From: Lachnospiraceae bacterium
GTDB taxonomy: Bacteria > Bacillota > Clostridia > Lachnospirales > Lachnospiraceae
Assembly (NCBI GenBank): GCA_030524705.1
Contig: JAUNGD010000035.1
Location: forward strand, 1 to 35,991
Direction of reading: 5' to 3'
Length of the DNA stretch: 35,991 nt
Part shown: piece by piece, positions 1 through 35,991 of the stretch
Numbering within the stretch: position 1 is the first letter of the stretch
Layout: each line of letters starts with the position of its first letter
Position numbers and translations under genes: made by a program
The notes under the pieces: generated by a model
Databases searched by the model: none
Told to the model about the DNA's origin: nothing
The model's input: the letters and a program-made list of their open reading frames with translations, nothing else

Positions 1-217
1 GTACCGCTGCGAAGCCGAATGGAGCGGGAGCGTGTCTGCTGTGGTATCTGTTTTCTTAATAGGCGTATGATAAATCATGTATGAAAAAATTTGCCAACGT
101 TTACTTGACAGTAACATTCCGTCAAAATAAAGGGGAACGATATAGAAAATCGTTAGAAAAGATGATATACTTAACCCAAGTAACCGAGAGACAAATCGGG
201 ATTTGAGGGATTAGAAC
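1..217. other. Left edge, upstream region of the CPBP gene
   Basis: No gene can be supported in the first 217 bases; all three plus-strand frames close within about 85 bases. An inverted repeat (AACGAT at 136-141, ATCGTT at 149-154) lies in the leader of the next gene. A TTGACA at 105-110 has no good -10 partner at 17 bp, and a TATACT at 166-171 has no good -35, so the promoter is unresolved. Confidence 0.4.
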
Positions 218-985
218 ATGAATAAAAAGCAAATAATTGTCATGACAATTTTAACATTGGTTCTAGCTTTTATGGACATAACTGGCTTGCCTGCGGTATT
301 GTTTGTACATTGCAGTTTATTCGATGTGACGCCATATATCATTAGTCTGCTGGTAAACTTTCTAATCATAGGATTTTTCGCATGGCTTGTCCTGAAATCA
401 TTGGGAAAAGATTGGCCGCTTGGACTTCACACTTTCGGGTTGGTAGAGGGATTAAAAAAGTATGCTTTTGCAGGCGTTGCATCGGGTGTTTTTTCTTGCG
501 TTGCATTTATCATTGGGCTTGCACCTTTTGATTATAAGCCGAGCGTATGGAAAATACTGATTGAAGGCATATTATATTATTTCGGTGTAGCGATTATTGA
601 GGAGCTATATGTTAGAGGTTTGTTCCTTAACATTGTTGACAAAATTGCTCACAAAAAGGAGCGTCATACGGTCATTGCCATATGGGTATCATCAGTCGTT
701 TTCGGATTGGGACATATTCCCGGTATGATTGGCATGGAGCCACTTGTAATTCTATTTAAAGTAATTTCGACTATCGGAATGGGCTTGTATTTTGGGGCAA
801 TATACAAAAGGACGAATAATCTGTGGGTGCCGATTATCCTGCATAGTTTTATTGATATATGTGCCCTGCCGTACTGTTTCACTACATTCAGCGGATATAA
901 AACAATAAGCCTAATCGGACTGGTTATCATATATACGCTATTGGGCTTATATAGCATCGTTCTGATGAAACCGAAAAAACGATAA
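218..985 (+). CDS. CPBP family intramembrane metalloprotease
   Basis: This is a 255-residue polytopic membrane protein of the CPBP (CAAX protease and bacteriocin-processing, Abi) family. The family signature is visible: an EExxxR motif (E128, E129, R133), a conserved histidine in FGLGH (H166) and a second in HSFID (H209). These are the expected metal and catalytic residues. Hydrophobic helices cover most of the chain. The start is supported by GAGGGA at 205-210, seven bases before the ATG. Family members process prenylated or peptide substrates, give self-immunity to bacteriocins, or act as orphan membrane proteases; nothing nearby identifies the substrate. It is AT-rich, stands alone on the plus strand, and is followed by an abruptly GC-rich stretch, which suggests separate acquisition from the wall-polymer genes next door. 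Confidence 0.85.
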   Translation: MNKKQIIVMTILTLVLAFMDITGLPAVLFVHCSLFDVTPYIISLLVNFLIIGFFAWLVLKSLGKDWPLGLHTFGLVEGLKKYAFAGVASGVFSCVAFIIGLAPFDYKPSVWKILIEGILYYFGVAIIEELYVRGLFLNIVDKIAHKKERHTVIAIWVSSVVFGLGHIPGMIGMEPLVILFKVISTIGMGLYFGAIYKRTNNLWVPIILHSFIDICALPYCFTTFSGYKTISLIGLVIIYTLLGLYSIVLMKPKKR

Positions 986-1095
986 ATTCCCGTTTATCGG
1001 GTAAATAGCACACCCGGCCGAGCCAGCGGGCGGCAAGATGAACGGGCTGCGCCCGCAGCCCGCAGCCGCGCCCGGATTTACGGCCCCACAGTACG
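986..1095. other. GC-rich non-coding stretch
   Basis: Between the CPBP stop and the terminator at 1096 the base composition becomes strongly GC-rich, much more so than the AT-rich gene before it. Short open frames exist on both strands but none has a ribosome binding site or recognisable protein. It looks like a remnant or edge of acquired DNA; that is inference. Confidence 0.35.
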
Positions 1096-1129
1096 GACGG
1101 CAGCGTATACAAACGCCGCCGTCTTTTTT
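1096..1129 (+). terminator. Rho-independent terminator after the CPBP region
   Basis: GACGGCAGCG at 1096-1105 pairs with CGCCGCCGTC at 1114-1123 (one G-U pair) around an 8 base loop, and is followed directly by six T residues at 1124-1129. It would end transcription coming from the CPBP gene. Confidence 0.75.
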
Positions 1130-1149
1130 GATACCTCTTTACCCTGTGC

Positions 1150-1366
1150 CAAATGCCTCGGGATGTAATGTCTCAGAATATAATACTTCTGAATATAATA
1201 TCTTAAAATGTGATGCCTCAGAATAAAAAACATCTCAGAGAAGGACCTATAGGAGATGTCCACTCTGAGATGTTTTTATTTCGAGGCTCATGATCTAAGT
1301 CTCTTGATTCTAAGGCTCATAATTCTGAGGCTTATTATTCTAAGACACACTATTCTGAGGCATATC
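1150..1366. repeat. Inverted array of degenerate 15 bp repeats flanking a hairpin
   Basis: Right arm (about 1283-1366): units of period 15 with core ATTCTGAGGC or ATTCTAAGGC, ending at about 1297, 1312, 1327, 1342 and 1357. Left arm (about 1150-1224): the same unit in reverse complement (GCCTCAGAAT, with variants such as TCTCAGAAT and TTCTGAAT), again with period 15. The arms are imperfect inverted copies of each other and meet at the perfect 15 bp hairpin 1226-1277, so the whole element could fold as a roughly 215 base cruciform. In some frames the repeat reads as a pentapeptide repeat of the type ILRxx, but no supported gene carries it. Confidence 0.75.
1226..1277 (-). terminator. Strong hairpin terminator, probably bidirectional, ending the wall-polymer operon
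   Basis: AAAAACATCTCAGAG at 1226-1240 is perfectly complementary to CTCTGAGATGTTTTT at 1263-1277, with a 22 base loop. Because the stem starts with A's and ends with T's, it can terminate transcription in both directions. It lies about 110 bases downstream of the minus-strand glycosyltransferase gene that ends at 1386. Confidence 0.7.
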
Positions 1367-1385
1367 TGCTTTTCTGTTTTGTATG

Positions 1386-2330
1386 TTAATTCTTCTCTTC
1401 CTCCGCAGGACGCTTTTCCCCGCCGATCCTCTTTGAGATCAGATACCTCGGCCGTTCCTTCACTTCCTCGTAGATCTTTGCGATATAGTACCCGATGATT
1501 CCGAGGCTGATCATAATAACGCTGCCAATGATAAGGATCAGCAGAATAACTGTCGTAAATCCCTCCACCGCATGACCGCTGAAATATTTCACCAGCGACT
1601 GAATGGCAAGGATCACCGCCATCAAAAGTACGAAAACTCCGGCCACCGTCACACACTGCATCGGAACCGTAGAGAAGGACACGATGTTTTTCACCGCATA
1701 CTGCACCAGGGACCAGGTAGACCACTTTGATTCCCCCTCGGTTCTCTCCTGCACGTCAAATTCCACAGAGGTCGTCCGAAATCCGATCCAGGAAGACAGC
1801 GCCCGGAAAAATACATTCCGCTCCGGCATGCTAAGCAGGGCGTCCACTGCCCTGCGGTCCAGCAGTTTAAAGTCGGAGGCCCGCGTCATATCTATTTTTA
1901 CTGCCCCGGAAATGATCTTATAAAACATTCCCGCACTGGCCCGGTGCAGAGCGCTCTCTTTTCCCCGGGTACGTTTTACGCCTTCCACGACTTCATAGCC
2001 CTGCTCCCAGAGACGGTACATCTCGATCAGAGTTTCCGGCGGATGCTGCAAATCACAGTCCATCACGGCACAGCAGTCCCCGGAGGCATTTGCCAGACCA
2101 GCCAGCATCGCCGATTCCTTGCCGAAATTCCGGGAAAAATTCACTCCTACTATGTGCGCGTCCTGCGCAGCCGTCCGTTCAATCTCTTCCCAAGTCCTGT
2201 CCTTTGAGCCGTCGTTTACAAACACGATCTCATATGCAATATCTGCGCCGGAAAGTATGCCGCCCACCGTCTCAGCCGCCTTACCTATCATTTTTTCTTC
2301 ATTGTATGCCGGTAATATTACTGAAAGCAT
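1386..2330 (-). CDS. GT2 membrane glycosyltransferase (GtrB/DPM1-like)
   Basis: A 314-residue family 2 glycosyltransferase. The N-terminus (LSVILPAYNEE) is the nucleotide-binding start of the GT-A fold, VNDGSKDRTW is the next conserved strand, and DCDLQHPPE at about residue 93 holds the metal-binding acidic motif. Two hydrophobic helices at about 230-290 place it in the GtrB/YkcC/DPM1 group, which moves a sugar from a nucleotide donor to undecaprenyl phosphate on the cytoplasmic face. The C-terminus is a charged cytoplasmic tail. The ribosome binding site AGGAAGGGAC precedes the ATG. It is the last gene of the minus-strand wall-polymer operon, so it probably supplies a lipid-linked sugar to decorate the polymer; no flippase (GtrA) is adjacent. 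Confidence 0.88.
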   Translation of the reverse strand: MLSVILPAYNEEKMIGKAAETVGGILSGADIAYEIVFVNDGSKDRTWEEIERTAAQDAHIVGVNFSRNFGKESAMLAGLANASGDCCAVMDCDLQHPPETLIEMYRLWEQGYEVVEGVKRTRGKESALHRASAGMFYKIISGAVKIDMTRASDFKLLDRRAVDALLSMPERNVFFRALSSWIGFRTTSVEFDVQERTEGESKWSTWSLVQYAVKNIVSFSTVPMQCVTVAGVFVLLMAVILAIQSLVKYFSGHAVEGFTTVILLILIIGSVIMISLGIIGYYIAKIYEEVKERPRYLISKRIGGEKRPAEEEKN

Positions 2331-2392
2331 GTTTGTCCCTTCCTGTCATTTATATTGAGTAAAAGCAAGTCTGTTATCTCTCTGTCACGTTC

Positions 2393-4333
2393 TTATTTTA
2401 ACGTAAAGCCAGCGTACTCTCCCAGATCCATCAGCACAATACTATGGCTCGTCCTGCGCTGGCTCACCGGAATCATCTGCATATAATCCCCGTACAGGTA
2501 CGTCAGGTATTTATCGTACTCCTTCGGCACCGGAAACTGATATCCCTCAAAGTCCACATATACCGCTTCCTCCAGCCAGGCCGCCGGGAAAGAGCCTCTC
2601 TTCAGATTTCTTCCCATTCCGTCGTACAAATATTCTGTCTTGCGGTTTTTGAAAAATTCCAGAGACCGGTTCTGCGCCCAGAGTGCAAAACGCATGGGAA
2701 TCAGGTATTTCACATGATCCACGATCTTGCAGATGATGGGATGTGCGCCGCCGCCCTTGATATCGGTATCTCCCCATTTGTTAAACACCACAGAGCGGGT
2801 CAGCATTGTGACCATCAGATGAAGCTTCTGCGACCATTTATGACGTCCCGTCCGGTCATGGGAGAGCACGTCAAAAAAGATACCGTTGTGCATATCCATA
2901 AAATGACCTGTAAATTCTGTCGCGAACATCGTATTGTTAATACGCAGCTTCGTAAACGGATTGTAATTCCCCTTTTCCGTCTCAGGGATCTGCATAAAAA
3001 TATTGTCAGGAAGCTCCTGCTGCACAACCTGCTGGAACTTATCATAATCTTCTCTCAGCATCATGACATCCGCATCGTCGTCCCAGGGGATGAAGCCGTG
3101 GTGCCGGATCGCTCCCAGCAGCGTGCCCCCTGCCAGAAAATATTTGATATTATGCTTTTTGCAGATCCGGTCGATCTCCAGCAAATAGCCCAGAAGGATC
3201 TGCTGCACCTTCTCCAGCTTGCCCAGGTACGTATTGTCAAAAATGAATACCTCCCCGGTATTCTGAAGGCTCTTCACCAGGATGATCAGCCCGTCCTCCA
3301 AGGATACCTTCGGTTCAAACCCGTAATGCTCGATCAACTGCGTGTTGAGCCAGATGCCCGTATTTTCCACAGCTTCTGACTCTGCAGCATTTGTCCGGGA
3401 TGCCTCGCCAGTCTGAAAAACGCTCTTCTCCCGAGATGCTCCATCGGTCTGCGGTGTTCTCCCTGTACCGCTGCTCATGGAGATACGGCACCGATCCGGG
3501 AAATTATTATAAAGCATGATAGCCAGCTCCCCCGCCGATGCATTCGAAGCCAGACCGGAAACGTTAAAAATCTTATTTCCCGGACATTTCACCAGCACAA
3601 ACTGAATTGCCGTCAGAACATCATGTATACTGATATAAGAATTTCTATCCTGGGAGAGAGTCAGGCTTACCTCCTGCCCTGCCGCTGTTTTTCCGGCAAG
3701 CTCTGCCGCCGGGTGCGCCATCATCGGAATACGGGGACCGTAAATCAGGCCGGTACGCAATATATTAAATGCTGCTTTCTTTTCTCTCGCCCGAAGAGTC
3801 AGCATGCCTTCCATTGTCTGAAGCAGGTACTGCGCCTCATATCCCGGAGCGCAGGGATCCGTCGTCCCGGCCTCGTATTCGGAGGCCGCAAAACCATAGC
3901 CCAGCTTTCCGTAAACCCGCCCGTCAGACAGCAAAAGCGTCCGCCTGCAGGGAAGCGCAAAAACAGCCTCCAAAAGCGCACCGAAATGCTGCAGATATTC
4001 AATTGTCCCCACCACATCCAGAGTCGCTTCCCGGCAGCAAAAACCGGTCAGAATCACATAATCTGTCTTTTCCAGTGCAAAAGCTTCCTCAGAATACACC
4101 TGCTCCGTCTGCAGTTTTCCTTCCGTACACCTTGCACTCATCACGCGAAGATTTGCTTTTATACTGTCATTCCACGCCAAAAAGGACCATGCAACCGCTT
4201 TTTGCAGCTCCGGCTGCTCCCCGACCAGCAAAATATTTGCGCCCTTCAGCTTTGATCCGGGAATCAGCTCAGAGCGCACAGGTGCCTGCGCCCAGTCCAA
4301 TTCAAATTCATTCAAATAATCCCGCAGCAACAT
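2393..4333 (-). CDS. Degenerate epimerase-like domain fused to a LicD family transferase
   Basis: A 646-residue two-part protein. Residues 1 to about 350 look like an extended short-chain dehydrogenase/epimerase (LLLSDGRVYG, ILRTGLIYGPR, IFNVSGLAS). However, the glycine-rich NAD motif is lost (LLVGEQPEL in its place) and no YxxxK pair is evident, so this half is probably not catalytic. Residues about 395-640 are a LicD/FKTN-type nucleotidyltransferase-fold domain with FLAGGTLLGAIRHHG and WDDDAD (about 417-422), the metal-binding motif. LicD proteins transfer phosphocholine or a similar phospho-substituent onto wall polymers. A linker at about 290-330 is low-complexity (Ser, Thr, Glu). It follows the 214-residue epimerase-like gene by 16 bases. 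The donor substrate is unknown; no choline uptake or activation genes are present. Confidence 0.82.
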   Translation of the reverse strand: MLLRDYLNEFELDWAQAPVRSELIPGSKLKGANILLVGEQPELQKAVAWSFLAWNDSIKANLRVMSARCTEGKLQTEQVYSEEAFALEKTDYVILTGFCCREATLDVVGTIEYLQHFGALLEAVFALPCRRTLLLSDGRVYGKLGYGFAASEYEAGTTDPCAPGYEAQYLLQTMEGMLTLRAREKKAAFNILRTGLIYGPRIPMMAHPAAELAGKTAAGQEVSLTLSQDRNSYISIHDVLTAIQFVLVKCPGNKIFNVSGLASNASAGELAIMLYNNFPDRCRISMSSGTGRTPQTDGASREKSVFQTGEASRTNAAESEAVENTGIWLNTQLIEHYGFEPKVSLEDGLIILVKSLQNTGEVFIFDNTYLGKLEKVQQILLGYLLEIDRICKKHNIKYFLAGGTLLGAIRHHGFIPWDDDADVMMLREDYDKFQQVVQQELPDNIFMQIPETEKGNYNPFTKLRINNTMFATEFTGHFMDMHNGIFFDVLSHDRTGRHKWSQKLHLMVTMLTRSVVFNKWGDTDIKGGGAHPIICKIVDHVKYLIPMRFALWAQNRSLEFFKNRKTEYLYDGMGRNLKRGSFPAAWLEEAVYVDFEGYQFPVPKEYDKYLTYLYGDYMQMIPVSQRRTSHSIVLMDLGEYAGFTLK

Positions 4334-4349
4334 AATTGTCCATACTTTC

Positions 4350-4994
4350 TTAATTTATATTAATAGTTTCTACCTTCGAGGTGTCTGTCATAACGCCTAT
4401 CGGAGAAAGCGGAGACCTTTCTGTCCCTGCTTCCGCCATCGCCGGAAGATTGTACACTTCGCCGGAAATTCCCTTCAGCAATACCTTCACTGCCGCCTCC
4501 AGCATCCCGGCCTGCACGGCATCCATCCGCACGATTCGGATTGGAACTCCTTCTCCTGCCATCCGATACGCCAGATGCTCCGCCAGGCGCATATTTGTAA
4601 CGATCCTGTCATTGGCATCCGTATGGCAGGCATATCCCAGTTCCTGCTCCGTCAGCCTATGCGCCGTTCCAAAAAGCTTTCCATACACCCGGTTATCTGA
4701 CACGAGAACGGCGGACGCCACACGTTTCTGTGACAGCAGCTTCAACTGTCCCAGCAGTAGATCCAGCTCCTCCGCCCGTTCCATCGAGCTGAATAAAAAT
4801 ACATGATCATCTTCTCCGGCTGTTTCCAGGCCCTCTGACACCGCAAAGGCTTCTCCCATCTGGCTGCATTTATCCACCAGGCTCTGTTGGAAACGCTGCT
4901 TTTGCTGACTGTCAATCCCGGCCAGTATGATTCTTTTTCCGGCAAGCTGTTCCCAGACAGCCCCGGATGTATCCAAACGTCGTTCCTGTTCCAT
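4350..4994 (-). CDS. Short degenerate NAD-dependent epimerase-like protein
   Basis: A 214-residue protein that aligns by eye with the N-terminal half of its downstream neighbour: both have a VSDxRVYGKL-type segment (here at about residue 97). The start of the fold (KRIILAGIDSQQ) lacks the GxxGxxG NAD motif, no YxxxK pair follows the serine strand, and the chain stops about 100-140 residues short of a normal extended SDR. The remaining C-terminal segment (GISGEVYNLPAM) still resembles an epimerase substrate-domain strand. It therefore looks like a pseudo-enzyme or scaffold rather than an active epimerase. GAGGAACAGG precedes the ATG. It is co-directional with the neighbouring operon genes. Function unknown. 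Confidence 0.7.
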   Translation of the reverse strand: MEQERRLDTSGAVWEQLAGKRIILAGIDSQQKQRFQQSLVDKCSQMGEAFAVSEGLETAGEDDHVFLFSSMERAEELDLLLGQLKLLSQKRVASAVLVSDNRVYGKLFGTAHRLTEQELGYACHTDANDRIVTNMRLAEHLAYRMAGEGVPIRIVRMDAVQAGMLEAAVKVLLKGISGEVYNLPAMAEAGTERSPLSPIGVMTDTSKVETININ

Positions 4995-5075
4995 CTTTAT
5001 ACCTGTTCCTCATCTTTATCAGCCTGCAGAAAATCAGTTTCAAAATATTACTTTATCCCTGATCCCTGAAAAATC

Positions 5076-6158
5076 CTACTGAACTGATTCCATTTCCCGC
5101 ATATATCGCATTAACAGATCAAACATTTCCGGCAGACCCACCGCCGCCTTCCAGCCCAGCGCATTCAGCTTCTCTGAATTTACCAGCATCCGGGAGGTGG
5201 GGGCGTATCCGAATTTATTTGCATCCTCCGGAATATCGAACACCAGCTTTGAGCCGCTTTCCGGGCGTTCCCGGATCAGCATCTCCGCCATCTCCCGGAT
5301 CGTACAGAAGGTTGCCTGATTGGAAATATTATATGCCTCTCCGTCTGCGCCTCTCAGAAGCACCGTCAGAAGCCCCAGCACCGCATCTGTCGTATAGCAG
5401 TAACAGTGCGCCTTGCTTCCGTCTGTGTGAAGCACAATATCATTCCCGGTCATAATACTGCGGGCAAACTGAGCGAATACCCGGTTTTCTGATTTTGCAA
5501 TCCCGGCCCCGAAGGTCTGGGCCAGCCGGGCCGTCTTTACCGGCACCTGGTATTCATGGGCGTACGCGCCGCACAATCCCTCCGCCATGCGTTTCCCTTC
5601 GGAATAGCTGCTGCGTACCTGCAGCGGATCAATATATCCGTAATCCGTTTCCCGGACATTGTAATGCTCCGCATCCACCACGCCATATGCTTCCATGGAA
5701 GAAAGATACACCATACTGCACACTTTCTTTTCCTTCGCCAGCTCCAGAAGATTTTCCGTCCCTTTCAGAGTCGTCAATATCGTCTCCACCGGACGGTCTA
5801 CAAAATCCTTCGAAGCCGTCATACTGGCGGTATGGAAAATATAATCCACAGTCCCTTCCAGACAGATCGTCTCTGTAACATCCCCCGTCACAAGTTCCAG
5901 CCCGTCCTTCCGGTATCTTTCAAAAAGCTTTTCTGCCTTTTCCCGGTTCCGCACCAGCGCAAGGACCCGGATATCCAGCCCACGCATCACACCTGCGCAG
6001 ACAAGGGCTCTGGCAAGCAGACTTCCGATCAGCCCCGTCGCCCCTGTGATCAATACACTTTTATCCCTGAGCATTTCCCAGTCAATTTGTTCTGATGCCG
6101 CAATTTTTTCAAGATCCTTCTGTAAAACTTCGTTATTTTCCCAGATTCTGTCCGTCAT
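5076..6158 (-). CDS. NAD-dependent epimerase/dehydratase (extended SDR)
   Basis: A 360-residue extended short-chain dehydrogenase/reductase with intact catalytic features: GATGLIG at 39-45 for NAD(P) binding, a serine strand YLSSMEAYG at 151-159, and Tyr185-xxx-Lys189 in SYSEGK. Its length fits UDP-sugar epimerases and dehydratases. The start (AGGAAAAGC before ATG) overlaps the 3' end of the cytidylyltransferase gene by 26 bases, so the two are translationally linked. In Haemophilus Bcs1 a cytidylyltransferase is fused to an SDR that makes the ribitol phosphate; the pairing here could do a related job on a CDP-polyol or CDP-sugar, although this SDR is of the epimerase type. The exact substrate cannot be read from the sequence. 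Confidence 0.85.
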   Translation of the reverse strand: MTDRIWENNEVLQKDLEKIAASEQIDWEMLRDKSVLITGATGLIGSLLARALVCAGVMRGLDIRVLALVRNREKAEKLFERYRKDGLELVTGDVTETICLEGTVDYIFHTASMTASKDFVDRPVETILTTLKGTENLLELAKEKKVCSMVYLSSMEAYGVVDAEHYNVRETDYGYIDPLQVRSSYSEGKRMAEGLCGAYAHEYQVPVKTARLAQTFGAGIAKSENRVFAQFARSIMTGNDIVLHTDGSKAHCYCYTTDAVLGLLTVLLRGADGEAYNISNQATFCTIREMAEMLIRERPESGSKLVFDIPEDANKFGYAPTSRMLVNSEKLNALGWKAAVGLPEMFDLLMRYMREMESVQ

Positions 6159-6942
6159 GCTTTTCCTTCCCCTGCTGTTTTTTGTAGCGGTTCATTTTGG
6201 CTGCCAGCCTGTCCGTAAGTCCAAATCCAAAGGCCTGCTCATTTTCTTTGTACTGAAGCAGTGCCCGGAACATGTATACATCCTCCGGCGTCGTCACCTT
6301 GATATTGCCTCTGTTGCCAATAACCATATGCGGCTGGCGTCCCAGTGCACGGTAAATCGTGCAGGCGTCCACCATATTTTCATATCCCGTCTCTGTAGCG
6401 CGGATCATCTCGTGGGCTTCGATAATATCCTTCAGATAAAAGCTCTGAGGCGCCTGCGCCGTATAACTCTCTTTGCGAAGCGGAAGATCATCCACGTTCT
6501 TTCCGTCTTTACTGATCAGAACCGTCTCATAGCAGAGCGTGGACGTAATGGCGCTCCCGTACCGCTCCACACTTTCAATATTATCACTGATCACTCCATA
6601 TTCCACAAAAGGTCTTACTCCGTCATGGATCAGTACAATGGAATCTCCCGGATTTTCCTCCTGCGCTTTTTTTAATGCATTAAAAATAGAATCCTGCGCG
6701 CTCTCGCCGCCCGGCACGATGGCCGCCATCTTGTCGATCCGGTAATCCAGCACAAGCTGTTCCGTATAACGAATATAATCCTGACTCATCGCCAGATAGA
6801 TCTTGTCTATCTCTTCATGCTCCTGAAAAAGCTGCAGCGTATGGATCAGAATCGGCTTTCCGTTTATCTCAAGAAACTGCTTCGGTACACCGGCGCCCAT
6901 GCGCACACCGCTTCCTCCTGCAAATATAATCGCAATATTCAT
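6133..6942 (-). CDS. IspD/TarI family cytidylyltransferase
   Basis: A 269-residue CTP-dependent cytidylyltransferase of the IspD/TarI family. Near the start, FAGGSGVRMG and the following PKQFL are the CTP-binding signature. Further motifs are VPGGESAQDSIFNAL, HDGVRPF, TAQAPQSF and KVTTPEDV, all typical of the family. I place the start at ATG 6942 because GGAGG sits six bases ahead; an in-frame ATG at 6954 would overlap that site. The product is probably CDP-ribitol or another CDP-polyol (TarI role) rather than the isoprenoid intermediate. The reasons are that the neighbours are an SDR, LicD and two CDP-glycerol-type transferases, and that no other isoprenoid gene is nearby. The C-terminal 30 residues are Lys/Gln-rich and overlap the next gene. 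Confidence 0.87.
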   Translation of the reverse strand: MNIAIIFAGGSGVRMGAGVPKQFLEINGKPILIHTLQLFQEHEEIDKIYLAMSQDYIRYTEQLVLDYRIDKMAAIVPGGESAQDSIFNALKKAQEENPGDSIVLIHDGVRPFVEYGVISDNIESVERYGSAITSTLCYETVLISKDGKNVDDLPLRKESYTAQAPQSFYLKDIIEAHEMIRATETGYENMVDACTIYRALGRQPHMVIGNRGNIKVTTPEDVYMFRALLQYKENEQAFGFGLTDRLAAKMNRYKKQQGKEKHDGQNLGK

Positions 6943-6963
6943 ACGTTCCTCCATCCCTACAGC

Positions 6964-8082
6964 TTATCCCAGTCCTACTAATTCTAATATTCTCCGGGAC
7001 GCGTGTCCGTCACACGCTCCTGTATACAATTCCTTCCATTCCTTAAGCGCTGCGCTTTGCTCTGCCGACCCACACAGACTATTCTCTACTTCCACAGCCA
7101 GCTGCTCTGCATCCTCCGTGATCGGGAACGGCATGGCAGAATAATCAATATAAAATCCCCGGCCATCCTCATATTCCTTCAGATCCGGCGCAAATAAGAT
7201 CAGCGGCTTCTGATAGATCAGATAATCAAACATTACAGAAGAATAATCCGTGATCAGCACATCTGCCACACAGAGCAGCTCCTCCGTCGGTATCCTGCAA
7301 TTTGAAACCTGGCCGTGAGCGTCAATATGCGGATGTACCTTTATAATAAAATACCAGTCCGGCTGCAGCTTTTGTGCCGCCTCCTGAATCTCCTCCAGCC
7401 CGCAAAGCCGGGGCCGGGCCGCATTTCCCCGAAAAGTCGGCGCCCACAACGCAATCTTTTTTCCTCTGGCCTGGGGGTACTGACTGTAAAATGCCTCCCG
7501 GCACCCGTCGTTCCACGCTTTGTCAAAATAATAATCTGTCCGGCTGACCCCCGTCGCCCGGATCCGCTCTCCTGGAAGACGCAGCGCCCTCTCATGCACC
7601 GGCACACAAACTTCAGCGCTGAGAGTCAGCCACGTATAATTCCCAAACATATTTCCGCGGTAATTTGCCGGAATATCATCTCCGGCATCATACGCAATCT
7701 TTTTCATCAGACCGCAGGAATGCCAGAGCTGCACCACCGCCGTCTCCGGTCTTTTTTTGCAGGAAGCCACCGGAAGATAATAATCACAGATAAATACGTA
7801 TTCTGCGGCGGCATACCGCTTCATAAACTGCAAAAGGTATTTCACCATCTGTCCATAGGACATTTTATTGAAATCTCTGACGAACACCTGAAGCTCCAGA
7901 TCAGAACTGCTCTTCTGTACTTCCTCATACATGCGCCGCATGGAAAACGGTATGGAATCATGATGGGCATCAGCAAAGAGAACCAGCCCCTTCTGGACGG
8001 GACGTCTTGCATACCATGCGTACGCCAGCGGCAGAAAAACATTCTGCAGCAGCATTTTCAGATATTGTCTGATACGAAACAT
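6964..8082 (-). CDS. CDP-glycerol glycerophosphotransferase family protein (TagB/TagF type)
   Basis: A 372-residue polyol-phosphate transferase of the CDP-glycerol:poly(glycerophosphate) family. Diagnostic segments are QLWHSCGLMKK (catalytic-site histidine region), WAPTFRGN, IIKVHPHID and LITDYSSVMFDYL followed by KPLILF. The N-terminus has a short hydrophobic, positively charged stretch that would hold it against the inner face of the membrane, as in TagB/TarF. At about 370 residues it matches the single-domain priming or short-chain members rather than the long polymerases. AAGGGG lies upstream of the ATG. It sits between a second family member and the cytidylyltransferase, whose CDP-polyol product is its likely donor. 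Glycerol versus ribitol specificity cannot be decided from sequence. Confidence 0.88.
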   Translation of the reverse strand: MFRIRQYLKMLLQNVFLPLAYAWYARRPVQKGLVLFADAHHDSIPFSMRRMYEEVQKSSSDLELQVFVRDFNKMSYGQMVKYLLQFMKRYAAAEYVFICDYYLPVASCKKRPETAVVQLWHSCGLMKKIAYDAGDDIPANYRGNMFGNYTWLTLSAEVCVPVHERALRLPGERIRATGVSRTDYYFDKAWNDGCREAFYSQYPQARGKKIALWAPTFRGNAARPRLCGLEEIQEAAQKLQPDWYFIIKVHPHIDAHGQVSNCRIPTEELLCVADVLITDYSSVMFDYLIYQKPLILFAPDLKEYEDGRGFYIDYSAMPFPITEDAEQLAVEVENSLCGSAEQSAALKEWKELYTGACDGHASRRILELVGLG

Positions 8083-8123
8083 GTTGCCAGGCCCCTTTCT
8101 TCTCCCATTAATTCTGAAATTTC

Positions 8124-8163
8124 CCAGGATCCGGCAGTCTTCTGCATACCTGCCGGATCCTGG
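8124..8163 (-). repeat. Intergenic perfect inverted repeat between two transferase genes
   Basis: CCAGGATCCGGCAG at 8124-8137 is exactly complementary to CTGCCGGATCCTGG at 8150-8163, with a 12 base spacer. It begins two bases after the stop of the upstream gene (minus strand) and lies in the 83 base gap before the next one. No T-run follows on the minus strand, so it is more likely an RNA stability or processing hairpin than a full terminator. Confidence 0.7.
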
Positions 8164-8165
8164 AA

Positions 8166-9863
8166 CTATCTGTGCGAAGTCTGGTATTCCAGAGCATCTT
8201 CATAAATCCGCCTGCTGTTCTCCAGGTCATCGTATGCGAAAAAGTCATCCTGTCTTGCCCGGTAAAAAGGCTTCAGGACACATCCCTGCTCCATATAGCT
8301 GCAAAGCAGCTCTACCAGCTCATCCTTCTGTGTACATATCTCTCCGAAGCCCTGCTCCTCATAGTCAAATTTCCCGCCGGTATAATGCGGCGGCAGCGCA
8401 GAGGGATGATAATACACCACCGGCTTACGCATATATGCAAAATCAAACTGGACGCCGGAATAATCCGTTACCATCAGGCTGGACTGCGTCAGAACAGTCT
8501 CATAATCAACCTCCAGCGCTGACACCAGCTCGATCCCCTCATGCTCTGTAAAATCTCTTTTCTGTGCGCTGATCACCGGATGAAGAAGGTAAATGATCCG
8601 GTACCCTGTCCTCCTCGCCGTCCCGGAAAGTCTCTCATCAGATAAAAGAGCTTCAAATATCCGATAATACTCCGTATTTTTAAATTCCGGATTGTATGGA
8701 CGGACAGCCCCCATCACAGAAGGCATCGCTATATACGACCGCCAGGTAGGAGTAATAAGAATCTGACGCTTATCATCATTTACCAGGCCGTCATATCGCG
8801 GAATTCCCGTCAGACGCAGCACATCTTTTCCATAATCATACTCCGGCGCCGAAAGATTTTCCACCTCGCACCGGGAAGCACAGTAATATCGTTTATTGTT
8901 GTTTACCGCACGGTTGGAATCCGCCTCCAGATTCTGCACGGAAAGTCCATGCTGAATACAGGTATTGACACAACGAAGGCGGTCCTGCACAAATCGGATC
9001 TCCCAGTTATTGAATCCGCAGAAAGAATTTACGCCGCTGTGAGTCCCGAAAACCATCTTCGCGTACAGGTATAAAAGTCTCTGCTCTCTGCTTCGGTATA
9101 CCGCCGGATGATACCCTTCCCGCTCCAGTCTCCTCCTGTCCTGGGCATCACCGTTGATCACATAGACCGGAACAATCGAATCCTCTGCGTGCTTTACCAG
9201 GTATTTATAAAAATATTCACCGCAGTCGCCGCCCTTATACAGCTTGTCAAATGTAATCCATATATTTTTCCTCGTATAGACCGGATATGCAAGCCAGTAC
9301 AGACAGCGCATAATAAACATCTGTCTGGAACCGTAGGGCGCCCGCAGAATCTCCCACAGAAGCTTCAGCTCCTGCTTCACCCTGCCAGTCCTTCCGGTAC
9401 GCCGGATAACCAGCGCATCTGCCAGCAGCTCCGCTTCCCTGCCCTTCTTTGCGTTCTCACCGGTTTTCACCGTATTTTCTTTTTGCAGCGTCACCAGGTA
9501 TTTATCAAAACACCAGTAAGAATATTTCAGCCCGCTGTGCACTCTGGCCTGGTAATTCACCGCCGCCACCGGAAGTTTTTTTTCATTTCCCTGATCATCC
9601 AAAACAGCAAATTTTATTACATTTCTTTTCTGGAGCTGCTTTGACGAAAGCTCCAGGGCAAACGCTTTCCGGTTCTTCCATATCTGATTCTCACAGGTTA
9701 TCTGAGCATATCTCGGAACCTCCCGGAAAAAAAGCTTTTTTCCGTTTAACTTCATGATAAGCCCGGAAAGCCGTATCCCGGGATCCACGGAACCATCAAG
9801 CCTCCAGTTCCCATTTTCATACTCCATCAGATCAATGGTGACCGGCACAGACAGCTCACTCAT
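8166..9863 (-). CDS. CDP-glycerol glycerophosphotransferase family polymerase (TagF-like)
   Basis: A 565-residue protein. The first 150 residues are a beta-rich domain seen in TagF-like proteins. Residues about 200-555 are the polyol-phosphate transferase domain, with FDKLYKGGDCGEY, CIQHGLSVQ, ILITPTWRSY, YLLHPVI and MVTDYSGVQFDFAYMRKPVV. The C-terminal half is strikingly similar to that of the large plus-strand transferase at 27418-30042, for example FGEIC, LLCSYM and DDFFAY segments in the same order, so the two are paralogues. The ATG overlaps the stop of the ABC-Glf fusion by four bases (ATGA), which indicates translational coupling. It acts at the cytoplasmic membrane face and probably extends the poly(polyol phosphate) chain that the TagGH exporter moves out. 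Confidence 0.88.
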   Translation of the reverse strand: MSELSVPVTIDLMEYENGNWRLDGSVDPGIRLSGLIMKLNGKKLFFREVPRYAQITCENQIWKNRKAFALELSSKQLQKRNVIKFAVLDDQGNEKKLPVAAVNYQARVHSGLKYSYWCFDKYLVTLQKENTVKTGENAKKGREAELLADALVIRRTGRTGRVKQELKLLWEILRAPYGSRQMFIMRCLYWLAYPVYTRKNIWITFDKLYKGGDCGEYFYKYLVKHAEDSIVPVYVINGDAQDRRRLEREGYHPAVYRSREQRLLYLYAKMVFGTHSGVNSFCGFNNWEIRFVQDRLRCVNTCIQHGLSVQNLEADSNRAVNNNKRYYCASRCEVENLSAPEYDYGKDVLRLTGIPRYDGLVNDDKRQILITPTWRSYIAMPSVMGAVRPYNPEFKNTEYYRIFEALLSDERLSGTARRTGYRIIYLLHPVISAQKRDFTEHEGIELVSALEVDYETVLTQSSLMVTDYSGVQFDFAYMRKPVVYYHPSALPPHYTGGKFDYEEQGFGEICTQKDELVELLCSYMEQGCVLKPFYRARQDDFFAYDDLENSRRIYEDALEYQTSHR

Positions 9864-11773
9864 AATTTCGGCTCCACTTCTTTTCTGACGGCCGCGATAG
9901 CCGCCCCAATGACTTTATCCATGTCGTAATATTTGTACTGCCCCAGACGCCCTCCGAAAATCACATTTTTTTCTTTTTCAGCCAGAGCACGGTATTTTTC
10001 ATACAATGCATTATTTTTTTCGTCGTTCACCGGATAGTAGGGCTCTGCCCCCGGTTCCCATTCTGCTGAATACTCTCTGGAAATATACGTATAATCCTTG
10101 GGATTCTCTTTTTCCTCTTCCGGCTCAAAATGCTTGTGCTCTATAATTCTCGTATACGGAACCCTGCGCTCCGTATAATTCACAACGGCATTGCCCTGAT
10201 AGTTGTCTTCCTCCACACGCTCTGTCTCAAAGCATACCGTACGATATTCCAGGTGCCCGTAGCAATAATCAAAATACTCGTCGATCATACCGGTGTACAC
10301 TGTCTTTTTGAACATATTGGGATTCTCTTTCCGGTATTCAAAATAATCGGTATCCAGCAGGACATCTATGTTTTCCAGAAGCTTCTCCACCATCTGGGTA
10401 TATCCGCCCACCGGTATTCCCTGATAACGGTCATTAAAATAGTTATTGTCATACGTAAACCGCAGGGGGAGCCGCCTGATAATAAACGGCGGAAGCTCCT
10501 TGCAGTCCCTGCCCCACTGCTTCTCCGTATAGCCTTTGATCAGCTTTTCATAGACATCCGTTCCCACCAGAGAAAGAGCCTGCTCCTCCAGATTCTTCGG
10601 CTCCGTAATGTGCAGGTCTGCGATCTGCTCCGCAATTTTTTTCTTTGCCTCCCCTGGCTTTTTGATTCCCCACATCTTACTGAAAGTATTCATGTTGAAG
10701 GGAAGATTATAGAGCTCATCTCCATAAACGGCCACCGGAGAATTGATATAGTTATTGAATTCCGTCAGCTTGTTTACGTACTTCCAGATCTCCTGGTCAC
10801 TGGTGTGGAAAATATGCGCGCCATATTTGTGTACCTGTATTCCATCCATATTCTCCGTATATACATTTCCTCCGATATGGCTGCGCTTATCAATAACGAG
10901 ACACCGCTTCCCCTGCCGCGTCAGCTCCCGGGCGGCTACGGCTCCGTACAGTCCTGCGCCGACTATAAGATAATCGTAGGGTTTTCCTTCTCTTCTCAGC
11001 TTTTCACGTTTCTCCAGCTTTTTCTGCCGCGTAAGCCTTTCCTGCTCTTCTTTGTAAGCCTCGCATACCGTCTGGGAATCTCCCGTCATCCGGACTCTTC
11101 CCTGATCCAGCCAGACTGCATTTTCACAGAGGTTTTTCACTGAGTCGATATTGTGTGAAACATACAGAAGTGTCGTCCCGCCGGAAAGCATCTGCTGCAT
11201 ACGTTCATTGCAGCGTCTCCGGAAACGCATATCGCCTACCTCCAGAACCTCATCTACGATCAGAATATCCGGATTGACAATTGTCGCCACCGCAAATCCA
11301 AGCCGTGCTTTCATACCGGAGGAAAAATTTTTGATCGGTGAATCCAGAAAATTATTCAGATTTGCAAATTCTACGATCTCGTCAAAATGCTCCTCCATAA
11401 ACTTTCTGGAATGTCCAAGTACAAGACCGTTCAGAAAAATATTTTCCCTGGCCGTCAGATTCGGGTCAAATCCTGCTCCCAGCTCGATCAGCGGCGCAAT
11501 CTTTCCATTCACCTTCACGCTTCCCTCGTAAGGCTTCAGGATCCCGCTGATAGTTTTCAAAAGGGTGGATTTGCCGGAACCATTCGCTCCCACCAGTCCC
11601 CAGGATTCTCCCTTTTTTATCTTCAGATTGATATCCTGCAGAGCAAGAAACTCCTGAAACATCAGCTCATGCTTCACAAGCTTGATCGCATATTCCTTCA
11701 GATTGTCCACCTTTTCACTCGCAAGATTAAATCTTATTTTCAGATTTTCTACTTCAACCGCATACTTACTCAT
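9860..11773 (-). CDS. glf: TagH-type ABC exporter ATPase fused to UDP-galactopyranose mutase (Glf)
   Basis: One uninterrupted 637-residue frame with two complete enzymes. Residues 1 to about 243 are a polysaccharide/teichoic acid exporter ATPase: Walker A GANGSGKST at 62-70, signature NFSSGMKARLGFA from 149, Walker B ILIVDE with E175, and H-loop H207. Residues about 244-264 are a charged, coiled-coil-like linker. Residues 265-637 are UDP-galactopyranose mutase: FAD-binding VGAGLYG at 271-277, VIDKRSHIGGN, KYGAHIFHT, and PVGGYTQM further on. At about 373 residues the Glf part is full length. Glf converts UDP-galactopyranose to UDP-galactofuranose; TagH powers export with the permease encoded just upstream. 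GGAGAAACGAT precedes the ATG. The fusion physically joins precursor synthesis to export, which is unusual. Confidence 0.92.
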   Translation of the reverse strand: MSKYAVEVENLKIRFNLASEKVDNLKEYAIKLVKHELMFQEFLALQDINLKIKKGESWGLVGANGSGKSTLLKTISGILKPYEGSVKVNGKIAPLIELGAGFDPNLTARENIFLNGLVLGHSRKFMEEHFDEIVEFANLNNFLDSPIKNFSSGMKARLGFAVATIVNPDILIVDEVLEVGDMRFRRRCNERMQQMLSGGTTLLYVSHNIDSVKNLCENAVWLDQGRVRMTGDSQTVCEAYKEEQERLTRQKKLEKREKLRREGKPYDYLIVGAGLYGAVAARELTRQGKRCLVIDKRSHIGGNVYTENMDGIQVHKYGAHIFHTSDQEIWKYVNKLTEFNNYINSPVAVYGDELYNLPFNMNTFSKMWGIKKPGEAKKKIAEQIADLHITEPKNLEEQALSLVGTDVYEKLIKGYTEKQWGRDCKELPPFIIRRLPLRFTYDNNYFNDRYQGIPVGGYTQMVEKLLENIDVLLDTDYFEYRKENPNMFKKTVYTGMIDEYFDYCYGHLEYRTVCFETERVEEDNYQGNAVVNYTERRVPYTRIIEHKHFEPEEEKENPKDYTYISREYSAEWEPGAEPYYPVNDEKNNALYEKYRALAEKEKNVIFGGRLGQYKYYDMDKVIGAAIAAVRKEVEPKL

Positions 11774-11798
11774 ATCGTTTCTCCATTTCTCCGGAACA

Positions 11799-12587
11799 TC
11801 AAATATACAGAATAAATTTGTCTTTTGATCTCTGGAATGACCAGATGCCGATAATCAGCATGATAACAGCCATCACCCAGCCGCCCCAGAAGATTCTCGG
11901 TCCGGGAAATCTGCCATAATAAACGAGATCCCTGAACTGTGCCACATAATAATACATCGGGTTGAAAGCCTTGATAAAAAACTGCACCTTCGGGGACATA
12001 CGCTCGATCTGATATATGATCGGCGTCAGATACATCCATGCAGTCAGTACAGCACTGTAAATATACTGGATGTCTCTGAAAAATACGTTCAGCTGTGCCA
12101 GAAAGAACCCCAACCCGCAGCTGAACAGGTAAATCTGGATAATCACCAGCGGAGTCAGCAAAAACTGCCAATAGAACGGAGCTCCTGTCACCAGCATCAA
12201 AATCACCAGAGCTCCGATGGAAAATACCAGATCCATCATGCAGCTCGTCACTTTTGACAGGGTAAAAATATATTTGGGCACATACACCTTTCGAATCAGT
12301 GATGCATTTCCCGTTACCGACTTCATGGCATTCGTGGTACCGCTTTTCATAAAGTCAAACAGCAGACGGCCGGTAAAAAGATATACCGGATAATTCTCAA
12401 TACCCTTGCCCAGCAAATTCATAAACACAATCGACAATACAATCATGATCAGCAGCGGATTCAAAATGCTCCACAGATATCCCAGAAAGCTCCTCCGGTA
12501 TTTCAGCTTCAGATCACGCACTACCAGCTCCTTGATCAGATCCTGGTACTTAAACAGTGTCTTGACACGGTATTTCAGCAAATCCAT
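11799..12587 (-). CDS. tagG: TagG-type ABC-2 exporter permease
   Basis: A 262-residue ABC-2 permease with about six hydrophobic segments and the family's N-terminal amphipathic start (VVRDLKLKYRRSFLGYLWS, residues 22-40) followed by LNPLL. Such permeases form the membrane part of the TagGH/Wzm-Wzt exporters that move undecaprenyl-linked polymer across the membrane. The partner ATPase is encoded 25 bases downstream in the ABC-Glf fusion. I start at ATG 12587 because GGAGG sits six bases upstream; a longer in-frame start at 12653 has no such site and would begin close behind the promoter. It is the first gene of the minus-strand wall-polymer operon. Confidence 0.92.
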   Translation of the reverse strand: MDLLKYRVKTLFKYQDLIKELVVRDLKLKYRRSFLGYLWSILNPLLIMIVLSIVFMNLLGKGIENYPVYLFTGRLLFDFMKSGTTNAMKSVTGNASLIRKVYVPKYIFTLSKVTSCMMDLVFSIGALVILMLVTGAPFYWQFLLTPLVIIQIYLFSCGLGFFLAQLNVFFRDIQYIYSAVLTAWMYLTPIIYQIERMSPKVQFFIKAFNPMYYYVAQFRDLVYYGRFPGPRIFWGGWVMAVIMLIIGIWSFQRSKDKFILYI

Positions 12588-12637
12588 AGTTTTCCTCCGA
12601 ATAATATATATTTCATATAACCGAATTCTATCGTCAT

Positions 12638-12666
12638 ATTTTAACATATACACAAATTCATTTCAA
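12638..12666 (-). promoter_or_regulatory. Sigma-A promoter of the tagG operon
   Basis: On the minus strand, TTGAAA (12661-12666) and TAAAAT (12638-12643) are separated by 17 bases, with a TGT just before the -10. Transcription would begin about 45 bases ahead of the tagG ribosome binding site. Confidence 0.7.
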
Positions 12667-12715
12667 CCGCAGCTGCCGAATCTTCTGAAAGTGAACAGAT
12701 GATATCCGCGCACAT

Positions 12716-12744
12716 AAAAAACCGCCGGCATTCTGGTCTGCCGG
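12716..12744 (-). terminator. Terminator of the cytidylate-kinase-like gene
   Basis: On the minus strand, GCCGGC (12739-12744) and GCCGGC (12724-12729) form a GC-rich stem with a nine base loop, followed by GG and a run of T (12716-12721). It lies directly after the gene ending at 12767 and separates it from the tagG promoter. Confidence 0.8.
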
Positions 12745-12766
12745 CAGCTCTTTATACGCATAGCAT

Positions 12767-13378
12767 TTAACACTGGTTTTTATATTTGATGTAATCCAGA
12801 ATCAGATCTACGGAGCCGTCAATCCCCAAAGCACTGCTCTCTACACAGAGATTGTAGCTGGAGGCCATGCCCCATTTCTTCTCAGACTGGAAATTGTAGT
12901 AGCTGGCACGCTTTTTATCTGTCTTTATCAGCATATCCCGTACCTTCGCATCCGGCAGGTGATACTCCGCCGCTACCCGGGCCGCCCGGAAGTCCGAATT
13001 GGCATGAACGAAAACGCTGACCAGCTCAGGGCAATCCCGAAGAATGTAATCCGCGCACCGTCCCACGATAACGCAGGAATTCTCAGACAGCTTTCGGATG
13101 GAATCATAGCTTGCCTGATAGATCTGCTGGTCGATGGTCGGTCCGGAATACATCACGGAGGGGTACACATCCATAACGATGGAATACAGAAGGCTGTTGG
13201 TCGGCTTTTCGTCGTAGCTTTCCAGTACCTTCTCGCACAGCCCGCTCTCCTTGGCAATCAGCTTGATCAGCTCCTTGTCATAAAATTTAATCCCCAGCTT
13301 CTTTGCCAGCTTCTCGCCGATCTCGTGTCCGCCGCTTCCAAACTGTCTTCCTATTGTAATAATCACTTTATTATCCAT
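12767..13378 (-). CDS. Cytidylate kinase-like family protein
   Basis: A 203-residue P-loop protein of the cytidylate-kinase-like (AAA_26) family. ITIGRQFGSGGHEIG (residues 7-21) is the modified P-loop typical of this group; FYDKELI follows, and VIVGRCADYIL is the conserved mid-protein motif. True Cmk proteins have a canonical GPAGSGKST loop, so this is the divergent family common in Clostridia whose substrate is not established. The start at 13378 is chosen because GGGAGGT lies seven bases upstream; an ATG at 13411 gives 11 extra residues without such a site. It is a single-gene unit with its own promoter (13453-13482) and terminator, and is not obviously linked to the wall-polymer genes. Confidence 0.82.
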   Translation of the reverse strand: MDNKVIITIGRQFGSGGHEIGEKLAKKLGIKFYDKELIKLIAKESGLCEKVLESYDEKPTNSLLYSIVMDVYPSVMYSGPTIDQQIYQASYDSIRKLSENSCVIVGRCADYILRDCPELVSVFVHANSDFRAARVAAEYHLPDAKVRDMLIKTDKKRASYYNFQSEKKWGMASSYNLCVESSALGIDGSVDLILDYIKYKNQC

Positions 13379-13452
13379 ATATATACCTCCCGTCCTGTCG
13401 TACACCTTCATCTGTAAAAATGAGATAATAGTTTCAGACCTTTATTTTTTTA

Positions 13453-13482
13453 ATTATACCACAAATTTCGAGATTCGTCCAA
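13453..13482 (-). promoter_or_regulatory. Promoter of the cytidylate-kinase-like gene
   Basis: On the minus strand, a consensus TATAAT (13453-13458) lies 18 bases after TTGGAC (13477-13482). It drives the gene starting at 13378 and is back to back with the LUD gene region. Confidence 0.65.
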
Positions 13483-13559
13483 AAATAAATTGTCTATTTC
13501 CATATCTTTTCTAATATGTTAAACTATTTACAGTTATCTATTATATAAGGAGGTAAATT

Positions 13560-14195
13560 ATGACACCAATGGAGCAATACTACGAAACAATGGCAGCTTC
13601 CGTCATCAAAGGACTGGAAAAGCGCCAGATGGAAGGATATTATTTTAAAACCGCAAAAGAGGCCGTAGAAAAGATCATGTCCATGATTCCCCCGCATTCC
13701 TCTGTTTCCTGGGGCGGTTCAAGCACCCTGACCGAAACAGGCATGATGGAGGCCCTGCAGTCCGCAGACCTGGAGCTGATCGACCGTTCCGGTGCCTCCT
13801 CCCCGGAGGAAAAGAAAGCGCTGGAACGGAAAGCCTTTGCGGCTGATTACTATTTCATGAGCACCAACGCCATCACCGCGGACGGCGAGCTTGTCAACGT
13901 AGACGGAAACGGAAACCGCGTTGCCGCTCTGGTATACGGCCCGGACCATGTCATGATCCTCGCGGGTATGAACAAGGTAGCGGCAGATACAGCGGCCGCC
14001 ATCACCCGGGTACATACGAATGCCGCACCGCCGAACACCATACGCCTGAACCTGAAGACCCCCTGCAGTCAGACCGGCGTCTGTAAAAACTGCCTGTCCC
14101 CTGACTGCATCTGCTCCCATACCGTCATCACACGTTTCAACCGGATCAAGGGACGCATCAAGGTCTTCCTGATCGGAGAAGAGCTCGGGTTCTGA
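13560..14195 (+). CDS. LUD-domain protein (lactate utilization/LutC-like)
   Basis: A 211-residue protein of the LUD (DUF162, LutB/LutC-related) family. The family marker SVSWGGSSTLTETG is at residues 48-61, and YYFMSTNAITADGELVNVDG (97-116) and GPDHVMILAGMNKV (127-140) follow. The C-terminal part has a cysteine group (C169, C175, C178, C183, C185) of the kind seen in stand-alone clostridial members, possibly a metal or Fe-S site. AAGGAGG ends six bases before the ATG. LutABC oxidises lactate, but the LutA and LutB partners are missing here, so the role is probably different. It stands alone between a divergent promoter and a shared terminator. Confidence 0.87.
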   Translation: MTPMEQYYETMAASVIKGLEKRQMEGYYFKTAKEAVEKIMSMIPPHSSVSWGGSSTLTETGMMEALQSADLELIDRSGASSPEEKKALERKAFAADYYFMSTNAITADGELVNVDGNGNRVAALVYGPDHVMILAGMNKVAADTAAAITRVHTNAAPPNTIRLNLKTPCSQTGVCKNCLSPDCICSHTVITRFNRIKGRIKVFLIGEELGF

Positions 14196-14223
14196 TTCTG
14201 AAACTGCAAACAACTATTCAGCC

Positions 14224-14265
14224 AAAAGGGACAGGGCCGGATTTCTCCAAAGCTCTGTCCCTTTT
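14224..14265. terminator. Bidirectional terminator between convergent genes
   Basis: AAAAGGGACAGGGC (14224-14237) pairs with GCTCTGTCCCTTTT (14252-14265), with one G-U pair in 14. The A-start and T-end allow use from both sides. It closes the LUD gene on the plus strand and the nitrogenase-like operon on the minus strand. Confidence 0.85.
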
Positions 14266-14271
14266 CCTTTC

Positions 14272-15648
14272 TCAGAAGCTCTCTTCCGATGGCTTCACTT
14301 TATATATAAATGTCCTGTCCCGGACGGTCTGCAAAAGCTCATTTTCTTTTTTTCTGTTTTCACGTTTTATCAGAGTAAGATAATCCTCCGCCAGTCTGAC
14401 CGCTCCGTTTATTCCCGCATAAGTTCGCCCCAGCGCCGCTTTGTCATACACCGGATAGGACAGCTCCAAAAGCGGGATATGCTTTTTCCCTGCAATTTCT
14501 CTTTCCAGAGAGCTTCCCAGCAGCAGGTCGATCTCGCTCTGTTCCAGAATTCCGCTGATTTCTCCCTGATCCTGGGTAAAATAAACGTCCTCCGCGAAAT
14601 CCTCCGGCAGCTCTTTCCTTTTCTCCGCAGCGTTTCCTGCTCCGAAATAGTCTGTAATGACCGCAGTCTTTATCACCGCTCCAAAATATTCCCGCAGAAA
14701 TGCGCCTGCAGCGGTGACTGTGCTCTCATCTCCCACGAGTCCGATGCTTTTTCTGGTATTTTCCTCATAAAGCTCCTCCAGCACCGGCCGGAAATAATAG
14801 CGGAACCGCTCTTCTTCTTTCTGCAAAAAGCTTTCTGCCACCTCTGCCTGAATACCCAGCCTTTCTGCCACCGCCAGCAGCATATTCCGGACTTCCAGAA
14901 TACCCACCGGCACAGAGGGAAATGTGAGATACGGGATACCGTAAAGCTGCTCCATTTTTTCGGCCGCTTCCTGCCCCCATTTTGAAAATACGAGGTTCAG
15001 CCCTGTCCCCGGAGCCTTTTTCAATTCTTCTACGCCATTTTCCGCCCCAAAGAATGTCCTGACCTCCAGTCCAACGCCCTCCAGGATCCGTTTTAGCTCC
15101 TCCAGATTCCCCCGAAAGCAGACATCCCGTCCGGGAAGAATCCCCAGCAGGTTGACAGATTTTTCATTCTTCTCCGGCGCTTCCATCCCAAGCTGAGGAA
15201 CCTTCTGCAGCAGCTCCGTCATCACACGGCTGTATCCATAATGACCATCCCCGTGAAAGCCCGCAGTCAGGCAGTCCACCACCGGCTCGCCCTGTTCCCT
15301 GGATTCCTTCGTCATAGCTCCCACATCGTCCCCCACCATGGCAGAAGCACAGCTATTTAGTACGACGTACAGCTCTCCGTCTATTACCTTGACTGTGTTT
15401 TTTATCTGTTCTCTCAAGCGGGACGCGCCCCCGAAAATAATGTGGCGCTCCTGCACTCCGGTACCAGGAATTGTACTGTCTCCGATCCAGCCTTTCCCGG
15501 CTCCTGCTGCCCTGGCAGCCAGCTCATTTTGTATCGCGCAGCCCGGATTGGAATGTACGATGGGTACAGCCTTTCTAATCGCTTCCACCGCCTGCAGCGC
15601 TCCATGAAGCGCGCAGCCGTTCCGGGGGCTTTTTACTGACATCTGCAT
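14272..15648 (-). CDS. Nitrogenase component 1-like protein, NifK-like subunit
   Basis: A 458-residue member of the nitrogenase component 1 superfamily. The N-terminus carries three cysteines in the positions of P-cluster ligands: C12 (NGCALHGA), C37 (HSNPGCAIQ) and C100 (LNSCASAMVGDD); the last motif also keeps the GDD of NifK. It is somewhat shorter than true NifK. The ribosome binding site AGGAGGTG is seven bases before the ATG, and the start follows the stop of the NifD-like gene by one base, so the two are coupled. With the NifD-like protein it should form a heterodimer or heterotetramer with an interface Fe-S cluster. No NifE, NifN, NifB or NifV relatives are present, so dinitrogen fixation is very unlikely; the substrate is unknown. 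Confidence 0.88.
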   Translation of the reverse strand: MQMSVKSPRNGCALHGALQAVEAIRKAVPIVHSNPGCAIQNELAARAAGAGKGWIGDSTIPGTGVQERHIIFGGASRLREQIKNTVKVIDGELYVVLNSCASAMVGDDVGAMTKESREQGEPVVDCLTAGFHGDGHYGYSRVMTELLQKVPQLGMEAPEKNEKSVNLLGILPGRDVCFRGNLEELKRILEGVGLEVRTFFGAENGVEELKKAPGTGLNLVFSKWGQEAAEKMEQLYGIPYLTFPSVPVGILEVRNMLLAVAERLGIQAEVAESFLQKEEERFRYYFRPVLEELYEENTRKSIGLVGDESTVTAAGAFLREYFGAVIKTAVITDYFGAGNAAEKRKELPEDFAEDVYFTQDQGEISGILEQSEIDLLLGSSLEREIAGKKHIPLLELSYPVYDKAALGRTYAGINGAVRLAEDYLTLIKRENRKKENELLQTVRDRTFIYKVKPSEESF

Positions 15649-15649
15649 C

Positions 15650-17068
15650 TTATTTCACCTCCTGTTTTACGTACCAGCCGCTGCTTTTTCTCAGCCAGGA
15701 AGCTTTGTAATACGCCTTTTCTTTTTCTTCTGCCAGCCTTCTCAGCTCCCCGCCTTTTTCTGCCTGTTCCAGCCTGGAAATCAACTGCTTTACTCCTTCA
15801 TATCCCAGGCATGCCGTCCGCTTCAAAGATACCGGAATACATCCCCGGCCCGCCGCAAATACTGCATCCTCCCGTACAGCCAGATAGAAATCCGCTTCCT
15901 TTTTCGCCAGCATATTCGCCTTCTCAAAGGGCTGCCCTACCGCCACCGTGACCGGAAGCGTCTTTTTCACCGTACCCAGCCGTTCCAGCAGACTGCGGTC
16001 CTCCTGCCCCACACCAGGAACCGCAATGCCGGATACGCTGCCGCCCAAACTTTCCACAAGCTCAATATACCTTTCTGTCCAGGCAGTTCCGGTCTGAAGA
16101 AATACCTGCCTGCCCGCCAGAATATTTTTTTTCACATATTTTTGCAGAACCCTTTCCTGCTCCTCAATATAACCGGCGGCCCTCTCCTGCAGCTCCAGCG
16201 CCTTTGCAACCTGATTTATGAATTTCCGGGTCCCCCGAATTCCTGCCGGAACATCAGTTTCGATATAAGAAACGCCGAACACCTCTTCCAGCTCCCGGGC
16301 AAAGTATCCTCCCTCCTCCGTATTAAGCACGATCGTAGCCTTTGCCCTTCCTGCCAGGCGTATTCCGTCTATGGAGGCATACTGGGGCAGCAGCAGAAAA
16401 GAAATGCCCAGATCCTCCAGGATCTTTGTCACTGAGTCCAGGGTCTCGATATTTTCCGACAGAGTCACAACGTTGATAAAATCCTCTGTTTTCCTGTCCG
16501 AAGCTCCTGTTTTCTCCACGATATAGCGCAGCAGGCTGTGCAGTACAATATCGTATCCGTTCACTGCGGTCTTTGTTTTGAATCCATCCGTATAAATAAA
16601 AATCACACGGATGTTTAATTCCTCTTCCAGCTCTGGCAGAAGAGAATTAATATCGTCATTATTAATGGCCACCACCGGCGTTCCCACAATAAAAATTGTT
16701 TTGGCCCCGGTCTCCTCACAGACACGGATCACCGTCCTTCTCAGCTTTTCATCGCTTCCCAGAATCGTGTCCCTCTCATTCAGGTTGGTGGAATACCATT
16801 GAAACGGCAGTTCCTGATTAAAATAAATTCCTGATGCGGCACATCCCGCCGCCCCATGCACGATCACGGCCGCCTGTTCTATCTTACTCAGGGCCTGAAC
16901 CGCATAAATGATTTCATCATACGTCGTCTGGGAAAAAGTACGGACTCTCTGCCGTATCTCATCCCCCAGAAGCTCATCCTTCAGCGTCTCCAGCGTTCCG
17001 TTGTAATGACTCACCGTACTGAGACGTTTTTCCCTGGTCAAAATCTTTCTTTCGTCTAAACAGCTCAT
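15650..17068 (-). CDS. Nitrogenase component 1-like protein, NifD-like subunit
   Basis: A 472-residue component 1 superfamily protein. C76 in VIVHGAAGCAAS matches the central P-cluster cysteine of NifD. The next expected cysteine is replaced by threonine (FIVGTPVVAINNDD, T130), and no counterpart of the first is seen at the usual spacing. The FeMo-cofactor histidine is also missing: the C-terminal segment GCIPVSLKRTACLGYEG has no histidine. The active site must therefore differ from Mo, V or Fe nitrogenase. I start at 17068 (MSCLDE), preceded by GAGGG with good spacing; an ATG at 17083 adds five residues with a poorer site. It lies between the NifH-like and NifK-like genes, the order of nifHDK. 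Confidence 0.87.
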   Translation of the reverse strand: MSCLDERKILTREKRLSTVSHYNGTLETLKDELLGDEIRQRVRTFSQTTYDEIIYAVQALSKIEQAAVIVHGAAGCAASGIYFNQELPFQWYSTNLNERDTILGSDEKLRRTVIRVCEETGAKTIFIVGTPVVAINNDDINSLLPELEEELNIRVIFIYTDGFKTKTAVNGYDIVLHSLLRYIVEKTGASDRKTEDFINVVTLSENIETLDSVTKILEDLGISFLLLPQYASIDGIRLAGRAKATIVLNTEEGGYFARELEEVFGVSYIETDVPAGIRGTRKFINQVAKALELQERAAGYIEEQERVLQKYVKKNILAGRQVFLQTGTAWTERYIELVESLGGSVSGIAVPGVGQEDRSLLERLGTVKKTLPVTVAVGQPFEKANMLAKKEADFYLAVREDAVFAAGRGCIPVSLKRTACLGYEGVKQLISRLEQAEKGGELRRLAEEKEKAYYKASWLRKSSGWYVKQEVK

Positions 17069-17093
17069 ATTTCTAACCCTCATGCTTCAAACA

Positions 17094-17969
17094 TTATATT
17101 CCCTCTGCACCGGCTACCTCGCCGGACTCCAGACTGTAAATCCGGTCTCCCCAGGTTCTGGCCCAGTCCCGCAGCTCCGTTAAGCCCATCGGATTCGGCA
17201 CCACCAGGTCGTCACTCTCGGCTATGTATTTTGCCAGCCCGCGGTAAATATCCGCGTGCTCTGATGCCGGATTGGCCTCAATCACCGTCTTGCCGTACAG
17301 CTCACTCTGGGATACCACCAGCGAACGCGGAACATAGCCCACCGCTCTGGTTCCTGTCCTGGATACAAAGTCGTCGATGATCGCTTTAGAATATCCGGCA
17401 GACAATCCATTTCCGATGATGCCGCCCAGCCGGGCCCCTCCGGTGGGCGCATATTTACTGATGGCCTTGAACAAATTGTTCGCCGCATAGATCGCCATAA
17501 AATCAGAAGAGCTGACCACATAAGCCCGATCGGTGATCCCATCCCGGATCGGCACGGCAAAACCGCCGCACACTACGTCCCCCAGAACGTCATACAATAC
17601 ATAATCCGGCTTAAATTCTTCAAAAAGATTCAGCTCCTGCAATAAGCTGACTGCCGCATTAATACCGCGGCCCGCACAGCCTACCCCCGGCACGGGGCCG
17701 CCGGATTCAATGCACAGAACGCCATTAAACCCAACCACTGAAATGTCATCCAGGTGAATCTTATTTCCTTCTCTCAGGCTGTCCAGTACCGTAGGAAGAT
17801 AATTATTTCCTCTTAAAGTATTCGTGGAATCACTTTTCGGGTCACAGCCGATCTGAATGACCCGGTACCCGGCTTCCGCCAGCGCTGCGCTGATATTTGA
17901 CGTAGTCGTAGACTTACCTATTCCGCCTTTTCCATAGATTGCAATATGTTTTCCTATTTTTTTACTCAT
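17094..17969 (-). CDS. NifH-like nitrogenase reductase family ATPase
   Basis: A 291-residue dimeric Fe protein of the NifH/BchL/CfbC type. All functional motifs are intact: P-loop GKGGIGKST at 13-21, switch region GCDPKSDST at 41-49, and the two cysteines that share a 4Fe-4S cluster between subunits, C98 (GVGCAGRG) and C134 ([10 protein letters not shown]). Length and spacing match NifH closely. The protein should pass electrons one at a time, with ATP hydrolysis, to the NifD/NifK-like pair encoded next. Its ATG overlaps the stop of the radical SAM gene (ATGA). The proximity and order support a dedicated reductase-catalytic pair rather than a maturation factor. Confidence 0.93.
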
Positions 17970-19192
17970 TTTTTCGTCCCCGATTTTTTCCAGTTTCCCT
18001 TTTCATCCAGCGTTATCCCTTCCTTCAGCCGGAACAGATCATGTACCGCTGAGTCTGACTCTGCCGTCGCATCCCTGAGTTCCTCCCAGGTAAGACCATT
18101 GCTGCGGTAAATATCCACCGTACGTTCCGCCACATCGAAATGCCATGCATCCTCCGGCGTGCGGTGTCCCTCAAAGGCGGAGCCCACATTGACATACCAC
18201 TGACTCGGAAATGCCACCACGCCCTGATTTACCAGATAGCTGATACCAGACAGCAGGGATTCCCTGGTCTCCAGACCGGAAACAAACGTAGATCGCACCT
18301 TGAAGCGTCCAAAAACATTCAGCTCCTCCCGCAAAGCGTCCAGCCAGTTCTGGCGGCCGCCGCAAAGCTGAGATTTCCCGGGACAAATATACTCAAACAG
18401 TTTTTCATTCCAGACCTCCATATTCGTGGCAATCGTGCGGAAGCCTGCCTCCTTATATTTTTCAAAAACAGAGAGATCCGTGGGGGCCCCTACGCAGGCG
18501 GTACCATTAAAATCTGCCAGCCCCGTCGCATCGGCAATAGCCTCCGCCACGTCAATATAATAATCTACCTCTCTGCGTTCCGGCACGAAACCGCCGCTGA
18601 CCGTCAGCTTGTGGAAGCCCTCTTTGTAAGCCGCCGCCACCGTCTCGCCGATCTGCTTCGGCGACCTCCAGGATATTCCCTGCGCCTCTGCATAAATCGC
18701 TCTTGTGGCATTGATGTTGCAGAACAGACAGTCAAGCCCCTTGTCCTTCAGAGAGCATTCATTACTGTAAACAATGAAGATCACACCGTAGCCATTATCC
18801 TGCGCGATGGTTCTCATGCTGGTACCGTCCGAGGTTTTCTGGTCGTAATAAGCGGATCTGCTCTTAAAACGAACATTTTCTACGACAGGGACTTTAGAGC
18901 CTCTCTCATAAATATTGTACTGGCCGTCCTCGTATTCCAGCGTGTACCTGCTGTCCCGGAACCATCGGATCCGCACCTGATAATTCCCCTTGGGCGTCAA
19001 AAAGCAGGAGGGAAATTCGATTCCCCTGTGCGCTTCCTTGTCCTGGGCGAACAATGCGTTGACTCCCTCCACATACGTATGTCCCAGATCGAGATTTTTG
19101 AAAATTCCCGGTTCAAAGGAAAGCCCTTCCACTAAAATACTGTTTTTCAGCCTGATTTCTTCATATAACTCTTTTTCTGAATATCCGCTCAT
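17966..19192 (-). CDS. Radical SAM protein with CX8CX2C cluster motif
   Basis: A 408-residue protein with a partial TIM-barrel-like radical SAM core. The cluster-binding motif is C146-x8-C155-x2-C158, where the usual spacing is CX3CX2C. KLTVSGGF further on resembles the SAM-binding GGE strand. About 130 residues precede the core and have no recognised domain, and no extra C-terminal Fe-S cysteine cluster is visible. AGGAAGG precedes the ATG. Being translationally coupled to the NifH-like gene, it may mature a cofactor for the nitrogenase-like enzyme, as NifB does, or process the imported substrate or product. It does not look like NifB itself. The radical SAM assignment is by motif and fold pattern. 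Confidence 0.8.
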
Positions 19193-19195
19193 TTC

Positions 19196-20002
19196 TTATC
19201 CTTCCTGTCCAAATTTTATTTGTTCCTTCACTCCATATCGTTTCAGCAGTGTGGCCCCGATCACCCGCATGATCTTGTCAGAAAAATACCCCATCAGCCC
19301 CAGGGTTATGATTCCGACAAAAATCCAGTCGATTCGAAAGTACAGCCGGGAGGTATAGATCATATAGCCGATCCCGGATTTTGCCGCCAGCATTTCCGCT
19401 GTGACAATGGAGGTAAACGCATTCCCCAGGCCGAGCCGGGCTCCGGTAAAAATATAAGGCGTCACAGAGGGCAGAACAATGGAATATATGATCTGCCATT
19501 CACTGGCTCCCAACGTTCTTGCCGCATAGATTTTCGTGGGATTGATACTCATGACGCCGGTCAGGGTATTAATCAGCACCGTAAACCAGGTGCTGTACAT
19601 GATCAGAATAATCTTTGATCGCTCTCCCACGCCGAACCACATCAAAAACAATGTGAGGAATGCGATGGCCGGTACAAACCGGAAAAAATTGACAAAGGGC
19701 TCTACCAGCTCTCTTAAGAAATTGATCCTTCCTATCAGGATTCCCAGAGGTACCGCCAGGATAAAGCCCAAAAACCATCCCGAAAATACACGGTAAGAAC
19801 TGATCAGGATGTATTCCCACAATTTCCCGTTGGCGATGATCTCCCAGCCGCCGGTCACTGTCTTTACCGGATCGGGGAAGAAATTTTCCAGGTAAAAGTG
19901 TGATGCATAAAACCAGATCAGAATTACCAGAAGCCATGTGACAATCCCGCTTTTCACCAGATACCGGAATGCTTTATACAGCTTCGCTGTTACTTTATTC
20001 AT
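19196..20002 (-). CDS. ABC importer permease, SsuC/TauC type
   Basis: A 268-residue inner-membrane permease of the nitrate/sulfonate/taurine group (binding-protein-dependent transport family). The coupling motif region is EWQIIYSIVLPSVTPYIFTG, and about six hydrophobic segments are seen. AAGGAG lies upstream of the ATG. It follows the ATPase gene by 15 bases and precedes the radical SAM gene by three. Together with the ATPase and binding protein it forms a complete importer for a small anionic or neutral organic molecule. The operon partners suggest an organosulfur substrate; related transporters also move nitrate, taurine, pyrimidine precursors and riboflavin-like molecules. Confidence 0.88.
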   Translation of the reverse strand: MNKVTAKLYKAFRYLVKSGIVTWLLVILIWFYASHFYLENFFPDPVKTVTGGWEIIANGKLWEYILISSYRVFSGWFLGFILAVPLGILIGRINFLRELVEPFVNFFRFVPAIAFLTLFLMWFGVGERSKIILIMYSTWFTVLINTLTGVMSINPTKIYAARTLGASEWQIIYSIVLPSVTPYIFTGARLGLGNAFTSIVTAEMLAAKSGIGYMIYTSRLYFRIDWIFVGIITLGLMGYFSDKIMRVIGATLLKRYGVKEQIKFGQEG

Positions 20003-20017
20003 TTCTTTGCTCCTTAT

Positions 20018-20836
20018 TTAAATACCTGCTCCATAATCAAAATGAGCCTGTACCCTATCCCGCAGGTCCAGGAATTCTCTGGAACGGTCATTTCTGGGAT
20101 AGGACAGATCTACCTCATAATTCTGGTATATCGTAGCATTCGGGGACATGGACATGATACTGATATTTTTCCCCAGCAGAATTGCTTCGCTGATGTCATG
20201 AGTCACAAAAATAATCGTTTTCCCCGTCTCTTTCCATATATGCAGCAATTCACTTTGCAGAATACGCCTTGTATGGGCGTCCAGCGCTCCAAAAGGCTCA
20301 TCCATGATCAGAATATCGGGATTTCCCGCCAAAGCTCTGGCAATCTGCAGCCTCTGTTTCATACCCCCGGACAGCTCATCCGGATATTTGTCTGCATGAT
20401 CCTTCAGTCCTACCAGCTCAATATACTTCTCTGCTGTTTCCCTGCGCTTCTTTTTTTCTGTTTTCTGCATTTTCAGCCCGTATTCCACATTTCCTCTGAC
20501 GGTTTTCCAGGGGAAAAGCGCCGCATCTGCATTTTGAAAGATAACTCCGCGGTTCTTTCCCGCTTTACGCACCTTATTTCCGTATACCAGCACTTCCCCT
20601 TTTGTCGGCCTGGACAGTCCTGCCAGAATATTCAGAAGAGTGGATTTTCCACAGCCGCTCTTACCGATCAGTATGCGAAAATCCCCCTCCTCAATGTCCA
20701 GGTTTACATCCTTCAAAATATCCGCACTGTGTTCTCCATCCAGTATGCCGTAGTTTTTGGAAATGTGCCGGCAGGAAACAGCCGGGCCCGGAGGCACAGC
20801 GGCCCCCGCAAGATTTACAGCTATACTCTGTGCCAT
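20018..20836 (-). CDS. ABC importer ATPase, SsuB/TauB type
   Basis: A 272-residue ATPase of the nitrate/sulfonate/taurine import group. Walker A GKSGCGKST is at about 58-66, the signature ELSGGMKQRLQIARAL at about 154-169, Walker B ILIMDEPFGALD at about 175-186, and the switch histidine lies in IFVTHDISEA. The first 20 residues are a non-conserved extension. GGGAGGAG precedes the ATG with good spacing. It lies between the binding protein (15 bases upstream) and permease genes and energises the importer from the cytoplasmic side. Confidence 0.9.
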   Translation of the reverse strand: MAQSIAVNLAGAAVPPGPAVSCRHISKNYGILDGEHSADILKDVNLDIEEGDFRILIGKSGCGKSTLLNILAGLSRPTKGEVLVYGNKVRKAGKNRGVIFQNADAALFPWKTVRGNVEYGLKMQKTEKKKRRETAEKYIELVGLKDHADKYPDELSGGMKQRLQIARALAGNPDILIMDEPFGALDAHTRRILQSELLHIWKETGKTIIFVTHDISEAILLGKNISIMSMSPNATIYQNYEVDLSYPRNDRSREFLDLRDRVQAHFDYGAGI

Positions 20837-20851
20837 AGGTCTCCTCCCGGT

Positions 20852-21835
20852 TTAAAAGTCAATTCTGTCCGGGAATACGTTGGTGATGGCATCCTTCAGC
20901 ACGTAGCTTCTCAGATCATAGGCATTCTCGATCAGGCCGTTTTCGATGGACCATTCTGCCACACTGGTGATATGATCCAGATCGCTGTCTTTAAATTCAA
21001 TCTTGTAATTGTAGGTTCCCAGTCCCTTCAGGGCGTCATCCTTTGCAATTCCCAGATCATCAGATAACAGCTCAGCCGCCTTTTCCGGGTCATTGTTGAT
21101 CAATTCCGTGGCTTCATCCAGAGCAACGATCAGTTCCTCCACCGCTTTCTCATTCTCATTCGCAAAGCTCTCATCCACTACGAGATATGCAATATTGACC
21201 TGATCAATATCCGAGAGATCCGCGATCGTCCTGGAGCCTTCCACCTCGTTAGCTTCATTTGCATACTGCTTGGAAAGCCATACCGCATCCGCATCACCTG
21301 TGGCAAAGGCCGCCAGCATTTCTGCATCCGATGAAAAATACAGATATTCCACTTCATCCTTGCCAATTCCATAGGTTTCCAGTGTTTTGGCTATCTCAAA
21401 TTCATTGACTGTGCCGCTGGCCACCGCCAGTTTTTTTCCTTTCAGATCTTCCCCGGTCTGTATCTCTTCTTTATTTACATAGAGACTCTTTGAGTCCCCC
21501 TGCCCGCTCAGGATACTGCTCACCAGACGCAGGTTTGAAGACTGAGCCGCCCTGGTGCAGACTGCATAGTCATTAGCCTCTCCTACCTGCACTTCATTCA
21601 GGATTACTCCATTAATCGTATCAATGCCGTAAGAATACGTAACGATCTCTGCGTCAATGTTGTGCTCCTCCAGAATCCCCGCTGCCTCGGCCACACGGAT
21701 CTGGGCTGAGAATACGCTGCTGTCAGCTCCTATGGAAATTTTTATCGGCTCTTCCTCTGCCTGAACATTCAGTGCCGCCAACGCTCCGCTCAAAATCAAT
21801 CCGGTTATGATTCCTGCCATATATCTTTTTTTCAT
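20852..21835 (-). CDS. ABC importer substrate-binding protein, SsuA/NMT1 type
   Basis: A 327-residue periplasmic-type binding protein of the SsuA/NMT1 fold. It has a Sec signal peptide with a positively charged start, a hydrophobic core and a likely cleavage after NVQA (residue 26). There is no lipobox cysteine, which is unusual for a Gram-positive binding protein because it would not be lipid-anchored. The mature chain has typical two-lobe motifs: the start KISIGADSS, then VGEANDYAVCTRAA and LKGKKLAVASGTVNEF. It has several acidic stretches. AGAGGAG is just upstream of the ATG. Ligand identity cannot be read; relatives bind alkanesulfonates, taurine, nitrate or thiamine precursors. Confidence 0.88.
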   Translation of the reverse strand: MKKRYMAGIITGLILSGALAALNVQAEEEPIKISIGADSSVFSAQIRVAEAAGILEEHNIDAEIVTYSYGIDTINGVILNEVQVGEANDYAVCTRAAQSSNLRLVSSILSGQGDSKSLYVNKEEIQTGEDLKGKKLAVASGTVNEFEIAKTLETYGIGKDEVEYLYFSSDAEMLAAFATGDADAVWLSKQYANEANEVEGSRTIADLSDIDQVNIAYLVVDESFANENEKAVEELIVALDEATELINNDPEKAAELLSDDLGIAKDDALKGLGTYNYKIEFKDSDLDHITSVAEWSIENGLIENAYDLRSYVLKDAITNVFPDRIDF

Positions 21836-21885
21836 AATTCTTCTCCTCTTTTCTTATAAATTCTACAAATTACCTCTGATTTTCT

Positions 21886-21960
21886 TTACTTTATCCAATT
21901 TCTCCCAGGGGAGCTTCTTGCAGCAACAGCGTATGATCCCTCCTGCGGAAATAAATTCAT
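21886..21960 (-). CDS. Possible 24-residue peptide ORF
   Basis: Between the YezD-like gene and the binding-protein gene lies a 24-codon frame, ATG at 21960 to TAA at 21886, starting three bases after the YezD-like stop. The product is basic with SYAVAARSS in the middle and no recognised family. There is no strong ribosome binding site, so translation would depend on coupling. It may be a leader peptide or chance. Confidence 0.3.
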   Translation of the reverse strand: MNLFPQEGSYAVAARSSPGRNWIK

Positions 21961-21963
21961 TTT

Positions 21964-22140
21964 TCATACTCTTTTTTCCCTTTCACCATCATAAACAATT
22001 CCTTTTTCTATCGTATTGAGCTGAACCACTCTTCCATTGTGGATCACTGCGGTCACAGAACCGCTTTTAATCCTTCTCACCTGTTCCTCAATTTTCTTTA
22101 TGTACGATTTTTCCAGACCCGGCTTCTTTTTTTCTTCCAT
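21964..22140 (-). CDS. yezD: YezD-like (DUF2292) small protein
   Basis: A 58-residue protein. Its core, about residues 14-46, has the DUF2292/YezD pattern: an amphipathic helix (KIEEQVRRIKSGSV), then GSVTAVIHNGRVVQLNTIEK, where the glycine-serine-valine turn and the hydrophobic strands match the family. GAAGGCAGGG upstream gives a usable ribosome binding site. In Bacillus and relatives, YezD-type proteins are found beside sulfur-assimilation and sulfonate or cysteine genes; their biochemical role is unknown. Here it is the first gene of the operon, downstream of the leader terminator and promoter, and it supports a sulfur-related function for the whole cluster. The family assignment is from memory of the pattern and needs a profile search. 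Confidence 0.75.
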   Translation of the reverse strand: MEEKKKPGLEKSYIKKIEEQVRRIKSGSVTAVIHNGRVVQLNTIEKGIVYDGEREKRV

Positions 22141-22159
22141 AACCCTGCCTTCTTTCTGT

Positions 22160-22203
22160 AAAACAAAAGGAGGCCTTAAATCGTAATACGACTTAAAACC
22201 TCC
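22160..22203 (-). terminator. Leader terminator ahead of the YezD-like gene
   Basis: On the minus strand, GGAGG (22199-22203) and CCTCC (22169-22173) close a long stem through TTAA and TCGT/ACGA pairs, followed by TTTTGTTTT (22160-22168). It stands between the promoter and the first gene, so transcripts must read through it: an attenuator arrangement. Confidence 0.75.
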
Positions 22204-22238
22204 AGTTTGTCCGGTTGGCTTAATTTGATGCTGTTTTA

Positions 22239-22270
22239 TTTCCTATTTTTCCTACTTGTTAGATAGGAAT
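22239..22270 (-). promoter_or_regulatory. Candidate repressor operator overlapping the transcription start
   Basis: The minus strand has CCTAT-n7-GTAGG as an imperfect palindrome (22251-22267), followed by a second TAGGAA half-site at about 22240. It overlaps the -10 box and start site of the operon. The half-sites resemble those of Rrf2-family sulfur regulators such as CymR; this regulator assignment is inference. Confidence 0.45.
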
Positions 22271-22296
22271 ATAGCACACTTCTTTTCATTTGTCAA
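22268..22296 (-). promoter_or_regulatory. Sigma-A promoter of the nitrogenase-like operon
   Basis: On the minus strand, consensus TTGACA (22291-22296) and TATATT (22268-22273) are exactly 17 bases apart. Transcription would start at about 22260, ahead of the leader terminator and the YezD-like gene. Confidence 0.85.
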
Positions 22297-22361
22297 TGAC
22301 AATTTTCAAATACTTTAAACAAAATTACACCTGACATCGGTATGATGATGATTCTCCGTAG

Positions 22362-22392
22362 AAAAAAGCTGCGGCACATACTGGCCACAGCT
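22362..22392 (-). terminator. Terminator of the TPR-ATPase gene
   Basis: On the minus strand, AGCTGTGGC (22384-22392) pairs with GCCGCAGCT (22367-22375), with one G-U pair, followed by a T-run (22362-22367). It separates the TPR-ATPase transcript from the nitrogenase-like operon promoter. Confidence 0.8.
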
Positions 22393-22411
22393 CTTTCGGC
22401 GTTCTTTTCTT

Positions 22412-24835
22412 TTATTTAAAATCCTTCGGAAACAGAATGATATAGTCATTCTCATCATACCGCTTCTTCCCCATGGACATCTTGCGGAAAAACTTGTTTG
22501 ACCTTGCGATCGCCCTGCTGACAATCTCTATCACATCTGTGATCGCCAGGCTGTTCCCCGCATCTATCGCCTCAGAAAGCTTCTGGTACAGCGTTTCCTG
22601 CGCGTCAGCACCGATCACATAATCCTGTGCATTTGCATAGATCTGTCCAAACATGGAAAGCTCTTCCACTGTGTATTCCGGTATATATATCTGAGCGGTA
22701 AATTTCATCGTAAAACGTGGATGACGCATCAGCAGCTCATGAATATACTGCTGCTCATCCTCCAAAATCACGATCAGGCCGTCTGTCCGGAATTCCATGG
22801 CTGTCGTCAGCTGCTCTACCGTACCCGGCTCCAGATCACCGGCCTCCTCAATAATCAGAGTGCCTCCGGCAATCTTGGCCACCGTTGCCGCGATATCCTT
22901 GCGGTTCAGATCTGCAGCATATATCTTGGCCATCTTCATGACCTGGCTGCCTTTATCCTGCGCAATCGCTTTTGCAATATTCATGGCAAGGGTCGTCTTG
23001 CCTGAGCCGTGGGCTCCGAAGATCAGGATATTTCCACTGCGGGATGTTCTGTCATCTCCCTTGGATTCAGCCTGTATGATCGCGTTGGCAATCTGATCCT
23101 CCAGTCCCTCTATCTCTGTAAAACCACTGAAAAGATTTCGCAGATGAGGCGGGAGCGTCAGATATTCTTCTTCGTATTCCTCTTCATATTCCTCCGTATT
23201 TTCCGCCTCTGCATATCCACCGTCATCAGCCGGATATTCCTCCGACGGATATCCGTCCTCTGCAGGGCCTTCTGCCTGCGGCTCTTCAGAAACCGGCTCA
23301 TCCATATCTGGAGCCTCCAAAGCTTCCGCATTCTGTGCAGCCATCCGGGAAGCCTCCTCTATTTTCCGGGAAATCTCTTCCGTAGGAATTCGTATCGTCT
23401 TTTCAGCCAGAATTTCTTTCTTGGCAGCTTCCATCAACTCTTCCTTTGTATTCACAATACGGCGGGTCTTGCCCAGATCGTCCTCTTCGTCCCTCACTTC
23501 AGAATACATAGGCAGTGAACTTTTATTTTTTAGAAGCTTCTCCGGATGATTCGTATACCGGAGCGCTTCTCTCTGAGCCTCCGTAAGATCATCCGCCGCA
23601 GCTGCCGCCACGCTCTTCGCCAGCTCAGGTACCTCAGGTACCGGAATGGTTTCTACCTCCAGCGGCTTATCTGCTGCTTCAGCCGCCGTTTCATCCCGAT
23701 TCTCATCAGACTGCTCTTCTTCTTGTTCCTCTTTTTCTCCGGCATCAAGCACCACATCTGTGATCCGCTTGCCCTTGTCACTCATAGAAAGCAATATATC
23801 ATCAATGGAAAGCTGTCCCGCCACCTGCTCCACATTCTCCGGCATTTCAATCTTCTGAGGCTTCTGAAGCTGAGAATCAACAGCCATCGGAATATCCTCT
23901 TCATTTTCCTCCGTACGCTTTACAACGCCGGAAATGATCTTCCGCATGCTCTTAGCCAGCTCCACCTGAAGATCCTTTGTTTCTTCAGGCGCAGGTTCCT
24001 CCGGCAGTTCTCCAAAAACCCTCGTCTGCTGCAGTTTTTCATCCTGTACCGGCTCCTGTGCAGCTTCCTTCTCCATCTCAGCCTTATGTGCCGCCACCTG
24101 ATTGGCGATCTCCTTCTCTGTCTCCGCAATAATGGTCTCTGCAAGCACTTCCCCGTCTGTGCTCTCGACATTCTGGATAACATTGTCCTCTTCTTCCTCA
24201 TCCAGATCAGCTGCCATCTTTTCCTGGATACATTCCTCATAAATCTGCTGCTGCTTCGGAGTCAGCGTCGCATAACGTTTTTTCAGCTCCAAAGCCTTTG
24301 CAACATACTTTCCACTGTGGAACCACAAAACGAGATCATCACAGGCTGCCAGACACTTCTGCATCTGTCCTGACTGCTGATACAGTGTCGCCAGCTCATA
24401 TGCCCAGCGCTCCGTATATTCCTGCCCCAGGTACTCCTCAAGAATCGCGATCAGCTCTTCGATCGAACTGCCTCTGCCCCTGTATATCTTATACTTCAGG
24501 ATATATCTGTTATTATCATGCGGCGCTGCCTGGACATACTCCGTATAATACTCGATCGCCTCGTCATACTGCTGCAGCTCCGTCGTCACCTCAACCAGCC
24601 GGTACAAAACAGTCCTTCCCACCGGAGATCTTCTGTAGGCGCGCAGGAGAAGACTCTTGCTGTCCTCCAGCCTTCCAGAAGCCTCATATATCTCACTGAT
24701 CAGGCAAAGAGTCCTGATATTGCGCACTCTTCTCCAGTCTATGGTATCTGCCAGATTGGCAGCCTCCGTATAATCGCCCTGATCTACCAGCTTATCAATT
24801 TCCTCAAGTTTGAGGTTGTATTCATATTTATCCAA
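22412..24835 (-). CDS. TPR and P-loop ATPase domain protein, function unknown
   Basis: An 807-residue cytoplasmic protein when started at TTG 24835, where GGGGTG sits six bases upstream. A longer frame opens at 24991, but that ATG lies upstream of the gene's own promoter (24918-24946) and cannot be used. Residues 1 to about 200 are tetratricopeptide-like helical repeats. About 210-580 is acidic, low-complexity sequence rich in Glu, Ala and Pro. Residues about 601-807 are a P-loop ATPase domain with Walker A FGAHGSGKTT at about 606-615 and Walker B GGTLIIEEAGD at about 657. The C-terminus contains a basic FRKMSMGKKRY segment. No transmembrane helix is present. It resembles large conserved proteins of Lachnospiraceae without assigned role; the architecture suggests an ATP-driven scaffold. 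It lies between two operons without sharing a transcript. Confidence 0.8.
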   Translation of the reverse strand: MDKYEYNLKLEEIDKLVDQGDYTEAANLADTIDWRRVRNIRTLCLISEIYEASGRLEDSKSLLLRAYRRSPVGRTVLYRLVEVTTELQQYDEAIEYYTEYVQAAPHDNNRYILKYKIYRGRGSSIEELIAILEEYLGQEYTERWAYELATLYQQSGQMQKCLAACDDLVLWFHSGKYVAKALELKKRYATLTPKQQQIYEECIQEKMAADLDEEEEDNVIQNVESTDGEVLAETIIAETEKEIANQVAAHKAEMEKEAAQEPVQDEKLQQTRVFGELPEEPAPEETKDLQVELAKSMRKIISGVVKRTEENEEDIPMAVDSQLQKPQKIEMPENVEQVAGQLSIDDILLSMSDKGKRITDVVLDAGEKEEQEEEQSDENRDETAAEAADKPLEVETIPVPEVPELAKSVAAAAADDLTEAQREALRYTNHPEKLLKNKSSLPMYSEVRDEEDDLGKTRRIVNTKEELMEAAKKEILAEKTIRIPTEEISRKIEEASRMAAQNAEALEAPDMDEPVSEEPQAEGPAEDGYPSEEYPADDGGYAEAENTEEYEEEYEEEYLTLPPHLRNLFSGFTEIEGLEDQIANAIIQAESKGDDRTSRSGNILIFGAHGSGKTTLAMNIAKAIAQDKGSQVMKMAKIYAADLNRKDIAATVAKIAGGTLIIEEAGDLEPGTVEQLTTAMEFRTDGLIVILEDEQQYIHELLMRHPRFTMKFTAQIYIPEYTVEELSMFGQIYANAQDYVIGADAQETLYQKLSEAIDAGNSLAITDVIEIVSRAIARSNKFFRKMSMGKKRYDENDYIILFPKDFK

Positions 24836-24917
24836 CTTGTTCACCCCGTTATTAATTATTTCGGTTGTAAAATTATTCGTTATACACTTTTTACATTTAT
24901 GTAATATATTCTGCTTT

Positions 24918-24946
24918 AGTGTACCATACCTATATTTTCTTGTCAA
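24918..24946 (-). promoter_or_regulatory. Sigma-A promoter of the TPR-ATPase gene
   Basis: On the minus strand, TTGACA (24941-24946) and TACACT (24918-24923) are 17 bases apart. This places the transcript start near 24910 and decides against the longer frame beginning at 24991. Confidence 0.8.
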
Positions 24947-25060
24947 AAACAACCTGTCGTAAATTTGCGGTTTTTGCGTTATTTTCCGCATATATCTCCA
25001 ATTTTTTCAAAATACTGCGCCGGACGGAGACGAAGATCCGGAAACACATTTTTATTCGCG

Positions 25061-25089
25061 TTGACTGGATTTCCTTTTTGCAGTAAAAT
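25061..25089 (+). promoter_or_regulatory. Sigma-A promoter of the second wall-polymer operon
   Basis: TTGACT (25061-25066) and TAAAAT (25084-25089) are 17 bases apart, about 37 bases before the ATG of the first transferase gene. The divergent TPR-ATPase promoter lies about 115 bases away. Confidence 0.8.
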
Positions 25090-25125
25090 AATCAGTAATT
25101 TATTATCTATCGGAGGATATTATAT

Positions 25126-26979
25126 ATGAACGATGAAGGATTAAAAACCTTTTTTGATATTTTCGGCAACGCTCTGACGGATTTCCAGGTACAGAGAACA
25201 CAAAAATTAATGGCAGACCTGAAGCATGAATATTCATTTTCTGAATCTCAGCTTTCCGATGTCACAGCGTTATTGTCCATGATCTTTATCGAAGAGAAGC
25301 CTTCTGCAAAAGCAGCGCTTCTGCTTGGACAGATCATTAATCCACAGAATCCTGAGAATCCAGGCAATGATATCCTCCTGACCCGTTTTTGTCTCAAGCA
25401 TCTGTTTCCGGCGGTCTACGACCTGAATATTTATCAGCCCATTGAAGACCGTCTGCTGTTTATGCAGCCCCGCCAGGGCCTGAATGAGACCTTCCGCTAT
25501 CTGTACCGGAAGCTTGAAAAAAATTATCCTTATCAGCTTGCTTTATATGAACTGAACCGGGATACCGTATCAAAGGCAGAATATCACGTCAACGCTGCAT
25601 GGTTTGTCCGGGATATGGCGCTTGCCCGGGTCGTGTTCGTCCATGAATCCAACAATCTCATGGGCTATCTTAATATCCGTCCGGAGACCAGAGTCGTACA
25701 GCTCTGGCACGGCTGCGGAGTGTTCAAGCATATCGGCCTGAGCACCATCGGCAAAAAGGGCTTCAAGAGTATGGCCCGTTATGAAGAATTTCCGGAATAC
25801 AACAAATATTCCCTTGTTACCATAGCAAGCCCCGAGCTTTCCTGGGTCTTCGAAGAATTCATGGGGATCTCAAAGGAAAGCAACATCATCCAGCCCTACG
25901 GAGTCTGCCGCACGGACGAGATTTTCGATAAAGGCTACGTAGATACATGCTATCAGAAGCTGTACAACGCGATTCCGGACGCCAAAGGTAAAAAAATTAT
26001 TCTCTATGCCCCGACCTACCGCGGCGTGGATCCGAACCGCGTCTCTCCGGACGCACTGGACATTGCTCAGTTTGCTGAGAAGCTGGGTGATAAATATATT
26101 CTTATCATGAAGCACCATCAGACCGTCCGGGAAGTTCCTCAGATTCCTGAACCGTACAAAGACAGCTTCGCATATGATATGACCCGGGGCAGAGGAATGA
26201 ATATCAATGAACTGATGACCATTGCCGATATCTGTATTACAGATTATTCTTCTGTGGCATTTGAATTTTCTCTGTTTGAACGTCCTCTGCTGTTTTTCGT
26301 TTACGATCTGGACGAATACATTGACAACCGCGGCCTGTATTACAACTTCAACGAGATCACTCCCGGGCCGTTATGCCGAACCAATGAAGAGATGATCCAT
26401 TATATTCAGAGTATTGAGCAGGGATTTGATAATTCCGTCATCTCAGATTTCAAAAACCGTTTTATGTGCAGCTGCGATGGCCATGCCTGCGAACGTACGC
26501 TCCATTCGCTGGGGCTCGATCACCCGGAGGCCGGGATTCCACGTATTTCCGAATATGTGGAGCCAAAACGCCAGGTTGTATATTCCTGCGATACGGCACG
26601 TACTGAAACTTTTATTGACTTCCGGCCGGGAGACGATTTTTCTCTCCAGGCAAATACTTTTACGGATGAACATGACGCTTTTGCCGGGTGGAACATGTAC
26701 CAGTACGGCGGTGCCGGCCGCATCTGGCTTTGTGAGGACGGAACGTGGCACACCGGAGCGGAGCTCAAAGCAGCCGGTGTCAAAAAACGTCTCATCACAG
26801 ATCAGGAAACGCTTCCAAATTTTACGCCCTGGAATGATTTTCCAATCTATCTGGCAGCACAATGGAAAATGACTTTGTCCGCAAAATCAATACAGATTCA
26901 TTCTCAAAGATTTGCAAAGAGAGCTTTAAAAGCAGTGTATAACCGCTTATTCCATCGGACAAAAGGAGGCAAAAAATGA
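25126..26979 (+). CDS. CDP-glycerol glycerophosphotransferase family protein with C-terminal extension
   Basis: A 617-residue polyol-phosphate transferase. Residues 1 to about 150 are a helical region without recognised domain. About 170-470 is the transferase domain: RVVQLWHGCGVFKH (catalytic histidine region), YAPTYRGV, LIMKHHQTV and CITDYSSVAFEFSLFERPLLFF. The sequence then runs on for about 145 residues past the usual end. This extension (about 475-617) has Trp and Gly-rich parts such as WNMYQYGGAGRIWLCEDGTW, possibly a binding module. CGGAGG precedes the ATG. The gene heads the plus-strand operon, and its stop overlaps the tagD start by four bases, so CDP-glycerol made by TagD is its likely donor. 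Confidence 0.88.
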   Translation: MNDEGLKTFFDIFGNALTDFQVQRTQKLMADLKHEYSFSESQLSDVTALLSMIFIEEKPSAKAALLLGQIINPQNPENPGNDILLTRFCLKHLFPAVYDLNIYQPIEDRLLFMQPRQGLNETFRYLYRKLEKNYPYQLALYELNRDTVSKAEYHVNAAWFVRDMALARVVFVHESNNLMGYLNIRPETRVVQLWHGCGVFKHIGLSTIGKKGFKSMARYEEFPEYNKYSLVTIASPELSWVFEEFMGISKESNIIQPYGVCRTDEIFDKGYVDTCYQKLYNAIPDAKGKKIILYAPTYRGVDPNRVSPDALDIAQFAEKLGDKYILIMKHHQTVREVPQIPEPYKDSFAYDMTRGRGMNINELMTIADICITDYSSVAFEFSLFERPLLFFVYDLDEYIDNRGLYYNFNEITPGPLCRTNEEMIHYIQSIEQGFDNSVISDFKNRFMCSCDGHACERTLHSLGLDHPEAGIPRISEYVEPKRQVVYSCDTARTETFIDFRPGDDFSLQANTFTDEHDAFAGWNMYQYGGAGRIWLCEDGTWHTGAELKAAGVKKRLITDQETLPNFTPWNDFPIYLAAQWKMTLSAKSIQIHSQRFAKRALKAVYNRLFHRTKGGKK

Positions 26980-27398
26980 AGAAAGTAATTACCTACGGTA
27001 CTTTTGACCTGCTGCATTATGGACATATCAATCTGCTCCGACGTGCCAAGGAGATGGGAGATTACCTGATTGTCGCCCTGTCCACCGATGAGTTCAACTG
27101 GAACAGCAAACAAAAAAAATGCTATTTCAGCTATGAAAAAAGAAAACAGCTTCTGGAAGCGATCCGCTACGTCGATCTGGTCATTCCGGAAGAATCCTGG
27201 GAGCAGAAAATCTCCGATGTAAAGGAGTTCCGTGTGGATACCTTTGTAATAGGCGATGACTGGGAAGGCAAATTTGATTTTCTCAAAGACTACTGTGAAG
27301 TCGTATATCTTCCGAGAACTCCGGATATTTCTACGACTCAGATCAAAACAAACCTTGGAAGTGATCTGAAGTCTCCGCAGGAAACTGCGAAACCATAA
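26976..27398 (+). CDS. tagD: Glycerol-3-phosphate cytidylyltransferase
   Basis: A 140-residue TagD/GCT enzyme making CDP-glycerol from CTP and sn-glycerol 3-phosphate. The signature of the cytidylyltransferase fold is present: TYGTFDLLHYGHINLLRRA (residues 6-24) with the HxGH motif, YEKRKQLLEAIRYVD in the middle, and ISTTQIKT near the C-terminus. The length is close to B. subtilis TagD (129 residues) plus a short tail. The start is coupled by ATGA overlap to the preceding transferase. It defines the glycerol phosphate branch: at least one of the neighbouring transferases should use CDP-glycerol. Confidence 0.95.
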   Translation: MKKVITYGTFDLLHYGHINLLRRAKEMGDYLIVALSTDEFNWNSKQKKCYFSYEKRKQLLEAIRYVDLVIPEESWEQKISDVKEFRVDTFVIGDDWEGKFDFLKDYCEVVYLPRTPDISTTQIKTNLGSDLKSPQETAKP

Positions 27399-27417
27399 GA
27401 AAGGCTTTGATTAGATT

Positions 27418-30042
27418 ATGAATCTATACGATATAACGATCCTTTACGCCCGCCACGGTCTGGAAACGGACGCGCCGCAGGATTTTCCGCATCAGACAAT
27501 ATCCCCGGACCGGATACAGCTGATATCTGTATGGGAAAATGACGTCTTCAATCCTCGCCGGAAGTCCCTGGAAACTATCAAAAAGGCAGACGGGCGTTTT
27601 GTTATCATGCTGGATGAAGGCGATAAATTTGACAGTTTCTTTTTGGAACATATGCTTGCTAAGGCATCGGAGCCTGAAACGGCTTTTGTGATGCCGTCTC
27701 TCACCTGGCAGAAAAGGCAGCCGAATATGCCAGAATTCTTTTCTCTGGAAACTTCAGAAGACATCCGTATTGATATCCGTACCAGCCAAAGAATTTTTCC
27801 CCTGGAACTGCACGGTCTCATGATTCCCAGTGATATGCTGAAGGAAGCATATTCACATATCCATTCTGAAGCAGAACCAGAAAAACAGGTGATTTTATCT
27901 CTTCTTGGAAAGACTCCATGCTTTCAGTATCTTGGCACCTGTCCGCTGGAATATATACTTGCCAGGGAATGCAATCCCGAATACGACATGCGCTGCCAGA
28001 TCAGAGAATGGTACTATGAGCCGCTTGAACAGTTCCTTCTCCCGCTTCTGGAAAAAGAAAGTGCTGCTCCACCGGTCAGCGGCCTGATTCAGGCCATGGC
28101 TATCCATATGCTCAATATCCGGATCACGGCCAACATAAATAATAAAAACAAACATGTCATCCCGCTTGAGGATGTTCCTTCATATATGGAACTGTTTTCC
28201 ATTATCCTGCAGTATGTTGATACAGCAACGATCATGGAAACAGAGAATCCTTCTCAGCCGGCAATATCCTCTGCAGCCATCATGCTGCTGCTATTGCGCC
28301 TGAAAAAAAGAGATTTTTCTTATTATCCGCATATTGTTCTGAAAAAACAGGCCGTGCGTTTTGCCTGTGACGGCTTTGATTTCGGAGGGCTGGAACGGAT
28401 TTTACTGAACCTGTATCAGCTGGACTATGCCAAAGGACATCTGGAGATCGACGGCGCATACAATGACTATTTCCACGATAGCGAAGCGCAGGTCTATGCC
28501 AGATTTGATAAGAAAAAATATTCTTTAAACTACAATCAGCGTTACTCTATGACAAAATACTTTGGCGTCACGGCCTCACGCATGAAAACCTTCCATGTAT
28601 CGATCCCTGTGCCCCAGGCAGATCATGACCGCCTTTTGCAGTTTGTTTTCTGTACCCAGGGAAAGGAATTCGTACTGGAATATGCGTTCCCGGCCCACGG
28701 CAGCCGTTTTGCCAAGGACTTTGGCTACGAATACTGGCGGTTCAGCGATTATCTTGCGTTCTGGAACAAAAAGGGCATCCATGTTGTCAAATCCAGTAAA
28801 TTACTCGTACTGAAAAAAGAGATCTCGCTCTGGCTGCAGATGTGGAAAAAGAAAGACGGTTTTTACAGAGACCAGCTTCCGATAAAGATTTTGAATTTTC
28901 TGCTCCGTCCCTATTATTCCCGCCAAAAGATCTGGCTGTTTATCGACAAAATATACAAGGGCGGAGATTCCTCGGAATACATGTACCGTTACGCCGAAAA
29001 ACAAAAGGACGGCATCAAAAAATACTATCTGCTGGATGAAGCCTCCGCAGACTATGCCCGCATGAAAAAAGAGGGCTACCATCCTCTGAAGCGGGGCAGC
29101 TTAAAGCACCGTCTCGTTTTCCTGAATGCGGATATGGTGATCGCCTCCAACTCCACGGTATTTGCATTCAATGATTACAGCTTTGAACGTTCTCTTCCTA
29201 TCCGAAGCGACGTCCATTTTGATGTTGCCTGCGTACAGCATGGAATGTCGGTACAGAAGATTGCGATTGCACAGCAAAGACTCAGAGACAATACCCGGCT
29301 GTATTTCTGTGCTTCCAAATACGAAATTGAAAACCTTTCCAAGCCGGTATACGATTATGTCGGATATGATGCGCTGAAGCTGACGGGAGTTCCCCGGTAT
29401 GACGGCCTGAAAAACCGCGCCCAGAAAATTATTGTGATTTCACCTACCTGGCGGATGCAGTCGGCCCTTCCGGTGAGCCGGAACGAAGGAGTCGCCCGGG
29501 ATTTTAACCCTCATTTCAAGGAAACAAATTATTATAAGGTATACAACGGCCTGATCAACGATCCCCGGCTGCTGGAGGCCGCCAGAACATACGGCTACCG
29601 CATTCAGTATGTCCTGCACCCGATCGTCAGCCCGCAGCACGATGATTTTACGAAAAATGATCTCGTCGAGATCATCCCCTCCATCGGCGATATGAGCTAT
29701 GAAAAAATATTCTGTGAGGGCGCTTTGATGGTAACGGATTTTTCAGGGGTTCAGTTCGATTTCGCATACATGCGCAAGCCAGTGGTTTACCTGCACCACA
29801 ACGACATTCCGCAGCATTATGAGGAAGGCACCTTCCATTATAAGACCATGGGTTTCGGAGAGATCTGCCATACAAATGAAGAGCTGATCGACGTTCTGTG
29901 CTCATACATGAAAAACGACTGTATCATGCCGGAAATGTACCGCAGACGGGCGGATGATTTCTTTGCATTCTCGGACAATCACAACTGCGAGCGAATTTAT
30001 CCGATCATGCTGGAGCATACAAAAAACCGTTCCATTTCCTGA
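27418..30042 (+). CDS. Large TagF-like polymerase with N-terminal GT2-like region
   Basis: An 874-residue protein. Residues 1 to about 230 resemble a GT-A glycosyltransferase: RHGLETD and DGRFVIMLDEGDKFDSFF, where DEGD replaces the usual acidic DSDD, so this part may be inactive or altered. About 310-470 is the beta-rich TagF-type domain. About 490-865 is the polyol-phosphate transferase: FIDKIYKGGDSSEYMY, ACVQHGMSVQ, VISPTWRMQ, YVLHPIVSP and MVTDFSGVQFDFAYMRKPVV. The C-terminal half is closely similar to the 565-residue minus-strand protein at 8166-9863. TagD lies 19 bases upstream and supplies the likely donor. A terminator follows 24 bases after the stop. It probably extends the poly(glycerol phosphate) chain. 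Confidence 0.9.
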   Translation: MNLYDITILYARHGLETDAPQDFPHQTISPDRIQLISVWENDVFNPRRKSLETIKKADGRFVIMLDEGDKFDSFFLEHMLAKASEPETAFVMPSLTWQKRQPNMPEFFSLETSEDIRIDIRTSQRIFPLELHGLMIPSDMLKEAYSHIHSEAEPEKQVILSLLGKTPCFQYLGTCPLEYILARECNPEYDMRCQIREWYYEPLEQFLLPLLEKESAAPPVSGLIQAMAIHMLNIRITANINNKNKHVIPLEDVPSYMELFSIILQYVDTATIMETENPSQPAISSAAIMLLLLRLKKRDFSYYPHIVLKKQAVRFACDGFDFGGLERILLNLYQLDYAKGHLEIDGAYNDYFHDSEAQVYARFDKKKYSLNYNQRYSMTKYFGVTASRMKTFHVSIPVPQADHDRLLQFVFCTQGKEFVLEYAFPAHGSRFAKDFGYEYWRFSDYLAFWNKKGIHVVKSSKLLVLKKEISLWLQMWKKKDGFYRDQLPIKILNFLLRPYYSRQKIWLFIDKIYKGGDSSEYMYRYAEKQKDGIKKYYLLDEASADYARMKKEGYHPLKRGSLKHRLVFLNADMVIASNSTVFAFNDYSFERSLPIRSDVHFDVACVQHGMSVQKIAIAQQRLRDNTRLYFCASKYEIENLSKPVYDYVGYDALKLTGVPRYDGLKNRAQKIIVISPTWRMQSALPVSRNEGVARDFNPHFKETNYYKVYNGLINDPRLLEAARTYGYRIQYVLHPIVSPQHDDFTKNDLVEIIPSIGDMSYEKIFCEGALMVTDFSGVQFDFAYMRKPVVYLHHNDIPQHYEEGTFHYKTMGFGEICHTNEELIDVLCSYMKNDCIMPEMYRRRADDFFAFSDNHNCERIYPIMLEHTKNRSIS

Positions 30043-30066
30043 TGGGAAAACAGCCAAAATGAACGT

Positions 30067-30098
30067 GGAGATAATGTTTTTACATTGTCTCCTTTTTT
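30067..30098 (+). terminator. Terminator of the tagD operon
   Basis: GGAGATAATGT (30067-30077) pairs with ACATTGTCTCC (30082-30092), with one mismatched or wobble position, around a four base loop, and is followed by six T's (30093-30098). It isolates the wall-polymer operon from the sulfate activation operon. Confidence 0.85.
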
Positions 30099-30105
30099 AT
30101 TCACA

Positions 30106-30136
30106 TTTCTGTAATTTTATTTTACTTTTCTGTAAT
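30106..30136 (+). promoter_or_regulatory. Direct repeat upstream of the sulfate activation operon
   Basis: TTTCTGTAAT occurs at 30106-30115 and again at 30127-30136, exactly 21 bases apart (two helical turns). A -10-like TATGAT at 30166-30171 has no good -35, so an activator bound at this repeat could drive cysD. This is inference from spacing alone. Confidence 0.4.
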
Positions 30137-30204
30137 AAAATCATACTTCTATCACAATCCTTCTATATGATAGCCTTGAAAAATCAGTGCAAGGAGTATC
30201 TTTT

Positions 30205-31107
30205 ATGAACCATATGACTCATCTGGACAAGCTGGAAGCTGAAGCTATCTATATTATACGCGAGGTGGCTGCCGAATGCGAAAAGCCGGTTATGCTTTAT
30301 TCCATCGGCAAGGATTCCTCTGTCATGCTTCATCTGGCACTGAAAGCCTTCTATCCCGAAAAGCCTCCGTTTCCCTTTCTTCATGTAAATACGACCTGGA
30401 AATTTCATGAAATGATTGCGTTTCGTGATCAGACGGCAAAAAAATACGGAATTGAAATGCTGGAATATATCAATGAAGAAGGCCTCTCTTTGGGAATCAA
30501 TCCCTTTGACCACGGCGCCGCCTATACGGATATCATGAAAACCCAGGCGCTTAAGCAGGCATTGGATAAATACGGATTTACTGCGGCCTTCGGAGGCGGA
30601 CGGCGTGATGAAGAAAAATCCCGGGCCAAGGAGCGTATCTTTTCCTTCCGCAATTCCAGCCATGCCTGGGATCCGAAAAACCAGCGGCCGGAAATGTGGA
30701 AGCTGTACAATACCCGTATTCATCCCGGCGAAGAAATGCGGATTTTTCCGATTTCCAACTGGACAGAGGCTGACATCTGGCAATACATCAGGCGGGAAAG
30801 CATTGACATTGTCCCTCTGTATTTTGCGAAGGAAAGGCCCTTTGTGCGCAGAGGCGGAAACATCATTATGCTGGATGACGACCGTATGAGGCTGCGGCCC
30901 GGTGAAGCCGTTGAGCACGGAAAAATCCGTTTCCGTACCCTTGGGTGCTACCCGCTCACCGGCGGCGTTGAAAGCTCTGCCGATACTCTGGACGCCATCA
31001 TCGAGGAAACCTTAAGCGCAATATCCTCCGAGAGGACCAGCCGCGTCATTGACAGCGACGGCGGAAGCGCCAGCATGGAAAAACGCAAAAGAGAGGGATA
31101 TTTCTAA
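30205..31107 (+). CDS. cysD: Sulfate adenylyltransferase subunit 2
   Basis: A 300-residue CysD, the catalytic ATP-pyrophosphatase subunit of ATP sulfurylase, which makes APS from sulfate and ATP. The PP-loop is [20 protein letters not shown] near residues 31-50; [16 protein letters not shown] and [20 protein letters not shown] follow, and the C-terminus keeps TLGCYPLTG. The length equals E. coli CysD. AAGGAG ends about eight bases before ATG 30205; a GTG six codons earlier overlaps that site and is not used. The partner CysNC starts one base after the stop. The operon lies next to polymer genes and lacks reductive sulfate genes. Confidence 0.95.
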
Positions 31108-31108
31108 T

Positions 31109-32938
31109 ATGAACAGTCTTCTTAAATTCATTACATGCGGAAGCGTGGATGACGGAAAATCGACTTTGATCGGACATATGCTCTACGATGCAAAGCTGCT
31201 CTTTGCCGATCAGGAAAAGGCCCTTGAGCTGGACAGCCGGGTCGGCTCCCGGGGCGGCGCCATGGACTATTCTCTGCTTTTGGACGGCCTGATGGCAGAA
31301 CGCGAGCAGGGTATTACGATTGATGTGGCCTACCGGTATTTCACGACAGAAAAAAGATCCTTTATCGTTGCCGACACACCTGGCCACGAGGAATATACGC
31401 GAAACATGGCAGTCGGAGCTTCCTTTGCCGACCTGGCCGTTATCCTTGTAGACGCCACAAAAGGAGTGCTGGTGCAGACCCGCAGGCACACCCGCATCTG
31501 TTCTCTGATGGGAATTGAATACTTCGTCTTTGCTGTCAACAAAATGGATCTGATCGGGTATGATGAAATCCGATTCGAAAAAATCTGCCGGGAGATTCGG
31601 CGAATGATGGCAGAATACGATTACAAATCACTCTGCATCCTTCCGGTTTCTGCAACGGAGGGAGACAATATTACCAGAAGCTCCTGCCATATGCTCTGGT
31701 ACAGAGGGGATTCCCTGCTTACTTACCTGGAAAATATAAATATCAGCCCCGCAGAAACCTCCGGCAGCTTCACTATGCCGGTACAGCGCGTATGCCGACC
31801 GGATCACACGTTCCGGGGATTTCAGGGCCAGATCGAGTCTGGAAGCGTATGCACCGGCGACGAGGTCACAGCTCTCCCCTCCCGGGAAAAAGCCATCGTA
31901 AAGCGGATCATTGATGCCGGAAAGGATACAGAAGCCTCAGCGGCCGGACACGCCGTCACGATCTCCCTTGACCGGGAGCTGGACATCTCCAGAGGCTGCG
32001 TTCTGACAAAGGACACAAATTTATACATCGGGAATCTTTTTACCGCCAGATTACTGTGGATGGATGATACGCCGCTGGTAGCCGGCAAAAGCTACTACCT
32101 GAAGCTTGGAACCAAAATGATCCCCGCTGTAATCATGAACATCCATTACAAAATTGATGTAAATACAGGGAATGAAATACCTGCGGATACTACCTACAAA
32201 AACGAGATCGCGGACTGCGATATTTCTGTGACAGATAAAATTGTTTTTGATAAATTCAGCAGCAACAATGCCCTGGGATCTCTGATTCTCATTGACCGCG
32301 TAACGAATATGACCTCTGCCTGCGGAGTCGTAATGCGTTCCATCAGCAGAGGAGAAAATCTGACCTGGCAGAGGCTTGACATTACAAGGGACTTCCGGGC
32401 ACAGCAAAAAGGACAGACTCCGGTTACGATCTGGATGACCGGGCTTTCCGGCTCCGGGAAATCCACAGTCGCCAATGCCCTGGAAAAGCGCCTTGCAGCG
32501 CTGGGCCGGCACACGATGCTCCTGGACGGCGACAACATCCGCATGGGGCTCAACCGGAATCTCGGCTTCAAAGAGGCTGACCGCATCGAAAATATCCGCC
32601 GGATCGCGGAAGTTTCGAAGCTGATGAACGACGCCGGACTTATCACGATTACCTCTTTTATCTCCCCCTATGCAAGGGACAGAAGAGCGGCACGGGAAAT
32701 CATTGGAGAAAGCAGCTTTTTAGAGGTTTACATCAGCACTCCTCTGGAGGAGTGTGAAAAACGGGATACAAAAGGGCTTTACCGCAGGGCAAGGGCCGGG
32801 GCAATTCCCAATTTTACCGGAATATCCAGTCCGTACGAAATTCCCGCATCCCCGGATCTCAGCATTGATACCGGCAAATTGTCACTGGACGACTGTGTGG
32901 ATGCCATACTGGAGCTGGTAGAAAAATATCAGATATAA
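31109..32938 (+). CDS. cysNC: Bifunctional sulfate adenylyltransferase subunit 1 and APS kinase
   Basis: A 609-residue CysN-CysC fusion. Residues 1 to about 430 are a GTPase of the EF-Tu type that drives APS formation: CGSVDDGKSTLIG, then REQGITIDVAYRYF, DTPGHEEYTRNM, NKMDL and a beta-barrel region. Residues about 435-609 are APS kinase: MTGLSGSGKST P-loop, DGDNIRMGLNRNLGF, and ENIRRIAEVSKLM. The product is PAPS, the universal sulfate donor. GAGAGGGA precedes the ATG. Because no PAPS reductase (CysH) or sulfite reductase is encoded here and a sulfotransferase follows, the PAPS is most likely used for sulfation rather than assimilation. Confidence 0.95.
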   Translation: MNSLLKFITCGSVDDGKSTLIGHMLYDAKLLFADQEKALELDSRVGSRGGAMDYSLLLDGLMAEREQGITIDVAYRYFTTEKRSFIVADTPGHEEYTRNMAVGASFADLAVILVDATKGVLVQTRRHTRICSLMGIEYFVFAVNKMDLIGYDEIRFEKICREIRRMMAEYDYKSLCILPVSATEGDNITRSSCHMLWYRGDSLLTYLENINISPAETSGSFTMPVQRVCRPDHTFRGFQGQIESGSVCTGDEVTALPSREKAIVKRIIDAGKDTEASAAGHAVTISLDRELDISRGCVLTKDTNLYIGNLFTARLLWMDDTPLVAGKSYYLKLGTKMIPAVIMNIHYKIDVNTGNEIPADTTYKNEIADCDISVTDKIVFDKFSSNNALGSLILIDRVTNMTSACGVVMRSISRGENLTWQRLDITRDFRAQQKGQTPVTIWMTGLSGSGKSTVANALEKRLAALGRHTMLLDGDNIRMGLNRNLGFKEADRIENIRRIAEVSKLMNDAGLITITSFISPYARDRRAAREIIGESSFLEVYISTPLEECEKRDTKGLYRRARAGAIPNFTGISSPYEIPASPDLSIDTGKLSLDDCVDAILELVEKYQI

Positions 32939-32951
32939 AAAGGAGGATCTC

Positions 32952-34076
32952 ATGGCAACCCTTTATTTACATATAGGCATCCCAAAAACCGGGACTACTG
33001 CCCTGCAGAATTTTATGGCGCAAAACCAGGAAGCTCTGCAGCAGCACGGAATCTGCTATCCTGATTTTGGATACCGCTATCCCCGTATCGGCGTTTACCG
33101 GAACGGCCATTTCCTTATCGCTCCTTATGTCACGGAGGATCAGAAAAAGCTTAATGACCGACCCGGCAGTGAATATGAAGAGGGACTGGATAAAACCGCG
33201 GAGCTTGCAAAAGAATACGATAAAATTATTCTGACCGATGAAGCGCTCTGGAAGGGCAGTCAGAACCGCCCCGGCTTTTGGCCCCAATTAAAAGAGGATC
33301 TGGCAAAAAGAGGGCTTGACCTTCGAATTATCGTATATTTCCGGCGTCAGGATCTTTGGATCCAATCCTTCTGGGCGCAAAAAATAAAAACCGGCTCAGG
33401 GCTTACTTTTCATGAATACATCGCTTCGATGAAAGAAAATCCTTATCCGATGGACTATTATGAATACATGAATATGCTCTCCGGCATTTTCGGAAAAGAG
33501 GCTCTTATCATCCGCATCTACGAAAAAGGTCAGTACCGGGGGAAGGAGAAAACCCTTGTCTCTGATTTTCTGGATATTTTCGGTCTCTCACTGGACGACG
33601 GCTTTACCGTCGAAGAGAAAATATACAATACAACCCTGACCGGAAATCCTCTGGAAATGAGGCGGCTGATCAACACGCTCCCAGGCTCCCGGGATCAAAG
33701 GCAAATATTAACGCATCATGTTCCTAAACCGCCCAGGCCTGACACAGAAAACAGTACGGAAAGCTTTTCCTGGTTCAGGCCGCAGGAGCAAAGAGCCTAC
33801 CTGGAGCAATTTGCCGAATCCAACAGCAAGGTGGCAAGGGAATATCTCGGCCGTGATGACGGAATCCTCTTCTATGACGAGATAGAAGAACTGCCGCAGC
33901 CTGTTATCGACGACAGCGCCTTACTTCGGGATACAATATGCCTTTACGGCAAAGTAATCCTTGAACAACAGGAAACGATAAACAAATTAAAAAAGGAAAT
34001 CAAAGATCTTAGAGAAGACGTGCTGTGGTTCCGTCTGAAACGGAAAGTGCGCCATCTTATGGACAAAGACAATTAA
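32952..34076 (+). CDS. PAPS-dependent sulfotransferase-like protein
   Basis: A 374-residue protein. Its N-terminus, YLHIGIPKTGTTALQNFM (residues 5-22), is the 5'-phosphosulfate-binding loop of sulfotransferases. IIVYFRRQDLWIQSFWAQ at about residue 127 resembles the 3'-phosphate-binding region. The C-terminal 40 residues form a Lys/Glu-rich coiled coil ending in a basic stretch (FRLKRKVRH), which could bind a partner or the membrane face. There is no signal peptide or clear transmembrane helix, so it is predicted cytoplasmic. AGGAGG precedes the ATG, 13 bases after cysNC. The likely job is sulfating a glycan or wall polymer precursor before export; the acceptor is unknown. Confidence 0.85.
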   Translation: MATLYLHIGIPKTGTTALQNFMAQNQEALQQHGICYPDFGYRYPRIGVYRNGHFLIAPYVTEDQKKLNDRPGSEYEEGLDKTAELAKEYDKIILTDEALWKGSQNRPGFWPQLKEDLAKRGLDLRIIVYFRRQDLWIQSFWAQKIKTGSGLTFHEYIASMKENPYPMDYYEYMNMLSGIFGKEALIIRIYEKGQYRGKEKTLVSDFLDIFGLSLDDGFTVEEKIYNTTLTGNPLEMRRLINTLPGSRDQRQILTHHVPKPPRPDTENSTESFSWFRPQEQRAYLEQFAESNSKVAREYLGRDDGILFYDEIEELPQPVIDDSALLRDTICLYGKVILEQQETINKLKKEIKDLREDVLWFRLKRKVRHLMDKDN

Positions 34077-34083
34077 AAGCGTC

Positions 34084-35448
34084 ATGAAAAAAACCAAACG
34101 GATATCCCTCGTCAGCTCCATGCTGAAAATCGGCGTCATCGGCTTTGGCGGCGGCACGGCATTAATTCCGGTCATAGAAAACGAAATTGTAGAGCACTCC
34201 GGTATCATCACCGAAGAAGAATATAACAAAGAAGTCATGATTGCCAGCATCACCCCCGGCGCTCTCCCGGTGGAAATCGCTGCGGGCATCGGCCTGAAAA
34301 CAGGACGTACCCGGGGGATGATCGCTGCGGCTTCTGCGATGGCCTTTCCCGGAGCTGCGCTGACGCTGCTTCTGTTGCTTCTTTTTTCCGGTGCTGGGGA
34401 GGATCTGCGGACACAGATCGGCTTTGTCTCCGCCGGGATCTCCGTTTTTATTATCATCGTCCTCATAAAGTACGTCACGGAGACCGTCAAGCAGGCGCAG
34501 AGCCGCCGCGAGAAGGCAATTTATCTGTTCGTGCTTTTGGCCGTTTTTGCCCTGTCCGGCGAGAAAAATATTTATGAGCTTTTGGGCCTGCCCTTCACGC
34601 CTGTTTTTTCCATATCAGCCATACAGATCCTCACGGCGGCATTTTTTGTGATCCTGTTCACCAGAGGAGAGCTTCGCCGGATAAAAAGAACAATCCCCGC
34701 CCTTGTGCTGACACTCGCTTACTTTCTTTCCACGGGCAGTCTACATGTGCTTCCCCTCAAGCTGAAGCCGTATCTTCTGGGGCTCATGCTGATCCTGTCG
34801 GCCCTCGGACTGTTCCACTCGGTCTCCGAAACAGCCTGCAGCAAAAATCTGCCGCTGAAGCAGCTTTCATCGTCTCTCTCCGGCTGGCTTCTGTTTACGC
34901 TGCTTCTGTCTCTTCCGGCGATCTGTCTTACCCGAAAAACATTTTCTTTCCTTGGAACGGGATTCATTTCCTCCGTCATGTCCTTTGGCGGCGGAGACGC
35001 ATACCTCTCCATCGCTCAGGATCTGTTTGTAGACAGCGGTATCATCAGCCACAGAGAGTTTTACGGAAATATCGCAGCGGCAGCCAATGTACTGCCCGGC
35101 TCTATCCTGTGCAAAATACTGACCGGAATTGGATACACTCTAGGATACGGAATGAACCAGTCCGTCACAGAAGGAATCCTCATGGCTGTCAGCGGGTTCG
35201 CCTGCAGCGTCGCCTCCTCCGGTATTATATTTACCATCGTCCGGGCATTTTACGAAAAATATGAAAGCCTGCAGGTATTCACTCTGTTAAAACGCTTTGT
35301 CCGGCCGATCATTTCCGGTCTCCTTCTGAACGTAGCCATATCCCTGTATCTCTCAGCAATCCAGCCGCAGCTTGGAAACGGCCTCCCGTCAGTGATCACG
35401 CTTCTTGTGACAGCGGTACTATTCGTCGGAAATCTGCGGCGGCTGTAA
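34084..35448 (+). CDS. chrA: CHR family (ChrA) chromate/sulfate-type transporter
   Basis: A 454-residue membrane protein with two homologous halves. The first half begins with KIGVIGFGGGTALIPVIENE and continues through SITPGALPVEIAAGIG; the second carries GTGFISSVMSFGGGDAYLSIAQ at about residue 295 and NVLPGSILCKILTGIG. These repeated GFGGG-type and PG motifs define the long-chain CHR superfamily. About ten hydrophobic segments are seen. It follows the sulfotransferase by seven bases without a strong ribosome binding site, so it is likely translated by coupling. CHR proteins export chromate, a sulfate analogue. Its place in a sulfate activation operon suggests that it moves sulfate or a related oxyanion instead; direction and substrate are not proven. 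Confidence 0.87.
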   Translation: MKKTKRISLVSSMLKIGVIGFGGGTALIPVIENEIVEHSGIITEEEYNKEVMIASITPGALPVEIAAGIGLKTGRTRGMIAAASAMAFPGAALTLLLLLLFSGAGEDLRTQIGFVSAGISVFIIIVLIKYVTETVKQAQSRREKAIYLFVLLAVFALSGEKNIYELLGLPFTPVFSISAIQILTAAFFVILFTRGELRRIKRTIPALVLTLAYFLSTGSLHVLPLKLKPYLLGLMLILSALGLFHSVSETACSKNLPLKQLSSSLSGWLLFTLLLSLPAICLTRKTFSFLGTGFISSVMSFGGGDAYLSIAQDLFVDSGIISHREFYGNIAAAANVLPGSILCKILTGIGYTLGYGMNQSVTEGILMAVSGFACSVASSGIIFTIVRAFYEKYESLQVFTLLKRFVRPIISGLLLNVAISLYLSAIQPQLGNGLPSVITLLVTAVLFVGNLRRL

Positions 35449-35483
35449 CCTCACCCCAAAAGCTTTCTGCACAATATAACAGA

Positions 35484-35503
35484 GGATGATGTTTACATCA
35501 TCC
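35484..35503 (+). terminator. Probable terminator hairpin after chrA
   Basis: GGATGATG (35484-35491) pairs perfectly with CATCATCC (35496-35503) across a TTTA loop. The T-rich tail begins only some 12 bases later (35516 onward), so termination may be weak or the hairpin may be longer than drawn. Confidence 0.5.
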
Positions 35504-35991
35504 CCTGCCATTATAATTTTTCTTTTTTAATTTTCTTTATCTTATTCAGTTTTTATGTTCTATATTTTATCTTTTCAATTGGAGAGTTCCTTTTCCTGTT
35601 TTATTTATAAAAGTCATCTTCCGTTTCTTTACACGTATTTTTCTTTTATAAACCATGTGGCTTTGTCTTTTTTCATTTTATTTTTCAGGTGCTGGAAATC
35701 CTTTTCTTTACATCGCTTTTATCGGATGCTTTCGGCATTTCTTTTCAACCTTCGGCTATTTGCTCATTGTTTTCGGCTTCTGCTTTTCAGCCTTGCCTTT
35801 CACGTTTTGCTTTTTATCCGTTTCGTTTACTTCTTGTTTTCTGCCTTTTATTTCTGAAATCTTTGTCTCATTGACAACCTTTTAATTTCTGTTTCCAACT
35901 TATTTTCCTGATCTGCTAAAATATCTTTGACCTTTGTTTTTCCGAACCTGCGCGTTCGTCATTTTCCATTCTACCGGGATAAATGTGCTCT
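35504..35991. other. T-rich right edge without a supported gene
   Basis: The plus strand is strongly T-rich, so the minus strand is A-rich and reads as Lys/Glu/Arg-rich fragments in different frames broken by stops, for example VKDILADQENKLETEIKRLS in one frame near 35880-35940. This could be a decayed minus-strand gene whose start lies to the right of the window. The plus-strand open frame of about 100 codons at 35555-35857 is a by-product of this composition, with no ribosome binding site. Confidence 0.4.

Follow-up and report, generated by a model that had tools for sequence, protein, structure and literature searches.

A probable Isr-type sulfonate reductase operon for sulfur scavenging in a Lachnospiraceae bacterium

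Gene organization and leader region

The window, that is, the whole stretch of 35,991 nucleotides analysed here, belongs to Lachnospiraceae bacterium (GCA_030524705.1), a relative of gut clostridia. This genome is 88% complete, which bounds the genome-wide absences reported below. A compact minus-strand run of genes was found in the window, encoding a YezD-like protein, an SsuA/TauC-like importer, a radical SAM protein and nitrogenase-like H, D and K proteins (Table 1). A preliminary description had been made of the same DNA, and open reading frames and family profiles located all the genes that it named in the positions that it gave, on the minus strand; its end coordinate, 22296, is the outer edge of the promoter-like site. 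From the binding protein to K, neighbouring genes are separated or overlap by 15 nt at most, the radical SAM gene (B) overlapping the adjoining H gene by 4 nt, and this layout suggests that the whole run is read as a single transcript.

Table 1. Features of the sulfonate reductase-like locus (positions in the window).
Feature	Position	Strand	Evidence
NifK-like catalytic subunit, IsrK-like	14272..15648	-	PF00148 232 bits; K tree
NifD-like catalytic subunit, IsrD-like	15650..17083	-	PF00148 195 bits; D tree
NifH-like ATP-driven reductase, IsrH-like	17094..17969	-	PF00142 311 bits; H tree
Radical SAM, IsrB-like (variant_rSAM, CX8CX2C)	17966..19192	-	NF045502 439 bits, cut-off 125
Importer permease, SaoP/TauC/SsuC-like	19196..20002	-	PF00528 95 bits; SaoP 157, TauC 140 bits, under cut-offs
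Importer ATPase	20018..20836	-	PF00005 122 bits
Importer substrate-binding protein, SsuA/TauA-like	20852..21835	-	TIGR01728 (SsuA_fam) 108 bits, under cut-off
34-aa short ORF, three consecutive Cys codons	21863..21967	-	sequence and translation; overlaps yezD stop by 4 nt
YezD-like small protein, 58 aa (DUF2292; OscA-like)	21964..22140	-	PF10055 39 bits, cut-off 22
Terminator-like hairpin in leader, possible attenuator	22169..22203	-	16-bp stem, T run
Palindromic operator-like box TCCTA-N9-TAGGA	22250..22268	.	at downstream end of promoter-like site
Sigma-70-type promoter-like site TTGACA-17-TATATT	22268..22296	-	11/12 consensus bases; consensus match only

The front of the operon, with yezD, the operator-like box and the Cys-rich short ORF, distinguishes this locus from the purple-bacterial Isr loci discussed below. 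The YezD-like protein scored 21.7 bits with the OscA profile, under the OscA cut-off. The short ORF was considered as a conserved leader peptide, and this candidate was dropped because a BLAST search of 81 related loci gave no conserved copy at the cut-off and the SAGG-containing short ORFs detected near sulfur genes by a looser scan occurred in too few of 78 loci to support the claim. Nothing in the window reached the gathering threshold of Rfam; the same search in seven related loci detected one tRNA, one sRNA and two T-boxes.

Promoter-like sites are not in excess in the scanned region (12 found versus 10.0, sd 2.8, in shuffled sequences), the site in Table 1 being the best of them. The palindromic box is no commoner in the genome than its control (3 sites versus 11 for the pattern read backwards). 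Related loci have 20 intergenic copies of the same box, distributed over 15 of 78 loci, versus 0-1 copies for each of 11 scrambled half-sites, and the box is common to the window operon and to sulfur genes of relatives. A sulfur-type repressor probably acts at this palindrome over the promoter, and the sharing of the box lends indirect support to an expression that responds to sulfur limitation. In the region, 14 terminator-like sites were found versus 9.0 expected, and the leader fold gave a z-score of -2.95, with 1 of 200 shuffles as good.

H, D and K proteins belong to an Isr-type clade

Isethionate reductase IsrBHDK of Rhodobacter capsulatus, an isethionate-desulfurizing system published in August 2024, comprises a radical SAM protein, HDK and an SsuCAB importer, and has been reported in several phyla, including intestinal bacteria (PMC11423573). 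In R. capsulatus, B, H, DK and the importer are needed, and DK can be replaced by isethionate lyase (PMC11423573). As a hallmark, IsrD keeps one of the three P-cluster cysteines, with Arg and Pro/Ser at the other positions, and lacks the equivalents of Cys275 and His442; the P-cluster cysteines of IsrK are 12, 37 and 99, and the cluster cysteines of IsrH (WP_013067945.1) are 99 and 135 (PMC11423573).

The residues of the window proteins follow this pattern. R48, C81 and P136 occupy the P-cluster columns of D, Asn254 stands where the cysteine binding the Fe8S9C cluster would be, and the His429/His442 column holds Val in the multiple alignment and Arg in the pairwise one. K keeps three P-cluster cysteines (Cys12, Cys37 and Cys100). 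H has an intact P-loop (GKGGIGKST) with Cys98 and Cys134, as already described. The likeness to IsrBHDK comprises the B-H-D-K set with an SsuABC-type importer, a one-Cys D with Arg and Pro/Ser, a three-Cys K, a two-Cys H, the absence of FeMo-cofactor ligands and a B protein unlike NifB.

In the phylogeny of D, 78 Isr-type sequences, that of the window among them, were recovered as an exact clade with a support of 0.978, from which MarD and 114 other NifD/E-like proteins are excluded. Essentially the same split was obtained with K (0.902) and H (0.975), the H tree including MarH and 14 other proteins for comparison and the D tree MarD and many NifD/E-like proteins. In the three trees the window proteins fall with purple-bacterial and other Isr-type proteins, the R. 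capsulatus proteins being outside the sample. Of the 78 named loci, L082, L084, L111 and L112 are not represented in the D tree, whose script drops identical sequences; their scores equal those of rows that were kept.

The residue pattern extends over the clade. All 115 other D/E-type proteins have the Fe8S9C-cluster Cys, versus none of the 78 Isr-type ones, 77 of which also lack the His ligand. Cys at D positions 136 and 254 is kept by all 115 non-Isr D/E-type proteins of the tree, and around the first Cys column, which is loosely aligned, Cys is found in 40 of 73 comparable others versus 2 of 78 Isr-type proteins. Two relatives (L120 and L145) lack even the remaining D cysteine. The three K cysteines are kept in 74-75 of 76 Isr-labelled rows, three of these rows being a second K at the locus edge. 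Agreement with the published numbering is mixed: three Rhodopseudomonas D proteins have a start that places Cys at 74, as published, but the third K Cys is at 95, 96 or 101, not at 99, and no start yields the published D or H numbers in Rhodovulum.

Besides the own genome, no close D was found in the class (291 genomes) and phylum (398 genomes) samples, both of which include it; in the family sample, which has 249 genomes besides the own one, 3 carry a close D with 45-56% identity. Identity of the window D to that of Rhodovulum strictum is just 28%, and a 394-genome family sample around Rhodovulum gave, at E 1e-60, no match except Rhodovulum itself. On residue pattern, gene set and distribution, which tie its clade to the tested enzyme, the window HDK is assigned with good confidence to the Isr family. 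It had been proposed to be a distinct new clostridial reductase and Mar to be the only sulfur-linked member of the superfamily described; neither proposal is supported by the diagnostic residues and clade membership found here or by the publication of IsrBHDK, with the same gene set and cysteine pattern (PMC11423573).

Radical SAM protein and importer lineages

The window B has cysteines at positions 146, 155 and 158, and the corresponding CX8CX2C motif is found in 88 of 93 B copies of the family. Its best profile is NF045502, with no NifB model among the matches listed, and no useful match was obtained against solved structures. Of 42 long loci, 16 have at least two radical SAM genes around a single HDK. 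The lineage of B follows that of the neighbouring permease, as tested with 44 pairs remaining after dropping 24 of 87 B proteins without a permease in reach and 19 of 63 pairs sharing a permease; a partial test was carried out with the 40 pairs whose D is in the tree, and a swap test was small, with 5 loci only (1 of 32). Related species count repeatedly in these data. The closest relatives of the window HDK differ from those of the window radical SAM and importer genes. The window B and importer are not of the purple-bacterial type (B cluster 15 versus B cluster 1), representing other sub-lineages than those of the purple-bacterial Isr loci, so that the substrate may differ.

Of 19 named genomes, 15 have a second metK close to the Isr cluster, and an MTA/SAH nucleosidase was found in 23 of 79 loci. 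No metK lies near the cluster in purple bacteria and Chlorobium, and in the own genome, 88% complete, the metK search gave a 30-bit fragment match only. The multiple radical SAM genes and their lineage match with the importer suggest that one reductase is shared among exchangeable modules, each specific for a substrate, and the several importer-plus-radical-enzyme sets around one reductase in some relatives are the less expected part of the results. We tentatively propose that one HDK may serve several radical SAM-plus-importer modules, one per sulfonate, with SAM spent at each turnover to convert the sulfonate to a form cleavable by HDK, and that the window module may have a history separate from that of its HDK and act on some sulfonate different from isethionate. 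Such spending of SAM by each B at every turnover would explain the dedicated metK and nucleosidase.

It is rather unlikely, within the same Isr family, that B is instead a cofactor or cluster maturase like NifB and no partner in turnover, the additional copies being redundant or belonging to other enzymes. The radical SAM partner of nitrogenase builds the cluster, and the same is assumed for Mar (PMC12552129); the discoverers of Isr left the role of IsrB open (PMC11423573), and purple bacteria and Chlorobium do without metK near the cluster. However, the similarity of IsrB to NifB is limited to the radical SAM motif (PMC11423573), CX8CX2C being the motif of nearly all copies, all 78 D proteins lack the cysteine that binds the cluster built by NifB, and B tracks the neighbouring permease. 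The frequent metK and nucleosidase genes also argue against a maturase, since large-scale consumption of SAM would lead one to expect them.

Sulfur gene context and possible substrates

Among 79 loci of relatives, neighbouring genes encode sulfite reductase C-like (7), siroheme synthase-like (6), ThiS (6), ThiF (6), CysN (5) and cysteine desulfurase-like (5) proteins. In the own genome, a sulfite reductase resembling TIGR02912 (160 bits, against a cut-off of 324) is encoded beside an O-acetylhomoserine sulfhydrylase-like gene. By clustering, a related binding protein is present in 53 of the 79 loci and a radical SAM B in 57, many loci ending early; the importer and radical SAM neighbours expected for homologues accompany most of them but not all. 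In comparison with the R. capsulatus locus, no xsc, tpa or tauABC was found among the scanned flanking genes of the window. Rhodovulum strictum has in common with the published locus an NtaA-type monooxygenase gene followed by a permease gene, and neither xsc nor tpa was found among its ten scanned proteins, some of them perhaps spurious frames.

That the system is fed by an importer and linked to sulfur, as first described, agrees with these data, and reductive sulfur release is likely by analogy. Isethionate is the default guess for the substrate and a quite possible one; sulfonates occur in animal guts (PMC11423573). An imported compound other than a sulfonate, such as a thioether, sulfoxide or sulfate ester, handled by the same family and mechanism, is improbable. 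None of the importer proteins reaches a curated sulfonate-importer cut-off, models of the nitrate and Sao types give equal or higher scores, and experiments on the type of substrate come from a single organism. Nevertheless, the nearest solved structures of the binding protein, matched weakly, are those of sulfonate-binding (36 bits) and taurine-binding (33 bits) proteins, and the genes for sulfite reductase and siroheme synthesis next to some relatives are consistent with sulfite release.

Comparison with methylthio-alkane reductase and nitrogenase

Among solved structures, those of MarBHDK (PDB 9FMG/9D9U), an HDK enzyme that carries out ATP-driven C-S cleavage, are nearest to H, D and K; H scored 392 bits with MarH (9fmg) and 269 with the best nitrogenase NifH. 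NfaBHDK and other Group IV nitrogenase-like enzymes belong to the same superfamily branch as Isr and Mar (PMC11423573). According to PMC12552129, MarBHDK binds a P-cluster and an Fe8S9C cluster, the latter through Cys270 and His429, and MarB has NifB motifs. The window D, in contrast, has Asn and Val in these two columns and, like the rest of its clade, lies outside the Mar clade, H is separated from MarH, and B matches a non-NifB family. A methylthio-alkane reductase making methanethiol is thus very improbable, as the preliminary description had held.

A nitrogenase or tetrapyrrole reductase can be practically dismissed: superfamily membership speaks for it, as does H, which at 368 bits misses the nifH equivalog cut-off of 394 by no more than 27, but H, D and K are under the cut-offs of all the nitrogenase and tetrapyrrole (CfbCD/BchLNB/BchXYZ) equivalog profiles, D and K far under, D lacks the FeMo-cofactor ligands, and in the 88%-complete genome the only PF00148 proteins are D and K, with no nifE or nifN besides, and nothing exceeds the nifB cut-off. 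The phylogenies first suggested as a check placed none of the three proteins inside the Mar or nitrogenase clades, in agreement with the initial view that this is not a nitrogenase, and profile scores, the trees being without CfbD, uphold its distinction from chlorophyll and F430 enzymes.

Proposed function and significance

The locus is very probably an Isr-type sulfonate reductase operon for scavenging sulfur. Beside the observed gene content, clade membership, residue pattern, shared palindrome and sulfite reductase homologue, we infer the biochemistry in this organism, the repressor and the substrate as follows. The ABC importer would take up a small sulfonate, and the H dimer would hydrolyse ATP and deliver electrons to the D-K complex, which would work on iron-sulfur clusters without a nitrogenase-type cofactor. 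D-K, together with the radical SAM B, would cleave the C-S bond to give sulfite, and the sulfite reductase-like and O-acetylhomoserine sulfhydrylase-like proteins encoded elsewhere would move the sulfur into amino acids. The repressor at the palindrome over the promoter would free the operon when cysteine is short.

The Isr family is already known since 2024; the operator-like box, the second metK, the multiple B proteins per HDK and the co-lineage of B with the importer are the additions of this work. Which anaerobes free sulfonate sulfur matters for gut sulfur cycling, and the locus links a little-known nitrogenase-like family to gut and rumen clostridial relatives through residues, operator-like box and gene context. 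If the proposal of exchangeable modules is true, the role of IsrB would be testable as that of a substrate-specific partner and not of a cofactor builder, and the type of module would predict the sulfonate used by each bacterium.

Organization of the putative operon

The family scans agreed with each gene assignment of the operon. The locus is real, and its genes had been read correctly in the preliminary description. After the 34-codon ORF, the minus strand carries genes coding for the substrate-binding protein, ATPase and permease of the importer, the radical SAM protein (B) and the NifH-, NifD- and NifK-like proteins (H, D and K), the K gene reaching down to position 14272. The B and H genes overlap by 4 nt, and gaps from the binding protein gene to K are at most 15 nt. 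The importer proteins did not reach the curated sulfonate cut-offs; H was 27 bits short of the nifH cut-off. A LUD-domain gene is located beyond K on the opposite strand. Upstream of the operon there is a promoter-like site whose downstream end carries a palindrome. A terminator-like hairpin, also upstream, had no family match in Rfam and may serve in transcription attenuation. The 34-codon ORF might encode a cysteine-sensing leader peptide. A few relatives have short ORFs with a comparable SAGG start close to sulfur genes (L089:3385; L085 and L086:12798).

Features upstream of the importer genes
Feature	Position	Strand	Remarks
Strong terminator-like hairpin	22203-22169	-	Between promoter-like site and yezD
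yezD-like gene (DUF2292 family)	22140-21964	-	Supported by family scan
34-codon ORF	21967-21863	-	Three consecutive Cys codons; overlaps yezD stop and precedes importer gene

The genome containing the window (contig C132; 3.87 Mb, 88% complete) has only two PF00148 matches, D and K, and no nifB over the cut-off, as had been noted for the window. Some other genomes carry many nitrogenase-like D/K genes. PF00148 matches reach 28 in R. hungatei (G926) and 27 in C. luticellarii, and a 4.9 Mb genome from the same class as the window (G222) has five D-like matches.

Relationship to isethionate reductase

Deletion of isrB, isrH, isrDK or ssuCAB in Rhodobacter capsulatus abolished anaerobic growth on isethionate (Morimoto et al. 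2024, PMC11423573). According to that paper, isethionate lyase substitutes for DK in this bacterium, seven genes improved the growth of R. sphaeroides on isethionate, IsrD keeps one P-cluster Cys and has Arg and Pro/Ser instead of the other two, IsrK has three (12, 37 and 99), IsrH has two Cys (99 and 135), and Isr has none of the FeMo-cofactor ligands. The window D (R48, C81 and P136) matches the one-Cys pattern, and its K (Cys12, 37 and 100) and H (Cys98 and 134) show the three and two Cys of IsrK and IsrH. Mouse-gut genomes were searched with Isr profiles in a later paper (PMC12330013).

When named genomes were searched with an alignment of four D sequences, 78 loci were recovered, in Lachnospiraceae, Pseudobutyrivibrio, Clostridium, Pectinatus, Treponema and other Spirochaetes, MAGs labelled Azoarcus, Rhodopseudomonas, Rhodovulum, Rubrivivax, Chlorobium, Anaeromyxobacter and others, a spread that agrees with the phyla reported for Isr in PMC11423573. 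Rhodovulum itself was the sole match in a 394-genome sample around it. Trees were built with FastTree (LG) and its local support values. Among 193 D/E-type sequences, the 78 without a third P-cluster Cys, the rule by which they were defined as Isr-type (the window, L033-L035 and 74 of the 78 loci from named genomes), formed an exact clade (support 0.978), with the MarD of solved structure from methylthio-alkane reductase (Mar) outside; placement within the Mar clade, proposed previously as a refuting outcome, was therefore not observed. Position 254 (Fe8S9C-cluster Cys) is Cys in 115/115 of the others and 0/78 of the Isr-type, and near the loosely aligned first P-cluster column Cys was found in 40 of 73 comparable others versus 2/78. 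Essentially the same split was obtained for K (175 sequences, support 0.902) and H (83 sequences, 15 outside, support 0.975), the mismatches being L084 and L203, absent from the label list, and three Rhodopseudomonas loci with an additional K at their edge. Two Isr-type D (L120:9962-11398 and L145:2-1450) have the one remaining cluster Cys replaced by Thr or Ala.

The link of the clade to the R. capsulatus enzyme is given by residue pattern, gene set and distribution, and a check of the published residue numbers against proteins of relatives gave a mixed outcome. The operon is very probably a sulfonate reductase operon of the published Isr family.

SAM supply

The SAM synthetase gene metK was present in 40 of 79 loci (78 named plus the window) and stood immediately ahead of H in 24; an MTA/SAH nucleosidase was present in 23. 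At least two metK over the cut-off were found in 15 of 19 named genomes, and in each of these 15 one copy shares a contig with HDK, no more than about 17 kb away. In Rhodopseudomonas, Rhodovulum, Chlorobium and Rubrivivax the single metK is on another contig. No full metK was found in the 88% complete genome of the window, which is thus silent on this pattern. C. luticellarii (G925) has a third metK (C20:47486-48643) some 7 kb away from a Mar-like pair of D and K genes (C20:37703-40396), and from this arrangement Mar, too, may come with an additional supply of SAM.

Radical SAM genes and importers

Among the 42 loci that span 20 kb or more (the window and 41 named ones), 16, some near relatives of each other, contain at least two B genes, 24 contain one and two none. 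By clustering, D never exceeded one per locus among the 79 (72 have one), and in L098, L112, L120, L123, L134 and L139 one HDK set is surrounded by 2-4 B genes together with importer genes. At least two strong B (>340 bits) occur in 9 of 18 genomes, and one in that of the window. B lineage tracks permease lineage, with a distance correlation of 0.40 (44 pairs), or 0.38 allowing for D distance (40 pairs; 0/500 permutations as high), and when permeases were swapped between B genes within five loci the real pairing ranked first among 32 arrangements.

The HDK and B/importer modules of the window have different nearest relatives. Its D groups with L078, L080, L081 and L088 (support 0.826) and its B with L089 and L091 (0.968), whose importers match more closely (68-77% identity in L089; 55-82%, in pieces, in L091) than their D (49%). 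In L126 the importer is 65-73% identical and D 38%.

Sulfur genes and operator-like box

Recurrent gene families near HDK in the 79 loci, each named from a single representative, include JAB (8), sulfite reductase C-like (7), siroheme synthase-like, ThiS and ThiF (6 each), CysN and cysteine desulfurase-like (5 each), and DUF2292 in 15, the clustering having overlooked the copy in the window. Another part of the window's genome encodes a sulfite reductase C-like protein next to O-acetylhomoserine sulfhydrylase-like, ThiF-like and JAB-like genes. The 78 loci contain 21 copies of the palindrome WCCTA-N9-TAGGW, 20 of them intergenic, in 15 loci; each of eleven scrambled half-sites had at most 1 intergenic match. 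With a slightly looser pattern, boxes precede yezD/metK operons, a cysteine desulfurase-like gene and other genes.

A closely similar pattern was found at 3 places in the window's genome versus 11 when read backwards, so that the count is uninformative and only the places matter. The other two sites are closely followed by genes of ABC importers of the amino-acid type, for which cystine, glutamine, ectoine and lysine/arginine were the best models, none reaching its cut-off; one of these regions also contains a gene for the C-S lyase PatB (488 bits, above the cut-off). In spacing and targets the box is similar to a CymR-type regulon. In B. subtilis this regulon includes cystine uptake and sulfonate genes (PMC3828012). 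The CCTA-N9-TAGG box is absent from L089, the closest importer relative, where a different repeated sequence (around GACAGGTTC) precedes yezD at about 3150-3350, and so the regulator may differ among relatives.

Proposed mechanism and modularity

The importer would take up a sulfonate, H would deliver electrons in an ATP-driven manner, D-K together with B would cleave the C-S bond and the released sulfite would be assimilated. Isethionate is a possible substrate, an assignment qualified because the B and importer lineages of the window differ from the purple-bacterial ones. The metK/nucleosidase, multi-B and B-permease correlations favour B as a substrate-specific partner consuming SAM at turnover; they could also arise because recycling SAM pays when sulfur is scarce, or because B genes serve other enzymes.

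The terms metK, nucleosidase and paralog are absent from the main text of PMC11423573, and among the literature titles and abstract starts listed, which covered few subscription papers or preprints, no description of extra metK, multiple B, B-permease or split-relative features was found. These features and the split relatives go beyond the published Isr picture. With substrate-specific B acting at turnover, the family may tentatively be regarded as modular, one HDK reductase serving exchangeable substrate-specific modules, that of the window perhaps for a sulfonate other than isethionate with SAM used in each turnover; confidence in this and in the Isr assignment is slightly lowered by the mixed result of the residue-number check and by the control in which the box was read backwards.
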